Assembly (NCBI RefSeq): GCF_000807675.2
Contig: NZ_CP019962.1
Span: forward strand, 1,178,001-1,242,000
Source of the DNA: Eubacterium limosum
Lineage (GTDB): Bacteria > Bacillota > Clostridia > Eubacteriales > Eubacteriaceae
Direction of reading: 5' to 3'
Length of the DNA: 64,000 bases
Below are positions 1 through 64,000 of the stretch, piece by piece. How positions within the stretch are numbered: the stretch's first letter is position 1; each line of letters begins with the position of its first letter. The notes beneath the pieces were generated by a model. That model saw only the letters and a list, made by a program, of their open reading frames with translations, was not told the origin of the DNA and did no database searches. A program made the position numbers and the translations under genes.

Positions 1-1934
1 ATTATATGGATACCAAGCGTTACATGGTTGAAAACCGGGGGGAAATCGACCCTCACGAAATGTTCCAAAATGAGCTGGCCTTAAAACAGCTGGACCAGAA
101 AGGCGCTTTTGCAGTGGGCGTCCGGGAAAAGCTGGCACGGCTGAAGGCCTCCCCCTACTTTGCCCGAATTGATTTTCAGTATGAGGAGGGGGAAGACGCA
201 GAAAAATTTTATATTGGGCCGGCGTCCTTTAATGATAACAATGAGCTGCTGATCTGTGACTGGCGCGCGCCTGTGGCAGGCATGTTTTATGACTGTGAGG
301 TGGGGCCTGCAGGCTATGAAGCCCCCTCAGGTAAAATCGAAGGCCGTCTGACCCGAAAGCGGCAGTTTAAAATCAAAGATGGAAAAATGGAGTATGCTCT
401 CGAAAGCTCGGTCAATATCCAGGATGATGTGCTGCAGCGTGAGCTGAGCCATACCTCTGATGAAAAGATGAAATCCATTATCGCGACGATCCAGAAAGAG
501 CAGAATCAAATTATCCGAAACGAGAAGGCCGGAACGATGATCATCCAGGGGGTAGCGGGATCGGGTAAAACCTCCATTGCCCTGCACCGGATTGCCTTTC
601 TGCTTTACCGTTTTAAGGATCAGCTGTCAGCGGCTGACATCAGCATTTTATCCCCTAACAAGGTGTTTGGGGATTATATTTCAAATGTTTTGCCAGAGCT
701 GGGAGAAGAGCCCATCTGCGAAATAAGCTTTGAGGATATTGCCGAAGAACAGCTGGAAGGAAAATTTCGGTTTGAGAAGGAAAAAGATCCGCTGGAGACT
801 GAGGATGAGCGCTGGGCAGAACGGACCCGGCTGAAGTCGAGCCTTGAGTTTAAAGGGAAAATGGACGCCTATCTGAAAAGCCTGCCCAAAAACATCCTTG
901 CCCCTGAGGATTACTGCTTTGGTCGGTTTAAGGCAGAGGCGGCCTGGATAAAAACCATGTTTGAGGCGGCCAGCGGTCAGCCCTTTAAAAAACGTCTGAA
1001 GCTCATGGCGGAGACGATCCATGAGCGGTTTGAGGCGGATAATATCCGGGGTGAGGAGCTTCCAAAGCCGGGTGCCATCCTGAAAAGCCTCAATGCCATG
1101 CTCAGGGTGAAGAATACCTTTCCCCTTTATAAAGACTTTTACCGACAGGCAGAGCTGTCACATATGCTTGTCATGCCTGAAAAAAAGACCTTTGAATGGG
1201 CAGATGTCTACCCATATCTGTATTTTAAGAGAGCCTTTGAGGGCTTGAGGGAGAATAAGTCAACAAGACATCTGGTGGTCGATGAAATGCAGGATTATAC
1301 AGCGGTCCAGTATGCGGTGATCAACAGTATTTACAGCTGCCCTAAAACCATCCTGGGCGATTTTGGGCAATGCGTCAATCCAAATAATCAAAATACACTG
1401 GACGATATGAGAAGGCTTTACAGCGGCGCGGAATACGTGGCGCTTAACAAGAGCTACCGTTCCACCTGTGAGATCATACAATTTGCCGGGAAAATACAGC
1501 CGGTCAGCGCATTAGAGCCAATGGAGCGGCACGGTGAACCGCCAGAGGTTATTCGCTGCAGTAACCAAAAGGAAAAGCTTGAAAAGCTTGTGAATAAAAT
1601 CCGGGCTTTCGAAAAAAGCGGCTGGGCATCTCTGGGGATTATCCTGAAAACAAATCGCGAGGCGCAGGCATTGTATGCTCTGCTCTCAGAAAAACACAGT
1701 GTCCATCTGATCACGCCAGAGGGCACACGGTTTAAAAACGGCGTTTCCGTTACCTCTATCCAGATGGCCAAGGGGCTGGAATTTGACGCAGTCCTTATCC
1801 CAGACGCAGACAGCAGGCATTACAGCGACGCGTATGAGAGAAGCCTGCTGTACGTTGCCTGCACCCGGGCCATGCACAGCCTGACGCTTCTGTACAGCGG
1901 GGAGATATCTGCGCTGATCCCAGAAACGCTTTAA
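1..1934 (+). CDS. helD: HelD-like UvrD/Rep-family helicase, 5' end outside window
   Basis: Superfamily 1 helicase-like ATPase of the HelD type, which in Firmicutes binds RNA polymerase and helps release stalled or inactive enzyme. The frame is open from base 1 and the first ATG is at 6. The visible product has 642 codons. The SPYFARIDF motif typical of HelD appears at about residue 49, whereas full HelD proteins have roughly 60-70 more residues (an N-terminal coiled coil) before it, so the true start probably lies left of the window. Walker A GVAGSGKT is at about 182-189, the Walker B-like VVDEMQD near 430, and the C-terminal UvrD motifs (MAKGLEFDAV, LYVACTRA) are intact. It converges on the next gene with a 4-nt overlap of stop codons and no terminator between them. 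The family call is firm; the HelD sub-type is inferred from domain order. Confidence 0.8.
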   Translation, partial: YMDTKRYMVENRGEIDPHEMFQNELALKQLDQKGAFAVGVREKLARLKASPYFARIDFQYEEGEDAEKFYIGPASFNDNNELLICDWRAPVAGMFYDCEVGPAGYEAPSGKIEGRLTRKRQFKIKDGKMEYALESSVNIQDDVLQRELSHTSDEKMKSIIATIQKEQNQIIRNEKAGTMIIQGVAGSGKTSIALHRIAFLLYRFKDQLSAADISILSPNKVFGDYISNVLPELGEEPICEISFEDIAEEQLEGKFRFEKEKDPLETEDERWAERTRLKSSLEFKGKMDAYLKSLPKNILAPEDYCFGRFKAEAAWIKTMFEAASGQPFKKRLKLMAETIHERFEADNIRGEELPKPGAILKSLNAMLRVKNTFPLYKDFYRQAELSHMLVMPEKKTFEWADVYPYLYFKRAFEGLRENKSTRHLVVDEMQDYTAVQYAVINSIYSCPKTILGDFGQCVNPNNQNTLDDMRRLYSGAEYVALNKSYRSTCEIIQFAGKIQPVSALEPMERHGEPPEVIRCSNQKEKLEKLVNKIRAFEKSGWASLGIILKTNREAQALYALLSEKHSVHLITPEGTRFKNGVSVTSIQMAKGLEFDAVLIPDADSRHYSDAYERSLLYVACTRAMHSLTLLYSGEISALIPETL

Positions 1935-3277
1935 TACAAACTGCGCTGGTTTCTTTTTTTTATGCGTTGTGCGCTGATGAGGAGAAAAGCGAAAAAGATA
2001 AGGAGTACACAGCCGGTAAGGAATCCATGATGGTATGCGGCAAAGACGGGGATAAAGGTAATCATGGCCAGCTCAATGATCGAGATCAGCACATAGGCAA
2101 AGCCGTAATCCTCCAGAGTACCGCTTTTCATATCCGGGTCGACAATCCGAAGAAGAATGATGCCAATGGCGACAACACCCATATTCCAGCCAAAAATAAA
2201 AATCCCCCGCTCAAACCAGTTGTCGGTGTACAGCTTTTTACAGATAACAAAAACATAGAAAAGGCAATAGGCAACGCCCAGCAGACTCATGATGATAATG
2301 GGGAGAAGATACTCGCTCACGACAGAAATGCGGATTGAGGCTATGCCGAAAAAGACAAGATAATCTGTAATGCTGGAACCAACCCGGCTGATGGTATTGC
2401 GGTCAATACTTTTATCAAGACGGACAAGCTTCAGAAACCAGTTAATAAAAACACCGCAGAACATGGAAAGGCAGACCATGGGCAAGGAAAAGTTTAAATT
2501 GAGCAAACCGTAGAGATAGTCAATCAGATATGCGCCGCCAGCGGTCATTAAAATTAATGCCAGATGCCAGGTCAGGGTTTCCAGGGAGATGGAGCAGGTG
2601 GTTTCCCTGCCGAGTGTTTTTTGTTCAGCAGCGTTGAAAAAGCCTGTGCGCATGCTTTCGGGAAGGCCGGACATATTGGTGATATACTGGGTATAGCCTT
2701 TCTTGATGGCGTAATTAATGGCGGCAATACCAATTAAAACCCCCAGGATGAGACCAATGGTAGCAAAGGTCTGACCGATGGTAATAGCCTCCTCCCAGCC
2801 GGCAATATCCTGCAGGGTACCGCCGATTGAGGCCGCATAGCCGTGTCCGCCAGCAAACCCGGCCGGCATCATAAGAGCAAAGGCGGAATGAAGATCGGGA
2901 AAAAGCAGCGCAAAAACAGAAGTGCCAATAACCAGTGCGAATCCAAACTGTCCGGTTTCGGCGGCCATGTTAAGCAGAAAGGTATCTTCTACGCTGGTGA
3001 TCATTTTTTTAAGGCCTCCGTTGGATTGACGCCCGATAAAGAGCGACCCGAAAAGGACAATGATCAGCGTGTAGGGATAGTTGGAAAGTGCGCTGCTGAA
3101 GGGAAGCACAGCCAGCCCCTCCGGACCGAGCAGGAGACCCAGAAAGCCGGCGATTAAAGGAGCGGGCAAAAAAAGCTTCTGTATTATTTTGATTTTTGCG
3201 CGGAGTATCTGGCCAGTAAAGATTAACAACGACGCCAAAGCAATATCTGTAATAAGCGATGTGACTGAGTATTCCAT
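1931..3277 (-). CDS. GltS-like sodium:solute (glutamate family) symporter
   Basis: Polytopic membrane protein of 448 residues resembling the sodium:glutamate symporter (GltS/ESS) family. It has about ten hydrophobic segments and the glycine-rich re-entrant region AGFAGGHGYAASIGGT near residue 140. I start it at 3277 (MEYSV): an AGAGGG ribosome-binding site precedes that ATG, while the longer frame to 3337 has no signal and begins inside the intergenic region. It is the last gene of a leftward three-gene operon (MFS transporter, MttB-like methyltransferase, this gene), 67 nt behind the methyltransferase, so its substrate may be the methylated amine or acid the enzyme uses, or its demethylated product. 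Glutamate itself is not established as substrate; the context argues for something related to betaine metabolism. Confidence 0.75.
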   Translation of the reverse strand: MEYSVTSLITDIALASLLIFTGQILRAKIKIIQKLFLPAPLIAGFLGLLLGPEGLAVLPFSSALSNYPYTLIIVLFGSLFIGRQSNGGLKKMITSVEDTFLLNMAAETGQFGFALVIGTSVFALLFPDLHSAFALMMPAGFAGGHGYAASIGGTLQDIAGWEEAITIGQTFATIGLILGVLIGIAAINYAIKKGYTQYITNMSGLPESMRTGFFNAAEQKTLGRETTCSISLETLTWHLALILMTAGGAYLIDYLYGLLNLNFSLPMVCLSMFCGVFINWFLKLVRLDKSIDRNTISRVGSSITDYLVFFGIASIRISVVSEYLLPIIIMSLLGVAYCLFYVFVICKKLYTDNWFERGIFIFGWNMGVVAIGIILLRIVDPDMKSGTLEDYGFAYVLISIIELAMITFIPVFAAYHHGFLTGCVLLIFFAFLLISAQRIKKRNQRSLY

Positions 3278-3344
3278 AATATCCCTCTTTTTCAGAATAG
3301 CACAAAATGCAGGGAAAACAAAATATTTTCCCTGCAAGTCCAGC

Positions 3345-4790
3345 CTAAATTGATTCTTTGTAGGAATCCGGCAGATAGGCTTCTATAATTTTCAGCCGAT
3401 CGCCTGAGATATCCGGTGCGGTATACGCTGCGATACGCGCTTCAACGGCTTCCTTCAAGACAGAACGCACAGATTTTGAGCCGGCATTCTGCCACTGATT
3501 AGGGTCTTCTTTATTCATATATTTTGACATGAAGAATTCCTGACGATAGGTTTTAGGGGTTCTGCCGGAAAGGAAGGTGCCGCGCGGTCCTGTTTTTTCA
3601 ATGTCTTTCATTAAAAAGAGCTTGTCCTCACAGTTGACACCGTGCTGCATCCGCCGTGCCATAGTGTAGGCTTCCTCATCCATCAGGAATTTCTCAAAGC
3701 TGATCACATTGAAGGCGCCGATGGTGCCGCAGCCGTGATGAATAAAATCAGCGCCGCAGTCAACAGAGGCTTCGATCATCATCATTGATTCCATCCCTGC
3801 CTGAATATCACAGTCCTTTGCATCACTCAGACCGCCGCCGGTGCGGAAGGGAAGGTGGTAATAATCTGCCAGACCAGCCGTCACATAGCAGACGAGTGCG
3901 GTTTCGGGTGTACCGATCGTCAGCTGAACGGCCCGCATGTCGGTGGAGCCTGAGGTGTTGCCGTAAATAAATGCGCAGTCAGGGTTGATGAGCTTGCAGA
4001 GAACATAGCCCATAAGCACCTCAGCATTGGTCATGGCCATCATCCCTGCAATGGAGGCAGGGGCAGTCATCAGCGGCATACCGCAGGGCGCCAGCCAGAT
4101 GGCCTGGCCGGCCTCGCAGATAGCATAGGCCATGTCGATCTGTCCGCCGTGCAGCGCGAGGGGCGTGAGCGTGTTCATGAGACCTACATGAACAATTTTC
4201 TCATTTCCCTCAATCCCTTCAAAAGCTTTAAAAAGATCGATGCCCCGTTTATATTCTGAATAAATCTGTTCCTCAGGCACGTTAAACATGTTTGGACGTG
4301 CAGTACAGGCGGGCTTATGGCTGTATTTTAACGCGGTTACCATATTGCCGTATTTTAGCTGGTCATCTGACATATGTGTATGGTCGACGGTAAAGTTAAT
4401 GGAGTTAAAGTCAGTGACTGGGCTGGTGTCAGAGAGCTTAAACTGCCGGATAACATCATGGTCATCCATTTTCCGGATATAGCCGTCATCATTGATATAG
4501 ATGTTGCTGGAGGCTGGGCCGACCAGCGAGCTGCCGCCGCCAACGGTAAGAGGTTTGTCCAATGTACTGGAATACAGATCAAAGGTTGGTTTTGCCAGAG
4601 CCAGTGCGGCGTCAACCATTTCAGCGCTGAGCCTGACAAGATGGCCTTCCACCTGGGCGCCATGCTGTTTTAAAAGGGCGCAGGCTTTGTCATGTTCGAC
4701 CTGGACACCAATGTTTTCAAGAATGTACAGAGATTTTTCATGAATTTTTTCAATTGCTGATTTAGAGATATATTTTTCGTAGTTTTTCAT
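3345..4790 (-). CDS. MttB-family (non-pyrrolysine) corrinoid methyltransferase
   Basis: Member of the trimethylamine methyltransferase (MttB, COG5598) family, 481 residues. Such enzymes form a TIM barrel and move a methyl group from a quaternary amine to a cognate corrinoid protein. There is no in-frame TAG, so it is a non-pyrrolysine form; in the family, characterised homologues act on glycine betaine, proline betaine, carnitine or gamma-butyrobetaine. The glycine-rich stretch RTGGGLSDAKD (about residues 318-328) lies where pyrrolysine methylamine enzymes carry their special residue. No corrinoid protein or MtaA-type partner lies beside it, so those would have to come from elsewhere. It is the middle gene of the TetR-linked operon, 34 nt behind an MFS transporter. 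The start at 4790 is the only good ATG but has a weak ribosome-binding site. The substrate cannot be read from sequence. Confidence 0.88.
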   Translation of the reverse strand: MKNYEKYISKSAIEKIHEKSLYILENIGVQVEHDKACALLKQHGAQVEGHLVRLSAEMVDAALALAKPTFDLYSSTLDKPLTVGGGSSLVGPASSNIYINDDGYIRKMDDHDVIRQFKLSDTSPVTDFNSINFTVDHTHMSDDQLKYGNMVTALKYSHKPACTARPNMFNVPEEQIYSEYKRGIDLFKAFEGIEGNEKIVHVGLMNTLTPLALHGGQIDMAYAICEAGQAIWLAPCGMPLMTAPASIAGMMAMTNAEVLMGYVLCKLINPDCAFIYGNTSGSTDMRAVQLTIGTPETALVCYVTAGLADYYHLPFRTGGGLSDAKDCDIQAGMESMMMIEASVDCGADFIHHGCGTIGAFNVISFEKFLMDEEAYTMARRMQHGVNCEDKLFLMKDIEKTGPRGTFLSGRTPKTYRQEFFMSKYMNKEDPNQWQNAGSKSVRSVLKEAVEARIAAYTAPDISGDRLKIIEAYLPDSYKESI

Positions 4791-4824
4791 TTTTAGTTAC
4801 ACTTTCATCTTTAGACTGAGAATT

Positions 4825-6117
4825 TTATTGTTCAACACTGGAGGAGGCTTCTTCCTTTTCTGCGGCAATGCGCGCCAGACGGATTGCCTTAAGCTCCTTG
4901 ATATTTTCTTTATTGCGGATATGGAAGATAATGGCAATGACACAGGCAAACAGGGCAAAGGCTCCGGATATGTTAAAGATTATGCCATAGCAGACACTGG
5001 GGTCATTGTTCTGGATAATATTTCCGTTTATGATGGGTAAAAAGCTGTCTGGCAGAAAGCCGATGGTCGATAAAATACCAGTGACCGTACCGGCCATAAA
5101 CAATGGCATCTTGGCTTCGGACTGTGTTGCAAAATAAAGCCCTCTCACAGCGCCGATTAAAATATAACCCATCGCACCGCCAACAAAAATACCGATGACA
5201 TTGGCGGCGCCGGTTGGAAGCAGGGGCAGACCAAAGTTAAAAGCCGCCAGAAGAAGTGTCATAACGATGATGGATTTGGAAATCCCAAACCGGTCTCCGA
5301 CCAAGGCTGAAATGTAAGAGCCGACCGGGCGCATGTATTCACGGAAATTTCCAAGGATAGCACCGCCAAGGGCAGAGAGGCCGAACATGCTGGTAGCGTA
5401 AGGCGTAATATAGCGAAGATTGACATTAGTGGCAAAAACACCAAGGATAATAAAGGACATAAGCCATACATTAGGGTCCTTTAACGCAGAGAGCAAAATT
5501 TTGATCACGCCCTCCCCTTCAGGTTTTTCGACAGTATCGCGGTCAAAGATAAAATGGATCAGCAGGCCGATAAGGACGTTCATACCGGCAAAAATATAGA
5601 TAACAATTCGGAGACCAAAGATTTTGTCAGCAAAGACGCCAAAAAGAATCAGGGCGACAGTGCTTACAATTGACGATAGAACATTACGTGTACCCTCCAT
5701 GGAAGCGAGAGCAGTACCCTCACCGCCGGCCTTTGCGAAAATACGCGTTGCCTTGATGAGGGCAGCCCAGAATGTCAGCGTTGTTGTGATTCCCATGGCT
5801 CCGAACAGGATAACCATGACCGTGTAGGAAGGGAAGAATCCGACAAAGACAGCCAGGAGCCCTGTTGCAAGATAGGATAGGGACAGCAGCGTCTTGGAGG
5901 AGATGCGGTCAGCAAGCAGGCCGCCTAAAAAATATGTGGCAATGGTCATCGTAGTATAAGCACTCTGGATAACACCTAACTGGATATCGGTAGCGCCGGT
6001 GGCGGCCTGGAAGGTGTCATAATACAGACCGATCATGTAAGGAACATAGTAAATGATACTGGCACCGCTCAAACACAGGAATTGAACAATACGTTTTAAA
6101 TTCAATTGCTTTTTCAT
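4825..6117 (-). CDS. MFS transporter, first gene of the MttB-like operon
   Basis: Major facilitator superfamily permease of 430 residues with about twelve hydrophobic segments. The loop-2/3 motif GGLLADRISSK (about residues 65-75) is the MFS signature and sits after the second membrane segment. The start at 6117 has a GAGAGG ribosome-binding site 8 nt upstream. It is the first gene of the leftward operon and would supply the methyltransferase with its methylated substrate or export the demethylated product; this is inference from order. The C terminus is charged and cytoplasmic (EKEEASSSVEQ). Transcription should start near 6185 from the promoter at 6192-6220, and is probably repressed by the divergent TetR protein through three palindromes there. 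Confidence 0.85.
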   Translation of the reverse strand: MKKQLNLKRIVQFLCLSGASIIYYVPYMIGLYYDTFQAATGATDIQLGVIQSAYTTMTIATYFLGGLLADRISSKTLLSLSYLATGLLAVFVGFFPSYTVMVILFGAMGITTTLTFWAALIKATRIFAKAGGEGTALASMEGTRNVLSSIVSTVALILFGVFADKIFGLRIVIYIFAGMNVLIGLLIHFIFDRDTVEKPEGEGVIKILLSALKDPNVWLMSFIILGVFATNVNLRYITPYATSMFGLSALGGAILGNFREYMRPVGSYISALVGDRFGISKSIIVMTLLLAAFNFGLPLLPTGAANVIGIFVGGAMGYILIGAVRGLYFATQSEAKMPLFMAGTVTGILSTIGFLPDSFLPIINGNIIQNNDPSVCYGIIFNISGAFALFACVIAIIFHIRNKENIKELKAIRLARIAAEKEEASSSVEQ

Positions 6118-6157
6118 AAATTTCCTCTCTCTTTCTGCAAAAATACCGCGCGTAATA

Positions 6158-6241
6158 TTTTATACAGTATAAAAAGTATTTGATGGATAGAATTATACAG
6201 TATAAAATTTGATATGTCAACGTTTTTTATACTGTATAATT
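6158..6241. promoter_or_regulatory. Three TetR-type operator palindromes
   Basis: Three copies of an 11-bp palindrome, TATAC-N-GTATA, lie at 6161-6171, 6194-6204 and 6228-6238. They are flanked by A/T arms (TTTATAC and GTATAAA in the best copy, 6158-6174). The centres are 33 and 34 bp apart, about three helical turns, so all lie on one face. Copy 2 covers the -10 box of the leftward promoter, copy 3 lies just upstream of its -35 box and copy 1 just downstream of the start point. The divergent TetR gene is the obvious candidate to bind them. Confidence 0.75.
6192..6220 (-). promoter_or_regulatory. Near-perfect sigma-A promoter of the MFS/MttB/GltS operon
   Basis: Read on the minus strand, TTGACA (6215-6220) is followed after exactly 17 nt by TATAAT (6192-6197). 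Both hexamers match consensus completely. A promoter this strong normally needs tight repression, and operator palindromes overlap it. Confidence 0.85.
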
Positions 6242-6269
6242 TTTATCTTCAAAGGGTTTTATTTTTTGA

Positions 6270-6980
6270 ATGATGTGTTATAATAGAGAAAAAATAAGAA
6301 AAAATGGCCGTTTAAGGGAAGGAAGTGATCGTATCACCTATAAAAAAAGCAAGGAAACCAATGACCGGATTGTGGCAGTGGCCCGCAAGCTTTTTTATGA
6401 GAAGGGCTTTAAAAAAACATCGGTCCGCCAGATTTGTAAGGATGCGGGGATAAATCATTCTTTGATTTATTATTATTTTAAATCAGGCAAGTACGGCATT
6501 GCCCAGTACCTGATTAACGAGCATATAAGAAAATGTATAAAAGCCCTGTCAAAGCATTATTCATATCAAAGCGATTATTTACTGTACCACCTTTTACTGC
6601 TCAGGTTTTTATTCAGAGAGATTTCACAGGACCCCATAGAGCTGGAATGCTATATTAACGCCTGGGAGGAGGAGCAGATTGACCGTCCTTTTTCCATCGA
6701 AACCTACACCATAGCAAAAGGTCTGGGTATGAATGTCAGCTATACAGACGTTCAGACCGCTGTGCTGATGAGCGATTATGTATGGAAGGGCCTTTACGAG
6801 GCTAAGCAGAACGGAATCCTCGAGCTTACAGATTCAGAAATACGCAAGCGCACAGATTTGACACGGTGGATGAATATCGGTTTGGACAAAGCGTTTATTC
6901 TTGAAAAAATCGCGGTGGCAGAGGAGCTTTTAAGAGATATTCCAATCTATCATATCCATTTGATTTTAGAAGATGGATGA
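6270..6980 (+). CDS. TetR/AcrR-family transcriptional regulator
   Basis: TetR-type regulator of 236 residues. The N-terminal helix-turn-helix (about 38-72: RKLFYEKGFKKTSVRQICKDAG followed by NHSLIYYYFKSG) matches the family pattern; the C-terminal ligand domain is divergent. It is transcribed away from the MFS/MttB/GltS operon, and three palindromes fill the region between, so it probably represses that operon and itself. A ligand related to a quaternary amine is plausible. The start is uncertain: ATG 6270 (or 6273) has only AAAGGG at a long distance, while a better purine run (AGGGAAGGAAG, 6315-6325) lies inside the frame without an in-frame ATG, GTG or TTG at the right distance behind it. 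Confidence 0.85.
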   Translation: MMCYNREKIRKNGRLREGSDRITYKKSKETNDRIVAVARKLFYEKGFKKTSVRQICKDAGINHSLIYYYFKSGKYGIAQYLINEHIRKCIKALSKHYSYQSDYLLYHLLLLRFLFREISQDPIELECYINAWEEEQIDRPFSIETYTIAKGLGMNVSYTDVQTAVLMSDYVWKGLYEAKQNGILELTDSEIRKRTDLTRWMNIGLDKAFILEKIAVAEELLRDIPIYHIHLILEDG

Positions 6981-7264
6981 AATAATGACAGCGCCCTTTG
7001 TTAAATCTTCCTTAATTCCCTTGACGTTTACCGTTTTTTTATGTAGAATTTAGAAAATATTTATATTAAAAGTAAAGGAATTTTAATTGATGGACGACAG
7101 TGACGAGAGTGACACCGACCGAAAAATCAAAACCTTAAAAGCGAATAAGTCTCAGAGTATACAAGGCATAGTCACGCCCATTTTGCACATGGGTGGTTTG
7201 ACTGTGCCTTTTTTATATTCTGGCTTAGATAAAACTTTTATATGAAAGGGGTGGTTTATCCAAT
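6981..7264 (+). promoter_or_regulatory. Promoter and leader of the P-type ATPase gene
   Basis: This 284-nt gap contains no gene. A good promoter is present: TTGACG (7021-7026), 17 nt, TAGAAT (7044-7049), giving a start near 7056 and a leader of about 209 nt. The leader contains an intrinsic terminator (7163-7214) before the ribosome-binding site. The segment 7090-7160 has two GTGAC repeats and no feature I can match to a known riboswitch class; the GGGAGTAG core of yybP-ykoY is absent. Confidence 0.6.
7163..7214 (+). terminator. Intrinsic terminator inside the ATPase leader (attenuator)
   Basis: A 12-bp stem (7163-7174 with 7199-7210, one G-U pair) encloses a loop with an inner CCCA/TGGG pairing, and is followed by a run of T. 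It lies between the promoter at 7021-7049 and the ATPase start at 7265, so it would end transcription before the gene unless an alternative fold prevents it. Confidence 0.7.
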
Positions 7265-9931
7265 ATGGATAATCACAGACAGAAGCCTTGGCACGCGCTG
7301 CCGGCAAAAGATGTTTTTGCCGGCCTGCAGACCTCAGAGGAGGGCCTAAGCGATGCTGAGGCAGCCGAAAGGCTAAGAAAAAACGGACGCAATGTGCTGC
7401 GTTCAAAACCGCCGAGATCCATTGCGCAGATGCTCTGGTCTCAGATCACAGACCCCATGGTCCTTATTTTAATTGGCGCTGCCATTTTTTCAGCAGTGCT
7501 GAGGGAATGGACAGAGGCAGGAGTCATTTTTACCATCGTTGTGCTGAATGCTCTTATTGGTATTGTCCAGGAGAAAAAGGCCCAGTCCTCTCTGGAGGCA
7601 TTGAAAAACATGAGCGCACCCACAGCCCGCGTACTGCGGGAGGATGAGGAGAGCGTTGTGCCTGCCAGTGAGCTAGTGACCGGGGATATCGTATTTCTAA
7701 GTGACGGGGACATGGTGCCCGCAGACCTGCGGCTCATTGATTCGGCCAACCTGAAGGTGCAGGAGGCGTCCCTGACCGGGGAGTCTGTCCCGTCAGAAAA
7801 GGACGCGGATGAGCTGTTTCCTGAGCGCTGCGTATTGGGTGACCGGGGCAACATGGCCTATACCTCCTCCATTGTCACCTATGGCCGTGCCACTGGTGTG
7901 GTGGTGGCAACGGGCATGAACACAGAGGTGGGTAACATTGCCGGTATGCTCGACAGTCAGGATGAGACGGATACGCCGCTTAAGCGTAAGCTGGGCGCGG
8001 TGGGTAAAACACTGACCATCATTGGGGTCATTGTCTGTGTGCTGATCTTTGCCATCGGCGCCATTTACCACCGGCCGTTGATTCCGCAGTTCCTGGTGGC
8101 TATTTCTCTGGCCATTTCCATTATTCCAGAGGGGCTGCCCGCCACGGCTACCATTGTTATGGCTCTGGGGGTTCAGCGTATGGCTAAAAGAAACGCTTTG
8201 ATCCGTAAGCTGCCTGCGGTGGAGACTCTTGGGAGTGCTACAGTTATCTGCAGCGATAAAACCGGGACGCTGACCCTTAACCAGATGACGGTTACCCAGG
8301 TAGCGGTAAATGGAGACTTTGAGGCAGGACAGGCCGTTATGGTCGACGCGGCAGCTGAGGCGCATCCTGAGGTATACCGTGAGCTGATGGTTGCGGCGGA
8401 TTTATGCAACGATGCCAGCTTTGATCCGGACCAGGAGGGCGCGATAATCGGCGACCCTACCGAAGGTGCGCTCCTGTACATGACAAAAGCTTTTGGTCTG
8501 GACCATGATAAGATGGAGGACACCTATCCCCGGGTTTTTGAAAACCCCTTTGACTCTGATCGGAAGCGCATGACTACGGTTCATCCAGTTGGGGGGCAGC
8601 TGACGGCTTACACGAAGGGCGCGGTAGACGAACTGCTTCCCTTTTGCACCCGGATGCTCACTGAGCAGGGAGTCCGCCCTATGACGGAAACCGACCGGAA
8701 AAATATTCAACGGCTTTGTCTTGAGTTGTCCGAAAAGGCGCTGCGTGTGCTGGGCTTTGCAACAAGGCAGCTTGAGGAAATCCCGGAGGATGAGGAAGAA
8801 AATATAGAGCATGACCTGACCTTTATCGGTGTTGTGGGGATGATTGACCCGCCGAGAAAGGAAGTCGCAGAATCGGTAAGAACCTGCCGGAAGGCGGGAA
8901 TCCGCACGGTGATGATCACCGGCGACCACAAGGTTACAGCCATTGCGATAGCCCGGGAGTTGGATATTTTCCAGGAAGGAAATACGGTGCTGACCGGCGA
9001 TGAGCTGGAGCGCCTGTCAGAGTGTGAGCTCGAAGAGGCAGTGAAGACCACCACCGTCTATGCCCGGGTATCGCCAGCAGACAAGCTGCGGATCATCAAG
9101 GCGCTCAAGCGGAGCGGGGAGATTGCGGCTATGACCGGGGACGGCGTCAATGACTCACCGGCCCTTAAAGCAGCGGACATCGGTGTTGCCATGGGGGTCA
9201 CAGGAACGGATGTGGCCAAGGAGGCCGCAGACATGATTCTTTTGGATGACAGCTTTACCACCATTGCCTACGCGATTAAGGAGGGGCGGCGTGTTTACCG
9301 GAACATTCAAAAGGTTATTCAGTTTTTGCTGGCAGGCAACATCGCCGAAATTTTAACCCTTTTTGTGGCAACCGTCTTTAACTGGGATGCGCCGCTGCTG
9401 GCGGTTCATATTCTGTGGGTCAACCTGGCAACCGCAACTCTGCCGGCGCTTGCCCTGGGGGTAGACCCGGCAAGCAAAAATATCATGCGCCATCCGCCGG
9501 TTAAGTCGGGTACACTGTTTGAGCGGGACCTTATTTTCAGAGTAATCCGCCAGGGGGTTTTTGTCGCGGCCATGACGCTTGTGGCCTACTGGATCGGTTT
9601 TAAGACAGACAGCCACATCACTGGCCAGACCATGGCTTTCTGTGTGCTGGCGCTCTCCCAGATGCTCCGGGCCTTTAATCAGCGTTCTAATACTGAGCCG
9701 GTCTGGGTGCGGGCCGAAGGCGCAAACCCATGGCTGATCCTGTCCTTTGTGGTATCTGCCGCGCTGATGGCCTGTATTCTCTTTATTCCACCGCTGCAGG
9801 CAGCCTTTAAGGTAACGCTGCTGAGCGGCAGCCAGTGGCTAACCGTCATAGGGCTTTCACTGCTCTCTGTTGTCCAGATAGAGGTTGTTAAATGGATTAA
9901 ACGGATGCGGGGATCAAAGGCCAGCCGTTAA
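7265..9931 (+). CDS. P-type (P2A-like) cation-transporting ATPase with altered M6 ion site
   Basis: P-type ATPase of 888 residues, usual length for bacterial Ca2+-type pumps. It has the phosphorylation motif DKTGTLT (Asp about 331), the actuator motif LTGES (about 170), TGDGVND in the P domain (about 622-628) and a C-terminal cation-ATPase domain. In M4 it carries PEGLPA and in M5 N-I-A-E, both as in SERCA. In M6, however, SERCA's NLVTD is NLATA here, so the aspartate that helps bind both Ca2+ ions is missing. The transported ion may therefore not be Ca2+, or only one ion may be bound. The start at 7265 has AAAGGGG about 11 nt upstream. Expression is likely controlled by the attenuator-like leader. 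It has a dedicated terminator behind it and stands alone. Confidence 0.88.
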   Translation: MDNHRQKPWHALPAKDVFAGLQTSEEGLSDAEAAERLRKNGRNVLRSKPPRSIAQMLWSQITDPMVLILIGAAIFSAVLREWTEAGVIFTIVVLNALIGIVQEKKAQSSLEALKNMSAPTARVLREDEESVVPASELVTGDIVFLSDGDMVPADLRLIDSANLKVQEASLTGESVPSEKDADELFPERCVLGDRGNMAYTSSIVTYGRATGVVVATGMNTEVGNIAGMLDSQDETDTPLKRKLGAVGKTLTIIGVIVCVLIFAIGAIYHRPLIPQFLVAISLAISIIPEGLPATATIVMALGVQRMAKRNALIRKLPAVETLGSATVICSDKTGTLTLNQMTVTQVAVNGDFEAGQAVMVDAAAEAHPEVYRELMVAADLCNDASFDPDQEGAIIGDPTEGALLYMTKAFGLDHDKMEDTYPRVFENPFDSDRKRMTTVHPVGGQLTAYTKGAVDELLPFCTRMLTEQGVRPMTETDRKNIQRLCLELSEKALRVLGFATRQLEEIPEDEEENIEHDLTFIGVVGMIDPPRKEVAESVRTCRKAGIRTVMITGDHKVTAIAIARELDIFQEGNTVLTGDELERLSECELEEAVKTTTVYARVSPADKLRIIKALKRSGEIAAMTGDGVNDSPALKAADIGVAMGVTGTDVAKEAADMILLDDSFTTIAYAIKEGRRVYRNIQKVIQFLLAGNIAEILTLFVATVFNWDAPLLAVHILWVNLATATLPALALGVDPASKNIMRHPPVKSGTLFERDLIFRVIRQGVFVAAMTLVAYWIGFKTDSHITGQTMAFCVLALSQMLRAFNQRSNTEPVWVRAEGANPWLILSFVVSAALMACILFIPPLQAAFKVTLLSGSQWLTVIGLSLLSVVQIEVVKWIKRMRGSKASR

Positions 9932-9941
9932 GAAAAATAAT

Positions 9942-9978
9942 AAAGGGTCCTGTGGTTTTTATGCCACAGGGCCCTTTT
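9942..9978. terminator. Bidirectional intrinsic terminator
   Basis: A 14-bp stem (9942-9955 with 9964-9977, one G-U pair) with A and T runs on the two sides sits between the ATPase gene and the convergent hydrolase gene, and can serve both. Confidence 0.85.
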
Positions 9979-9989
9979 AATATGCGTAT

Positions 9990-10802
9990 TTACAACCGGT
10001 TTTCAATCCAGCGGGTTACATCTGCCATGACCTGGTTTTTGACGGACTCATTAAAAATTTCATGCTGTGTGTTGCCGTAAATTTTCAGCTGTTTATCCTC
10101 GGAGGCGATCTGTGCAAAAAAATCGGTGGAATCGCTTGGGTCAACCAGTGTGTCTTTTTCACCGTGGAGTAAAAGGACGGGGAGGCAAAAAGTGGGATTT
10201 GCGGTTAACTGCTGGATACCGAGTGTCAGCCGCTGGCTCAGTCCAGCCGTAAAGTAGGAAGCGTTTAAAGGGTCGGTCTTGTAGGCGGCAGTAACTTCGG
10301 GATCTGAGGTCAGCCGTTTTGCCAGCTTGTTTGGAAAACGGGTCAGAGGGTCAAGGGACTGGGAGATACGGCTGAAGCCGCCCAGGTTATCCCGGGTGGC
10401 CGCGTCAAACAAAATGGCGCCTTCTGCCTTATCGGGATATTTTGTACAAAAGTCAGCCACGGCAAAGCCGCCCATGCTGTAGCCCAGCAGAAAGCGCTTA
10501 AGGCCTGGATTTTCCTCTGAGGCGATGTCCACAATACGGTGGAGATCCTCGGTGATTTCATCCGGTGCGCTGTAGAAGCCACGTTCCCCTTCGGACTTGC
10601 CATGTCCCCGGAGGTCGTAGCGGTACACCTTAAACCCGCGGTCAAAAAGTTTCTGGGTGACTGCTGCGTAGCGTCCTGAATGCTCACACATGCCGTGGCT
10701 GATGATCACCACAGCCCTCGGGGATTCGGGTGTATCGGTTGTCATATAAAGGTTCAGGCCATCATAGGCCTGTATCATTTGCATGATTTTTTCTTTTTTC
10801 AT
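9990..10802 (-). CDS. Alpha/beta hydrolase, monoacylglycerol-lipase-like
   Basis: Serine hydrolase of 270 residues of the Hydrolase_4 (monoglyceride lipase / lysophospholipase-like) group. The oxyanion-hole region SHGMCEHSGRY is at about 35-45, the nucleophile elbow GYSMGG puts the serine at about 109, an acid is in HGEKDTLVDP near 215-222 and the histidine in NTQHEIF near 249. No signal peptide is visible, so it is probably cytoplasmic. A GAGGTG ribosome-binding site precedes the start at 10802. It is a single-gene unit ending at the shared terminator. The family usually cleaves acyl esters of glycerol or lysophospholipid; the substrate here is not determined. Confidence 0.85.
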   Translation of the reverse strand: MKKEKIMQMIQAYDGLNLYMTTDTPESPRAVVIISHGMCEHSGRYAAVTQKLFDRGFKVYRYDLRGHGKSEGERGFYSAPDEITEDLHRIVDIASEENPGLKRFLLGYSMGGFAVADFCTKYPDKAEGAILFDAATRDNLGGFSRISQSLDPLTRFPNKLAKRLTSDPEVTAAYKTDPLNASYFTAGLSQRLTLGIQQLTANPTFCLPVLLLHGEKDTLVDPSDSTDFFAQIASEDKQLKIYGNTQHEIFNESVKNQVMADVTRWIENRL

Positions 10803-10928
10803 GGTTCACCTCGTTTGAAAGCGTTTTAAATATTATATCAGGCCTTTCTTAAAGCTGTATGTTTTTTAGAATGATTACAGCGAACAGCTTTCTGGCTCAA
10901 ATTTAATGAATCCAATTTTTGCAGCATG

Positions 10929-10957
10929 TTGTTGATTTTGCCAAAATGGTCTATAAT
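10929..10957 (+). promoter_or_regulatory. Promoter of the HAD hydrolase gene
   Basis: TTGTTG (10929-10934), 17 nt, TATAAT (10952-10957), about 95 nt ahead of the start at 11052. Confidence 0.55.
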
Positions 10958-11051
10958 GGTCAATGAATATTGATTATTATAGAGTGCGACAATGAACAGG
11001 GATACATTTTGCGGACAGAAGGAAAGCACACTTTTTTATAAAGGAGAAATT

Positions 11052-11726
11052 ATGTTAAGGGCAGTATTTATTGATTATACGGGAACCATCATGAAAGAAG
11101 CGGGAAAAGACGTTGAGGAAATGACCATGCGGCTTTATAAAAACAGCGATATTGAAAGCCCGCAGGCTATGCTGAACTACTGGTGGGGAAAATTGAAAAA
11201 GTATGAGAACGAAAGTTTCGGCGACGCTTTTTTAACGGAGGACGAGATTGTGGACAAGCTTCTGGCAGACTGTGTCGAGGAGCTGAATCTTCAGGAAAAT
11301 CTGGAGGAAGCCCATGAGCTTTGCCGACGTTTCTGGATGTACGCGCCAGCTTTTGAGGACGCCAAGCCATTTTTTGAAAATTGTCCGCTGCCCATATACG
11401 TTATCACTAATAATGGCGTCCGTTATGTGGGAGAAGGTATGAGGCACAAGGCACTGGAGCCGGCGGGCATTATCTGCGGCGATATGGCAAGGGCCTATAA
11501 ACCGCATCGGGAGCTTTTTGAAAAAGCACTGGAGATCAGCGGCTGCAGTGCCCAGGAGGTCATTCATATCGGCGATTCTATGGCGTCGGACGTGGCAGGC
11601 GCCCGCGCGGCAGGAATCCGTCCGATCCTCCTTGACAGAAAGGGAACACAGGAGACGGATGGTGTTATGGTGGTGCGTTCCCTGGATGAAGCGCTGGCAT
11701 TTATCGTGAAGGAGCTTGAACAATAA
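11052..11726 (+). CDS. HAD-superfamily hydrolase
   Basis: Haloacid-dehalogenase-like hydrolase of 224 residues. Motif I is FIDYTGT with the nucleophile Asp at about residue 8, and motif IV is GDSMASDVAGARAAG near 178-192. Most phosphatases of this superfamily have a second Asp two residues after the nucleophile; here that residue is Thr, as in P-type ATPases, so the acid/base step may differ or the enzyme may act on a substrate with a better leaving group. I choose ATG 11052 because AAGGAG lies directly upstream; the longer frame from 10992 has no such site. It is a single gene with its own promoter and a perfect terminator behind it. The substrate is unknown. Confidence 0.8.
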   Translation: MLRAVFIDYTGTIMKEAGKDVEEMTMRLYKNSDIESPQAMLNYWWGKLKKYENESFGDAFLTEDEIVDKLLADCVEELNLQENLEEAHELCRRFWMYAPAFEDAKPFFENCPLPIYVITNNGVRYVGEGMRHKALEPAGIICGDMARAYKPHRELFEKALEISGCSAQEVIHIGDSMASDVAGARAAGIRPILLDRKGTQETDGVMVVRSLDEALAFIVKELEQ

Positions 11727-11747
11727 GCACTGTATAAAAATAGAAAT

Positions 11748-11789
11748 AAAAAACTCCGGAAATCTGTAAATAGATTTCCGGAGTTTTTT
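11748..11789. terminator. Bidirectional intrinsic terminator
   Basis: A perfect 13-bp stem (11753-11765 with 11772-11784) is flanked by A and T runs, between the HAD gene and the end of the bza operon, and serves both directions. Confidence 0.9.
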
Positions 11790-13287
11790 ATGCGGTGATT
11801 TTGTCAATTTCAGCGTTAAAACAGCGGACCCAGTCCTGCCTTTCGGCTTCGGTGATATCGCCTTTTTCCAAAAGCTTTAAGGCGTTTTCAAAGCCATCCA
11901 CCAGGAGATGGTTGATGGCCTGATAGCGCGCCACCGTCTCGGGATCGCCCGAGGCGCTTTTCTGCCAGGTATCATGCATATAGTCAAAAATATGGTTGGT
12001 AATATCCCGCATCATTTTTGCCATGGTAGCAACGCTGGGATTGACATAATTGGTGTTGGCCTCGTAGGTGGAATGCTCGGAAATGTTCAGCCGTCCCGCA
12101 GCCAGAAGGTCGTGGTAGGAGCTGCTGCCCGCCAGGATAATCTGATGGTGGTAAAGTACATTGACGGATATTTCCAGGGTTTCCAAAAGGGCGTTGCGCT
12201 TTAAAAATTCCAGGTTGATCTTCAAGTCGTTGATGGTGGAGTCAGGCTCAAACATGATAAAGCCTACACTGGGCTCGATACCGGCCTCGCGCAGCACCCG
12301 CAGAGCGTTTTCGTTGTCTGCTACTGTCGTATATTTATTGAGCCGCTTCAGGGATTCGTCCTTGCCGGATTCCAGGCCGACAAGGATATTCTGCAGTCCG
12401 GCGTCCACCAGTGCCCTGGTGGTTTCGGGCTCGATATCGTTGGCCCTTGCCTCAATGCCAAAGCGGATATTGCGTTCTTTTAAAAGGGCGGCCAGCTTGA
12501 GTACGCGTTCCTTTCCAGCCTTTCCAGGGCCATAAAAATTGGGATCGGTGAAATAGAAATAGCGATAATCGGTCTGAGCGATGATCTGGTCGATTTCTGC
12601 GATGATGTTTTCAGGAGAGCGGCCGCGCCACTTGGGACAGTGCATTTCATCTGCGCCATAATAGGGGTTAATGTAGCAGAAGGTGCAGCCCCCGTAGCAG
12701 CCGCGGCTCCCGAAGATATTGACCTCGCCGCCAGGGTAGGAGGCTGCCTTGCGAAGCGGGAAGGGCAGACTGTCCAGGTCGCGGACCAGCTCACCCCGGC
12801 TGGCCTTATAGCCGTCCTTGCCCCGGTAAGCCAGGCCCTTTAAGCCCCTGTAATCCGGGAGGTTTGCCATGAGGTTTATGATGGTTATCTCGTTTTCTCC
12901 AAGCATGCAGGTGTCGATGTCTGGACACCGGTCCAGGATTTCTTCATAGGCAAAAGTGGGGTAGTAGCCGTATACGGTCACATGGCTGATTTGATATTTT
13001 GCTTTTACTCTGGCAATAAAGTCGTAGAGGGTGTGGTTATCCTCCCAGTTATAAACCAGGTGGATTCCCAGCACCTCAGGCTTATGGGCGGCGATGCGGG
13101 CTTCGATGGCTTCGTAGCTCAGGTTTTCCATATAGCCCTCTACAATGGCGGGCTGATAACCTTTTTCAAGCAGAACGGCGGCCAGATAGCCGCTGTTCAG
13201 GCAGGAGGACAGGGTGGTGTTGGCAATGTCATTCTGACGGTCCTCGCCGGGTGTTCTGGGATGTTCGAGTAGTAGGATTCGTTTCAT
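11788..13287 (-). CDS. bzaE: BzaE, B12-dependent radical SAM enzyme of benzimidazole methylation
   Basis: Cobalamin-binding-domain radical SAM protein of 499 residues and last gene of the bza operon. In the pathway described for E. limosum, BzaE adds the final C-methyl group, giving 5,6-dimethylbenzimidazole from 5-methoxy-6-methylbenzimidazole. An N-terminal B12-binding-like Rossmann domain (about 1-150) is followed by the radical SAM core with CX3CX2C as C197, C201 and C204 (GCYGGCTFC). A GGAG site lies 7 nt before the start at 13287. It starts 22 nt behind bzaD, and the two share the opening MKRILL, in line with paralogy. Assignment of E rather than D rests on operon order as I recall it, not on sequence alone. 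Confidence 0.88.
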   Translation of the reverse strand: MKRILLLEHPRTPGEDRQNDIANTTLSSCLNSGYLAAVLLEKGYQPAIVEGYMENLSYEAIEARIAAHKPEVLGIHLVYNWEDNHTLYDFIARVKAKYQISHVTVYGYYPTFAYEEILDRCPDIDTCMLGENEITIINLMANLPDYRGLKGLAYRGKDGYKASRGELVRDLDSLPFPLRKAASYPGGEVNIFGSRGCYGGCTFCYINPYYGADEMHCPKWRGRSPENIIAEIDQIIAQTDYRYFYFTDPNFYGPGKAGKERVLKLAALLKERNIRFGIEARANDIEPETTRALVDAGLQNILVGLESGKDESLKRLNKYTTVADNENALRVLREAGIEPSVGFIMFEPDSTINDLKINLEFLKRNALLETLEISVNVLYHHQIILAGSSSYHDLLAAGRLNISEHSTYEANTNYVNPSVATMAKMMRDITNHIFDYMHDTWQKSASGDPETVARYQAINHLLVDGFENALKLLEKGDITEAERQDWVRCFNAEIDKITA

Positions 13288-13309
13288 TTAATCGCTCCAG
13301 TCTTTGTTA

Positions 13310-14641
13310 TTAGGCGTCCTGCCACATAAAGATATTTCGTTTGTTATGGTAGATTTCAAGATCGTAACGAACAGTTTTAAAGGGATCGGGATTATAGTAG
13401 GTGGGGAAAAGCAAATCCGTTTTGGGCGTGATAACGCCGTTCTCCAGCGCAAGCTTTTCAACCTTGGTATTTGGCATAATGCGGATCAGGTTGAGTACGA
13501 TAGTACCGATGGTTTTTGAGGCAGCGTGGATGTCGTAGATCTGGTCGATGAGCGCTTTTCCCTCATCCACTGTTTTCCAGGTATCACCGGGCGTGTTGAC
13601 CAGGAAATGATAAACAGTGGTGATGCCCACGTCTGACAAGACCTTGGCAGTGTGAAGAATCTCATCGACAGTCAGGTGCTTGTCCAGAATATCCAGAGCA
13701 GTCTGGCTGAGCCCGTCTGGCGACAGGGAGAAGCACTCACAGCCGGAATCCCGGTATAGCGGGGCGTTTTCCGGAGTCAGCAGATTTTCTCTGAAAAAGC
13801 CGCTCCAGTGGATATCCAGCTTGCGCCGGATCAGCTCTTTGCAGATGTCGTCCAGATGGTTTGCAGGGAAGTTGACGATGGAATCGGTGAGGTGGATACG
13901 GCTGACGCCGTATTCTTTGTGCAGAAACTCGATCTCATCGACCACAGACGCTGGCTCACGGCACCGCATACCACAACCGGAGAGAAGCGGATAAGAGCAA
14001 TAGCCACAGTTATAGCAGCAGCCACGCTTGGTTTCAACCCCTACGCTCTCCACATATTTGTTGACCCTCAGATATTCCCGCGGGTCTAAAAGCTCGCGGT
14101 TAGGCATGGTATAGCTGCCCATATCAAATTTTCCCACAGGAGGAACCATTTTCACTTCGCCATTTTCACGGTAAACCAGCCCGGGTAGCTTTGGCGGATT
14201 ATCGATGCTGTCCAGAAGTGGCAAAATAATTTCTTCGGCTTCTCCAGCAACACCCAGATCGATTTCGGGAAATTCCCGCATCAGGCGTTCTGGAAAAAGG
14301 GAAAAGGCGGTGCCTCCGGCCATCAGGGTGATGTCGGGCAGATAATGCCTGATAAAGGACAGGGTAATGGCAAAGGGAACGATCAGCGAGGTGGTCCGGT
14401 TGCCCAGCGGGTCCACATTTCTCAGAGAAATACCAATGATATCCGGCTGATAACTGAGCAGTTTTTCACGCAGCTCACTGTAGGGGTCTGCAGCCATGTT
14501 CATATCAAAAATTTCCAGGCTGTATCGTCCAGCCTTTTCAATGCAGGAGGCCAGGGTGACAATACCGATGGGGTAGACACGCTCGATGTCCATGCCTTCC
14601 ATGGATATGGCCTGAATTAGTAGGATTCGTTTCATTTTCAA
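13310..14641 (-). CDS. bzaD: BzaD, B12-dependent radical SAM enzyme of benzimidazole methylation
   Basis: Radical SAM protein of 443 residues with an N-terminal cobalamin-binding-type domain (about 1-145) and a CX3CX2C cluster motif (C208, C212, C215 in GCCYNCGYC; an extra Cys209 is present). In the known pathway BzaD methylates C6 of 5-methoxybenzimidazole. CGGAG lies 6 nt before the first ATG at 14641; a second in-frame ATG at 14635 is also possible. It begins 6 nt behind the bzaC stop, so translation of the two is probably coupled. The enzyme presumably needs cobalamin itself, so the operon makes a part of the cofactor it uses. Confidence 0.88.
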   Translation of the reverse strand: MKMKRILLIQAISMEGMDIERVYPIGIVTLASCIEKAGRYSLEIFDMNMAADPYSELREKLLSYQPDIIGISLRNVDPLGNRTTSLIVPFAITLSFIRHYLPDITLMAGGTAFSLFPERLMREFPEIDLGVAGEAEEIILPLLDSIDNPPKLPGLVYRENGEVKMVPPVGKFDMGSYTMPNRELLDPREYLRVNKYVESVGVETKRGCCYNCGYCSYPLLSGCGMRCREPASVVDEIEFLHKEYGVSRIHLTDSIVNFPANHLDDICKELIRRKLDIHWSGFFRENLLTPENAPLYRDSGCECFSLSPDGLSQTALDILDKHLTVDEILHTAKVLSDVGITTVYHFLVNTPGDTWKTVDEGKALIDQIYDIHAASKTIGTIVLNLIRIMPNTKVEKLALENGVITPKTDLLFPTYYNPDPFKTVRYDLEIYHNKRNIFMWQDA

Positions 14642-14647
14642 CTCCGT

Positions 14648-16204
14648 TTACTCCAAAAGCAGCAACGCGTAATACTTAATGACCTCACCGCGCTCACTCA
14701 GGGTTTTCAAGGACTCTCCGGCCTTTTTTACAGTGGCGAAAACGTCAATACCCGAGCCTTCCATGGACGGGCGTGAATGGGCGTGGTTGTTGCAGGGAGC
14801 GGTGAGGTCACAGTCTGGACAGATGCTGCAGGGGCCGGCCCAGAAAACAAAGGCTTTATAGTAGCCAGCTTTAAAGGCAAGGGTTTCAGCCCTCAGTGCC
14901 TTGCGCTGGAAATCGCCGGTGGGCGGCTCACTTTTTAACAGGAGGGCTTTGCTGAAGCTGTTCACAAAAGCCTTAGTCTCATCTGCGCTCATTTCCTGAT
15001 TGCTGCTGCAGTGCTTCTTATCCCAGGAGCGGCACCCGAATTTGCATTTGTTTTTAGCAAAGGGGGCGACGACCACGTCCTTGGGGTCATAGGGCATCAC
15101 TTTGTCAAAGCCAATGGCTTTGATGGGCTGTAAAATTTTCTGGACTGGTGTAATGGTCAGGCTGTCAAGTGCGGCGGACTCTCTGGCAGCAAAGATTACA
15201 GCTGTATCTGTCTGCAGAGGGATGAGCCCTGTGGTGGACAGACCGCTGTTTTTAAGGGCCTGATCGACCCATTTTGAGTCAAAGACTTTGCCGTTATAGG
15301 TATTGATGAACATATTGATATCCGAAAAGGCAGCCTTGATGTCCCAGTGATCCAGAAAAAAGTCGTGAATCAGCAGGATGCCATCCTCTGAGAGGAGCTG
15401 GGACGCGGTTTTTAAAATACCGCTGATTTCTTCTTCAGCATAGGCGTGGACGATGTTGGACAATATGACGATATCATAGCTGCCCTCAAGCTGCCAGTCA
15501 GGCTCCAGAATATTCTGTTCATGGAACAGGACGCGGTTTTTAGTATCAAGAGGGCTTTTTTCAACAAGCTTCCGGGTCTGTGGCAAGACCTGGCGGATAT
15601 CCACCAGAGTGGCCTGGGCATCCTGGAACTTTTCAAGAAAGCCAAGGGCAAAAGCGCCGCTGCCTGCGCCGACATCCAGAATACGGGCGCCAGGCTTCAG
15701 GCTGTTTCCGAAGCATTCAAGAATCTCTGGAACCTTCAGCCTGACAATATTGTCCATAGCCGTGATGTATTCCTCACGCCGGGCGTCCATTTCGGTGTCA
15801 CTGATGTTTTCAGGGGGAAAATGGACACGTCTGCCGGCTTCAAGGGCCGGCTTTAAGGTGTCCCAGTCGGCTTTGATCTCACGCCGCCACAGGATAGAAT
15901 TCCCCTGATAAAGCGGCTTTCCTTTAATGAGATAGGTGCTTGAGAGCGTGGTATTATACCAGCTGTTTTCATAGCAGTCTACAAGATCCAGGGTTTTTAG
16001 CAAATGCAGATAGCGGGCCAGACTGGATTCGTTGCAGTTCAGAGCTTTTGCCAGTTCGGGAAGGGGTGCGCTGCCTTTCTCCAAAAGCTCAAAAAGGCCC
16101 ATGTCCAGGGCCGTAAAAAGTGATTCCGAATACCAGTAGGCAGTGGACAGATCTTCAAGATACTGTCCACCGGATGTGTTGGGGTCCCATTTAAGCGAGG
16201 CCAT
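14648..16204 (-). CDS. bzaC: BzaC, O-methyltransferase fused to a DUF2284-type cysteine-rich domain
   Basis: SAM-dependent O-methyltransferase, 518 residues from the ATG at 16204. BzaC converts 5-hydroxybenzimidazole to 5-methoxybenzimidazole. An N-terminal winged-helix dimerisation domain (about 20-110) is followed by the methyltransferase domain with SAM loop DVGAGSGA near residue 170. The last about 160 residues are a second domain rich in cysteine (KCKFGCRSW, KKHCSS, GPCSICPDC, PCNN) that resembles the DUF2284 putative metal-binding family. The longer frame begins with TTG at 16225, but GCAGGAG lies 6 nt before ATG 16204, which overlaps the end of cobT by 14 nt and implies coupling. The tail's role is unknown; metal or iron-sulfur binding is inferred. 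Confidence 0.88.
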   Translation of the reverse strand: MASLKWDPNTSGGQYLEDLSTAYWYSESLFTALDMGLFELLEKGSAPLPELAKALNCNESSLARYLHLLKTLDLVDCYENSWYNTTLSSTYLIKGKPLYQGNSILWRREIKADWDTLKPALEAGRRVHFPPENISDTEMDARREEYITAMDNIVRLKVPEILECFGNSLKPGARILDVGAGSGAFALGFLEKFQDAQATLVDIRQVLPQTRKLVEKSPLDTKNRVLFHEQNILEPDWQLEGSYDIVILSNIVHAYAEEEISGILKTASQLLSEDGILLIHDFFLDHWDIKAAFSDINMFINTYNGKVFDSKWVDQALKNSGLSTTGLIPLQTDTAVIFAARESAALDSLTITPVQKILQPIKAIGFDKVMPYDPKDVVVAPFAKNKCKFGCRSWDKKHCSSNQEMSADETKAFVNSFSKALLLKSEPPTGDFQRKALRAETLAFKAGYYKAFVFWAGPCSICPDCDLTAPCNNHAHSRPSMEGSGIDVFATVKKAGESLKTLSERGEVIKYYALLLLE

Positions 16205-17267
16205 TGGTGACTCCTGCGTCTTCAAAGGTGAGCATGTCGTTCATGCACCGTGCGGCGCATTCCACGAGATGCATGGCCACCGCAGCACCGGTGCCCTCGC
16301 CAAGGCGGAAATTAAGATTTAGAAGCGGATGCATTCCCAAAGTCTGCCACATCATCTGATGTCCTGGCTCCTCGGACTGGTGAGAAGCGATCATATAGTC
16401 TGCGCAGGTGGGGCAGAGGCCTTTGGCAATTAGCGCGCCGGCAGTGGAGATAAAGCCGTCCACAACCACTGGCACCTTATTATAGGCGGCGCCAAGGATC
16501 ATGCCGGCAATACCGGCGATATCATAGCCGCCGACCTTTGACAGTACGTCCAGAGCATCGTTTTTATCTGGATTGTTGAGCGCGATGGACTCGCGGATAA
16601 TTTTAATTTTGTGCATGAGGCCGGCGTTGTTAAGGCCTGTGCCGCGTCCTGTAATGGAGGTCAGAGGATATTCTCCCATAACCGCGAGAATGGCCGCGCT
16701 GGGGGTGGTGTTGCCAATACCCAGGTCACCGGTACCCAGAAGCTCGACGCCCTCCTCCTGAATCATTTTTGCAGCGATATTGATGCCGGCTTCCAGGGCA
16801 GCGATTGCCTGTTCCCTGCTCATGGCTGGCCCTTTATGGAAGTTTTCACTGCCGTGAGCGATCTTAGCGTCGATGATGGCGCCCTTTTTTACCAGATCGG
16901 GCATATCCTCTTTAACGCCCATGTCCACCAGCCGCACCTCTGCGCCGGAGGCCTTTCCCAAAACGTTGACGCCTGCTCCGCCAGCGACGATATTGGCGAC
17001 CATCTGCATGGTTACCTCCTGAGGAAAGGCAGAAACGCCCTCCTCAGCAATTCCGTGGTCAGCCGCCATGGTCAGAATCATTTTTTTATCCACACAGGGG
17101 TGGATGGTCCGTTTAATTCCAGCCAGCTGGACGCCGAGTGTCAGGACCTGTCCCAGACTCCAGGGCGGAATGGCAAGTGATTCCACATGTGCGCAGGCTT
17201 TGGATTCCCAATCGGGGTCCTTTGGTTCAATATTTTCGATAACGTCCTTTAAAGTTAATGCACTCAT
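16191..17267 (-). CDS. cobT: CobT, nicotinate-nucleotide:dimethylbenzimidazole phosphoribosyltransferase
   Basis: CobT of 358 residues, typical length. It transfers phosphoribose from nicotinate mononucleotide to the benzimidazole, producing alpha-ribazole phosphate, and so activates the base made by its operon partners. Family landmarks include the AADHGIAEEGVSAFPQEVT region, the glycine-rich GTGDLGIGNTTPSAA and RLGEGTGAA near the C terminus, whose Glu is the proposed catalytic base. I use ATG 17267 (MSALTL), preceded by TGAGGT at 8 nt, rather than the upstream in-frame start at 17297. It sits between bzaB and bzaC, and its last bases contain the bzaC ribosome-binding site and start. Confidence 0.95.
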   Translation of the reverse strand: MSALTLKDVIENIEPKDPDWESKACAHVESLAIPPWSLGQVLTLGVQLAGIKRTIHPCVDKKMILTMAADHGIAEEGVSAFPQEVTMQMVANIVAGGAGVNVLGKASGAEVRLVDMGVKEDMPDLVKKGAIIDAKIAHGSENFHKGPAMSREQAIAALEAGINIAAKMIQEEGVELLGTGDLGIGNTTPSAAILAVMGEYPLTSITGRGTGLNNAGLMHKIKIIRESIALNNPDKNDALDVLSKVGGYDIAGIAGMILGAAYNKVPVVVDGFISTAGALIAKGLCPTCADYMIASHQSEEPGHQMMWQTLGMHPLLNLNFRLGEGTGAAVAMHLVECAARCMNDMLTFEDAGVTNGLA

Positions 17268-17385
17268 GATAAATACCTCATTATATGAATTTTGCAAATT
17301 TCAGGTGATCTTCAAGCTTAATTATAGCACTAATCTCAGCGGTAATGAGAAAGATTTGCCTGATTTTCAGACCATGGTCAACAGA

Positions 17386-18669
17386 TCAGGCAATACCGAA
17401 AAATTCAGCCGCGATATCCGCCGGGCATTTGCTTTTGCCGCAGGCAGCACAGCCATGGCTTTCGGGCTCAGATTTCAGCTTGCTTTCAAGGTATTCCGGA
17501 TCAAGGGCATTGGCAATCTGGGCTTTTTCATCCCGTGCTACCCGCGCCTTGGACATTGCCAGAGAGCGGTTCCACGCGTTGCCGCCCCGTTTTAAAACAT
17601 TGGCGGCATCCGCTGCGATTTTGGTCGTGCGGACGCCCATGCGTACATCATCTTCGTTTGGCAGGCCCAGATGTTCTGCCGGGGTCAGATAGCAGAGGAA
17701 GTCTGCGCCATGCATGCCGGCAAAGGCACCGCCGATGGCCCCTGTGATGTTATCGTAGCCTGGAGCCACATCAGTGGCAAGGAAACCGAGAATATAGTAG
17801 GGAACACCGTAGCAGAGCTGCTTCTGGAGCTGCATAGTGGTTGCAATCTGGTTAAGCGGCACGTGCCCCGGTCCTTCAATCATGACCTGTACACCGGCCT
17901 CCAGGGCGCGTTTAGTCAGCTCACCAGCAACAACCAGACCCTGTACCTGGGCAGCGTCCAGAGAGTCTGCATTGGCGCCTGGGCGGATGGCATCGCCGAT
18001 GGATAATACAGTATCCGTAGCTTTGAGAATTTCGAGCAGGCGGTCAAAGTGCTCATACAGCGGATTTTCTTTTTCGTTGTGGAACATCCACGCAGTCAGA
18101 AAGGAGCCGCCGCGGCTGACAACGTCGGTAACACGGCCGCTTTTTTTCAGGGCATTTAAAACCGACCAGTTTAAAGCAGAGTGGATGGCCATGAAATCCA
18201 TGCCCTCCTGGCATTGTTTTTCCACTGTGTCAAAAAGGTCATCCTCGGTCATTGCAACCATGCTGCCGTGTTTTTCAATGGCTTCGACACTGGCCTGGTA
18301 AACAGGTACGCAGCCTGCCGCAATATTGGAGATTGCGAGGCTCTGTTTGCGCATGGCGTCAATATCGTCACCGGTGGATAAATCCATAAAAGCATTGGCG
18401 CCGCATTCTTCTAGAATTTGCAGTTTCTTTGCTTCCATTTCCATATCATTACGGTCAGAGGATGTGCCCATAAGGCCGTTGACCTTTATATCCAGGCCGC
18501 CTCCGATACCGCAGATTTTATTGCGGCTGCGAAACTTGTTTTTGGGGATGACGATGTGGCCTTTAGCAACCCCTTCACGTACAAATTCCGGGGTAACGCC
18601 TTCAATCAGGGCGACTTTTTCCATTTCTTCTGTAATATGGCCTTTGCGGGCTTCTAGCATCTGTGTCAT
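17386..18669 (-). CDS. bzaB: BzaB, ThiC-like hydroxybenzimidazole synthase subunit
   Basis: ThiC paralogue of 427 residues. BzaA and BzaB together convert aminoimidazole ribotide to 5-hydroxybenzimidazole by radical SAM chemistry. The C terminus carries the ThiC-type cluster motif CX2CX4C (CAACGKSKC) and the body shows the ThiC signatures EGPGHVPLNQI, YYILGFLATDVAPGYDNI and LTPAEHLGLP. It is shorter than true ThiC and lies in a B12 operon, so it is not thiamine synthesis. AAGGAGG precedes the start at 18669 by 9 nt; the bzaA stop codon lies inside this site, 13 nt upstream. About 88 nt separate it from cobT. Confidence 0.92.
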   Translation of the reverse strand: MTQMLEARKGHITEEMEKVALIEGVTPEFVREGVAKGHIVIPKNKFRSRNKICGIGGGLDIKVNGLMGTSSDRNDMEMEAKKLQILEECGANAFMDLSTGDDIDAMRKQSLAISNIAAGCVPVYQASVEAIEKHGSMVAMTEDDLFDTVEKQCQEGMDFMAIHSALNWSVLNALKKSGRVTDVVSRGGSFLTAWMFHNEKENPLYEHFDRLLEILKATDTVLSIGDAIRPGANADSLDAAQVQGLVVAGELTKRALEAGVQVMIEGPGHVPLNQIATTMQLQKQLCYGVPYYILGFLATDVAPGYDNITGAIGGAFAGMHGADFLCYLTPAEHLGLPNEDDVRMGVRTTKIAADAANVLKRGGNAWNRSLAMSKARVARDEKAQIANALDPEYLESKLKSEPESHGCAACGKSKCPADIAAEFFGIA

Positions 18670-18682
18670 TGTCTTGTCCTCC

Positions 18683-19966
18683 TTACTCTGCTCTCAAATA
18701 TTTTTCAACAATCTTCATGGCGCAGTATTTACCGCACATGGTACATTCCGAAGTAAAGCTGGTGCTGCGTTCACGCCAGACGCGCTCAGCGGTTTCAGGG
18801 TCGATGGACAGCTTGAACTGTTCTTTCCAGTTCATGGCACGGCGGGCGACAGACATATCCAGATCCCACTTGACAGCCTGAGGATGTCCCTTGGCAACAT
18901 CGCCGGCATGGGCGGCAATCCGAGAGGCCATGACGCCCTGATAGACATCATCGACGTTTGGCATACCAATATGCTCAGCCGGGGTGACATAGCAGAGGAA
19001 ATCTGCGCCGGCATAAGCAGCAACAGCGCCGCCGATGGCAGAGGTAATATGGTCATAACCGGCAGCTGCGTCAGTCGGCAGACAGCCGAATACAAAGTAA
19101 GGAGCACCGTAACAGAGCTTCTTTTCAAGCTGTACAGTTGTGGCGATTTCATCGAGCGGTACGTGGCCAGGCCCTTTAACCATAACCTGTACGCCGGCTT
19201 CTCTGGCGCGTCTGACCAGACCGCCGAGGATGACCAGCTCCTCAACCTGAGCATGATCGAGTGAGTCGGCAATACAGCCCGGGCGCATACCGTCCGCAAA
19301 ACTCAGCACAACATCGTGTTTTTTACAGATTTCAATGAGGCGGTCAAATTCAGTATATAAAGGATTCTCGGTATTGTTATAGAGCATCCAGCCGATAAGG
19401 TGAGAGCCGCCGTAGCTCACAAGGGGATCAATGCGGCCTTCATCCTTAGCGCGGTGAATAACTGAAAGAGTGGTTCCGGGATGCAGCGCAATGAAAGCAA
19501 CGCCCTGTGACGCCTGTTTTTCAATCATGTCGAATAGATCGTCCGGCGTCATGTCCAGCGCGGTGCCATATTTTGCTTCTGCGGAAGATAGGGTTTCATA
19601 CATGGGCAGTGTGCCTACCGGACGGTCAACAGTAGACAGCACCTTTTCGCGCATTTCCTCAATGGGCCCTCGGACAGAGAGATCCATAAGGGTATCCGCA
19701 TGAGCCTTGACCGCCGCGTCGATTTTTGCCATTTCACCATCGATGGTATCATCTGCTTCATACATTCCCACACTGGCGCTGACCTTGGTAAACAATCCTT
19801 TTCCTACAGCTACCGGATGAATATTTTCTCTTGAGCTGTGCAAGATTACGATTTCCCCTTTAGCGACACCTTCGCAGATAAATTCTGGGGTAACGCCTTC
19901 TTTTTCAGCAACGTACTGCATTTCCGCGGTAATCTCACCGCGTTTCGCTTTTTCCAACAAAGTCAT
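18683..19966 (-). CDS. bzaA: BzaA, ThiC-like hydroxybenzimidazole synthase subunit with a CX2CX3C motif
   Basis: First gene of the bza operon, a ThiC paralogue of 427 residues that acts with BzaB to make 5-hydroxybenzimidazole from aminoimidazole ribotide. It has the ThiC-type stretches KGPGHVPLDEI, GYDHITSAIGG and YVTPAEHIGMP. Its C-terminal cysteine motif reads CTMCGKYC, that is CX2CX3C, one residue shorter than the CX2CX4C of ThiC and of BzaB next door; I checked this on the nucleotide sequence near 18735. The start at 19966 has TAGGAGG about 10 nt upstream. Expression should depend on the cobalamin riboswitch ahead of it. Confidence 0.92.
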   Translation of the reverse strand: MTLLEKAKRGEITAEMQYVAEKEGVTPEFICEGVAKGEIVILHSSRENIHPVAVGKGLFTKVSASVGMYEADDTIDGEMAKIDAAVKAHADTLMDLSVRGPIEEMREKVLSTVDRPVGTLPMYETLSSAEAKYGTALDMTPDDLFDMIEKQASQGVAFIALHPGTTLSVIHRAKDEGRIDPLVSYGGSHLIGWMLYNNTENPLYTEFDRLIEICKKHDVVLSFADGMRPGCIADSLDHAQVEELVILGGLVRRAREAGVQVMVKGPGHVPLDEIATTVQLEKKLCYGAPYFVFGCLPTDAAAGYDHITSAIGGAVAAYAGADFLCYVTPAEHIGMPNVDDVYQGVMASRIAAHAGDVAKGHPQAVKWDLDMSVARRAMNWKEQFKLSIDPETAERVWRERSTSFTSECTMCGKYCAMKIVEKYLRAE

Positions 19967-20042
19967 GGTTTTTAAATCCTCCTAAAACAAAAAAATTTGG
20001 TGGAATGGCGTTTTTATTTTGCCGTCCTCAGCGTGCTGCTTC

Positions 20043-20059
20043 GGTGTTCTGTGAACACC
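20043..20059 (-). other. Small perfect hairpin in the bza leader
   Basis: GGTGTTC and GAACACC pair around a 3-nt loop, between the leader terminator and the bzaA ribosome-binding site. The role is unknown; it may shield or space the translation start. Confidence 0.5.
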
Positions 20060-20062
20060 TTT

Positions 20063-20141
20063 GTCGTATGCTGAAGTGAAAATAAAAAATCGCCTTAAAG
20101 CAAGCTTTGGCGATTCTTTCCTTTTCACTTCAGCACACGAC
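20063..20141 (-). terminator. Riboswitch terminator nested in a 20-bp helix
   Basis: Read leftward, an intrinsic terminator (stem 20088-20094 with 20109-20115 plus an inner 5-bp stem, T run next) lies downstream of the cobalamin aptamer. It is enclosed by a second, 20-bp pairing between 20122-20141 and 20063-20082 (one G-U pair). The outer helix can form only in transcripts that read through the terminator. Confidence 0.75.
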
Positions 20142-20221
20142 TGTTTGCTGTCACGAAAAAAATGGTAAAATCCATAGCTGCTTTACCAGCTATGAACTTT
20201 ACCATCGTTCATACGCGTTAA

Positions 20222-20378
20222 GAATCATAGGCAGGTCTCCTGACTTACGGATTAACATGAACCGACGCCTTCCCTTTCAGTGGCACTTGCCGGTCACTAC
20301 CGCTTACAGTGATGGGTTCGCTCAGGACTTTCACCTGATTCCCTATTCTCCCCTTACGGGGCACCATATCATTCATAA
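20222..20378 (-). promoter_or_regulatory. Cobalamin (B12) riboswitch
   Basis: On the minus strand this stretch holds the conserved B12-box core: GAGCGAACCCATC, AGCGGTAGTGACCGGCAAG, GCCACTG and GGGAAGGCG, with AAGTCAGGAGACCTGCC closing the structure. It lies between a promoter (20396-20424) and a terminator (20084-20115) ahead of bzaA. The expected logic is that adenosylcobalamin binding lets the terminator form and turns down lower-ligand synthesis. Confidence 0.93.
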
Positions 20379-20395
20379 ATATTAACTTGATTTTT

Positions 20396-20424
20396 ATTAT
20401 AACGGCATTTTTTTCTTTTTGCAA
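20396..20424 (-). promoter_or_regulatory. Promoter of the bza operon
   Basis: On the minus strand TTGCAA (20419-20424), 17 nt, TATAAT (20396-20401). The start point falls about 15 nt before the riboswitch aptamer. Confidence 0.75.
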
Positions 20425-20712
20425 GCGTTATCTGCAATTTTTTGTGTACTATAAAAAAACCATTTCAAGAAAAGTCCATAGGGAGTTGCCCTCAGGGGGC
20501 TTTGCGCGTATAATTTTATTATGAGAAAGATTTAAGAATTTCCCAGGCATCTTTTGGTGCAGATGGGTAAAAGGAACCGTAAGTAAAGGCTTTGGAAAGA
20601 AAATGGGATGAAAATATCATAAACCTTAACGGCTTGGTAAAAATGACAAAAAATGGCTAAGCCAAAGGGATTGGAAGGTATTCGTTAATTTAAGATTGGC
20701 TCGATTGCTATG
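20425..20712 (+). promoter_or_regulatory. CRISPR leader with promoter
   Basis: This gap has no gene. TTGCCC (20486-20491), 17 nt, TATAAT (20509-20514) form a rightward promoter that would start transcription about 190 nt before the first repeat. The remainder is A-rich. The position, the direction and the degenerate repeat at the far end all agree with this being the leader side. Confidence 0.6.
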
Positions 20713-21717
20713 GTTGAAGATTAACATGAGATGTATTTAAATTTAATCCTGTTAATAAACTGCTGTTTTTTAGTCATCGTTGAAGATTAACATGAGATGT
20801 ATTTAAATGAATGGAGGTAAGGATTGATGGACAAAATTAATTGGGTTGAAGATTAACATGAGATGTATTTAAATTAACCCACGGCTCCCATAGCATTACA
20901 ATCGAACGCTGTTGAAGATTAACATGAGATGTATTTAAATCTGAAAGGGGAAACCGGGCCGCAAGGCGAACGTGGTTGAAGATTAACATGAGATGTATTT
21001 AAATGCAAAGAAGATGAAGGCTATACCCTGTCGGGCTTGTTGAAGATTAACATGAGATGTATTTAAATCTATCATTATAATATAAAAGATAAATAAAAAG
21101 ACGAGTTGAAGATTAACATGAGATGTATTTAAATAAAGCCATGGGAAAGTCAAGGGGCTTGGTAAGTTGAGTTGAAGATTAACATGAGATGTATTTAAAT
21201 CTGGATGTTTTGAATGCCTTTGAAAATGGACAACTTGTTGAAGATTAACATGAGATGTATTTAAATGCAACAGCAAACGTAACAAGTATCGGACTTAGAC
21301 AAGTTGAAGATTAACATGAGATGTATTTAAATATAGCAAATAGATAGTTTAAAAATTCATCCATAGGTTGAAGATTAACATGAGATGTATTTAAATACGT
21401 TATCCCTGATCTGGCGGTCGAGCTGACGCAGTTGAAGATTAACATGAGATGTATTTAAATAAGTCACCAGAAGCCGTTAAACAGGCATTGGACGAGCGTT
21501 GAAGATTAACATGAGATGTATTTAAATTGTTGGTGACAATATTGACGGTTTTACGCACAAGTGGTTGAAGATTAACATGAGATGTATTTAAATGCTTTTT
21601 TATACTCTAAATCTGCATCAAGTTTTGTAGGTTGAAGATTAACATGAGATGTATTTAAATTTGCTTTAAACATTTTATTGTCTCTTTTTCATTTCGTTGA
21701 AGATTAACATGAGATGT
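20713..21717 (+). CRISPR. CRISPR array, 16 repeats and 15 spacers, type I-B-like repeat
   Basis: The 30-nt repeat starts GTTGAAGATT and ends GTATTTAAAT. Copies begin at 20713, 20779, 20845, 20911, 20975, 21039, 21105, 21171, 21237, 21303, 21367, 21431, 21498, 21564, 21631 and 21696. The first fifteen are identical; the last keeps only its first 22 nt (21696-21717), as expected for the leader-distal end. Spacers are 34-37 nt and all differ. The repeat resembles those of clostridial type I-B systems, but no cas gene is found from 1 to 64000, so processing enzymes must be encoded elsewhere if the array is active. Spacer 4 (20941-20974) reads in one frame as a collagen-like G-x-y run, common in phage tail fibres. 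The overlapping minus-strand ORF 20983-21285 is an artefact of the repeats. Confidence 0.97.
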
Positions 21718-21896
21718 CGCCATTGTAAACAACAATATACAGAGCTTTTCAAACTGTATTTTGTGAATGTTAAGTATTGTTTTACTGGCTATTGTAGTGT
21801 TAGTGTTCTAAAGGGAATTTACGAAGCAGAGGTGTAGCTTGGGCTGGTTTTAAGTATATTATCGGATAATGGATAAAAAGATGAGGAGGGAAGTGC
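21718..21896 (+). other. Gap between CRISPR array and AraC-type gene
   Basis: I see no gene here. ATTGT and ACAAT form a small hairpin just after the array, and GAGGAGGG at 21881-21888 is the ribosome-binding site of the next gene. I could not settle on a promoter. Confidence 0.4.
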
Positions 21897-23084
21897 ATGC
21901 TTTCGAGGGAAGTTTTTCTGGAGAAATTGAGAAGGGAAATTGAGGCAGAGAATCATTTGATTGCCGTCGCGTCTGGAACGGGGCTGACGGCAAAATACGC
22001 GATTCAGGGCGGCGCTGATTTTCTTCTGGCGCTGAACTCAGGCATTTTCCGCGGGATGGGACGCGGTTCTCTTGGCGGACTTTTGCCCTATGCCAACAGC
22101 AATGATATGGTTTATGAGTTTGGTATTCGGGAGCTTATTCCGTTGGTGGGTGATTTTCCAGTGGTATTTGGCCTGAACGCCACAGATCCCACAAGGGATA
22201 TGGCTGCTTATCTCGATGAAATCAGGCAGAGTGGTTTTATCGGCATCAATAATTACCCGACTATTGGCCTCATTGATGGTAAATTCAGAGAGGCGCTGGA
22301 GGAAAATGGCAGTGCTTTTGAGCATGAGGTAGAGGTTTTTCGCATGGCTCATGAGCGGGGAATGGTGACGGTGGCTTTTGTGTTTGATGAAAATCAGGCA
22401 GGGGCAATGCTAGACGCTGGGACAGACATACTCTGTGTACATCTCGGTCTTACTCAGGGGGGGATGCTGGGAGCGGCAAAGGCGCTGTCTCTGGTAGCCA
22501 GTAAGGACCGTATTGAGGCGATTTATGCACTTTGTGACCGACAGCGTCCTGAAGTTATTAAAATGCTGTATGGCGGCCCGGTAAAGACGCCAGTGGATGT
22601 CCAGTACATGTACCAGAACACCAGCGCCCACGGCTATATCGGCGGGTCAGCCTTTGACCGGATTCCCACAGAGAAGTCTCTCATGAACATTACCAAGGCC
22701 TTTAAGACAACCGACGACATTGATGAGAGTGATCTGATGTCCAAAATGCTTAATGGCATTACCAAGTATTACGATTATACGGGTTTTATAAAGGAATATG
22801 TAAAGGAAAACTACATGAATGAGATATCCTTTTTGGATCTCGCAAAGGTCTGCCATGTATCAAGAAGTCATCTGAGCGCTCTGTTCAAAAAAGAGGTGGG
22901 ATGCAGCTTTCCTGAGTATCTGGTCAACTTCAGGATTCATAAGGCGGCCAAGCTGTTGAAAGAAGAAAACTTAAGGGTTTCTGAAGTAGCTGAGCTGGTA
23001 GGTTATCAAGATGTAGCCCATTTCAGTAAAATATTCAAGAAATATATGGGCGTTTCACCGAAAACGGTTAAACATAAGACATAA
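21897..23084 (+). CDS. AraC-family regulator with PEP-hydrolase-like TIM-barrel sensor domain
   Basis: Fusion protein of 395 residues. Residues 1 to about 265 are a TIM-barrel domain of the phosphoenolpyruvate hydrolase-like family (FIGINNYPTIGLIDGKFR, CVHLGLTQGG, MLYGGPV). Residues about 290-395 are an AraC-type double helix-turn-helix (ISFLDLAKVCHVSRSHLSALFKK; VSEVAELVGYQDVAHFSKIFKKYMGVSP). The TIM domain is a clear paralogue of the complete protein at 24470-25300 (shared GLTAK/GITAK, GRGSL, FxGxxNxPTxGLIDGxFR). The simplest reading is that the regulator senses the substrate or product of that enzyme and controls the two genes that follow. GAGGAGGG gives a strong ribosome-binding site for ATG 21897. 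The ligand is unknown. Confidence 0.9.
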   Translation: MLSREVFLEKLRREIEAENHLIAVASGTGLTAKYAIQGGADFLLALNSGIFRGMGRGSLGGLLPYANSNDMVYEFGIRELIPLVGDFPVVFGLNATDPTRDMAAYLDEIRQSGFIGINNYPTIGLIDGKFREALEENGSAFEHEVEVFRMAHERGMVTVAFVFDENQAGAMLDAGTDILCVHLGLTQGGMLGAAKALSLVASKDRIEAIYALCDRQRPEVIKMLYGGPVKTPVDVQYMYQNTSAHGYIGGSAFDRIPTEKSLMNITKAFKTTDDIDESDLMSKMLNGITKYYDYTGFIKEYVKENYMNEISFLDLAKVCHVSRSHLSALFKKEVGCSFPEYLVNFRIHKAAKLLKEENLRVSEVAELVGYQDVAHFSKIFKKYMGVSPKTVKHKT

Positions 23085-23229
23085 ACACAAATCGGAAAGA
23101 CATAAGCACATGTACTTTGTAAAGGATTGGCAGTATCATATAAGTACACCGGATAATACAGATGCCCGTTATTGGGAGACAATGGCTGTCTGAAAATCAT
23201 CTGGAATCTTTTACAGGGGGTAAATGCAT

Positions 23230-24444
23230 TTGAAGACAATCGCAATTGCAGGAACATTTGATTCTAAAGGTCATGAGTATGCGTATGTCAAGGATCTGAT
23301 CGAAAGCCTTGGACTGAATACACTGACCATTAACACCGGGGTTTTTGAGCCGGTATTTGAAGCAGATGTTTCCAACGAGGAAGTCGCAAAAGCGGCGGGA
23401 GCAGACATAAAGGAAATCGCAGCTAAGGGTGACCGGGCTTATGCGACAGAAATTTTATCAAAGGGAATGGAAATTCTTGTTCCAAAGCTCTACCAGGAAG
23501 GTAAGTTTGACGGGATCATTTCCTTTGGCGGAAGCGGCGGAACCTCTCTGGTAACACCGGGGATGCGTAAACTGCCTATTGGCGTTCCCAAGGTAATGGT
23601 ATCCACCATGGCCTCCGGCGACGTATCAAACTATGTCGGTACCAGCGATATTGTCATGATGCCGTCTGTTGTGGATGTAGCGGGCTTAAACTCCATATCC
23701 ACTAAAATCTTTGCCAATGCGGCCTTTGCCATTGCCGGTATGGTAAAATTTGAAGATACTCATGTGATCGAGAAAAAGCCGCTTGTAGCAGCCACAATGT
23801 TTGGCGTTACCACGCCCTGCCTCACAGCAGCTCAGGAATATCTGGAAGCCAGAGGTTATGAAGTGCTCATTTTCCACGCGACCGGTACGGGCGGGCAGTC
23901 TATGGAAGCCCTGGTAGAAGGCGGTTTTATCGAGGGTGTTCTGGATATTACGACAACAGAATGGGCAGACGAGCTGGTCGGCGGTATCCTGGCGGCAGGA
24001 CCGCACCGCCTGGAAGCAGCCGGTAAAATGGGCGTTCCACAGGTCGTTTCAGTCGGTGCAGTGGATATGGTTAACTTTGGCCCAATGGATTCTGTTCCTG
24101 AAAAGTTCAGGGGGCGCAATCTGTACAAACATAATCCGATGATTACCCTTATGCGGACAACCACCTTAGAAAATAAAGAAATCGGTCATGTCATCGCTGA
24201 AAAGCTGAGCGCAGCAAAAGGGCCGGCAACCATCATGTTACCACTTAAGGGCGTATCTGGAATTGACGCTGAGGGTGAACCTTTTTATGGTCCAGAAGAG
24301 GATAAAATGCTCTTCGATGCCATCCGCAGTGAAGTTAACCGCGATGTGGTAGATCTGGAAGAATTTGACCTGCACGTCAATGATAAGGAATTTGCAGAAG
24401 CGGCAGCTCAGAAGTTAATTGACTTAATGCAGGCTGCCAAATAA
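23230..24444 (+). CDS. Tm-1-like / UPF0261 ATP-binding protein
   Basis: Protein of 404 residues of the UPF0261 (Tm-1-like) family. It matches the N-terminal half of the tomato antiviral protein Tm-1; in bacteria the function is not established. Landmarks are IAGTFDSKGHE at the N terminus, the glycine-rich SFGGSGGTSLVTPGMRKLP near 98-116, TMASGDVSNYVG and a C-terminal GVSGID segment. The start is a choice: ATG 23224 is only 3 nt from the AGGGGG site at 23215-23220, while TTG 23230 is 9 nt away and gives the usual family opening MKTIAIAGT, so I prefer 23230. The next gene encodes the partner domain 25 nt downstream. Confidence 0.85.
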   Translation: MKTIAIAGTFDSKGHEYAYVKDLIESLGLNTLTINTGVFEPVFEADVSNEEVAKAAGADIKEIAAKGDRAYATEILSKGMEILVPKLYQEGKFDGIISFGGSGGTSLVTPGMRKLPIGVPKVMVSTMASGDVSNYVGTSDIVMMPSVVDVAGLNSISTKIFANAAFAIAGMVKFEDTHVIEKKPLVAATMFGVTTPCLTAAQEYLEARGYEVLIFHATGTGGQSMEALVEGGFIEGVLDITTTEWADELVGGILAAGPHRLEAAGKMGVPQVVSVGAVDMVNFGPMDSVPEKFRGRNLYKHNPMITLMRTTTLENKEIGHVIAEKLSAAKGPATIMLPLKGVSGIDAEGEPFYGPEEDKMLFDAIRSEVNRDVVDLEEFDLHVNDKEFAEAAAQKLIDLMQAAK

Positions 24445-24469
24445 ATAAAATATTTAAAGGAGAACGATA

Positions 24470-25300
24470 ATGAATCAACAGACAAGAGCGGAAATTGTTA
24501 AAATGTACAAGGAACAGAGAGCTAAAGGCGATATTTTAGTTGGTGTCGGCGCAGGTACCGGGATCACAGCCAAAAGCAGTGAACGCGGCGGCGCAGACAT
24601 GCTGATCATCTACAACTCTGGCCGTTACAGAATGGCCGGACGCGGCTCTCTGGCAGGCTTACTGTCCTATGGCGACGCTAACCAGATCGTTGTTGAGATG
24701 GCGTCTGAGGTACTGCCTGTTGTCAAGGATACTCCGGTACTTGCAGGTGTCTGCGGTACAGACCCTTTCCGCGTTATGGATGTTTTCTTAAAAGAGTTAA
24801 AAGACATGGGCTTCAGCGGCGTTCAGAACTTCCCGACTGTTGGTCTGATCGACGGCGTTTTCAGACAGAATCTGGAAGAAACAGACATGGGTTATGACCT
24901 GGAAGTTGAAATGATCCGTAAAGCGCATGAACTGGAGCTTTTAACCACACCTTATGTTTTTGATCCGGATCAGGCACGTAAAATGGCAGAAGCTGGCGCA
25001 GATATTTTAGTTGCTCACATGGGTCTTACCACTAAAGGAACCATTGGTGCGAAAACCGCTTTAACTCTGGATGACTGTGTTGTAAAAGTACGTGACATCA
25101 TGGAAGCTGGCCGCGAGGTAAATCCGGATATTATGGTTATCTGTCACGGTGGTCCGATTGCAGAACCGGAAGACGCAAAATATGTTATTGACCGTATCGA
25201 TGGCATTGATGGTTTCTTCGGCGCTTCCAGCATCGAACGTTTCGCAGCAGAAAAAGGCATTACCGCTCAGACAGAGGCTTTTAAAGAAATTAAAAAATAA
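24470..25300 (+). CDS. PEP-hydrolase-like TIM-barrel protein (Tm-1 C-terminal half)
   Basis: TIM-barrel protein of 276 residues of the phosphoenolpyruvate hydrolase-like family, the same fold as the C-terminal half of plant Tm-1. Visible motifs are [21 protein letters not shown] (about 22-42), [32 protein letters not shown] and a C-terminal [15 protein letters not shown]. It lies 25 nt behind the UPF0261 gene with its own AAAGGAG site, so the pair is an operon and their products probably work together. Two hairpin terminators follow. The reaction is unknown; the family name comes from a weak similarity to enzymes of phosphonopyruvate and PEP metabolism. Confidence 0.87.
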
Positions 25301-25311
25301 ATATTGAACAG

Positions 25312-25376
25312 AATCTCTTTTGGGGACTATGAGAGATTTTTTACCCGGCAGCCAGTATAGGCTGCCGGGTTTCTTA
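25312..25376 (+). terminator. Tandem intrinsic terminators
   Basis: Two successive hairpins with T tails: stem AATCTCT/AGAGATT (25312-25318 with 25332-25338), then a perfect 11-bp GC-rich stem (25343-25353 with 25360-25370). Confidence 0.85.
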
Positions 25377-25479
25377 ATTTTACCAAAAGCGTCCTGTTAT
25401 TACTGAAAACGACTGTGACTTTCACTCGTTTTGGGGTACAATAAAGTTAATTGAATTCTATAAAAGGGGGAATGCGATT

Positions 25480-26751
25480 TTGAAGAAAAAATCCATGGCA
25501 ACCACGGTTGCTGTCATGTCTGTCATTGCTTTATTTGTCTTTGGCTGTGTGCAGTATGTTAGCGCCAACGATACTAATGAACCGGTCACCGCTGCCGATG
25601 GGTCTGTGACCCTGACCAGTAATGAAAGGATTCAGGGCGATATGACCATTAGAGAGGGAAGTGCGGAAGGTGATATTTATGTCCGCAATACCCAGGTGGA
25701 TGGTGACATTTTCGTGATTCCCGATGCGGACAGTAAAACCGTCCATCTGGAAAATACCAGTTTCCAGGCTCTTGTCGTCAATAAAACCGGAACGATAGTA
25801 ACGCTCGACAAAACATCTCATGGCAACAGCTTTTATGTCAGCAGTCCGGCGGCAGCCGAAATCGGCGGAAAAATACCAGAGGTTAAAATTTCTCAGGTAG
25901 CCGGTGGCAGTAATCTCACTATTACACCCGATGCCGGGGTTGACCAGATGGTCATTGACGGACAGCAAACAGAGGTTACCATTAACAGCAGCATGAAAAA
26001 GGTAGTGGTCAGTCCAGGCGCTGCAGGCTGCCGTCTGAATATTAACGCCCCAGTAGAAACCCTTGACTTGAACGCGAGAGTGGATGCTGTTGTTGGAGCA
26101 AATATCCAGACCATGTTGCTGACTGACAGCGCAAAAGGAAGTAATGTTACTTTGGCAAACGGCGCTGTAATTGATAATTTTGCCTCTGAGGCACAGATGA
26201 CCCTTGGAGGAGACGGCAGCATTAATACCATGTATGTCAATTCACCTGCCAACATTACAGGTAGTGTGACAACCGGTAAAATTAATGTGCTGAACCATCC
26301 CATTGAACGCAAAGCAGAAGGAAATGCCATTAATATGGACCCCAATGCCAGCCCGTTCCAGATGTCACAGCCTCCGCTGCCAATGATTACACAGTCTCTG
26401 GAACAGCCTGAAAACCGCAAAGCAGAACCGTCTTCAGCTTCTCAGAGCACGGAAAACGCAGCACCAAGACAGGAAGTCACTGCTGCGCCTGAACAAACTG
26501 TAACGCCGTCAGCGCCGGAAACACCGGCAGCGACGCCAACGCCTGAGCCGGCACCAGCCCCCGCACCGACTCCAGAGCCAACACCTGAACCAGCGCCGGA
26601 GCCTGAACCAGCGCCGGAGCCGGCACCAGAACCTGAGCCGACACCCGAGCCTGCTCCAACTCCAGACCAGACGCCCAGTAATGATGAATCAGAAGCAGCT
26701 CCGCAGCCTACTGCAGTGGTTGTAGAAACAGATGACGCTACAGTTCGTTAA
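25480..26751 (+). CDS. Secreted beta-repeat protein with Pro/Glu/Ala-rich C-terminal tail
   Basis: I do not recognise a named family. The 423-residue product starts with a signal peptide (KKK, then a hydrophobic stretch to about residue 28, cleavage likely after YVSA). Residues about 35-285 are short repeats of small, Asn-, Gly- and Val-rich strands (GDIYVRNTQVDGDIFV, VDQMVIDGQQTEVTIN), which suggests a beta-helix like bactofilins or other polymer-forming proteins. The tail from about 340 to 400 is a low-complexity run of P, E, A and T, as found in wall-spanning regions, but there is no LPxTG sorting signal. The start codon is TTG 25480, with AAGGGGG 9 nt upstream. It is a single gene with a terminator behind. 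A role in the cell envelope is inferred. Confidence 0.7.
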   Translation: MKKKSMATTVAVMSVIALFVFGCVQYVSANDTNEPVTAADGSVTLTSNERIQGDMTIREGSAEGDIYVRNTQVDGDIFVIPDADSKTVHLENTSFQALVVNKTGTIVTLDKTSHGNSFYVSSPAAAEIGGKIPEVKISQVAGGSNLTITPDAGVDQMVIDGQQTEVTINSSMKKVVVSPGAAGCRLNINAPVETLDLNARVDAVVGANIQTMLLTDSAKGSNVTLANGAVIDNFASEAQMTLGGDGSINTMYVNSPANITGSVTTGKINVLNHPIERKAEGNAINMDPNASPFQMSQPPLPMITQSLEQPENRKAEPSSASQSTENAAPRQEVTAAPEQTVTPSAPETPAATPTPEPAPAPAPTPEPTPEPAPEPEPAPEPAPEPEPTPEPAPTPDQTPSNDESEAAPQPTAVVVETDDATVR

Positions 26752-26768
26752 TTCTCTTTATTAAAATA

Positions 26769-26806
26769 AAACCAGTTCGGATCACGCAAGTCCGAACTGG
26801 TTTTTT
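26769..26806 (+). terminator. Intrinsic terminator
   Basis: An 11-bp perfect stem (26771-26781 with 26791-26801) followed by six T. It falls inside the over-long frame of the next gene, which helps reject that gene's early start. Confidence 0.88.
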
Positions 26807-26821
26807 ATTTTGAAGATTTGC

Positions 26822-26850
26822 TTGACGAATGGTTCTGAAAAGCTTAGACT
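26822..26850 (+). promoter_or_regulatory. Promoter of the EamA transporter gene
   Basis: TTGACG (26822-26827), 17 nt, TAGACT (26845-26850). Transcription would begin near 26857, 40 nt before the chosen start codon. Confidence 0.65.
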
Positions 26851-26896
26851 GGATAGTACTCACCCAAAACAAAAACGACTGACCGGGAAATGGTGT

Positions 26897-27772
26897 ATGA
26901 TGAGAAACTCAAAGAGTATTATATACGGAAGCTTTATCATTTTGCAGTGCATGTTCTGGGGACTGGGGAATCCTGTTGCTAAAATAGGAATGGAAACCAT
27001 CAGTCCCTTTTATTGTCTTGCCCTGCGTTTTTTGATCGCCTTTATTATCTGTTATGGTTTGTTCCGCAAAAAAATTAAGACGCAGGTTAATAAAAATAAT
27101 TTTAAAGACGCGGTGGCCATCAGTATTTTTAATGCTGCGGCCTTTATTTTTTCAACGCTGGCACTCATATACAGCAGTGCGACCATTGCGGGTTTTTTGA
27201 TGGCTCTGGCGGTTATTTTCACCCCATTTATGGCCTATATTGTTCTGGGCAGGAAATTAAAAAAACGGACACTTATCTTCGTTGGTCTGGTAGTGCTGGG
27301 CCTTTATTTTTTGTGCGGAAGCCAGGGAGGCTTCAGTTTTGGAATCGGTGAGCTGCTGGCCTTGATGAGCTCGATTTCCTACGCGGCAACCATTACCTAC
27401 AGTTCAAAGCACGTAACCAATATCGGGCCGGAGGTACTGTCAACCATTCAGGCTGGTGTGGCAGCTGTTATCTGCTTTGTTTTTGCGTTTCTTTTGGAGG
27501 ATGGTCAGGTGCTGACCCAGGTTGGTCTTACAGGATGGTTTGCTGTGGTGTATCTGGCACTTGGCTGCACAGTAATAGCTTACCTGCTTCAAAATGTTGC
27601 GCTTAAGCATCTTTCAGCTGTTTTTGTATCGCTGGCCCTTTGCTCAGAGCCGATCTTTACAGCCTTCTTTTCATTCTTTTTACTGGGAGAGCGCCTTACG
27701 CTTAGCGGTGTTTTTGGCGCTGCTTTGATTATGGCAAGTATTGTACTGGCCTCGCTCTTTAATGGAGAGTGA
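26897..27772 (+). CDS. EamA/DMT-family transporter
   Basis: Drug/metabolite transporter of 291 residues with ten predicted membrane segments in two EamA repeats (first about 8-140, second about 150-285). Typical pieces are FWGLGNPVAKIGME in the first helix and CSEPIFTAFFSFFLLGERLT in the ninth, the usual EamA end motif. The frame can be read back to 26810, but that part begins in a terminator T run and crosses the promoter at 26822-26850, so I start at ATG 26897 (26900 is equally possible); the ribosome-binding site is weak (GGGAAA). The substrate is unknown; relatives export amino acids or metabolites. It converges on maf with a 6-nt gap. Confidence 0.83.
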   Translation: MMRNSKSIIYGSFIILQCMFWGLGNPVAKIGMETISPFYCLALRFLIAFIICYGLFRKKIKTQVNKNNFKDAVAISIFNAAAFIFSTLALIYSSATIAGFLMALAVIFTPFMAYIVLGRKLKKRTLIFVGLVVLGLYFLCGSQGGFSFGIGELLALMSSISYAATITYSSKHVTNIGPEVLSTIQAGVAAVICFVFAFLLEDGQVLTQVGLTGWFAVVYLALGCTVIAYLLQNVALKHLSAVFVSLALCSEPIFTAFFSFFLLGERLTLSGVFGAALIMASIVLASLFNGE

Positions 27773-27778
27773 AGCGTT

Positions 27779-28360
27779 TTATCTTTGTGGTGGGCTTATC
27801 TGCGCTTCAAAGCTTTTGAGCTCCCTTATAAGTCGGCTGATGGGCAGGCCGACCACATTGTAGTAATCACCATTGATCTTTTCCACAAGTAGAGCGCCTT
27901 TTCCCTGAATACCGTAGGCGCCGGCCTTATCCATGGGTTCTCCGGTGGCAATATATGCCCGTATTTCGTCCTCAGACAGAGGAAAAAAGCTAACATCTGT
28001 ACGCGTACAGAAAGCATTTCGCTCGCCGGATTTGGTGTAAATACAGACACCAGTAAAGACCTGATGCGTTTTTCCGGAGAGCGCAGACAGCATCTCAAAG
28101 GCATCTTCTTTGGTAGCAGGCTTGCCGTAAATGTGTTTGCCGGCAGCGACGACTGTGTCTGCGCCGATGATGAGATCATCGGGAAATTGTTCAGCAGCCA
28201 GCTGGGCTTTTCTGGTGGCAAGCATCATGACCGCCCCCTCGGGCGGGGTACAGCAGATAATGGTTTCGTCAGCGTCCACCGGGCGGGCTTCAAAGGGAAT
28301 GCCTGCCAGGGTCATGAGCTCTCTGCGCCGTGGTGACGCAGAAGCGAGAATAATTTTCAT
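27779..28360 (-). CDS. maf: Maf-family nucleoside triphosphate pyrophosphatase
   Basis: Maf protein of 193 residues. Maf enzymes hydrolyse dTTP/UTP or modified nucleotides to the monophosphate and can delay septation when overproduced. The N terminus ILASASPRRRELM is the family signature, and DADET, GADTVV and QVFTGV follow in order. The start at 28360 has AAAGGAG about 7 nt upstream. It is a lone gene with no visible cell-division neighbours. Sub-type (canonical versus modified nucleotide) cannot be fixed by eye. Confidence 0.93.
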   Translation of the reverse strand: MKIILASASPRRRELMTLAGIPFEARPVDADETIICCTPPEGAVMMLATRKAQLAAEQFPDDLIIGADTVVAAGKHIYGKPATKEDAFEMLSALSGKTHQVFTGVCIYTKSGERNAFCTRTDVSFFPLSEDEIRAYIATGEPMDKAGAYGIQGKGALLVEKINGDYYNVVGLPISRLIRELKSFEAQISPPQR

Positions 28361-28499
28361 AAAAAACTCCTTTTTTATTTCGTGTTGGTTAGCCTTATTA
28401 TATGCCCGGAAATCTAAAAAAACAAGCCTCCCGCGCGAAGGCAGAGAGACTTGCTGAAGGAGAGCAAATTTTATAGTGGTGTTCTGATAGTTTGATGTT

Positions 28500-29753
28500 T
28501 TACTGGATTCTGCTTACAAAGTCCGCGTAGGCTTCGCATCCATGCTCATGAACATCAAGGCCTTCAATTTCAACCACCCGCGGCACCCGGAGGCCGTGGC
28601 ATTTTTTAATGATGAAGAACATCACACCTGAGGTAACCAGGGCCCAGGCTGCGACTGCAATGATCCCCAGGAGCTGTACACCCAGCAGGGAGGCGCCGCC
28701 GCCGTAAAGCAAGCCGGTGACAGCATCCTCTGTACCAGGGGCGTAGTTGGCTAAAAGCCCGACCAGCAGGGTACCCATAACGCCGCAGCCGCCGTGGACG
28801 CTGATCGCGCCGACGGGATCATCAATTTTGAGCTTGGCGTCGATAAAAGGTACCAGAAGCGAGACCGTGATACCGCAGATCAGACCCACGAGAAGTGCGC
28901 CCCACAGAGTGATGACCTGACAGCCGGCAGTGATTCCCACCAGTCCGGCCAGAACGCCGTTGAGTGTCATGGAGACATCGGGCTTGCCATAGCGCAGCCA
29001 GGTAAAAAACATGACGGTTAAGCCGCCGGCACAGGCAGCCAGATTCGTGGTCATGGCAATATGGCCAATGTCCCCGTTGACTGCCAGGGTAGATCCGCAG
29101 TTAAAGCCAAACCATGCAAACCACAGGATGAACACGCCCAGAGCGCCCAGTGTCAGGGAATGGCCTGGAATGGCATTGGCCGAGCCGTCTTTATTGTATT
29201 TACCGATACGCGGCCCGACCATGACAGCGCCCATCAGGGCAACCCAGCCGCCGACTGAGTGGACAGCGGTGGAACCGGCAAAGTCGATAAAGCCCATCTG
29301 TGCCAGCCAGCCGCCGCCCCAGATCCAGTGGCCCGAAACGGGGTAGATGATTAAGCTGACAAAGGCAGAGCAAATGCAGTAGGCGGTAAATTTTGTTCTT
29401 CCAGCAACAGCGCCGGATACGATGGTGGCTGCAGTTGCACAGAAAACCGTCTGGAAGAAAATGAACAGCTCTGGCGTAACTGCGTCAAACTGTTCCAGAG
29501 ATAGAGAAGTAGGGTTGAAAAAACCGGAAGTACCGATAAAGGCGCTGTCGCCGCCAAACATAACGGCAAAACCCACACACAGGAACAAGACAGAGCCGAC
29601 CATAAAGTCGACGAAATTTTTCATGATAATATTACCAGCATTTTTGGCACGGGTAAAGCCGGTTTCCACCATGGCAAAGCCTGGCTGCATGAACATAACA
29701 AGACATGCCGCAAGAAAAACCCATACAATATCTGCTAATTGTTGCATTTCCAT
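28500..29753 (-). CDS. amt: Ammonium transporter Amt
   Basis: Amt/MEP/Rh channel-type ammonium transporter of 417 residues with eleven hydrophobic helices. Family features are MQPGFAMVETGFTRAKN near the N terminus, DFAGSTAVHSVGGWVALMGA (about 150-170, containing one pore histidine) and ISVHGGCGVMGTL (second pore histidine). The C-terminal tail needed for coupling and PII control is present. ATG 29753 has AGAGGT 6-7 nt upstream and begins MEMQQLADIVWV; the longer frame to 29822 lacks a signal. It lies behind glnK, the normal pairing in which uridylyl-free PII plugs the channel when nitrogen is plentiful. A hairpin with T tail lies between the two genes. Confidence 0.95.
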   Translation of the reverse strand: MEMQQLADIVWVFLAACLVMFMQPGFAMVETGFTRAKNAGNIIMKNFVDFMVGSVLFLCVGFAVMFGGDSAFIGTSGFFNPTSLSLEQFDAVTPELFIFFQTVFCATAATIVSGAVAGRTKFTAYCICSAFVSLIIYPVSGHWIWGGGWLAQMGFIDFAGSTAVHSVGGWVALMGAVMVGPRIGKYNKDGSANAIPGHSLTLGALGVFILWFAWFGFNCGSTLAVNGDIGHIAMTTNLAACAGGLTVMFFTWLRYGKPDVSMTLNGVLAGLVGITAGCQVITLWGALLVGLICGITVSLLVPFIDAKLKIDDPVGAISVHGGCGVMGTLLVGLLANYAPGTEDAVTGLLYGGGASLLGVQLLGIIAVAAWALVTSGVMFFIIKKCHGLRVPRVVEIEGLDVHEHGCEAYADFVSRIQ

Positions 29754-29782
29754 AATAAGACCTCTTTCTGAATAAAAAATAA

Positions 29783-29838
29783 GGGATCGGTTTTGATTTT
29801 TAATAAGATACGTAAAAATCAAAATCTATCCCCGTTGA
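29783..29838 (-). terminator. Attenuator-like hairpin between glnK and amt
   Basis: Read leftward, a 5-bp GGGAT/ATCCC stem continues into a 12-bp A/T stem and is followed by a T-rich run. It would reduce transcription entering amt from glnK, or mark a separate amt transcript. No hexaloop of the ANTAR type was seen in it. Confidence 0.5.
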
Positions 29839-29933
29839 TAAATAATGGCTTAAGTATTAAACTGTTAAAAGTGCGTTTTGAATATTATTCACTGGTTCTG
29901 TAAATAGGAAAGGGTTTGGATGTGGAATTGTTA

Positions 29934-30272
29934 TTAAAGGGCATCTGAACCGGTTTCTCCGGTACGGATACGGATAACGTCAGAAACGTCGTAAACAAAA
30001 ATTTTACCGCCGCCGATTTCATCGGTGGTAAGGCGGTCGGTTACCAGCTTGATGATGATGTCGGCAGTCTCATCGTCTGTAATGGTTTCGACCTTGATTT
30101 TTGGCAAAAAATTTACCGTATAGGATGTACCGCGGTAGGATTTTTTAAAGCCCTTTTGGTTACCATAGCCCATAATGTTGGTAATCATCATGCCTTGAAC
30201 GTCGCAGGTATTTAAAAGGTCTTTTAAATCCTCCAGCATGTCGGGCTTGACGACTATTTCTAATTTTTTCAT
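29934..30272 (-). CDS. glnK: PII nitrogen regulatory protein (GlnK/GlnB)
   Basis: PII signal protein of 112 residues. It reads 2-oxoglutarate and ATP/ADP and controls Amt and other nitrogen targets. The T loop is complete: KKSYRGTSYTVNFLPKIKVE, with Tyr at the position uridylylated in enterobacteria and the conserved Lys of the 2-oxoglutarate site. The B and C loops follow (TDEIGGGKIFVYDVSDVIRIRTGETG). An AAGGAGG site precedes the start at 30272. It is followed by amt and preceded by glnN with a strong terminator between, so glnK-amt is probably a separate unit from glnN. Confidence 0.95.
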   Translation of the reverse strand: MKKLEIVVKPDMLEDLKDLLNTCDVQGMMITNIMGYGNQKGFKKSYRGTSYTVNFLPKIKVETITDDETADIIIKLVTDRLTTDEIGGGKIFVYDVSDVIRIRTGETGSDAL

Positions 30273-30297
30273 AAGAACCTCCTTGCAAATTTTATAA

Positions 30298-30352
30298 TAA
30301 AAAAAGAGGAGCCCGGTTCTGGATAGATTTCCAGAGTCACGGGCTCCTCTTT
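30298..30352 (-). terminator. Intrinsic terminator of glnN
   Basis: Read leftward, a 13-bp perfect outer stem (30340-30352 with 30303-30315) encloses a second pairing (TCTGGA/TCCAGA) and is followed by seven or more T. Confidence 0.88.
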
Positions 30353-30389
30353 GAGCCGATTAAGAAGTGGTTATAGATTAAAAGGTGTT

Positions 30390-32510
30390 TTATACATAGA
30401 AGAGCAGGTCTTCATAGATGGGGAATGGCCAGTATTTTTCGCCGACCATGGTTTCCAGTTCATCTGCGGTTGCGCGCAGGCTTTCCATGGCTTCGATGAC
30501 CTTGCTCTGATAGAACCTGGCCTGTTCCTGTACATCTTCGATGCCCTGGGCTTCAATGACCGTCTTATCGAGAATTTCGACTTTTTTAACCAGAGAGCCA
30601 GATAATTTAGATACATTTTGGAGGACTGTTTCTTCGGCAGTTGCGTCGATGAAATCACCGAGGGCTTTTTTCTGAGTTAAAATATTTGCCAGATCCTTGG
30701 TGTAGTCCAGAACAGCTGGAAGGATCTCACGTTTTGCCATGGTCAGCATGGTTAAGGCTTCAATATTAAGGGTTTTGCTGTAGTCCTCAAAATGGATTTC
30801 CTGGCGGGCATCCAGCTCACCGTGGGTGTAAATGCCGTGCTTGTCAAACAGCTCGACATTTTTGGGCTCACAGTAAGTTGCGAAAGCATCCGGTGTGGCT
30901 TTCAGATTTGGTAAGCCTCGGCGTTCTGCCTCTTCAACCCACTCTTCAGAATAGTTGTTGCCGTTGAAGACAACCCGCTTATGTTCTTTAAGGGATTCTC
31001 TTAGCAGGTCGATCAATGCAGTTTCGAAATCATCCGCGGCTTCCAGCTTATCGGCAAATTCGCCGAGCACTTCAGCAACCATGGTGTTGAGCGCAATGTT
31101 CGGGCCGGCGATCGACTGGTTTGAGCCGAGCATTCTAAATTCAAATTTATTACCGGTAAAGGCAAAAGGCGATGTGCGGTTACGGTCGGTTGCGTCGACA
31201 ATAAAGTTTGGAACTGCGTCAACACCCAAGTCCATAACCAGATCTTTTGCTTCTTCGACCGGCTTGCCGGTTTCGAGCGATTTAAGGGCCGGTGTCAGCT
31301 GGTCTCCCAGGAAGATGGACACAATGGCCGGCGGCGCTTCATTTGCGCCGAGACGGTGGTCGTTGCCGGCACTGGCGACAGTACAGCGCAGTAACTCGGG
31401 ATAGCGGTCAACCGCTTCGATAACAGCGACCAGGAAGGTTAAAAACTGTAAATTTTCGGAAGGTGTTTTACCAGGATTCAGCAGGTTTTCACCGGTGTCT
31501 GTGCTTAAAGCCCAGTTATTGTGTTTACCGGAGCCGTTGACGCCGGCAAAGGGCTTTTCATGAAGCAGGCATTGCAGGTCGTGTCTGAAAGCTACCCTCT
31601 GCAGGGTTTCCATGATCAGCTGGTTGTTGTCAGTAGCCAGGTTGGAGGTTGAGAAAACAGGCGCCAGCTCATGTTGCGCAGGAGCAACCTCATTGTGGCG
31701 GGTTTTTGAAGGAATGCCAAGCTCCCATAATTCACGGTCAACATCGCGCATGAAGTGGCAGACACGTCCGCGGATACGGCCAAAGTAGTGGTCTTCTTTT
31801 TCCTGTCCTTTGGGGGCTTTTGAACCGAATAAGGTTCTGCCGGTGAGGATCAGGTCCTTACGTTTTTTATACATATCTCTTTCAATCAGGAAATATTCCT
31901 GCTCAGCGCCGACAGTGGTTGTAACCTTTTTAACATCCGTTTTGCCAAAGAGTCTGAGAATACGGATGGCCTCGTCACTGATGACCTTCATGGATCTTAA
32001 AAGCGGTGTTTTTTTATCCAGAATTTCACCGGAGTAGGAAATAAAGGTGGTTGGAATATAGAGTGTTGTTCCTTTCACAAAAGCAAAGGAGGTCGGGTCC
32101 CACGCGGTGTAGCCTCTGGCTTCAAAGGTTGCGCGAAGGCCGCCGGAAGGGAAAGAGGAAGCATCCGGTTCACCCTTGATCAGTTCTTTACCGGAGAATT
32201 CCATGATGACCTTGCCTTCTTCAGTTGGGCTGATAAAAGCGTCGTGCTTTTCTGCGGTGATACCAGTCATTGGCTGGAACCAGTGCGTGAAGTGGGTAGC
32301 GCCCTGTTCTAAAGCCCAGTCCTTCATGGCGTTTGCAACCACCTCGGCCACATTTTCATCAAGAGGGGTGTCCTCTTTAATGGTACTCATCATGGACTTG
32401 TAAATGTGCTTTGGCAGACGCTTACGCATTACCGTAATATTAAACACTTTTGAACCGAAAAGATCAATAACGTCATTCTTACAATCTTTTACTTCTAACT
32501 CTTCAGACAT
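30390..32510 (-). CDS. glnN: Type III glutamine synthetase (GlnN)
   Basis: Glutamine synthetase of the long type III group, 706 residues against about 440 for type I. It joins ammonia to glutamate with ATP in the cytoplasm. Family stretches include [16 protein letters not shown] (about 97-112), GAEQEYFLI (about 200), [27 protein letters not shown] (about 324-336) and [17 protein letters not shown]. An AGGAGG site precedes ATG 32510. A strong promoter (32919-32947) and a leader with ANTAR-type hairpin and terminator lie upstream, so expression is probably controlled by antitermination in response to nitrogen. A type I enzyme is encoded separately at 38696. Confidence 0.95.
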
Positions 32511-32817
32511 AACAGCCTCCTAAATATAGATAATATGATTTTATTTTTCCTGCGTATGATAATAATACATGGGGTCAATTATAATGTAAAGGGAAAGATT
32601 AACCGGACAGAGGAAAGGGAGATTCCTCTGCGCGGTCATCGTTCCATGAGGGGAGCGGAAAAATTGAGGCGTTTCTCCGCCGATTAATTAAGGTATCCTG
32701 AGGAACTTATAAACAGTTCGTTTTAAGGAAGCATTCGTTGTCGATAAAAATAGATGCAACTGCCTGTGGAAGAAAGATACCGTCATTAATTTTTTGAACT
32801 CAAGTGATGAAGATAAT
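32511..32817 (-). promoter_or_regulatory. Distal part of the glnN leader
   Basis: No gene is seen in these 307 nt. Read leftward they follow the leader terminator and lead into glnN. They contain inverted repeats such as AGAGGAATCTCCCTTTCCTCT (32622-32642) and CGGCGGAGAAACGCC near 32670-32685, which may be further structure in the read-through transcript. Confidence 0.4.
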
Positions 32818-32862
32818 AAAAAAAGGCGCTATTAAAAGTGCGAAAACACTCTCAACAGCACC
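32818..32862 (-). terminator. Leader terminator of glnN
   Basis: Read leftward, a 16-bp uninterrupted stem (32847-32862 with 32825-32840, several G-U pairs) with a 6-nt loop is followed by seven T (32824-32818). Its first arm overlaps the second half of the ANTAR-type hairpin at 32854-32871, so the two cannot form together. Confidence 0.82.
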
Positions 32863-32896
32863 ATTGCTATCTTCAATTGCGGAATGTTGTTTCCGC
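32854..32896 (-). promoter_or_regulatory. ANTAR-type dual hairpin of the glnN leader
   Basis: Read leftward, hairpin 1 (32896-32879) has stem GCGGAA/TTCCGC and a 6-nt loop ACAACA. After 7 nt, hairpin 2 (32871-32854) has stem GATAGC/GCTGTT and loop AATGGT, with A at loop position 1 and G at position 4 as known for ANTAR protein targets. Hairpin 1 has the A but not the G. Hairpin 2 overlaps the terminator arm, the standard antitermination arrangement. Confidence 0.7.
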
Positions 32897-32918
32897 GTTT
32901 CTCTCAAGTTGTGATGTC

Positions 32919-32947
32919 ATTATAGACCAATTCCAGAGGCTTGTAAA
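32919..32947 (-). promoter_or_regulatory. Promoter of glnN
   Basis: On the minus strand TTTACA (32942-32947), 17 nt, TATAAT (32919-32924). The start lies about 16 nt ahead of the first leader hairpin. Confidence 0.75.
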
Positions 32948-33012
32948 GGGGTTTTTAAAGAAAAACGCGCTGAAACGGTTATCAAGATTACAATAAATTT
33001 ACAAAAGCATAT

Positions 33013-33078
33013 TGTATACATTTTGCAATCCTTATCAATCCTTTTTTGATTGAACTTGTATACAATCTATGGTATAAA
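33013..33078 (+). promoter_or_regulatory. Promoter of the glutamate synthase operon with palindromes
   Basis: TTGAAC (33050-33055), 17 nt, TATAAA (33073-33078). The perfect palindrome TTGTATACAA (33056-33065) lies between the two boxes and a near copy TTGTATACAT is at 33013-33022, 43 bp upstream. These look like operators; the protein is not known. Confidence 0.65.
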
Positions 33079-33106
33079 TAATAAAAATAAATAAGTACTC
33101 GATTAA

Positions 33107-33185
33107 GAACAATGGCGTTCGAACCGTACAGGATCAAAACAGACTGTGTATGCACAGATGGATAACACTGGCGTTGTCCAATCTG
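33107..33185 (+). promoter_or_regulatory. ANTAR-type dual hairpin of the glutamate synthase leader
   Basis: Hairpin 1: GAAC (33107-33110), loop AATGGC, GTTC (33117-33120). Hairpin 2: CAGAT plus GGATAAC (33155-33166), loop ACTGGC (33167-33172), GTTGTCC, one bulged A, ATCTG (33173-33185). Both 6-nt loops have A at position 1 and G at position 4, the ANTAR target rule. A T run (33245-33253) lies about 60 nt downstream, but I could not identify a compact terminator stem before it. The ANTAR gene is the last gene of this same operon. Confidence 0.7.
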
Positions 33186-33309
33186 GCACATGCGAGTTCA
33201 AAATAAGATTTTTGAAGTTTTGGTCAGGGCTTGGTTCGTCATGTTCTTTTTTTATTGTTTTATTCAGAGACAATGCAGTATTCAATTTATGTAAAAGAAG
33301 GAGAGAGCT

Positions 33310-34413
33310 ATGTTAAAAAAAGAAGGACAGATCAGAATCCCAAGCGGTTGTGCGATCTCGGGGATCATACATAAAAAGGGAAAGCCCGTGATTAACGGCA
33401 GCCAGATTGTGGATTCCATCGCAGTGATGCACGATCGTTCCAACGGTCTGGGCGGCGGCTTTGCAGGATATGGGATTTACCCGGAATACGCAGACTCTTA
33501 TGCCTTTCATGTCTTTTATGACGACTTTAAGGCCAGACAGGAAACGGAGCGCTATTTGGATAAATACTTTGACGTGGTCAATCTGAGCCGGATACCAGTG
33601 CGTAAAAATAAAAATATCAAAGACGAGCCTCTGATATGGCGTTACTTTGTCGATCCGATCTTCACCAAAATACAGGAGGAGAAGGGAGAAATTGATGAAG
33701 AAAAATTCATTGTTGATACGGTATTCTATATCAATACTTACATCGACGGCGCCTATATCTTTTCAAGCGGAAAGAACATGGGCGTTTTTAAAGCGGTTGG
33801 GTTTCCTGAGGATGTCGGTGATTTTTACAAGCTTGAGGAATATGACGGCTACTGCTGGACCGCGCACGGGCGATACCCGACCAATACGCCGGGCTGGTGG
33901 GGAGGCGCTCATCCCTTTGCTCTTCTGGATTACTCCATTGTCCATAACGGGGAAATTTCCTCCTACGATGCAAACCGGCGTTTTATTGAGATGTTTGATT
34001 ATAAATGCACTCTCTTGACCGATACCGAGGTTATCACCTATATTATTGATTTTCTAAACCGAAAGCAAGGCTTTGATTTTGAGGACATCGCCAGCATCAT
34101 TGCCGCGCCTTTCTGGGAAGAAATCGAAAAGATGCAGCCAGAAAGGGCCAGACGCTTTAAAACGCTGCGCAACACCTTTGCCAGTTTGCTGATAACCGGC
34201 CCCTTTTCAATTATGTGTGGCTTTACCGATGGATTAATGGCTTTGAACGACCGGCTGAAGCTGCGTTCGATGGTGGCTGGAGAAAAGGACGATGTGGTTT
34301 ATATCGCCAGTGAGGAGAGCGCGATCCGCGCAGTATGTCCGGATGTAGGTAATATCTGGGCGCCAAAGGGCGGTGAACCCATCATTGTCCGAGTGAATCG
34401 TGAAGGAGAATAA
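33310..34413 (+). CDS. Glutamate synthase, glutamine amidotransferase (class II) subunit
   Basis: Class II glutamine amidotransferase subunit of a split glutamate synthase, 367 residues. It releases ammonia from glutamine for the FMN subunit encoded next. The likely nucleophile is Cys14 in PSGCAISGII, so the first 13 residues would have to be removed, as in other Ntn-type amidotransferases. The catalytic-core stretches GRYPTNTPGWWGGAHPF and IVHNGEISSYDANRRF are clear. The start at 33310 has GAAGGAGAG upstream. First gene of an operon: this gene, FMN subunit (3 nt gap), ferredoxin, flavoprotein, GXGXG subunit, type I glutamine synthetase, ANTAR regulator. Leader and promoter lie at 33050-33309. 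Confidence 0.88.
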   Translation: MLKKEGQIRIPSGCAISGIIHKKGKPVINGSQIVDSIAVMHDRSNGLGGGFAGYGIYPEYADSYAFHVFYDDFKARQETERYLDKYFDVVNLSRIPVRKNKNIKDEPLIWRYFVDPIFTKIQEEKGEIDEEKFIVDTVFYINTYIDGAYIFSSGKNMGVFKAVGFPEDVGDFYKLEEYDGYCWTAHGRYPTNTPGWWGGAHPFALLDYSIVHNGEISSYDANRRFIEMFDYKCTLLTDTEVITYIIDFLNRKQGFDFEDIASIIAAPFWEEIEKMQPERARRFKTLRNTFASLLITGPFSIMCGFTDGLMALNDRLKLRSMVAGEKDDVVYIASEESAIRAVCPDVGNIWAPKGGEPIIVRVNREGE

Positions 34414-34416
34414 ACA

Positions 34417-35922
34417 ATGGGAATCAATTATATTTATCCGCAATATGAAATTGTCAGAAATCCAAACCGCTGTATCAAATGCCGTGTCTGTGAAAGGCAG
34501 TGCTCCAACGATGTGCACAGCTACGATGAGGAGCTGGATGTTATGAAGGCAGACGAAACCGGCTGCGTGGACTGCCAGCGCTGTGTGAGTATGTGCCCGA
34601 CACGCGCCCTTAAGATTGTCAAGACCGACAACCAGCTCAAGGAAAATTACAACTGGAAACAGAGTACCATCGAGGAGGTTTATCGTCAGGCTGGCAGCGG
34701 CGGCGTCCTGCTGTCCTCCATGGGAAACCCAAACGAATACCCGGTATACTGGGATAAAATGCTCATCAACGCCAGCCAGGTAACCAATCCGTCCATCGAC
34801 CCGCTGCGTGAACCCATGGAAACCAAAGTATTCCTGGGTAAAAAGCCTGGTCAGCTGGAGATGGATAAAGAAGGAAATATTATTTCTGAGATTCCACCAC
34901 AGATTGAGCTGGAGCTGCCCATTATGTTTTCGGCCATGTCCTATGGCTCTATCAGTGAAAATGCCCATAAATCCCTTGCCCGCGCGGCAGCGGAGCTTGG
35001 AACCTGCTACAATACCGGTGAGGGCGGTTTGAACAAGGGCCTGTATCCGTACGGCCGCAATACCATTGTTCAGGTAGCTTCAGGCCGCTTTGGCGTGCAT
35101 GAGGATTACCTGATGGCCGGCGCGGCCATTGAAATTAAAATGGGACAAGGGGCAAAGCCCGGGATCGGCGGTCATCTGCCGGGCAAGAAAATTGGGGAGA
35201 AGGTGTCAAAAACACGCATGATTCCAGAAGGGGCCGATGCGATTTCGCCGGCGCCGCATCATGATATTTATTCTATTGAAGATCTGAGGCAGTTGATTTT
35301 TTCCTTAAAAGAAGCCACTGGCTATACCAAGCCGGTGATTGTCAAAATCGCCGCGGTCCACAATGTGGCGGCCATTGCCTCGGGGATCGCGCGCTCTGGC
35401 GCGGACATTATTGCCATTGATGGCTTTAGAGGCGGTACCGGCGCAGCGCCGACCCGTATCCGTGACAATGTCGGAATTCCCATTGAGCTTGCGCTGGCAT
35501 CTGTGGACCAGCGCCTCCGGGATGAGCAGATCCGCAATGATATCTCCATTGTTGTCGGCGGCAGCATCCGCAGCTCCGCCGACGTGGTCAAGGCCATTGC
35601 CCTTGGCGCAGACGCCTGCTATATTGGCACAGCCGCCCTTCTGGCGCTCGGCTGTCATTTATGCCGCCACTGCCAGAGCGGCCGCTGCAACTGGGGGATC
35701 GCCACTCAGCGTGAGGATCTTGTAAAACGGCTGAATCCGGAAATTGGCGCAGAACGTCTCACGAACCTCATGCGCGCCTGGAATCATGAAATCCAGGAAA
35801 TGATGGGCGGTATGGGCATTAACTCCATCGAATCCCTGAAAGGAAACCGTCTGATGCTGCGCGGTATTGGCCTTTCCGATAAGGAATTGGAAATATTAGG
35901 AATAAAACATGCGGGGGAATGA
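34417..35922 (+). CDS. Glutamate synthase, FMN-binding synthase subunit with N-terminal ferredoxin domain
   Basis: Central FMN domain of glutamate synthase, 501 residues, making two glutamates from 2-oxoglutarate and ammonia. The N terminus carries two 4Fe-4S motifs (CIKCRVCERQC at 19-29; CVDCQRCVSMCP at about 51-62). The synthase domain follows with SAMSYGSISENAHKSLA, GEGG, PGIGGHLPGKK, FRGGTGAAPTRIRD and CHLCRHCQSGRCNWGIATQ. This ferredoxin-headed form is typical of archaea and anaerobic bacteria in which domains of the large subunit are separate genes. It begins 3 nt behind the amidotransferase gene. Its stop codon is followed at once by the first copy of a structured repeat. Confidence 0.92.
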   Translation: MGINYIYPQYEIVRNPNRCIKCRVCERQCSNDVHSYDEELDVMKADETGCVDCQRCVSMCPTRALKIVKTDNQLKENYNWKQSTIEEVYRQAGSGGVLLSSMGNPNEYPVYWDKMLINASQVTNPSIDPLREPMETKVFLGKKPGQLEMDKEGNIISEIPPQIELELPIMFSAMSYGSISENAHKSLARAAAELGTCYNTGEGGLNKGLYPYGRNTIVQVASGRFGVHEDYLMAGAAIEIKMGQGAKPGIGGHLPGKKIGEKVSKTRMIPEGADAISPAPHHDIYSIEDLRQLIFSLKEATGYTKPVIVKIAAVHNVAAIASGIARSGADIIAIDGFRGGTGAAPTRIRDNVGIPIELALASVDQRLRDEQIRNDISIVVGGSIRSSADVVKAIALGADACYIGTAALLALGCHLCRHCQSGRCNWGIATQREDLVKRLNPEIGAERLTNLMRAWNHEIQEMMGGMGINSIESLKGNRLMLRGIGLSDKELEILGIKHAGE

Positions 35923-35923
35923 C

Positions 35924-36062
35924 GCCGAGTCCAATTTCTGGAAGAAATTGGCAGCGAGTGAAAAGCGAACCGGCAGATGAGCGGACGAGCGATAACGAGG
36001 CAAATACAGATGTTGAAGAAGCAATCCTTTATAAAGAGGAAGAGGCTTCTGAAAACATCTGT
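35924..36062 (+). repeat. Structured intergenic repeat, copy A
   Basis: Head: GCCGAGTCC, then hairpin CCAATTTC (35931-35938), loop TGGAA, GAAATTGG (35944-35951), then GCAGCGAG and about 50 further nt. Tail: a long hairpin closed by ACAGATGTT (36006-36014) and AACATCTGT (36054-36062). The head is almost identical to copy B and has a related copy C at 62927. A small ORF read across it (35919-36137) exists only because of the repeat. Confidence 0.75.
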
Positions 36063-36064
36063 AA

Positions 36065-36200
36065 GCCGAGTCCAATTTCTGGAAGAAATTGGCAGCGAGT
36101 GAAAAGCGAACCGGCAGGTGAGCGGACGAGCGCATGAGGCTAACGTCTTGTTTGAAAAAGCCTTCCGAAGGAAAAATCAAGGCTTTTTCAAATAAAGACG
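36065..36200 (+). repeat. Structured intergenic repeat, copy B
   Basis: Head differs from copy A at one base over about 68 nt; stem 36072-36079 with 36085-36092. It runs through GGCTAACG into a long hairpin with CGTCTT/AAGACG (36144-36149 with 36195-36200) and a perfect 14-bp inner stem (36151-36164 with 36179-36192). Copies A and B together fill the 338-nt gap between the FMN subunit and the ferredoxin gene. Confidence 0.75.
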
Positions 36201-36260
36201 CGGTCGTGAGAAGCGATAAACAAAGGTTTATTGAGAACAAAACCGAGGAGAAAATAAACA

Positions 36261-36719
36261 ATGAAACGAGTATATGTAAATGAAGAATGGTGCCTGGGCT
36301 GTCACCTTTGCGAATATCAGTGCGCTTTTGCAAACTCCGGTGAGGAGGATATGTTCAAGGCCTTTAATAAAAAAGAAAAACCATTGCCGCGCATCCGTGT
36401 GGAGGATGGTGTGGAAAACGGAGAGGAAATCCATTTTGCGGTTTCCTGCCGCCACTGCAAGACACCCTACTGCGTCAAGGGCTGCATAACCGGCGCTTTA
36501 TCGATCGGGGAAGACGGTGTGATCAAAATCGACGGTACACGCTGTGTGGGCTGCCGTACCTGTATTGCCATGTGCCCATACGGGTGTCTGGTGGTCGGTC
36601 ACACGAAAACCATGCTGAAATGTGAACTGTGCACGGAAAATGGCGGTGAGCCAGCCTGTGTTAAAAACTGTCCGAACCGTGCCATTGTTTTTGAAGAAAG
36701 AGGTGCTGTCAATGAATAA
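36261..36719 (+). CDS. Four-cluster 4Fe-4S ferredoxin-type electron-transfer subunit
   Basis: Iron-sulfur protein of 152 residues with four cysteine clusters in the pattern of DmsB/HycB-type subunits: CLGCHLCEYQC (about 11-21), CRHCKTPYCVKGC, CVGCRTCIAMCPYGC and CELCTENGGEPACVKNCP. It presumably carries electrons between the flavoprotein encoded next and the glutamate synthase FMN subunit. The start at 36261 has GAGGAG upstream. Its end overlaps the next start by 8 nt, so the two are translationally coupled. It is separated from the upstream synthase gene by two structured repeats. Confidence 0.88.
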   Translation: MKRVYVNEEWCLGCHLCEYQCAFANSGEEDMFKAFNKKEKPLPRIRVEDGVENGEEIHFAVSCRHCKTPYCVKGCITGALSIGEDGVIKIDGTRCVGCRTCIAMCPYGCLVVGHTKTMLKCELCTENGGEPACVKNCPNRAIVFEERGAVNE

Positions 36720-37950
36720 GACAAAGTATTTGATCATCGGAAATTCCGCCGGAGCCATCGGTGGTGTCACGGGTATCCGCAGAGAAGACATGGACGGCAG
36801 CATTACGATTATCAGCGCGGAAAAACACCATACCTATTCAAGACCATTGATCTCCTACTGGCTGGAGGGTAAGGTTTCTCAGGAGAAAATGATTTACCGG
36901 GATGAGGATTTTTATGAAAAAAACGCCTGTGAGGTAATACTTGGCACAAAGGCAGAGCGTATTGATGTTCAAAAGAAGCAGGTATACCTGGCAGGCGGCG
37001 GGTCTGTCGCCTATGAAAAGCTCTTAGTCGCAACGGGCTCTGTTCCCTTTGTGCCGCCGATCAAGGGCAAGGAAACGGCTAAAAATACCTTTACCTTTAC
37101 AACCATGGATGACGCGGCTGGCGTGGGTGAGATTCTGGATAAAAATTCTAAAGTCGTCATTTTAGGCGCAGGGCTCATTGGCCTGAAGGCAGCTGAAGCG
37201 GTTGTGGGACAGTGCGCGGGTGTGACGGTAGTAGATCTGGCAGACCGGGTGCTGCCCAGTGTTCTGGATACAGAAAGCGCTGAGATTATCGAGGCACATC
37301 TGACCAGCCAGGGAATGGTTTTAAAGCTGGAAACCAGTATTACTGAAATCGGCGATATGGAAGTTACACTGAGTGACGGCGAGCTTCTCCTTTATGACAT
37401 TCTCATTCTGGCGGTGGGAACAAGACCGGAGATGTCACTGGTTGAGCAGGCTGGCGGAAAGGTGGAACGTGGGATTGTGACCGATGATCACCAGCAGACC
37501 AGCCTGAAGGATATTTACGCGGCTGGAGACTGCACGCAGAGCTATGATATTACCTCACAGACGGCTAAAAACATGGCGATTCTTCCAAACGCTTATCTGC
37601 AGGGTGAGGTGGCAGGACAAAATATGGCCGGTGGCAGCGCGGTGTATGAAAAGGCCTTTCCCGTAAATTCTATGGGGCTTCTGGGCCTGTATATGCTGAC
37701 GGCAGGCAGCTGCATCGGCGAATCCATCACCGTCAAAACCGATGAAAGCTATAAAAAGTTTTATACAAAGGACGGCGTTTTAAAGGGCTATATCATCATT
37801 GGCAACTGTGATCGCGGCGGTATTTATACCGATATGATCCGCGAACAGATCCCGCTGGAGACAGTGGATATGGAAATGCTGATAAAAGAGCCGGGCCTGA
37901 TGGCTTTTAACCCAGGAGAACGATATGCGAAGCTCAGCGCAGAGCATTAG
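36712..37950 (+). CDS. FAD/NAD(P)-dependent oxidoreductase of the glutamate synthase operon
   Basis: Pyridine nucleotide-disulfide type flavoprotein of 412 residues. The FAD-binding start is IIGNSAGAIGG, a degenerate version of GxGxxG; the NAD(P) motif is VVILGAGLIGLKAAE near 145-160, and the second FAD motif is IYAAGDC near 270. No redox-active CxxxxC is seen, so it resembles NADH oxidase or rubredoxin/ferredoxin reductases rather than GltD. I start it at 36712 (MNKTKY), with AGAGGTG upstream and an 8-nt overlap with the ferredoxin gene; the longer frame from 36622 runs inside that gene. It probably replaces GltD as electron entry for the split glutamate synthase. Confidence 0.85.
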   Translation: MNKTKYLIIGNSAGAIGGVTGIRREDMDGSITIISAEKHHTYSRPLISYWLEGKVSQEKMIYRDEDFYEKNACEVILGTKAERIDVQKKQVYLAGGGSVAYEKLLVATGSVPFVPPIKGKETAKNTFTFTTMDDAAGVGEILDKNSKVVILGAGLIGLKAAEAVVGQCAGVTVVDLADRVLPSVLDTESAEIIEAHLTSQGMVLKLETSITEIGDMEVTLSDGELLLYDILILAVGTRPEMSLVEQAGGKVERGIVTDDHQQTSLKDIYAAGDCTQSYDITSQTAKNMAILPNAYLQGEVAGQNMAGGSAVYEKAFPVNSMGLLGLYMLTAGSCIGESITVKTDESYKKFYTKDGVLKGYIIIGNCDRGGIYTDMIREQIPLETVDMEMLIKEPGLMAFNPGERYAKLSAEH

Positions 37951-37961
37951 GAGGAACAAGG

Positions 37962-38684
37962 ATGATCATTGAAGCAGGAAAAAAATATTATACAGAGCTG
38001 AACCGTGAGGTAAAGGCAGCAGAGGATCGTGAGATTACCATCAAGGGTGTTCTGGGCCAGCGCTATATCGGTACCGGCGTTAAGAATAAGGATATTACCG
38101 TTTACGGCACACCGGGAAACGCCATGGGCGCATATCTCAGCGGAACGAATATCACCGTTTACGGCAACGTGCAGGATGCAGTGGGAGACACCATGGATAA
38201 CGGCGATATCGTGGTCTACGGAAACGGTGGCGATACCCTGGGCTATGGAATGCGCGGCGGCAGTATCTACATCCGCGATAACGGAGGCTACCGCGTAGGT
38301 ATTCATATGAAAGCTTATATGGAGCACCAGCCTGTGGTGGTGATCGGTGGTAAGGTCGGGTCTTTTTTGGGCGAGTATCAGGCCGGCGGAACCATTGTGG
38401 TTCTGGGGATTGGCGTAGACGGCGCTTTTCCGGCAGGCGGTTACTGCGGCACTGGCATGCACGGCGGTGCGATGTATATCCGCAGCGATGTACCGCCGAC
38501 AGAGCTGGCACCGCAGGTAGTAGCAGAGCTGTGTACGCCTGCAATGCTGGAGCCGGCCATGGCCTGTATTGAGAACTACTGTCATTATTTTGACGCTGAT
38601 ATTAAGGAGATTTTGGCAAAATCCTTTTATAAATTGACACCAGGTGCCAACAATCCTTATAATGATTTATATACAGCGTATTAA
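37962..38684 (+). CDS. Glutamate synthase GXGXG-domain subunit
   Basis: Separate form of the C-terminal beta-helix (GXGXG) domain of the glutamate synthase large subunit, 240 residues. Repeats such as ITVYGTPGNAMGAYLSG, ITVYGNVQDAVGDTMDNG and IVVYGNGGDTLGYGMRGG show the glycine pattern. It has no catalytic residues of its own and serves as scaffold between amidotransferase and synthase parts. It starts 11 nt behind the flavoprotein with GGAGG at the start and is followed 11 nt later by glnA. Confidence 0.9.
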   Translation: MIIEAGKKYYTELNREVKAAEDREITIKGVLGQRYIGTGVKNKDITVYGTPGNAMGAYLSGTNITVYGNVQDAVGDTMDNGDIVVYGNGGDTLGYGMRGGSIYIRDNGGYRVGIHMKAYMEHQPVVVIGGKVGSFLGEYQAGGTIVVLGIGVDGAFPAGGYCGTGMHGGAMYIRSDVPPTELAPQVVAELCTPAMLEPAMACIENYCHYFDADIKEILAKSFYKLTPGANNPYNDLYTAY

Positions 38685-38695
38685 GGAGAGAGAAA

Positions 38696-39994
38696 ATGAA
38701 TTTTGGCAAAAAAACACTCGATGCTGTCAGCTATATCGAGGAAAATGATATTAAATTTATCCGGATGCAGTTCTGTGATATTTATGGACAGAGCAAAAAT
38801 ATTGCCATATCCAACGAGCAGATCGAGCGTGCCATCCTCTATGGTGTGCCCTTTGACGCCAATTCTGTGGCAGGCTATCTGGACGCGGATCATTCTGACC
38901 TGATCCTGCACCCAGACCTGTCCACGCTTCAGATTCTGCCCTGGCGGCCACAGCAGGGAAAGGTCGCCAGAATTCTCTGTGATGTGAAATACCCGGACGG
39001 TACGAATTTTGAAGGAGACAGCCGTTATATATTGAAGGAGCAGATGAAAAAAGCCGAGAAGCTGGGCTACCGCTTTAACGTGGGCGCAGAATGCGAATTT
39101 TTTCTGTTCCGCCTGGGTGAAAACGGAGAGCCGACCAGAGAGCCGGTTGACAGCGCTGGCTATTTTGACCTGGCCCCCTTTGACCGGGGCGAAAATACAC
39201 GGCGGGAGATTATCCTGACACTGGAGGAAATGGGCTTTGAAATCGAAAGCTCTCATCATGAATCGGCCCGGGGACAGCACGAAATCGACTTTAAATACAG
39301 CGGCGCCCTGGAGTCGGCAGACAATATTATGACCTTTAAAACAGTGGTCAAAACCATTGCCCAGCGCAACGGCCTGCATGCTACCTTTATGCCAAAGCCC
39401 CTCAACGGGCAGCCAGGCAGCGGCATGCACATTAATATGTCTCTTATGAAAGACAGCGAAAATGTCTTTACCAGCGATTTTGGCGGGCTGACCGATGAAG
39501 CCAGATGGTTTGCCGCCGGTGTGCTCGCGCATATCCGTGGGATCAGCGCTGTATCCAATCCGTTGGTCAATTCCTACAAGCGCCTGATGGATGGCTATGA
39601 GGCGCCTCAGACTGTCAGCTGGGGCTATGGGTCCCGGTCGCCGCTTATCCGTATTCCGGCCGCTGTGGGCGATTACTGCCGTATGGAACTCAGAAGCCCG
39701 GACCCTGCCTGCAATCCCTATCTCACCTTTGCGCTGATTCTGGCAGCCGGCCTTGAGGGAATTGAAAAGAAACTGCCTCTGATGGACCCGCTGGGGGAAG
39801 CACCCGCAAAGCTTCAAAAGCTGCCCATGACATTAAGGGAGGCGCTGGGAGAAATGGAAAAGGACACCTTGGTAGCAGAAGTTCTCGGCGAGAAAACAGC
39901 ACAGAAATATATTCAGCTCAAAAGCTGGGAGTGGAGACAATACATCGGAATGGTCCACGAGTGGGAAATCGACCGTTATTTTTCAACCTTCTAA
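38696..39994 (+). CDS. glnA: Type I glutamine synthetase
   Basis: Glutamine synthetase of the type I group, 432 residues, dodecameric in the family. Motifs seen are NVGAECEFFLF (about 121-131), the ATP-site FMPKPLNGQPGSGMHINMS (about 228-246), NSYKRLMDGYEAP and RSPDPACNPYLTFALILAAGLEGI. AAGGAGAG precedes the start at 38696. It has no adenylylation-type extension that I can identify. As part of the glutamate synthase operon it completes a GS-GOGAT cycle in one transcript, next to a separate type III enzyme at 30390. Confidence 0.94.
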   Translation: MNFGKKTLDAVSYIEENDIKFIRMQFCDIYGQSKNIAISNEQIERAILYGVPFDANSVAGYLDADHSDLILHPDLSTLQILPWRPQQGKVARILCDVKYPDGTNFEGDSRYILKEQMKKAEKLGYRFNVGAECEFFLFRLGENGEPTREPVDSAGYFDLAPFDRGENTRREIILTLEEMGFEIESSHHESARGQHEIDFKYSGALESADNIMTFKTVVKTIAQRNGLHATFMPKPLNGQPGSGMHINMSLMKDSENVFTSDFGGLTDEARWFAAGVLAHIRGISAVSNPLVNSYKRLMDGYEAPQTVSWGYGSRSPLIRIPAAVGDYCRMELRSPDPACNPYLTFALILAAGLEGIEKKLPLMDPLGEAPAKLQKLPMTLREALGEMEKDTLVAEVLGEKTAQKYIQLKSWEWRQYIGMVHEWEIDRYFSTF

Positions 39995-40035
39995 TTTAGG
40001 AAAAACAAAAACCTGAAGGAAGGGGGGATGAAATA

Positions 40036-40605
40036 ATGAGTAATGTGTTGTTGGTATGCAGGCAGAATGAGATAACAAAAGCACTGACAGAGATCATGCG
40101 GGGCATGGAATTTAGTATGATCGACGCAGTGCCCTCCGGCAGTGAAGGCCGAAGGCGCCTTCAGGAAATTGAGTATGATATGGTCATTATCAATACCCCC
40201 CTGGGCGATGAATTTGGTATAGAACTGGCCCTTGATACGATCGAAAAGTATCTGATCGGTGTTGTGCTTATCGTGAAAAACGAGCTGGTAGACCATGTGG
40301 AGGCCAAGCTGATGGACACGACGGCTTTCGTGGTGTCTAAGCCCATCAACCGCCAGCTTTTGACCCAGAACATCAAGTTTGTACTGAACTCAAAGGCAAA
40401 AATGCAGCGCCTTAAGGAACAGAACGAAAAACTGCAGAAAAAAATGGATGATATTAAGATCATTTACCGGGCCAAGCTGTGCCTGATGGGCTACCTGGAC
40501 ATGACCGAGGAACAGGCTCATCGTTACATCCAGAAGCAGGCCATGGACATGCGGATATCGCCCCGGCAGGTTGCCGAAAACCTTATACGGACCTATGAGC
40601 GTTAA
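40036..40605 (+). CDS. ANTAR-domain RNA-binding regulator with degenerate receiver
   Basis: Response-regulator-like protein of 189 residues: receiver fold (about 1-115), coiled-coil linker (about 120-140, KMQRLKEQNEKLQKKMDDI) and C-terminal ANTAR domain (about 140-189, AKLCLMGYLDMTEEQAHRYIQKQAMDMRISPRQVAENLI). ANTAR proteins bind paired hexaloop hairpins in nascent RNA and prevent termination. The position that should be the phospho-acceptor Asp reads IINTPLG, with Asn, so control by phosphorylation is unlikely; no histidine kinase is nearby. GAAGGGGGG lies upstream of ATG 40036. It closes the GS-GOGAT operon, and matching hairpins lie in the leader of this operon and of glnN, so both are its likely targets. 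Confidence 0.9.
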   Translation: MSNVLLVCRQNEITKALTEIMRGMEFSMIDAVPSGSEGRRRLQEIEYDMVIINTPLGDEFGIELALDTIEKYLIGVVLIVKNELVDHVEAKLMDTTAFVVSKPINRQLLTQNIKFVLNSKAKMQRLKEQNEKLQKKMDDIKIIYRAKLCLMGYLDMTEEQAHRYIQKQAMDMRISPRQVAENLIRTYER

Positions 40606-40689
40606 AAAGATTTAAAGAACCTGTTTATTCCTCCGGAATAAGTGTATAAATACTAACAGAACGTCTTGTTTCAAGGAGGAATAAACAAA

Positions 40690-41289
40690 ATGGGTAAATT
40701 AAAAGGAACGAAAACACTGGAAAATCTGATGAAGGCATTTGCAGGTGAAAGCCAGGCCCGCAACCGCTATACTTTTTTTGCGTCAAAAGCTAAAAAGGAA
40801 GGCTATGTTCAGATCCAGAACATTTTCCTGGAAACAGCAGCCAATGAAAAAGAACATGCGGAAATGTTCTATAAATACATCGTGGAAAATGAAGGTCTGG
40901 ACGGAGAAGCCATGATGGTTGGTATTACTGCGGAATATCCTGTCAGCCTGAGCGACGACACCCGCACCAATCTGATCAACGCCGCTGCCGGCGAACGTGA
41001 AGAATGGAGCGACCTGTACAATAACTTTGGAAAAACCGCTGAAGAAGAAGGCTTTAAAGATATTGCGGCTACCTTCAAATATATTGTAGAGGTTGAAAAG
41101 GCCCACGAAGCCCGCTATTTAAAATTAGCTGAAAACATTGAAAAGGAACGTGTCTTCAAACGCTCAGAATCCGTTAAATGGAAATGCGGCAACTGCGGCT
41201 ATATCAGTGAAGGCAAGGAAGCGCCAAAGGTTTGCCCGGCCTGTAAGCACGGCAGAGAATACTTTGAATTATTTGTGGAAGCTTATTAA
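40690..41289 (+). CDS. rbr: Rubrerythrin
   Basis: Rubrerythrin of 199 residues: a four-helix ferritin-like domain with the di-iron ligand pairs (FAGESQARNRY, ETAANEKEHAEMF, NAAAGEREEW, VEKAHEARY) followed by a rubredoxin-like C terminus (CGNCGY and CPACKHG). In anaerobes it reduces hydrogen peroxide with electrons from rubredoxin or ferredoxin. AAGGAGGA lies about 9 nt before ATG 40690; the frame from 40666 begins upstream of that site. It stands alone with a terminator behind it. I see no convincing promoter motif; the upstream hairpin TTATTCC/GGAATAA (near 40627-40643) has no T tail. Confidence 0.95.
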   Translation: MGKLKGTKTLENLMKAFAGESQARNRYTFFASKAKKEGYVQIQNIFLETAANEKEHAEMFYKYIVENEGLDGEAMMVGITAEYPVSLSDDTRTNLINAAAGEREEWSDLYNNFGKTAEEEGFKDIAATFKYIVEVEKAHEARYLKLAENIEKERVFKRSESVKWKCGNCGYISEGKEAPKVCPACKHGREYFELFVEAY

Positions 41290-41311
41290 AAAGTCATTTA
41301 GGACGAACCAG

Positions 41312-41350
41312 GCTCCGGAGATCAGAGAAACTGACTCCGGAGCTTTTTTT
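41312..41350 (+). terminator. Intrinsic terminator of rubrerythrin gene
   Basis: A 9-bp perfect stem (GCTCCGGAG at 41312 with CTCCGGAGC ending 41343) and seven T. Confidence 0.9.
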
Positions 41351-41408
41351 GAAAAATTTTAAGACAGTTTTGTTATAATCGTTGGACAAAATAAAGGGAG
41401 GAATAAAA

Positions 41409-42065
41409 ATGTTTTTAGATACAGCCAATATTGAGGAAATCAGAAAGGCCATGAGAACCGGCGTTTTTAAAGGGGTTACCACCAATCCGACCATTCTTCT
41501 TAACGAGCGGACCCCCAGAGCGGAAAAGGTGCGCGAAATTCTGGAGGAAGGAGTGCCTTTTATCTACGTGCAGACCATCGGCGAAACAGTAGAGGAGCGT
41601 CTGGAGGACTGTGAGACCATTCTGGCTCTCGACGGCGAGGGGCGAATCGGCCTTAAAATACCAATGGATATTGCAGGACTGGAGGTGGTAAAGCAGATAC
41701 GCGAAAAATATCCGGACTGTAAGATTCTGGGAACAGCCGTTTACTCTGCGGACCAGGGGATATTTGCCGCGCTGGCAGGCTGCAACAGTATTGCGCCTTA
41801 TATAAACCGCATGTCCAACAATGACCTGGACCCTTACAAGGCGGTTTCTGTCATTCGCGATTTTATTAATGAGCGCCAGCTGAACTGTGAGATTCTGGGC
41901 GCAAGCTTTAAGAATACCAATCAGGTTATACAGACCCTGGCCTCCGGCGCCCATTCAGTCACCATCCCCTACAATATCTTTGAAAAGATGATGAATAAAG
42001 AGCTGGCAGTTTCGGCCATCGAAACCTTTAACAGGCATGGCGAGATGCTGAAGGAAAAATATTAA
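41409..42065 (+). CDS. Transaldolase / fructose-6-phosphate aldolase-like (TalC/FSA)
   Basis: Short transaldolase of the TalC/FSA group, 218 residues. It has the N-terminal MFLDTANIEEIRKA, GVTTNPTIL (about 28-36), the Schiff-base lysine in IGLKIPM (about 86) and NCEILGASFKNTNQV near 160. The family either cleaves fructose-6-phosphate to dihydroxyacetone and glyceraldehyde-3-phosphate or acts as true transaldolase. GGGAGG lies 6-7 nt before ATG 41409; the frame from 41382 has no such site. It is a single gene between two terminators. Confidence 0.9.
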   Translation: MFLDTANIEEIRKAMRTGVFKGVTTNPTILLNERTPRAEKVREILEEGVPFIYVQTIGETVEERLEDCETILALDGEGRIGLKIPMDIAGLEVVKQIREKYPDCKILGTAVYSADQGIFAALAGCNSIAPYINRMSNNDLDPYKAVSVIRDFINERQLNCEILGASFKNTNQVIQTLASGAHSVTIPYNIFEKMMNKELAVSAIETFNRHGEMLKEKY

Positions 42066-42074
42066 ATCAAAGCT

Positions 42075-42099
42075 GCAGCACCGTAGAGGTGCTGCTTTT
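42075..42099 (+). terminator. Intrinsic terminator
   Basis: GCAGCACC (42075-42082) and GGTGCTGC (42088-42095) with four T. Confidence 0.8.
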
Positions 42100-42135
42100 G
42101 TCATTAAGATTATTTAAATTTTTCTTCAAAAGATC

Positions 42136-42164
42136 TTGATTTTTTTATCAGAATGATCTATAGT
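42136..42164 (+). promoter_or_regulatory. Promoter of htpG
   Basis: TTGATT (42136-42141), 17 nt, TATAGT (42159-42164). The CIRCE operator begins 5 nt downstream, at the expected transcription start. Confidence 0.8.
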
Positions 42165-42168
42165 ATTG

Positions 42169-42195
42169 TTAGCACTCGGAGATAACGAGTGCTAA
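42169..42195 (+). promoter_or_regulatory. CIRCE operator (HrcA site)
   Basis: TTAGCACTC (42169-42177), 9-nt spacer, GAGTGCTAA (42187-42195): an exact match to the CIRCE consensus. HrcA should repress htpG from here until heat shock. No hrcA, groE or dnaK gene is in the window. Confidence 0.96.
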
Positions 42196-42224
42196 CAATA
42201 ACGAAACGAAAGTGAGTGGAGATT

Positions 42225-44135
42225 ATGGCTAAAAAGCAATTCCAGGCAGAATCCAAACGCCTGCTGGATTTAATGATTCATTCGATTTATACAAACAAAG
42301 AGATTTTTTTAAGAGAGATTATCTCAAACGCAAGTGACGCGATTGACAAGCGTTACTTTAAAAATATGTCGGAGGGTGGCAGCGGTCTCTCAAGAGATGA
42401 CTACGCGATCCACATTATTCCGGATAAGGAAGCTGGAACCCTGACCATTACCGATAATGGTATCGGGATGACCCAGGAAGAGCTGGAAGAAAATCTTGGT
42501 ATTATCGCCAACAGCGGCTCTCTGGAATTTAAGTCTGAGCATGAAGCTCAGGAAGATATTGATATCATCGGCCAGTTTGGTGTCGGTTTTTATTCTGCCT
42601 TTATGGTCAGTAAGGACATCAAGGTCCGTACAAAGGCAGACGGCAGTGACACTGCCTATGAATGGGAATCCGAAGGTGCGGAAGGCTATACCATTGAAGT
42701 ATGTGACAAAGAAGAAGTCGGGACTGAAATTATTCTGACACTCATGGACGACACAGAGGATGAAAAATACAGCCAGTATCTGGAAGAATACCGACTCAGA
42801 GAGTTGATCAAACGCTATTCCGACTATATCCGTTATCCCATTAAAATGGAAGTGGAAAAGAGTACCCTGATCGAGGCTTCAGAGGAAGAGAAGGCCAAAG
42901 AGGATTACGAACCGCAGTACGATACCTACCTGGAAGAAGAAACCCTCAACAGCATGGTACCGCTGTGGAAAAAGAATAAAAGTGAAGTCACCGATGAGGA
43001 TTATAACAATTTTTACAAGGAAAAATACTATGACTATACCGATCCTGCCAAGGTTATCGCAACCCATGTAGAAGGTGTGTGCACCTACGATGCGCTGCTG
43101 TTTATCCCGTCGAATGTCCCGTATAATTACTTTTCTAAGGAATTTAAAAAAGGCCTGCAGCTGTACTCCAGCGGCGTTCTGATTATGGATAAATGTGAGG
43201 ATCTTCTGCCAGACTATTTTGGCTTTGTCAGAGGTCTGGTCGATTCACAGGATCTGTCACTGAACATTTCCAGAGAAATGCTTCAGCAGGACCGTCAGGT
43301 CATGGCCATTGCTAAACGTATTGAAAAGAAAATCACCTCTGAGCTTATGGACATGCAGAAAAAAGATCGTGAAAAATATGATGAATTCTATAAAAATTTC
43401 GGTCTGCCGCTCAAATTTGGCATGTACGAAAGCTACGGCATGAACGCCGATAAGCTCAAGGATCTGGTTATGTTCTACAGCTCCAGCGAAAAGAAAGCCG
43501 TCACCTTTGCAGAATACGTCGGCAGAATGAAAGAAGACCAGAAATATATTTACTATGCCTGCGGTGATTCCATTGAAAAGATCGGAAAGATGCCGCAGAT
43601 TGAGCTGCTTTTAGACCAGGGCTACGAAGTCCTTTACTGTACTGACGATGTGGACGAATTTGCGCTTAAGAGTCTCATGAAATATGATGAAAAAGAATTC
43701 CGCTCCGCTTCCGATGATGATCTGGGGATCGAACAGTCCGAAGAGGCCAAAAAAGAATCTGAAGCCAAAAATGAAGAAAATAAAGATTTAATGACCGCCA
43801 TCAAGGATGCCCTGGACGGCAAGGTAAATGCTGTCAAGCTGTCCACAAGACTGAAAAGTCATCCGGTATGCTTCTCAACAGAGGGGATATCCTTAGAAAT
43901 GGAAAAAGTTCTAAACGCACAGCCCATGGGCGGTGATGTCAAAGCCGACAAGGTTCTTGAAATCAATGGGAGTCATCCGGTATTTGACGCCATGAAAAAA
44001 GCTTATGACGACAAAAATAACGATAAGCTGAAAAAATACGCCAACCTGCTTTATGATCAGGCCATGCTCATTGAAGGCATGACCATTGAAGATCCGGTAG
44101 AGTTCGCAAGATCTATTTGTGAACTGATGGTATAA
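42225..44135 (+). CDS. htpG: HtpG, Hsp90-family chaperone
   Basis: Bacterial Hsp90, 636 residues. The N-terminal ATPase domain shows [25 protein letters not shown] and [13 protein letters not shown]; the middle domain has [22 protein letters not shown] with the catalytic Arg; the C-terminal dimerisation domain is present. Cytoplasmic ATP-driven folding chaperone. I use ATG 42225 (MAKKQF); GTG 42216 in the same frame is a less usual alternative. Unlike many Firmicutes, in which htpG is outside the HrcA regulon, this gene has a perfect CIRCE element at its promoter. A strong terminator follows. Confidence 0.96.
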
Positions 44136-44160
44136 CGCTGATCGGAAAACATAATAATTT

Positions 44161-44195
44161 AAAAGCCCCATTCTTGTGGAGAATGGGGCTTTTGT
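44161..44195. terminator. Bidirectional intrinsic terminator
   Basis: A 14-bp perfect A/T-flanked stem between htpG and the convergent TetR gene. Confidence 0.88.
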
Positions 44196-44211
44196 ATTTT
44201 TTGATAAATGC

Positions 44212-44892
44212 CTACGGCGTTTCATCGAGAGAATGAAAATCATCTTCAAAATGAATGTTGTCAAGATCAATATAGCGCATAAGCTTATTGCAGTGCTTTA
44301 TATTCTTATCAATAATCTCAGGAGTAACGCCAGCCAACCGGACGGAAATGGTTGATAAAAAGTCGGTAAAATCTATGGAAATTTCCTTGTTGGGGGAGTT
44401 GTAGATATCCTGATAAAGCGCTTTTCGAGCGCCATATTCAGCGACGGTCAGTTTTCTGAACATTTGTGGCTGTATGTCGAGATCGAACTCCAGAATAATG
44501 GCAGACATGGAGCTGCGAATATAATTATGGGTCGCATCCAGGTAAAGCTCTTTTTCACGGAGAAGACTATATAGTTCTGAGGCCGCGGGGGTCTCAAAAA
44601 TTTTAATGAAAAAAATACGATTAAATAATATGTGCATTTGGAACTGGTTCTCGATCATAAAGCCAAGCTTTTTGTTTAGAAAACGGCGAATATAAAGAAT
44701 AAAGTCGTGAAATATCTGACCGACAATTTCTTCTTTTTTGAAATAATAATTCACCAGTCCAACCGAAACACCAGCTTTTTCAGCGATTAACGCAATTGTT
44801 GTTTTACGGTAGCCTAGTTCTAGGAAAAGTGCTTTTGCTGTATATAAAATGTTTTCTCTTTGTCCATCGTCTGTATTTTTGTATGTATCCAT
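44212..44892 (-). CDS. TetR/AcrR-family regulator of the URO-D cluster
   Basis: TetR-type regulator of 226 residues with a standard N-terminal helix-turn-helix (about 13-52: ENILYTAKALFLELGYRKTTIALIAEKAG and SVGLVNYYFKKEE). The C-terminal ligand domain has no match I can name. It is transcribed away from the URO-D/transporter cluster, 200 bp apart, and an inverted repeat (45043-45068) sits at the start point of that cluster's promoter. It probably represses the cluster in the absence of its substrate. The ribosome-binding site before 44892 reads GAGGATGG. Confidence 0.88.
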   Translation of the reverse strand: MDTYKNTDDGQRENILYTAKALFLELGYRKTTIALIAEKAGVSVGLVNYYFKKEEIVGQIFHDFILYIRRFLNKKLGFMIENQFQMHILFNRIFFIKIFETPAASELYSLLREKELYLDATHNYIRSSMSAIILEFDLDIQPQMFRKLTVAEYGARKALYQDIYNSPNKEISIDFTDFLSTISVRLAGVTPEIIDKNIKHCNKLMRYIDLDNIHFEDDFHSLDETP

Positions 44893-45013
44893 TGGCCATC
44901 CTCTAAAATGTTTTGTGGTTATTCATTATACTATATTATTTTCAAAAGTACACGTGAAATTTAGTATTCACCAATAGGAAAAATAGTAAAAAAATAAAAT
45001 AAACAAAAAAACA

Positions 45014-45042
45014 TTGACAGGAAAACGAGTTCATTGTATTAT
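45014..45042 (+). promoter_or_regulatory. Promoter of the URO-D cluster
   Basis: TTGACA (45014-45019), 17 nt, TATTAT (45037-45042): very close to consensus. Confidence 0.8.
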
Positions 45043-45068
45043 ACTGAATATAGAATTGAATATTCAGT
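45043..45068 (+). promoter_or_regulatory. Probable TetR operator
   Basis: ACTGAATA (45043-45050) and TATTCAGT (45061-45068) form an 8-bp inverted repeat with a 10-nt spacer, directly behind the -10 box; a further half site ATTCAGT follows at 45074-45080. Confidence 0.6.
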
Positions 45069-45092
45069 TTAAAATTCAGTCAGGAGGGGTAC

Positions 45093-46250
45093 ATGGTGAA
45101 TAAAAACGTGGATCAGTTGTATGAAGAAAGAGAAAAGAGGTATATTCAGGCCGTCGATTTAGAACAGCCGGACAGGGTTCCTCATGAAACGCGGTTTGGT
45201 GAGTATTGGGCGATTAATTACGCTGGCTATCCTATTAAGGGAAGCGCGGTAGATCCAAAGATAATGGGAGAGGCAATGGAGAAAATCGCGCAGGATTTTG
45301 CGACAGACACATGCCCGTCATTGTTTTCAAGAAATCCGTTGTTTTACAAATCATTGAAATCAATCAATTTTACTGAAAGTAAAACTGGAATTATGCAGCA
45401 TCCAGAAGTCAGCTGTATGGACCGTTCAGAGTATGATGCTTTTATTAAAAATCCATTTGGGTTTATTGTGGATAAGATTTTACCGAGAGTCTACAAAGCT
45501 TTGGATTCAGAGGGGGCTGGTTATGGGATGTCACTTGTCCGCGCGATGAATATACAGACCGACATGACAACCCCGATTTTGATGGAGGCGGGACGTGTCA
45601 GTAAGAAATATGGTCTTCCTCTGACAGGCGCAGGACTGGTTGAAGCGCCAATGGATTATATTTCGGATATGATTCGCGGGTTTTCAGAAATTACAATGGA
45701 TATTCGGAGGTGCCCGGAAAAAGTTGCGGCAGCAGCCGAAGCCGTATTGCCGCTGATGGACCGGTTAGCAGCCCAGCTGCCTGCGGTAAAGGGGAAGCTC
45801 ATCAGCATTCCGCTTCATATGCCTGTTTTTATGCGGGAAAAAGATTTTGCAAAGCTTTGGTGGCCGACTTTTAAAGAAATGGTAGAGCGCATGGCGGCAA
45901 GAGGGCAATATATGCGTATTTATTTTGAAGGTGACTGGACGCGCTATTATGACTATCTTCAGGATCTGCCAAAGGGGCATATCCTTGGAGCCTTTGAATA
46001 TATGGACCCGCAGCTGGCTAAAGACAAGCTGGGTAAGACCATGTGTATTACAGCCGGTTATGATGTGTCATTGCTTCAGTATGGTACAAAAGAAAAAGTC
46101 CTTGATGAAGCGAAAAAATTGATGGATGTTCTGGCGCCGGGCGGAGGTTATATATTTACCGTTGCCAAAGGCATTACCTATCCAAATGACGGAACACCGG
46201 AAAATGTAAGGGCGCTGTATGAATTTGTAGAATCCTACGGAAAATATTAG
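45093..46250 (+). CDS. URO-D-family (MtaA-like fold) protein 1
   Basis: Protein of 385 residues of the uroporphyrinogen decarboxylase superfamily, which in acetogens includes methyltransferases that act on methylated corrinoid proteins. The region VPHETRFGEYW near the N terminus, FAKLWWPTFKEMVERMAARG (about 250-270) and the end DVLAPGGGYIFTVAKGI fit the fold. The H-x-C zinc motif of MtaA/MtbA is missing: the matching strand reads RIYFEGDWTRYYDYL. It is therefore neither MtaA nor haem-pathway HemE (no heme genes nearby); function is unknown, a methyl or related transfer is possible. It is a paralogue of 49209-50360. AGGAGGGG precedes the start (ATG 45093 or GTG 45096). Confidence 0.83.
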   Translation: MVNKNVDQLYEEREKRYIQAVDLEQPDRVPHETRFGEYWAINYAGYPIKGSAVDPKIMGEAMEKIAQDFATDTCPSLFSRNPLFYKSLKSINFTESKTGIMQHPEVSCMDRSEYDAFIKNPFGFIVDKILPRVYKALDSEGAGYGMSLVRAMNIQTDMTTPILMEAGRVSKKYGLPLTGAGLVEAPMDYISDMIRGFSEITMDIRRCPEKVAAAAEAVLPLMDRLAAQLPAVKGKLISIPLHMPVFMREKDFAKLWWPTFKEMVERMAARGQYMRIYFEGDWTRYYDYLQDLPKGHILGAFEYMDPQLAKDKLGKTMCITAGYDVSLLQYGTKEKVLDEAKKLMDVLAPGGGYIFTVAKGITYPNDGTPENVRALYEFVESYGKY

Positions 46251-46261
46251 GAGGGAAGGCA

Positions 46262-46408
46262 ATGGACGAAAATACAAAATATCTGGCAACCTGGAAAGAA
46301 TACTGTGAACAAAATGAAATTGACTATGAGGAAAACAGCTATCTCGAGCCATACTGGCAGGTGGCACAGGAGAAGCTGTTTGGATTTGTCATTAAACTGT
46401 TAATATGA
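46262..46408 (+). CDS. Small 48-residue protein 1 behind URO-D gene 1
   Basis: Unnamed small protein of 48 residues, 11 nt behind the first URO-D gene, with AGGAGGG at 46250-46256 as strong ribosome-binding site. It is acidic in its first two thirds (MDENTKYLATWKEYC...) and ends in a hydrophobic FGFVIKLLI. The protein at 50371-50517 has the same length, the same position behind a URO-D paralogue and 14 of 48 identical residues without gaps (M1, N4, Y7, E16, E19, I20, E23, Y27, Q33, E37, F40, F42, L46, L47). Conservation of position, length and sequence argues that both are real. I know no family for it; a partner or chaperone subunit of the URO-D protein is a guess. Confidence 0.75.
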   Translation: MDENTKYLATWKEYCEQNEIDYEENSYLEPYWQVAQEKLFGFVIKLLI

Positions 46409-46454
46409 ATGAACGGATTTTATACGCTATGATAGGCAAGATGAGGAGATCGAG

Positions 46455-47822
46455 ATGAAAAAATTAAGTAATTACATAAAATTTTCATATGGCTTTGCAG
46501 ATTTATGCTTTATTTTTATGGTTACATTTTCAAATACTTACTATCTGGTTTTTTTTACAGAGGTATTGAAAATTTCTCCAGTTCAGGCAGGGGTTATCAT
46601 GACCTTTGGCCGTATTTTGGACACGATCAGTGTTCCGATACTTGGACCAATTATTGAAAAAAGTAATTTTAAATGGGGGCGCTACCGTTCATGGATACTC
46701 ATTGGTTCGTTCTTTATACTTCTTTTCAATACAATTATGTGTGCAAACCTGACAGGACTGCCTGAAGGTGCCTACATTGTGCTCTATACGATTTTCTATG
46801 CGGCATTCTGTATTGCCACTAATGTTTCATACATTGGCTATACATCCTTAAATTCAACACTGACGGTTGATGCGGCGGAGCGTGTGCAGCTCTCCACCTT
46901 CCGCGGGCAGGGAAACTCCATTGGCAAAATTCTGGCTGGCTGGTGCCTGCTGCCATTAATCTATCTGGTTGCCGGCGCTCAGGAAATGACCGTACAGGGA
47001 TTCTTTATTACAGCTTTGTTATTAGGGCTTCTGACGGTTTTAGGATATGGGAATCTTTTTGCGGCCACAAAAGACTACAAGGATTCAGGCGTTACTGTCA
47101 AGGGTGGTAAGGCCGAAAAAGTCACAGTCGCACAGATGTTTAAGCAGGTGGTAACAAACCGTCCGCTTTTGGCGATTTTAGTGGCAGATATATGCAGAGT
47201 ATTAACAACGCTGTTGATTGTTGCAATGTTCCCTTATTTTTACATCTATGTTGTCAAAAATCCGGATATCATTCCAACATTTTTCGGATTGACCAGTATT
47301 CTCATGCTTATTGGGTCAACGCTTGTACCGTTCATCACCAAAAAGCTGACAAAAAAACAAACCTATATTTTAGGTATGGTTTGGATTTGTGCTGCGTTGG
47401 TGCTCATGTTCTTTAACGCAAATAATGCGACGCTCGTTTTGATTATTGCCTGTATCGGCTATGTGGGGGTCGCCTTCCCGAACGTTGTCAATACAGCCAT
47501 GTACGCAGATATCACTGATTACAGCGAATGGAAAACAGGTTATAATGCCCGAGCGGTTATATTCAGTGTTTACCAGCTTTCCATAAAAATTGCGGCGGTA
47601 TTCTCGACGAGCGTAGCAGCCTTTGGCCTTGGGCTTATCGGCCTTCAAAGCGGGGTTGAGCCAATGCCGGAAGTCATAGAAGGTATAAAATCGCTGGCAA
47701 TGTTTTTCCCGGCAGGCGTCAGCCTGGTCGCTGTGATTGCGATGCTGTTTTATAACGTCAATGAAAGAAAATTACCAGAATTGCGCGCTGAAATCGCGGA
47801 AAGAAAGATGGCTGACAATTAA
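46455..47822 (+). CDS. GPH-family (MelB-like) MFS transporter
   Basis: Sodium- or proton-coupled symporter of the glycoside-pentoside-hexuronide type, 455 residues with twelve hydrophobic segments. Marks are SYGFADLCFIFM at the N terminus, GRILDTISVPILGPIIEKSNFKWGRYRSWILIG (GPH signature) near 52-84 and the central loop with KVTVAQMFKQVVTNRPLLAI. It lies behind URO-D gene 1 and its small protein, ahead of an APC permease, and probably imports the compound the cluster uses. GATGAGGAG precedes ATG 46455. The substrate is unknown; GPH members carry sugars but some carry other organic anions. Confidence 0.87.
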   Translation: MKKLSNYIKFSYGFADLCFIFMVTFSNTYYLVFFTEVLKISPVQAGVIMTFGRILDTISVPILGPIIEKSNFKWGRYRSWILIGSFFILLFNTIMCANLTGLPEGAYIVLYTIFYAAFCIATNVSYIGYTSLNSTLTVDAAERVQLSTFRGQGNSIGKILAGWCLLPLIYLVAGAQEMTVQGFFITALLLGLLTVLGYGNLFAATKDYKDSGVTVKGGKAEKVTVAQMFKQVVTNRPLLAILVADICRVLTTLLIVAMFPYFYIYVVKNPDIIPTFFGLTSILMLIGSTLVPFITKKLTKKQTYILGMVWICAALVLMFFNANNATLVLIIACIGYVGVAFPNVVNTAMYADITDYSEWKTGYNARAVIFSVYQLSIKIAAVFSTSVAAFGLGLIGLQSGVEPMPEVIEGIKSLAMFFPAGVSLVAVIAMLFYNVNERKLPELRAEIAERKMADN

Positions 47823-47869
47823 AGATTGAGGCAGTGAGTTAACAGACTTATCTGCCAGGAGGTTACCAG

Positions 47870-49207
47870 ATGAAAAAAGACAACAGGCTTTCTTTTTTCG
47901 AAACACTTACGATGGCAACCGGTTTTACAATAGGATCAGGAATTATTACGCTGACAGGTATCGGCATTGGAATGACTGGCAGAAGCGTTTTTATAGCATT
48001 TGCAGTGTGCGCTGTCCTGTTTCTGATCTCTTTTCGGCCCCTCTTTATTATGAGCAGCGTTCTTCCAAGAATGAGCGCTGCGTACAGCTACTCTAAAGAG
48101 CTGATTACAAAAGAGGCTGGCGGTTTATATGTATATATTTACTTTTTTGGACGGATCACGATTGCGATTTTTGGCATATCCATTGCGCAGTATCTGGCAA
48201 GCTTGATCCCCGCGCTTAACAATCCAGTGGGAATGAAGGTGGTGGCGGCAGGTGTTTTGACTTTGTTTTATATCATTAACCTTTTCGGTATAAAAAATGC
48301 AGCGATTGTGCAGAATGTACTCTTTGTTATTTTGGTATTCAGCCTGCTCTCCTTTGTTATTTTTGGCATTGGAAAGGTGGAATCCAATTTTTTTGAACAA
48401 AAAGCATTCTTCGTAAATGGATTCAGTGGGTTTTACTCTGCGGTTTCACTTTTATTTTTCGCTGTTGGGGGTGCATATATCATCACGGATTTTGCACCGA
48501 AGATCAGAAATCCTGAAAAGGTGATGACAAAGGTTATCTATATTGTGACCATTGGTGTGACGGTATTGTATATGTTTATTGGCATTGTGGCAAGCGGTGT
48601 GATTCCACAGGCCGAAGCAGCATACCAATCCCTGGTTGTCACGGCGCGCATTGTATATCCCAATAATTTGCTTTTCAGCATTTTCATTGTCGGTGGAGCG
48701 CTGGGAGCATTAATCACCACTCTAAATTCAAGCTTTGTATGGTATTCGAGCTCCTTGATTCAGGCCTGTAAGGATGGCTGGCTGCCGAAAGCCTGGGGAA
48801 AAACAAACAAATACGAGGTTCCCTACATCCTGACGACTATTTTCTATATTCTGGGGCTCATCCCTGCGCTTTTAGGGATGGATTTAACGGTGGTTTCTAA
48901 AATTGCGGTTGGTATGACGATTTTGTCGATATTGATCCCGATGGCAGGGATTTTGAAATTACCGGAGAAGTATCCAGAAGAATGGAAGCAAAGCGTTTAT
49001 TCGAAGCGTTATCCAAAATGGCGGCTCAGAACCATGGTGGTCATCACATACCTTATTATGTCCACCCAGGTATATGCTCTGTTTGCGGGGAATCCGGCAA
49101 CGGCAAATGTCATAATACTGCTTTATATTTTAGGAATAGGCTTATATTTGTTTTTTAAATCAAAATACAAGACATTAAAAACAGAAGGCGAAGGAGAGAA
49201 AGATTAG
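47870..49207 (+). CDS. APC-family amino acid/amine permease
   Basis: Permease of 445 residues with about twelve membrane segments of the amino acid-polyamine-organocation superfamily. The N terminus MATGFTIGSGIITLTGIGIGMTGRS is the glycine-rich unwound helix 1 of the fold; the second repeat begins near residue 180. CAGGAGG lies about 8 nt before ATG 47870. It sits between the GPH transporter and URO-D gene 2 (1-nt gap to the latter), so the cluster has two unrelated importers. An amine or amino-acid derivative as substrate would fit; it is inference. Confidence 0.87.
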   Translation: MKKDNRLSFFETLTMATGFTIGSGIITLTGIGIGMTGRSVFIAFAVCAVLFLISFRPLFIMSSVLPRMSAAYSYSKELITKEAGGLYVYIYFFGRITIAIFGISIAQYLASLIPALNNPVGMKVVAAGVLTLFYIINLFGIKNAAIVQNVLFVILVFSLLSFVIFGIGKVESNFFEQKAFFVNGFSGFYSAVSLLFFAVGGAYIITDFAPKIRNPEKVMTKVIYIVTIGVTVLYMFIGIVASGVIPQAEAAYQSLVVTARIVYPNNLLFSIFIVGGALGALITTLNSSFVWYSSSLIQACKDGWLPKAWGKTNKYEVPYILTTIFYILGLIPALLGMDLTVVSKIAVGMTILSILIPMAGILKLPEKYPEEWKQSVYSKRYPKWRLRTMVVITYLIMSTQVYALFAGNPATANVIILLYILGIGLYLFFKSKYKTLKTEGEGEKD

Positions 49208-49208
49208 T

Positions 49209-50360
49209 ATGGAAATAAATAAAAATACAGTTGAAAGAAATCAGCTTTACACCGATGTGCGTTCCGGAAAAATTCCCAAGCGTGTGCCCATTAATCTGAA
49301 CATGGACGCAGCCGCTGTCCTGGAGTATGCAGGCTACAATCTAAATATTCACCAGTTTGATATCAATTATCTGATAAAGGCCATGGAACGCGTCGCGGAG
49401 GATTTTGAAAGCGACAACCTTGGCGTCACAACTGTGCGGTTTCCGCATTTTTACAAGCTTCTGGGCGCAAGGCATTTTCAGATGGGGAGCGATGGCTTTC
49501 TGCAGCATCCGGAAATTTCTGTGATGGAGCCTGGGGAATATGACGCATTGATTGAAGCACCCTACAAATTCCTTTGGGATGCGATTATCCCAAGACTGTA
49601 TAAAGAACTCGATAAGCCGTGGCCGGAATCCTCTATGTCCCTGGCAAAAGGTTTTTCAAGCTTTTATGGAACAATGGGAAAAATCGGTGCAGCTAAAAAT
49701 GAAATCTGCCTTAAGTATGGTAAATCGAATCTGGGCGGTGCTTTTGCGCAAACAGATGCGCCCATGGATTTTATCGCAGACCTGCTCCGATCCTTTACGG
49801 GTATGTCCATGGATATTCGAAGGAATCCGGAAAAGGTTGAGGCAGCGTGTGAAGCGATCCTCCCACTGATGATCAAGGCAGGAGCCAAGGGAACGCCTGA
49901 GGTGCGCGGCGCCTGTATGATTCCGCTCCATATGGCAACCTATATTAAAGAGAAGGATTTTGAGCGCTTCTACTGGCCAACCTTTAAAAAGCTGGTTGAG
50001 GAGCTGGTTAAAACCAATACGGCAGTTTCAATTTTTATGGAAAATGATTTTACGCGCTACCTCGATTATATGCAGGAGCTTCCAGAGGGCTGCCAGTTGA
50101 TGGCAGAGTTTGGTGATCCCAGGCTTTTTAAAGAAAAACTTGGTTCAAAATTTATCCTCACAGGTTTTTATCCTCTGTCACTGCTTAAAGCAGGCACATT
50201 ACAGCAGGTGAAAGATAAGGCGAAGGAAATAATTGACGTGCTGGCGCCGGGCGGAAACTATATTTTCAGCTTAGACAAATCGCTGCTTCGGGCAAATGAC
50301 GCGGATATAAATCTGTATAAAGAATTATTGAATTTCGTTAAAGAATACGGCGTTTATTAA
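49209..50360 (+). CDS. URO-D-family (MtaA-like fold) protein 2
   Basis: Protein of 383 residues, a paralogue of URO-D protein 1 (shared PMDFIADLLRSFTGMSMDIRRNPEKVEAACEAILPLM versus its counterpart, IPLHMxxxxxEKDFxxxxWPTFK, DVLAPGGxYIF). As in protein 1 the H-x-C zinc motif of MtaA is absent; the strand reads SIFMENDFTRYLDYM. The two differ in the region around residues 160-180 and so may act on different partners or form a heteromer. The start at 49209 follows the permease stop by 1 nt with AAGGAGAG as ribosome-binding site, so translation is coupled. It is followed by the second small protein. Confidence 0.83.
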   Translation: MEINKNTVERNQLYTDVRSGKIPKRVPINLNMDAAAVLEYAGYNLNIHQFDINYLIKAMERVAEDFESDNLGVTTVRFPHFYKLLGARHFQMGSDGFLQHPEISVMEPGEYDALIEAPYKFLWDAIIPRLYKELDKPWPESSMSLAKGFSSFYGTMGKIGAAKNEICLKYGKSNLGGAFAQTDAPMDFIADLLRSFTGMSMDIRRNPEKVEAACEAILPLMIKAGAKGTPEVRGACMIPLHMATYIKEKDFERFYWPTFKKLVEELVKTNTAVSIFMENDFTRYLDYMQELPEGCQLMAEFGDPRLFKEKLGSKFILTGFYPLSLLKAGTLQQVKDKAKEIIDVLAPGGNYIFSLDKSLLRANDADINLYKELLNFVKEYGVY

Positions 50361-50370
50361 GGAGAAAAAG

Positions 50371-50517
50371 ATGAATATCAATTCCGAATACTATAATGAT
50401 TATGAAGCAAATATTGAAAAATATGAGATTCCCAAAGAAGCGATTCCATATGCCATTGAGGCTTTTCAGGGAAATGAAGAGATGATTTTTAGTTTTGCGA
50501 TGTTCTTACTGATGTAA
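50371..50517 (+). CDS. Small 48-residue protein 2 behind URO-D gene 2
   Basis: Small protein of 48 residues starting 10 nt behind URO-D gene 2 with AAGGAG as ribosome-binding site. It is acidic and tyrosine-rich at first (MNINSEYYNDYEANIEKYE) and ends in a hydrophobic FSFAMFLLM. It aligns over its whole length, without gaps, to the 46262-46408 product. It is the last gene before a strong terminator. No known family; see the paralogue for the argument that it is real. Confidence 0.75.
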   Translation: MNINSEYYNDYEANIEKYEIPKEAIPYAIEAFQGNEEMIFSFAMFLLM

Positions 50518-50526
50518 TACAAATAT

Positions 50527-50566
50527 AAAAAGCCCGGTTTTTCAAAAGAAAAACCGGGCTTTTTAA
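50527..50566. terminator. Bidirectional intrinsic terminator
   Basis: A perfect stem of about 17 bp (50529-50545 region with 50550-50566) with GCCCGG/CCGGGC core and A and T flanks ends both the URO-D cluster and the convergent ATPase gene. Confidence 0.9.
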
Positions 50567-50570
50567 AAGC

Positions 50571-53231
50571 TTAATCGTCCGAAAGACTAGCTTTGCCAGT
50601 CACGGCACTGTCGTGCTGCCGGTCAGTGATCATTTTGACAATCTGAATGATCAGGGTAGGCAGGAATGCCAGCAGGCCAATCTGGCCGATCTGGGCCATG
50701 GTGAGCGGCGCCACAAGGAACAGGGTATTAAGGCCAGGTATGAACAGCACCGCTGCGAGAAGCAAGATACCGCCAAAGAAGGCCATGAGTGAGTATTTGT
50801 TCGTTCCGAACTTCAGCCGGAAAATGGATTCATCACCACGGCAGTTAAAACCGTGGAAAAGACGGGCCAGGGTCAGGGTTGCAAAGGCCATGGTGCTGGC
50901 CAGCATGGCGTTGCCAGACTGATGTCCAAGGTAAAAGGCGGCCATGGTGGCAACAGCGATCAGCAGGCCTTGAGAGACAATGCGCCTGAGCAGACTGCCG
51001 TTTAAAATCGGTTCCTTAGGGTTGCGGGGCGGCTGGTTCAACAGTCCGCGGCGTGAGGGCTCCATGCCAATGGCAATGGCGGGTAGGCTGTCAGTCAGCA
51101 GGTTTATGAACAGCAAATGCACTGGAGCAAAAGGAACAGGCAGAGCCATCAGTGAGGCGTACAGCACACAGAGGATACCCGCAGTGTTACCTGAAAGCAG
51201 AAACTGAATGGCGTTTTTAATATTGGCATAGATATTACGCCCGTTGATAACAGCCTTGACAATGGTGGCAAAGTTATCGTCGGTCAGGATCATGGACGCT
51301 GCGTCTTTGCTGACCTCGGTACCGGTAATACCCATTGCTACGCCGATGTCGGCTTTTTTAAGGGCTGGAGCGTCATTGACGCCGTCACCGGTCATGGAGA
51401 CAATGCGTCCCTGGCGCTGCCAGGCGTCGACAATGCGGATTTTATGCTCGGGTGAGACACGGGCGTAGACAGAAATTCGGGGAAGCTTTTCGTCCAGCTC
51501 GGCATCGGTCATGGCGTCGAGCTCAACGCCTTCCACCGCAATATCACCGTCCTCAAAGATACCGACCTGCCTTGCGATGGCGGTTGCGGTGATCTTGTGG
51601 TCCCCGGTGATCATGACAGTGCGGATACCGCCCCGTTTGGCGTCAGCCACAGCCTGGACAGATTCTGGACGCGGCGGGTCGATCATGGAGATCAAACCAA
51701 CGAACACAAAATCATTTTCATCCTCTATGGACAGATCCCGCACCTCGGAGAGTTCACGGTAAGCAAAGGCCAGAACGCGGAGCCCTTCCTCGGACAGAGA
51801 GCGGTTGGTGTTGATGATCTCGCTGCGCTTTTCATCGGTCATTGGCAGGATACCATCGGTGGTGTAGATCCAGTTGGAGCGCTCAAGCATGACATCGAGC
51901 GCACCCTTTGTCAGCAGGGTCGGTACTTTTTCAAGCTCGTGAAGTGTACTCATGAGCTTGCGGTCAGAGTCAAAAGGCAGCTCACGCAAGCGGGGGTGCT
52001 GGCTTCGGTAGGTAGACTCTTCAATGCCAAAGGAGTCGCCGATCTGTACCAGAGCCACCTCGGTGGGGTCCCCAATGGATGTGCCTGCGTCTTCATCGGT
52101 GGTGGCGTCGCTGGCGAGCAAGGCGATTTTTAACAGCAGGCGCTGCGCACCGTTGGTAAGGTCATAATCCTCACAGGAGGCGAGCCTGCCGTCAGCATAG
52201 ATCTTCTGGGGACACATGCGGTTCTGGGTCAGTGTTCCGGTTTTATCTGAACAGATCACGGAGACGGCGCCGAGGCTTTCGACGGCCTTGAGATCCTTGA
52301 TAACGGCATTCTGTCTGGCCATTTTTTGTGTGCCCATGGCCAGTACGATGGTCACGATGGAGCTGAGCGCCTCAGGGATGGCGGCTACAGCCAGGGCAAC
52401 AGCGAACATCAGAGAATCCAGAACCGGCATGTGGCTGCGGAAAACGGAGAGCATGAAAACCACCACACAGACGGCCAGAATAATGACAGCCAGTTTTTTG
52501 CTGAAATTATCAAGACTGGTCTGAAGCGGTGTTTTCCGCTGCTGGGTCTGGTTCATGAGAGAAGCGATTTTACCGAGCTCTGTGCCCATACCCGTGGAGG
52601 TGACAACAACGGTTGCCCGTCCATAGGTTACAAGAGAACCGGAGAAAACCATGTTGATCTGGTCGCCGAGGGCTACCTTTTCCGACGGAATGGTATCGGC
52701 GGTTTTGTCGACACTTTCGGATTCACCAGTCAGTGAGCTTTCATTGACCTTGAGTGAAAAGTTTTCCAGGATACGTCCGTCGGCAACCACCAGGTCGCCG
52801 GCCTCCAGCAGCAGAATATCACCGGGAACCACCTCCTGGGAGGGGATCTCAAGGCGCGCGCCGTCGCGGATCACCCGGGCAACGGGCGAAGACATGGCCT
52901 TCAGACTCTCGAGGGATTTTTCAGCTTTGACATACTGAACAGTGCCGAGTACAGCGTTTAAAAGTAAAACAGCAAAAATAACAATGGTGCTTTCGCTTTC
53001 ACCCGAAAGCAGGGAAATAATGGCGGCAATGGTTAGGATAACCACCAGCAGATCTTTGAACTGCTCCAGAAAAACCACAGCGATGCTTTTTTTCTTGCCC
53101 TCTGAAAGCTTGTTGGGGCCAAAGGTTTTGGTCCGGCTTTCAGCCTCGGCGGTGCTGAGGCCTGAGGACGAGGTATGGAGCTCGCCCAGTGTTTCCTGCG
53201 CAGAACGGTTAAAAAAGGTTTCTGACATCAT
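50571..53231 (-). CDS. P-type cation ATPase under Mn2+ riboswitch, probable Mn2+/Ca2+ exporter
   Basis: P-type ATPase of 886 residues with DKTGTLT, LTGESES, TGDGVNDAPALKKADIG and a full C-terminal transport domain. Its ion-site motifs differ from the pump at 7265: M4 has PEALSS in place of PEGLPA, M5 has N-T-A-G (the SERCA Glu is Gly), and M6 keeps N-L-L-T-D. As I recall, PEALSS is typical of the streptococcal MgtA/CaxP-like pumps, one of which exports Mn2+ under a yybP-ykoY riboswitch. The same riboswitch class lies upstream here, so Mn2+ export, perhaps with Ca2+, is the best call. AAAGGAG precedes ATG 53231 (53228 also possible). Confidence 0.9.
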   Translation of the reverse strand: MMSETFFNRSAQETLGELHTSSSGLSTAEAESRTKTFGPNKLSEGKKKSIAVVFLEQFKDLLVVILTIAAIISLLSGESESTIVIFAVLLLNAVLGTVQYVKAEKSLESLKAMSSPVARVIRDGARLEIPSQEVVPGDILLLEAGDLVVADGRILENFSLKVNESSLTGESESVDKTADTIPSEKVALGDQINMVFSGSLVTYGRATVVVTSTGMGTELGKIASLMNQTQQRKTPLQTSLDNFSKKLAVIILAVCVVVFMLSVFRSHMPVLDSLMFAVALAVAAIPEALSSIVTIVLAMGTQKMARQNAVIKDLKAVESLGAVSVICSDKTGTLTQNRMCPQKIYADGRLASCEDYDLTNGAQRLLLKIALLASDATTDEDAGTSIGDPTEVALVQIGDSFGIEESTYRSQHPRLRELPFDSDRKLMSTLHELEKVPTLLTKGALDVMLERSNWIYTTDGILPMTDEKRSEIINTNRSLSEEGLRVLAFAYRELSEVRDLSIEDENDFVFVGLISMIDPPRPESVQAVADAKRGGIRTVMITGDHKITATAIARQVGIFEDGDIAVEGVELDAMTDAELDEKLPRISVYARVSPEHKIRIVDAWQRQGRIVSMTGDGVNDAPALKKADIGVAMGITGTEVSKDAASMILTDDNFATIVKAVINGRNIYANIKNAIQFLLSGNTAGILCVLYASLMALPVPFAPVHLLFINLLTDSLPAIAIGMEPSRRGLLNQPPRNPKEPILNGSLLRRIVSQGLLIAVATMAAFYLGHQSGNAMLASTMAFATLTLARLFHGFNCRGDESIFRLKFGTNKYSLMAFFGGILLLAAVLFIPGLNTLFLVAPLTMAQIGQIGLLAFLPTLIIQIVKMITDRQHDSAVTGKASLSDD

Positions 53232-53270
53232 CGATACTCCTTTGTCAAGATTGTATACACCGGAAGCACC

Positions 53271-53317
53271 AAAAAAAGACTTCCGGCAGCCCTTTTGCCA
53301 GGCTGTCGAAAAGTCTC
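53271..53317 (-). terminator. Expression-platform terminator of the Mn2+ riboswitch
   Basis: Read leftward, an outer pairing AGACTT/AAGTCT and an inner pairing CAGCC/GGCTG form one long hairpin followed by seven T. Its first arm overlaps the end of the aptamer, as needed for switching. Confidence 0.78.
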
Positions 53318-53396
53318 GTTACCAAAAAAGATAGGCGCACACCGCCAGGTTAAAAACCGTGGTGTTGACGGCGCGTCTTAAACTACTCCCTTTTCA
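53311..53396 (-). promoter_or_regulatory. yybP-ykoY (Mn2+) riboswitch
   Basis: On the minus strand the class landmarks occur in order: GGGAGTAG (53390-53383), GCCGTCAACACCACGG, GGCGGTG and GGTAACGAGACT. These two bracketing loops form the metal site in this class. Mn2+ binding is expected to prevent the terminator and switch on the exporter. Confidence 0.85.
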
Positions 53397-53407
53397 ACTG
53401 TTAGTGC

Positions 53408-53437
53408 ATTATAGCAGTTTTTGCGGCGCTGCGTCAA
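53408..53437 (-). promoter_or_regulatory. Promoter of the riboswitch-controlled ATPase
   Basis: On the minus strand TTGACG (53432-53437), 18 nt, TATAAT (53408-53413), about 10 nt before the aptamer. Confidence 0.78.
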
Positions 53438-53567
53438 TGGGTGAATGTTAAATTTGTGTTAAATTTAAGATCGCTATGGGAAAGGATGCAGCAGCGTTTT
53501 CCTTAAGCAGGTTGCTTAAAATAATTTCAGGAATAATTTCAGGTTTATAAATCCAACAAAAAAAGCC

Positions 53568-53596
53568 TTGACGGCTAAAAATTATTATGATAAGAT
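53568..53596 (+). promoter_or_regulatory. Promoter of rpoBC
   Basis: TTGACG (53568-53573), 17 nt, TAAGAT (53591-53596). It gives a leader of about 336 nt before rpoB. Confidence 0.65.
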
Positions 53597-53938
53597 ATTA
53601 AATTGCATTAGAAGATAAAATTGTGCTATTTATGTGACCGACAGAAGTCAATAAATAGAAACAAAATTAAAATAGACTTATGGATGGGGCGCGGGTTTGC
53701 TGATCAAAGGCAAACCAAATGCTTGATGAATTGAATTCTTAAGCAGGCTGCGCTTTTTCAGGCTGATCAAAGGTCTGAAATTCGTCTCGGTCCATTTTTA
53801 TTTTTTCGCGACAATTCCCGAAATTGGGGAGAATTACCACTCTATAAATAGTACCACAATTTTGCGACAAAGAAAAGAGCATACGCGTAAAAAGTGTATT
53901 TTGAAAATGCCGAAATAATTTGCAAGGGGTGATAATGG
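53597..53938 (+). promoter_or_regulatory. rpoB leader with twin identical-loop hairpins
   Basis: No gene lies here. Hairpin 1 pairs GGTTTGC (53694-53700) with GCAAACC (53710-53716); hairpin 2 pairs TTTCAGGC (53756-53763) with GTCTGAAA (53773-53780). Both have the same 9-nt loop TGATCAAAG although their stems differ completely. The first six loop bases are self-complementary. A T-rich run follows (53794-53806). The rest, to the AAGGGGTG ribosome-binding site at 53924-53931, is A/T-rich without a clear motif. Confidence 0.65.
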
Positions 53939-56900
53939 ATGGTTATGGTGCATCCTGTACAATACGGATTAAGAACCAGACAGAGCTTCTCAAAGATTAA
54001 AGAAGTCCTTGAGATGCCGAACTTATTAGAAGTACAGCTCGATTCCTACAAATGGTTTATTGAAAAGGGCCTCCAGGAAGTGTTTGACGACATCCACGAA
54101 ATTACAGATTACACTGGTAATCTGGTGTTGCAGTTCGTGGACTACGCCATCGAGGGAGAACCGAAATACAGCATTGAGGAATGTAAGGAACGGGATCAGA
54201 CTTACTATGTGCCTTTAAAGGTGCGTGTCCGTTTAATCAACAAAGAAAAGAATGAAGTAAAAGAACAGAAGGTCTATATGGCCGACCTGCACAAAATGAC
54301 CGATACCGGGACCTTTATTGTCAACGGTGCGGAACGTGTTATCGTCAGCCAGCTGGTACGTTCTCCGGGTGCTTACTACACCCTGACCCGTGATAAGCTT
54401 GGTAAAAAGCTCTATTCTGCACAGGTTATCCCGAACCGCGGGGCCTGGCTGGAATACGAATCCGATTCCAACGATATCATGTACGTCAAGATTGACCGTA
54501 CCCGTAAGCTGCCGATTACCGCGCTGCTGCGCGCCTTTGGCCTTGGCAGCAACGAGGAAATCCTCGAGGTGTTCGGGGATGACTACCGTCTGCTGGAAAC
54601 CATCAAGAAAGATGAAACCGCAGGCATGAAGGACGAACGTGACGGTCTTCTGGAAATTTACAAGAGACTGCGTCCGGGCGAACCGCCGACAGTGGAAAGC
54701 GCCCAGTCACTGCTGAACTCCATGTTCTTTGACGACCGCCGCTATGATTTAGCCCGCGTCGGCCGCTATAAATACAATAAGAAATTATCTCTGGCTACCC
54801 GTATTACCGGGCAGGTCGCCGCTGAGGACGTCATTGATCCTGAAACCGGCGAAGTCCTGGCAGAGGAAGGCCAGATCTTTAAGAAGGACGTTGCATGGCA
54901 GATCCAGAATGCCGGGATCAATGTGGTCAATGTCAAGGTCCAGCATCAGGGCGAAGATAAAATCGTCCGCGTCATCGGTAATGGCTTCGTTGATATTCAT
55001 ACCCAGGATATCCCCTTTGATATCAGCGATTTAGAAATTAAGGAACTGGTTTGCCGCGAAGCGCTTATGCAGATCCTTGACGATGAAGAAATGACCGATG
55101 AAGAAAAACACGATGAAATTAAAAACCACATGGAACGTCTGGTGCCGAAGCACATTCTTCAGTCCGACCTCTTCGCAACGGTTTCTTATTTTATCGGTAT
55201 CGACTACGGCATCGGGAATACTGACGATATTGACCATCTTGGCAACCGCCGCCTCCGTTCTGTTGGCGAGCTGCTGCAGAATCAGTTCCGTATCGGCCTT
55301 TCCCGTATGGAAAGAGTTGTCCGTGAAAGAATGTCTGTTCAGGATGATGAGATCCTGACACCACAGGGGTTAATCAACACCCGTCCGGTAAACGCAGCTC
55401 TTAAGGAATTCTTTGGAAGCTCCCAGCTGTCACAGTTTATGGACCAGAATAACCCGCTGTCTGAGCTGACACATAAGCGCCGTCTGTCCGCCCTTGGACC
55501 TGGCGGTCTCTCCCGTGAGCGCGCCGGCTTCGAAGTCCGTGACGTTCACCACAGCCACTATGGCCGTATGTGTCCGATCGAAACGCCTGAAGGCCCGAAC
55601 ATCGGTCTGATCGGTTCACTGGCGACCTTTGCCCGTGTCAATGAATACGGCTTTATCGAATCCCCTTACCGCAAGGTTATCGACGGGGTGGTAACGGATG
55701 AGATCCACTATCTCTCAGCCGATGAAGAAGGCCAGTACGCCATTGCCCAGGCCAATGAGCCGCTGGACGAAGGCAATCACTTCATTAATGAACAGATCAC
55801 TGGTCGTGCCGGCTCAAGCCGTGACTTCGTGACACTGGCTCCGAACCGTGTCGATTTTATGGATATCTCGCCAAAACAGGTAGTATCTGTGGCGACTGCT
55901 CTCATTCCTTTCCTTGAAAATGATGATGCCAACCGTGCTCTCATGGGCGCCAACATGCAGCGTCAGGCTGTGCCGCTGCTTATTCCTAAAGCACCGGTTG
56001 TCGGGACAGGGATGGAACACAAGGCCGCTAAGGACTCTGGTGTCTGCGCCATCGCAGGGGAAGCCGGAACCGTTGAGTTTGTGGATGCTGATCATATAAG
56101 AATCCGCAGAGACAGCGACGGCAGCCTTGAAAAGCATAAATTATTAAAATTCAAACGCTCTAACCAGGGAACCTGTGTGAATCAGAAGCCGCTGGTTGTC
56201 CAGGGACAGCGTGTAAAAGCCGGCGAAATCATTGCCGACGGCCCTTCCACTGAAATGGGCGAGCTGGCCCTTGGCCGTAACGCCCTGATCGGGTTCATGA
56301 CCTGGGAAGGCTACAATTACGAGGATGCTGTTCTCATCAATGAAAATATGCTGAAAACGGACAAATACACATCCATCCATATTGAAGAGTTTGAATGTGA
56401 AGCCCGTGAAACCAAGCTCGGACCAGAAGAAATCACCCGTGATATTCCCAACGTTGGGGAAGACGCTCTGCGAAACCTTGACGAACGCGGGATTGTCTTT
56501 GTTGGCGCCGAGGTAAAATCCGAAGATATTTTAGTTGGTAAGGTCACACCAAAAGGTGAAACGGACCTTTCCGCAGAAGAAAAACTGCTGCGTGCCATCT
56601 TTGGTGAAAAAGCCCGTGAAATCCGTGATACTTCATTGAAAGTGCCGCACGGTGAAGCTGGTATTGTCGTTGACGTGAAGGTGTTCTCAAGAGCCAATAA
56701 GGACGAGGACTTAAAGCCAGGCGTCAACACCATGGTACGTGTTTATATCGCGACCAAGCGTAAGATCTCCGTTGGGGATAAAATGGCTGGCCGACATGGG
56801 AACAAGGGGGTTGTCTCCCGCGTTCTTCCTCAGGAAGACATGCCGTTCCTGCCGGATGGTACTCCGCTCGATATCGTGCTGAACCCACTTGGCGTACCTT

Positions 56901-57628
56901 CCCGTATGAACATCGGACAGGTACTGGAAGTCCATCTGGGGATGGCTGTGAAGGCCCTTGGCTGGCACATTGCTACTCCAGTCTTTGACCCGGCCAACGA
57001 AGAAGACATTGAAGAACTTCTGGAAAAGGCGGATCTGCCAAGCGATGGTAAGATCAAGCTGTACGACGGCCGCACCGGCGAACCCTTCGATAATCCGGTA
57101 ACCGTTGGTTATATGTACTACTTAAAACTCCATCACCTTGTTGATGATAAAATGCACGCCCGTTCAACCGGACCTTACTCCTTAGTTACCCAGCAGCCGC
57201 TGGGTGGTAAAGCCCAGTTCGGTGGACAGCGTTTCGGGGAAATGGAAGTTTGGGCCCTTGAAGCTTACGGCGCAGCCCATACGCTCCAGGAAATCCTGAC
57301 CATTAAATCCGATGACGTCGTCGGCCGTGTTGCCGCATACGAAGCCATCGTCAAGGGTGAAAACATTCCGAAACCAGGTATCCCAGAATCCTTCAAGGTA
57401 CTTATGAAGGAATTCCAGAGCTTGGCCCTGGATGTTCAGATCCTCAATGACGACGAAGTCGTCGAAATTCTGGACGGTGACTTTACAGACGATCCAGTCG
57501 AAGAGCTGGCCAACGAAATCGGCGGTGAACCCGATGCAAATGTCGCGACCGAAGATGACTACGCGGGCGCGGATATGATCTCCATCGTTGACGCCGAAGA
57601 TATCGACAATCCGGATTCATTAATGTAA
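53939..57628 (+). CDS. rpoB: RNA polymerase beta subunit
   Basis: Beta subunit of RNA polymerase, 1229 residues, full length for a Firmicute. Signature segments are present: the rifampicin pocket [31 protein letters not shown] (about 493-523, wild-type-like), [39 protein letters not shown] and the C-terminal [28 protein letters not shown] lies 7 nt before ATG 53939; a second in-frame ATG is at 53945. It forms an operon with rpoC, 74 nt on. The usual upstream genes rplJ and rplL are absent; a divergent ATPase gene takes their place. Confidence 0.98.
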
Positions 57629-57702
57629 CGGCTGTGTCGTTCCATTGAATTGAAAATTGACAAGTTTTATTATCCATTTATATACGAAGGGAGCAAAACC
57701 AA

Positions 57703-60700
57703 TTGTTAAATGAAGAATTTACCTTTAAGTCGTTGCAAATTGGATTAGCATCACCTGAAAAAATCAGAGAGTGGTCTCGGGGTGAGGTTAAAAAACCCGA
57801 AACCATTAATTACAGAACCCTGAAACCGGAAAAAGAAGGTCTTTTCTGTGAAAAAATCTTCGGACCAACCAAAGACTGGGAGTGTAACTGTGGTAAATAC
57901 AAGCGTATTCGCCATAAGGGCATCGTCTGTGAAAACTGTGGTGTTGAAGTAACAAAAGCAAAAGTAAGAAGAGAACGGATGGGGCACATCGAGCTTGCCT
58001 CACCCGTATCACATATCTGGTATTTCAAGGGGATTCCGAGCCGTATGGGCCTGATCCTTGAGATGTCACCCCGTAATCTTGAAAAAATTATCTATTTTGC
58101 CTCTTATGTGGTAACGGACCCAGGCGAAACCCCGCTTCAGTACAAGCAGGTATTATCTGAGACCGAATATAAAGAAGCGAGATCCAACTATGGCAAAGAT
58201 TTTGCTGCCGGCATCGGTGCGGAAGCCATCCAGGAGCTTTTGAAAATGGTGGACCTGGACCAGGAAGCTGCTGTGCTTAAGGAAGAACTCAAGGACAGCT
58301 CCGGCCAAAAGAAAATCCGTGTGGCCAGACGTCTGGAAGCCATCGAAGCTTTCAGAAATTCCCACAATAAGCCAGAATGGATGATCATGGAAGCCATTCC
58401 GGTTATTCCGCCGGAACTGCGCCCGATGGTACAGCTGGATGGTGGCCGTTTTGCGACCTCTGACCTGAATGACCTGTACCGCCGTGTTATCAACCGTAAC
58501 AACCGTCTGATCAAGCTGCTGGAGCTGGATGCGCCGGACATCATTGTCCAGAATGAAAAGCGTATGCTTCAGGAAGCGGTTGACGCCCTGATTGACAATG
58601 GCCGACGCGGACGCGCGGTCACTGGCCCGGGTAACCGTCCTTTCAAATCCCTGAGTGATATGCTCAAGGGGAAACAGGGCCGTTTCCGTCAGAACCTTCT
58701 CGGTAAACGTGTCGACTATTCCGGACGTTCCGTTATCGTTGTCGGCCCTGAGCTTAAAATGTACCAGTGTGGCCTGCCGAAGGAAATGGCCATCGAGCTG
58801 TTCAAGCCCTTCGTTATGCGCGAGCTGGTTGCGAGACAGCTGTCTCAGAACATCAAGAGCGCCAAGAAGATGGTCGAAAAACTCGATCCTATTATCTGGG
58901 ATGTTTTAGAAGACGTTATTCACGAACATCCGGTGCTCTTAAATCGTGCACCTACACTCCATAGACTGGGAATCCAGGCTTTTGAGCCCATCCTGGTCGA
59001 AGGCCGTGCCATCAAGCTCCATCCACTGGCCTGTACTGCGTACAATGCCGACTTCGACGGTGACCAGATGGCCGTCCACGTGCCGCTGTCTGTAGAGGCT
59101 CAGGCAGAAGCCCGCTTTTTAATGATGGCCTGCAACAACATTCTGAAACCTCAGGATGGTACACCGGTTGTCGTTCCTTCACAGGATATGATCCTCGGTT
59201 CCTATTATATGACGCTTTACAAAGAAGACGCCAAGGGAACCGGTTCGATTTTCTGCGATATGAACGAGCTGGAAATGGCGTATTTTAACCACGATGTTGA
59301 GCTTCACGCCAAGGTTAAAGTCCGCACCACCAAGGAAATAGGCGGTGAAAGCTACACCCGACTGGTGGAAAGCACCGTAGGCCGTTTCATCTTCAACCAG
59401 ATCCTGCCGCAGGATATGGGCTTTGTGAAACGTGAAACCATTGATGATCACTTTAAACTGGAAGTAGATATGCAGGTTGACAAAAAGGTACTGACCAAAA
59501 TTGTTGACCGCTGCTTCAAGGCCCACGGCCCGACAATTACTTCCGAAACCCTTGACGAAATCAAGCGTCTGGGCTATAAATACTCCACCCAGGCTGCCAT
59601 CACCGTTGGTGTTGCCGACATGCAGGTACCGGGGAACAAGGAAGAAATCCTCGCCCGCGCCGATGAAAAGATCGCTAAGAACCTCAAGCTGTTCCGCCGT
59701 GGTCTCATTTCTGAAGAGGAGCGTTACCAGAACGTTGTCGATATCTGGAACAACGCTACCGATGAAGTAACCGACGCGCTGTTAAGCCATTTGGACCGTT
59801 TGAACCCAATCAACATGATGGCCGATTCCGGTGCCCGTGGTTCCAAGAACCAGATTCGTCAGTTAGCGGGCATGCGTGGTCTTATGACCAACCCGACCGG
59901 CCGTGTCATCGAGCTGCCGATCCGCTCCAACTTCCGTGAAGGTCTGAACGTACTCGAGTTTTTCTCCTCCACCCATGGTGCCCGTAAAGGTCTTGCCGAT
60001 ACGGCCCTGAGAACAGCGGACTCCGGTTACCTGACCCGTCGTCTTGTCGACGTCAGCCAGGACGTTATTGTCCGTGAGGAAGACTGCGGAACCACCCGCG
60101 GTTATGAGGTTACAGCCATCAACGAACACGGTGAGGTCATTGAAGATCTGGCCGAACGTATTGAAGGCCGCTACGCCTTCGAGGATGTTGTGCATCCTGA
60201 AACCGGCGAAATCATGGCCCATAAGGACGAAGTCATCACCAGCGACCAGGCAGAAGCCATTCAGGAAGCCGGTGTTGAAAAAGTTGTTATTCGCGCTGTA
60301 TTCAACTGTAACTCTAAATACGGCGTCTGTAAAAAATGCTACGGTGTTGATATGACCAGCTGGAAACCTGTCGAAATCGGTGAAGCGGTTGGTATCATTG
60401 CAGCCCAGTCCATCGGTGAACCGGGTACCCAGTTAACCATGCGTACCTTCCATACCGGTGGGGTTGCATCCGCAGACGACATTACCCAGGGTCTCCCCCG
60501 TGTCGAAGAACTCTTTGAAGCCCGTAAGCCAAAGGGTCAGGCCATTATCTCAGAAATAGCCGGCCGTGTTGAAATTTTGGAAGGCAAGAAAACCGAAGCA
60601 GTTATCACCGCGCCAGACGGCGAGTCCAGAATCTACCTGATTCCTTACGGCTCACGCTTAAAGGTACATACCGGCGATAAAATCGAAGCCGGTCAGGAAA

Positions 60701-61455
60701 TCACTGAAGGTTCCATCAACCCGAACGATATTCTGCGCATTAAAGGCATCGACGCTGTACAGCAGTATCTGCTGTCCGAAGTACAGAAGGTATACCGTCT
60801 GCAGGGGGTACACATCAGCGACAAGCATATTGAGCTGATCATCCGCCAGATGCTGCGTAAGGTTAAGATTGAAAATGCCGGAGATACCGACCTGATCACC
60901 GGAGCCTTAACCGATATTTTTGAAATGGAAGAAAAGAACAACGAAGCCCTGGATATGGGGCTGGAACCGGCACAAGCCAGCAGAGAGCTCCTTGGGATCA
61001 CCAAGGCATCCCTGGCAACGGATTCCTTCCTGTCCGCTGCTTCCTTCCAGGAAACCACCCGAGTGCTCACCGACGCTGCCATTAAGGGCAAAGTCGATCC
61101 GCTCATTGGTCTCAAGGAAAATGTCATCATCGGCCAGCTGGTACCTGCCGGAACCGGCGTCAAGGCTTACAGCCGCGTCGAGCTCGACTATGACCGCGAG
61201 GATGAGGATGATGAGGAAGAAGAACTGATCGATGATATGATCAAAGACGATATCACCAATGTGAAGGAGCTTTCCGACGATATGGATATTGTCATGGATG
61301 ATGATAACATCTTAGCCAAGGCGGTTCAGGAAGAACGGGAAAATCTTGAAAAGGACGATGAACTGGCCAAGGCCTTTGACATGTTCGACATGGATTTCTT
61401 AGACAACAGCAGCAGTGAAGCAAGCGATATGATTATCGGAGATCTTGACGACTAA
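57703..61455 (+). CDS. rpoC: RNA polymerase beta' subunit
   Basis: Beta' subunit of RNA polymerase, 1250 residues. It has the N-terminal zinc site ([20 protein letters not shown], about 60-79), the Mg2+-binding catalytic loop [13 protein letters not shown] (about 447-459), the trigger-loop region [12 protein letters not shown] and the second zinc site [13 protein letters not shown]. The C terminus ends in an acidic tail ([10 protein letters not shown] onward). The start codon is TTG 57703, with GAAGGGAG 9 nt upstream. A terminator follows. Confidence 0.98.
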
Positions 61456-61472
61456 AACCCATAAACCCCGCC

Positions 61473-61500
61473 TAATGGCGGGGTTTTCTTTTCAGATAAA
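61473..61500 (+). terminator. Intrinsic terminator of rpoBC
   Basis: AAACCCCGCC (61473-61482), 4-nt loop, GGCGGGG and a T-rich tail, directly behind rpoC. Confidence 0.88.
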
Positions 61501-61518
61501 GGAAGTTTTAATTACCAC

Positions 61519-61547
61519 TTGACAAGATGGCAAAAAGAGTGTATATT
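61519..61547 (+). promoter_or_regulatory. Promoter of the L7Ae-like/rpsL/rpsG/fusA operon
   Basis: TTGACA (61519-61524), 17 nt, TATATT (61542-61547), between the rpoC terminator and the L7Ae-like gene. Confidence 0.8.
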
Positions 61548-61593
61548 AGAAAGGTATGTTTAGCAAAGTCTTATAAACTGCTGGAGGTATAAA

Positions 61594-61833
61594 TTGGAAA
61601 GTTTTGGTGAGACCCCAAAGGTCATCGGGACAAAGCAGACTCTGAAAGCTGTGAAAGAAGGAAAAGCAACGGTGGTTGTTTTAGCTGAAGATACCGAAGA
61701 TTCTATTAAGGAAAAAATTGTCACCGCATGTCAGGAAGCATCTGTTCCTATTGAGTCCTACGAAAGCAAGATTGCACTCGGCCAGGACAGCGGCATTGAG
61801 CGGGGAGCGGCAGTGATTGCACTGCTGAAATAG
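61594..61833 (+). CDS. L7Ae/L30e-family RNA-binding protein (YbxF-like)
   Basis: Small ribosome-associated protein of 79 residues of the L7Ae/L30e/S12e family, called YbxF or RplGB in Bacillus, whose members bind kink-turn RNA. The fold is visible as VIGTKQTLKAVKEGKATVVVLAEDTED, then VPIESYESKIALGQDSGIERGAAVIALL, with the conserved LG and G-I-x-R-G-A-A stretch. The start codon is TTG 61594 with GGAGGT 5-6 nt upstream. It heads the rpsL-rpsG-fusA unit, its usual place in Firmicutes. A short hairpin (AAGCGC/GCGCTT, about 61840-61863) lies before rpsL. Confidence 0.9.
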   Translation: MESFGETPKVIGTKQTLKAVKEGKATVVVLAEDTEDSIKEKIVTACQEASVPIESYESKIALGQDSGIERGAAVIALLK

Positions 61834-61967
61834 TGTTAAAGCGCAGGCGCCTGATGGGCGCTTATTTGACGCTTACATTTGGTTGAAACTTCGAATGATT
61901 TAACAGAAGTATGCTGTTTTCATTTGGATTTTTGATATAAAATTTTAAGAAGGAGGTGCAGGACTGA

Positions 61968-62342
61968 ATGCCTACCATTAATCAGCTTGTTAAACAAGGA
62001 AGAAAAAGTGCGGAAATCAAAACAAAGACTCCGGCACTGAAAGCAAACCCCCAAAAAAGAGGTGTTTGTACTGCAGTTAGAACATCTACACCAAAGAAAC
62101 CAAACTCTGCTCTGAGAAAAATTGCCAGAGTTAAACTGGTAAACGGTATGGAAGTAACTGCTTATATCCCAGGTATCGGCCATAACTTACAGGAACATAG
62201 TATCGTTCTGGTAAAAGGCGGCCGTGTTAAGGACTTACCAGGGGTTCGTTACAAGATCATCCGTGGTGCATTAGATACCGCTGGCGTAGAAAATCGTAAA
62301 CAAGCTCGATCCAAATACGGGGCTAAAAAGCCTAAGAAGTAA
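61968..62342 (+). CDS. rpsL: Ribosomal protein S12
   Basis: S12 of the 30S subunit, 124 residues, part of the decoding centre. The sequences [17 protein letters not shown] and [28 protein letters not shown] are the two streptomycin-related regions and read as wild type (Lys in KPNSA). AAGGAGGTG precedes ATG 61968. rpsG follows after 111 nt. Confidence 0.98.
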
Positions 62343-62426
62343 GAGTAGTGCATCGTACTGCAAATCTGATAATAGATCTAGATTGTATGTATAAGCACAA
62401 CGACTTTGGATGTCGAGTACCGATGA

Positions 62427-62924
<498 letters not shown>

Positions 62925-62926
62925 AG

Positions 62927-63063
62927 GCCGAATCCAAATTCTGCAAGAATTTGGCAGCGCACTGTTCAATGAGCCGTCAGGCGAAGGTGCGCGGCAATAA
63001 GGCTAACGCAAATTTTTTGAAAATTTTCTATCGGATATTCAAGATTTTTGAAATAATTTGTGC
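62927..63063 (+). repeat. Structured intergenic repeat, copy C
   Basis: Head GCCGAATCC, then hairpin CCAAATTC (62934-62941), loop TGCAA, GAATTTGG (62947-62954). Compared with copies A and B the stem has T-to-A and A-to-T changes on opposite sides that keep the pair. GCGCAC (62957-62962) pairs with GTGCGC (62987-62992). GGCTAACG then leads into a long A/T hairpin (63008-63063), as in copy B. It fills most of the gap between rpsG and fusA. Confidence 0.75.
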
Positions 63064-63121
63064 TCCATATGATGCGTGATCGTTTGTTTAGTATTCAAAT
63101 TAAAATTGCGAGGAAAAATCT

Positions 63122-64000
63122 GTGCCAAGAGAATATAGTTTAGAGAACACAAGAAATATCGGTATTATGGCGCATATTGACGCAGGAAAAACCACTACTA
63201 CTGAAAGAATCCTTTACTATTCTGGTAAAATCCATAAAATCGGCGAAACCCATGATGGTGGCGCGCAGATGGACTGGATGGAACAGGAACAGGAAAGAGG
63301 TATCACCATTACCTCAGCTGCTACAACATGTCATTGGAAAGGCAACCGTATCAACATTATCGATACTCCTGGCCACGTTGACTTTACCGTTGAAGTAGAA
63401 CGTTCTTTAAGAGTTCTTGACGGTTCTGTAGCGGTATTCTGTGCCAAGGGTGGTGTTGAACCTCAGTCCGAAACCGTATGGCGTCAGGCTGACCAGTACC
63501 ATGTACCGAGAATGGCTTATATTAATAAAATGGACATCACCGGTGCGGACTTCTACCATGCGGTAGACATGATCCGTGACCGTCTGGGCGCAAACCCAGT
63601 ATGTATCCAGCTGCCAATCGGTAAGGAAAGTGATTTTATTGGTATCATTGACCTGCTTACCATGAAGGCTGAAATCTATAAGGATGACTTAGGTGAAGAA
63701 ATTGAAATCACCGATATTCCTGACGACATGAAAGAAGAAGCTGAAAGCTATCGCGATAAGATGCTTGAAGCCCTTTCTGAAGTAGATGAAAACCTGATGG
63801 AAAAATACCTGGAAGGTGAAGAAATCACCATCGAGGAAATCAAGGCAGCCATCCGTAAGGGAACCTGTAACGTAGAATTGATCGCAGTAACCTGCGGCTC
63901 TTCCTATAAAAACAAGGGTGTTCAGATGATGCTGGATGCTGTTGTTGACTATATGCCGTCACCGCTTGACGTACCTGCTATCAAGGGTACAAATCCGGAA
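63122..64000 (+). CDS. fusA: Elongation factor G, 3' end outside window
   Basis: First 293 residues of EF-G, the GTPase that drives ribosomal translocation. The start codon is GTG 63122 ([24 protein letters not shown]), with GCGAGG 8 nt upstream. The P loop AHIDAGKT (about 16-23), switch [10 protein letters not shown] and NKMD are present and standard. The frame is open to the last base, so the gene is cut by the window edge (usual length about 690 residues). It is last in view of the L7Ae-like/rpsL/rpsG/fusA unit. Confidence 0.96.

Follow-up and report, generated by a model that had tools for sequence, protein, structure and literature searches.

Two 48-codon open reading frames (ORFs) of Eubacterium limosum, each directly behind a gene of the URO-D family (PF01208), most likely (probability about 0.8) encode the free form of a stoichiometric second subunit of UroD-type corrinoid methyltransferases, or of a C-terminal domain of these enzymes that can be detached. 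They lie in the window, the stretch of 64,000 nucleotides that was analysed (contig NZ_CP019962.1, positions 1,178,001 to 1,242,000). The sequence-only reading had offered a subunit, a chaperone or a membrane tether as possible roles. Good support for the subunit role comes from fusion of this domain to URO-D in 10 of 34 paralogues of this genome (7 confirmed by profiles from outside genomes) and in many other Bacillota.

Two small genes and their cluster

ORF A (46262..46408, + strand) and ORF B (50371..50517, + strand) each comprise 48 codons and a stop codon, and encode small proteins A and B. The genes of their putative partners, URO-D A (45093..46250, +; 385 aa) and URO-D B (49209..50360, +; 383 aa), end 11 and 10 nt upstream. 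Ribosome-binding sites AGGAGGG (ORF A) and AAGGAG (ORF B) lie in these gaps, each reaching back into the end of the preceding stop codon. Ungapped alignment of the two small proteins gave 14/48 identities (shuffle P ~1e-5), and P was 1.7e-4 when the hydrophobic end was shuffled apart. The numbers of synonymous/non-synonymous changes relative to genomes of the same genus were 10/3 (G001) and 8/1 (G003) for ORF A, and 14/0 (G001), 13/0 (G003) and 16/4 (G002) for ORF B; dN/dS was 0-0.05. ORFs A and B are under strong purifying selection at the protein level. Because they are short and unlisted, they might be taken for chance or non-coding sequence (leader, attenuator or spacer). However, a dN/dS of 0-0.05, with up to 14 synonymous versus 0 non-synonymous changes, and the homology of the ORFs to protein tails (see below) reduce the probability of this to a negligible level, and chance ORFs are refuted at the level of selection. 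The claim of two real 48-residue paralogues with good ribosome-binding sites, 10-11 nt behind URO-D genes, was confirmed, and the proposed dN/dS check gave values far from neutral.

Genes encoding a GPH/MFS_2 cation symporter (46455..47822, +) and an APC-type amino acid permease of the AA_permease_2 family (47870..49207, +) lie between the two pairs, and a TetR-family regulator is encoded divergently (44212..44892, −). A promoter-like site before URO-D A (TTGACA-17-TATTAT, 11/12; 45014..45042, +) is no more than a consensus match: 10 sites of this kind turned up in the scan vs 13.6 in shuffles. An inverted repeat with 13-nt arms, 92% complementary and 8 nt apart (45039..45072, no strand assigned), is a possible TetR operator. 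Convergent genes flank, immediately downstream of small protein B, a terminator-like hairpin of 18 pairs (50526..50565, scored on the − strand), one of a class for which the scan gave 3 sites vs 6.0 in shuffles.

A second such cluster, located elsewhere in this genome, has the order TetR, URO-D A, small A, GPH-like transporter, URO-D B, small B, with no AA_permease_2 gene between its two pairs. URO-D A and URO-D B of the window are 40% identical to each other, vs 82% and 79% to their closest partners in the second cluster, and the respective small proteins are 69% and 60% identical to their counterparts there. The A/B pair is therefore not a recent two-gene duplication. Judged from these identities, the whole cluster is the more recent duplication and A and B are old paralogues of an ancient split. 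The sequence-only reading had seen a duplicated two-gene module; this has to be reworded, as the unit duplicated more recently is the whole cluster. A local duplication peculiar to the window was ruled out by the second cluster and by the genome-wide paralogues.

Free and fused forms of the small domain

A search of the same genome gave 34 URO-D homologues at E <= 0.001. All 34 carry the small piece, 24 as a free ORF behind the gene (40-51 aa) and 10 as a C-terminal extension; profiles from outside genomes confirmed 16/24 free ORFs and 7/10 fused tails, and the remaining 8 ORFs and 3 tails (not below E 0.01) were chosen by eye from position, size and pattern. Nineteen of the 24 free ORFs start 8-16 nt after the URO-D stop codon. 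In the alignment (33/34 sequences), free-type URO-D proteins stop, mostly at E-Y-G-x-Y, where the fused ones continue. Thus URO-D A ends in ..YGKY, where its fused relatives run on into the small domain, and URO-D B ends in ..YGVY. The first family profile gave 22 own-genome matches at E <= 10, all at URO-D genes; 20 of the 22 are circular, being rows of the profile itself, and the outside-genome profiles served as the independent test. As a negative control, four other full-length URO-D-superfamily genes of the genome had neither a tail nor an ATG-led small ORF directly behind. Short TTG/GTG ORFs do follow two of the controls (L181 and L182), without the family pattern. One URO-D paralogue of the genome, L034, which adjoins a corrinoid-protein-like gene, also has a C-terminal tail; by eye this tail looks the same.

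When 64 fused tails of other genomes were made into a profile, it detected small proteins A and B at E = 7.5e-4 and 1.4e-7, respectively, among 782 sequences; the best control, a shuffled sequence, was at 0.15. The corresponding profile built from 36 free ORFs, likewise of other genomes, detected them at 2.7e-11 and 3.6e-11, and also found fused tails of the own genome (best 6.6e-11; best control again a shuffle, 0.053). These profile matches showed that the free and fused domains are homologous. Homologous forms, free beside and fused within the same enzyme, are what was found for a detachable domain or split subunit.

Among 79 loci elsewhere, 109 URO-D ORFs covered >= 250 profile positions: 64 were fused, 41 free and 4 neither, the fused share being biased upward because the set was drawn with a fused query. 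The four with neither form are distant ones, and six further apparent exceptions proved on closer look to have divergent small ORFs. In four further genomes (10 searched), 36/39 URO-D genes had the small domain (12 fused, 24 free) and 3/39 had neither form; genome G028 has 8 fused forms. Nearly all opened close relatives of the window URO-D proteins have a free or fused small domain. Searches of other genomes with the small-domain profile led to an adjacent or fused URO-D in 27/27 and 28/28 opened loci. Homologues behind URO-D genes elsewhere, which the sequence-only reading had proposed to look for, were thus found, and the small-protein family tied to URO-D genes is real and far larger than two members. 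Mapping of the fused or free state on the URO-D tree required 4 changes, of which at least 3 are forced by starred branches; the two forms have interchanged at least three times.

Membership in a described small-protein or domain family was rejected for lack of a match in Pfam, NCBIfam or PDB. Best E values were 0.037 in Pfam for 20 members of the first alignment, 0.014 in Pfam for 14 members of another alignment, 0.028 in NCBIfam for 39 family members, and 0.31 in PDB for a profile of the 39-row alignment, and all these scores pointed to unrelated families (one or two members or a few chains each). The family was not matched in the plasmid collection, and no such small protein appeared in the titles and abstract openings of the open-access papers among the matches listed. 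The 39-row alignment has no invariant column, and only Y5 is nearly so. Comparison of the shortest type (36-45 aa) with the main type by hhalign gave no detectable homology.

Partner enzymes and role of the small domain

URO-D A and URO-D B matched PF01208 at E 1.5e-17 (64.1 bits) and 1.1e-11 (44.8 bits), above the gathering cut-off of 23.9 bits. They scored 19.8 and 18.3 bits with TIGR01464 (true uroporphyrinogen decarboxylase, HemE) vs a cut-off of 302.95. Both are related to the characterised MTI CdmB (E 4.7e-27 and 3.5e-33). MTI is the component that moves the methyl group from the substrate to a corrinoid protein. A corrinoid-protein gene was present within the analysed stretch in 36/79 related loci and an MtrH-like MTII gene in 23/79, one example of each having been scanned with profiles (PF02310/PF02607 and PF00809, respectively). 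Because of the homology to CdmB and the frequency of these genes near relatives, the window URO-D proteins and their clade are probably UroD-type corrinoid-dependent methyltransferases (MTI).

The proposed partner of these enzymes is a domain of ~45 residues, probably non-catalytic. In some members it forms the C-terminal end of the enzyme via a linker; in others it would be translated separately, from a start codon just downstream of the enzyme gene. The free small protein would bind its own URO-D partner in the way required of the fused form. An amphipathic C-terminal helix (consensus YEEMMFGFIMFLLM) and a YYKTWEEY segment may pack on the barrel, perhaps docking on the insert region of the URO-D N-terminal half, and the bound domain may complete the fold, the dimer or the substrate channel. 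A mirror-tree analysis over 24 own-genome pairs gave r = 0.889 (0/5000 permutations as high), a correlation also explained by simple co-inheritance. Divergence of each small protein goes hand in hand with that of its own URO-D. In a coupling analysis, the best inter-domain pair had z 7.4 vs a maximum of 6.8 in 19 within-cluster re-pairings; it was the top pair in fused rows alone (6.68) and outside the top six in free rows alone. The top 200 couplings included 32 inter-domain pairs vs 39.5 expected (no enrichment), and a charge-swap pair, opposite in 114/117, amounts to about one independent switch. These couplings may give a weak hint of the docking position.

The small protein might instead serve as an adapter that docks the corrinoid protein or activating enzyme, rather than as part of the substrate pocket, staying on URO-D and recruiting a shared B12 protein. 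The MTI-like partners and the corrinoid-protein genes of related loci fit such a role. Inspection by eye of the ORFs at 40-56 kb of the window revealed no corrinoid protein or MTII, so that a corrinoid protein might need to be brought in from another locus. However, binding of a common partner should conserve one surface of the domain, which the alignment does not show; the small proteins diverge faster than the enzymes (69% vs 82%, 60% vs 79%), and CdmB, which has no fused domain, is described as functional with its corrinoid protein (PMC13222342). We consider the adapter role unlikely. A dedicated folding or assembly chaperone that leaves its URO-D partner after folding would also be encoded by an adjacent small gene, translated in order and co-diverging, and the conserved hydrophobic end could hold an unfolded partner. 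Covalent fusion is common (64/109 in the fused-biased set; 12/39 in the four further genomes) and needless for a transient helper; since the fused form exists, a permanent subunit is likelier, and we regard a chaperone as rather improbable.

Tethering of the enzyme to the membrane or to a neighbouring transporter was suggested by the hydrophobic C-terminal end and by the transporter genes between the two pairs. With ~12 residues, the hydrophobic end falls short of the length of a membrane span. A transmembrane segment is expected to reach a Kyte-Doolittle hydropathy of >= 1.6 over 19 residues; the maximum was 1.07, and 0/126 sequences reached 1.6. A small transmembrane protein was rejected on this result. 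In addition, the fused form constitutes an enzyme's C-terminal end, and no relative of the window GPH transporter was found within the analysed stretch in 64/79 loci. The tether idea was thus not borne out and is highly improbable.

Returning to the subunit reading, we tentatively suggest, as a possible but doubtful extension, that the whole UroD-type clade (34 copies in this genome) consists of two-part enzymes, in which the 40-50-residue subunit, separate or fused, contributes to the channel or lid for the substrate and determines specificity by diverging in step with its enzyme. If so, assays of such enzymes without the small ORF used an incomplete enzyme. If the tiny second chain is needed, expression constructs, knock-outs and structure models that omit the small ORF are incomplete; the fused paralogues are a ready means to test this need. 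E. limosum is amenable to genetics, CRISPR mutants having been reported (PMC12915777). Genomes can also be searched for such enzymes with the small-protein family as a marker. It is the MTIs that determine which methylated compounds can be demethylated by anaerobes. In Acetobacterium dehalogenans, 26 methyltransferase systems are described, with clades of unknown substrate marked (PMC13222342).

Comparison with known systems

The MtaA/CmuA family methyltransferases belong to the same Pfam family, PF01208, but the window proteins score far below the curated cut-offs. L182 and L183 of the same genome, which by eye we take to be of the MtaA/CmuA kind, differ from window-type URO-D proteins in their C-terminal domains and are not followed by an ATG-led small ORF. 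CdmB, the chloromethane:corrinoid methyltransferase of A. dehalogenans (PDB 9rui, 9rul and 9ruo; PMC13222342), is a UroD-superfamily TIM-barrel MTI, the only solved chain matched significantly by the window URO-D sequences, and its barrel ends in the same ..GKY. It differs in its length (429 aa), in ending at the barrel without a fused small domain, and in that the match to the window proteins sits ~40 residues further from its N-terminus. The main text of the CdmB paper does not contain the term 'small protein' (PMC13222342). Because CdmB ends at the barrel and is reported there to be active without a fused domain (PMC13222342), the UroD fold as such does not need the small domain. The O-demethylase MTIs MtvB, OdmB, VdmB and MtoB resemble the window proteins in belonging to the UroD superfamily, and are described as parts of three- or four-component corrinoid systems (PMC13222342, PMC8630106, PMC12915777).

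Two small ORFs behind URO-D genes

ORF A (46262-46408) and ORF B (50371-50517), each of 48 codons, lie respectively 11 and 10 nt 3′ of URO-D genes whose products match PF01208. AGGAGGG precedes the ATG of ORF A and AAGGAG that of ORF B, and both ribosome-binding sites overlap the stop codons of the upstream URO-D genes. The two products share 14 of 48 residues in an ungapped comparison, for which shuffling gave P of about 1e-5, or 1.7e-4 when the hydrophobic end was shuffled separately. The sequence-only reading had described two 48-residue paralogues with strong ribosome-binding sites, 10-11 nt behind URO-D genes, and our analysis confirmed the ORFs, gaps, motifs and identity. The genes around the pair encode a divergently oriented TetR regulator, a symporter of the GPH type and an APC permease. 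Between the TetR gene and the URO-D A gene, a promoter-like site and an inverted repeat that overlaps it (together 45014-45072) form a possible operator.

Comparison with orthologues in three same-genus genomes revealed mostly synonymous changes. ORF A had 10 synonymous and 3 non-synonymous changes relative to G001, and 8 and 1 relative to G003; the corresponding values for ORF B were 14 and 0 (G001), 13 and 0 (G003), and 16 and 4 (G002). dN/dS of both ORFs was 0 to 0.05, not the near-neutral ratio that had been named as counter-evidence. Protein-level selection acts on ORF A and ORF B.

Free and fused forms of the small domain

A search with URO-D B revealed 34 URO-D homologues in the E. limosum genome (E ≤ 0.001). 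These 34 close, MTI-like paralogues, together with four further URO-D genes, make a strikingly large set for a single 4.4-Mb genome. Behind 24 of the 34 lies an ORF of 40-51 aa, 8-61 nt past the stop codon (8-16 nt in 19 cases). Nine others have no separate ORF and encode a longer protein whose extra C-terminus shows the same pattern; the remaining homologue, L034, whose neighbour is a corrinoid-protein-like gene, likewise has a C-terminal tail. That neighbouring gene (L034:3656-4288) has apparently lost its frame near the C-terminus; it may be a pseudogene or reflect an error in sequencing. In an alignment of 33 homologues (L034 omitted), free-type URO-D proteins stop, mostly at E-Y-G-x-Y, exactly where fused ones run into the linker. 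Because the small ORFs were chosen by hand from those behind each URO-D gene, the most divergent members are assigned by position, size, ribosome-binding site and pattern. As a control, four other full-length URO-D-superfamily genes of this genome (L181-L184) have neither such a tail nor an ATG-led small ORF directly behind them; short TTG- or GTG-led ORFs behind L181 and L182 lack the pattern. A fifth superfamily match, L190, is only partial and was left out as no comparable gene. By eye, L182 and L183 end in another kind of domain, which resembles thioredoxin, and a CobW-like GTPase gene comes next.

Homology of the two forms was assessed with profiles from other genomes, using 782 sequences (24 small proteins of E. 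limosum, 278 further short ORFs of the window, and 480 shuffles). The profile from 64 fused tails found small protein B (P0002) at E 1.4e-7 and small protein A (P0001) at 7.5e-4 (best control 0.15). With 10 E. limosum tails added, the profile from 36 free ORFs found P0001 at 2.7e-11 and P0002 at 3.6e-11 (best control 0.053), and also recovered the fused tails (best E 6.6e-11). It gave E below 0.01 for 16 of 24 free proteins and 7 of 10 tails of E. limosum (not L014, L021 and L034), with near-identical orthologues of some members (e.g. L007, free profile) among the training rows because the loci include three from its close relative Eubacterium callanderi. No P0001 or P0002 orthologues were seen among those rows. 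Both profiles find both window proteins; the proposed small-protein family tied to URO-D genes is borne out.

A named-genome scan with a fused first sequence as query, which favoured fused forms, gave 79 loci (from the best 80 of 529 confirmed stretches), whose record titles all name Bacillota. Of their 114 URO-D ORFs we counted the 109 that span 250 profile positions or more and are not truncated ahead of the tail: a tail was present in 64 (61 with a small-profile match at E < 1, the other three similar by eye) and a following small ORF in 41 (recognised in 35 by the profile and in 6 by position), and 4, all distant URO-D proteins, had neither. In a census with less bias, every URO-D profile match at E ≤ 1e-20 was counted in four of the ten relatives searched. 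The small domain, assigned by eye, accompanied 36 of 39 URO-D (12 fused, 24 free): 21/22 in G028 (8 fused, 13 free), 5/6 in G006 (2 and 3), 5/5 in G013 (1 and 4) and 5/6 in G024 (1 and 4). Two starts were TTG, several of the 24 free ORFs were of a shorter type, and the three URO-D lacking the domain were distant or partial matches. The small-domain profile matched in 15 of 41 genomes of relatives and in 26 of 398 drawn from the phylum Bacillota, E. limosum included in each. A URO-D gene was adjacent or fused at 27/27 and 28/28 loci, respectively, opened among the matches listed; homologues beside URO-D genes, proposed as a check, are found elsewhere in this phylum.

The shorter type, an ORF of 36-45 aa in the same place in some clade members, has no detectable homology to the main type. 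Examples of 36-41 aa occur behind more distant URO-D genes (L286, L135, L158, L164 and L165, and L027 and L031 of E. limosum). This type could have diverged from the main one or have replaced it independently.

Duplication and co-inheritance

In a FastTree phylogeny of 143 URO-D proteins, the fused state requires 4 changes, at least 3 of them forced by starred branches; the deepest change is uncertain owing to long branches. Distances among the 24 E. limosum small proteins run parallel to those among the corresponding URO-D proteins (r 0.889, 0/5000 permutations), which demonstrates co-inheritance of the pairs and would fit binding without proving it. A second cluster in this genome (L307:2514-7435; G000:C1:2690013-2694934) has the order TetR, A′, small A′, GPH, B′, small B′ (TetR and GPH by eye) and lacks the APC permease. 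URO-D A and A′ are 82% identical and B and B′ 79%, versus 40% for A and B; the small proteins are 69% (A/A′) and 60% (B/B′) identical between clusters. The more recently duplicated unit is therefore the whole cluster, which corrects the two-gene module proposed as that unit.

Partner enzyme and putative docking

Corrinoid-protein genes occur in 36 and MTII (MtrH-like methyltransferase) genes in 23 of the 79 related loci (best 80 of 529 stretches; domains scanned in one example of each). At L165:5480-6289 (by eye also L164:5481-6290), the URO-D/small pair is separated from the MTII gene by an ATP-pyrophosphatase-like gene with matches to QueC, NAD synthase and Asn synthase.

The small-domain consensus is EFKSKYYKTWEEY ... 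YEEMMFGFIMFLLM. No cysteine or histidine is present in half of the rows of a 39-row alignment, which makes a cofactor role unlikely. There is no transmembrane segment in the domain, which argues against the suggested membrane tether. We infer that the small domain is a structural subunit, which would pack against the barrel.

Coupling analysis of 170 pairs (82 fused, Neff 81) placed the pair formed by barrel position 149 (A151 in URO-D A, P0003; G148 in URO-D B, P0004) and position 42 of the small domain (F42 in small proteins A and B) at rank 13 among 88,410, with z 7.4; 19 within-cluster re-pairings gave at most 6.8. This was the top inter-domain pair in fused rows alone (6.68) and fell outside the top six in free rows alone. 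The top 200 pairs were not enriched in inter-domain pairs (32 vs 39.5 expected). Positions 121/5 carry opposite charges in 114/117 pairs, yet their swap reflects about one independent switch. Coupling gives only a hint of the N-terminal insert region as a putative docking area.

No family in Pfam, NCBIfam or PDB covers the small domain, nor was it found in titles or abstract starts of the open-access literature among the matches listed. The words 'small protein' are absent from the main texts of PMC13222342, PMC10418091 and PMC8630106. The enzymes belong to a known class; the detachable subunit appears undescribed so far. Among solved structures, the sole significant sequence match of the URO-D partners is CdmB. 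This TIM-barrel methyltransferase forms a homodimer and hands methyl groups on to a corrinoid protein; according to its paper, extensions between the first three strands build the dimer and a hydrophobic channel (PMC13222342). The CdmB chain stops at the barrel and has no tail, whereas fused relatives of the window URO-D proteins continue past it.
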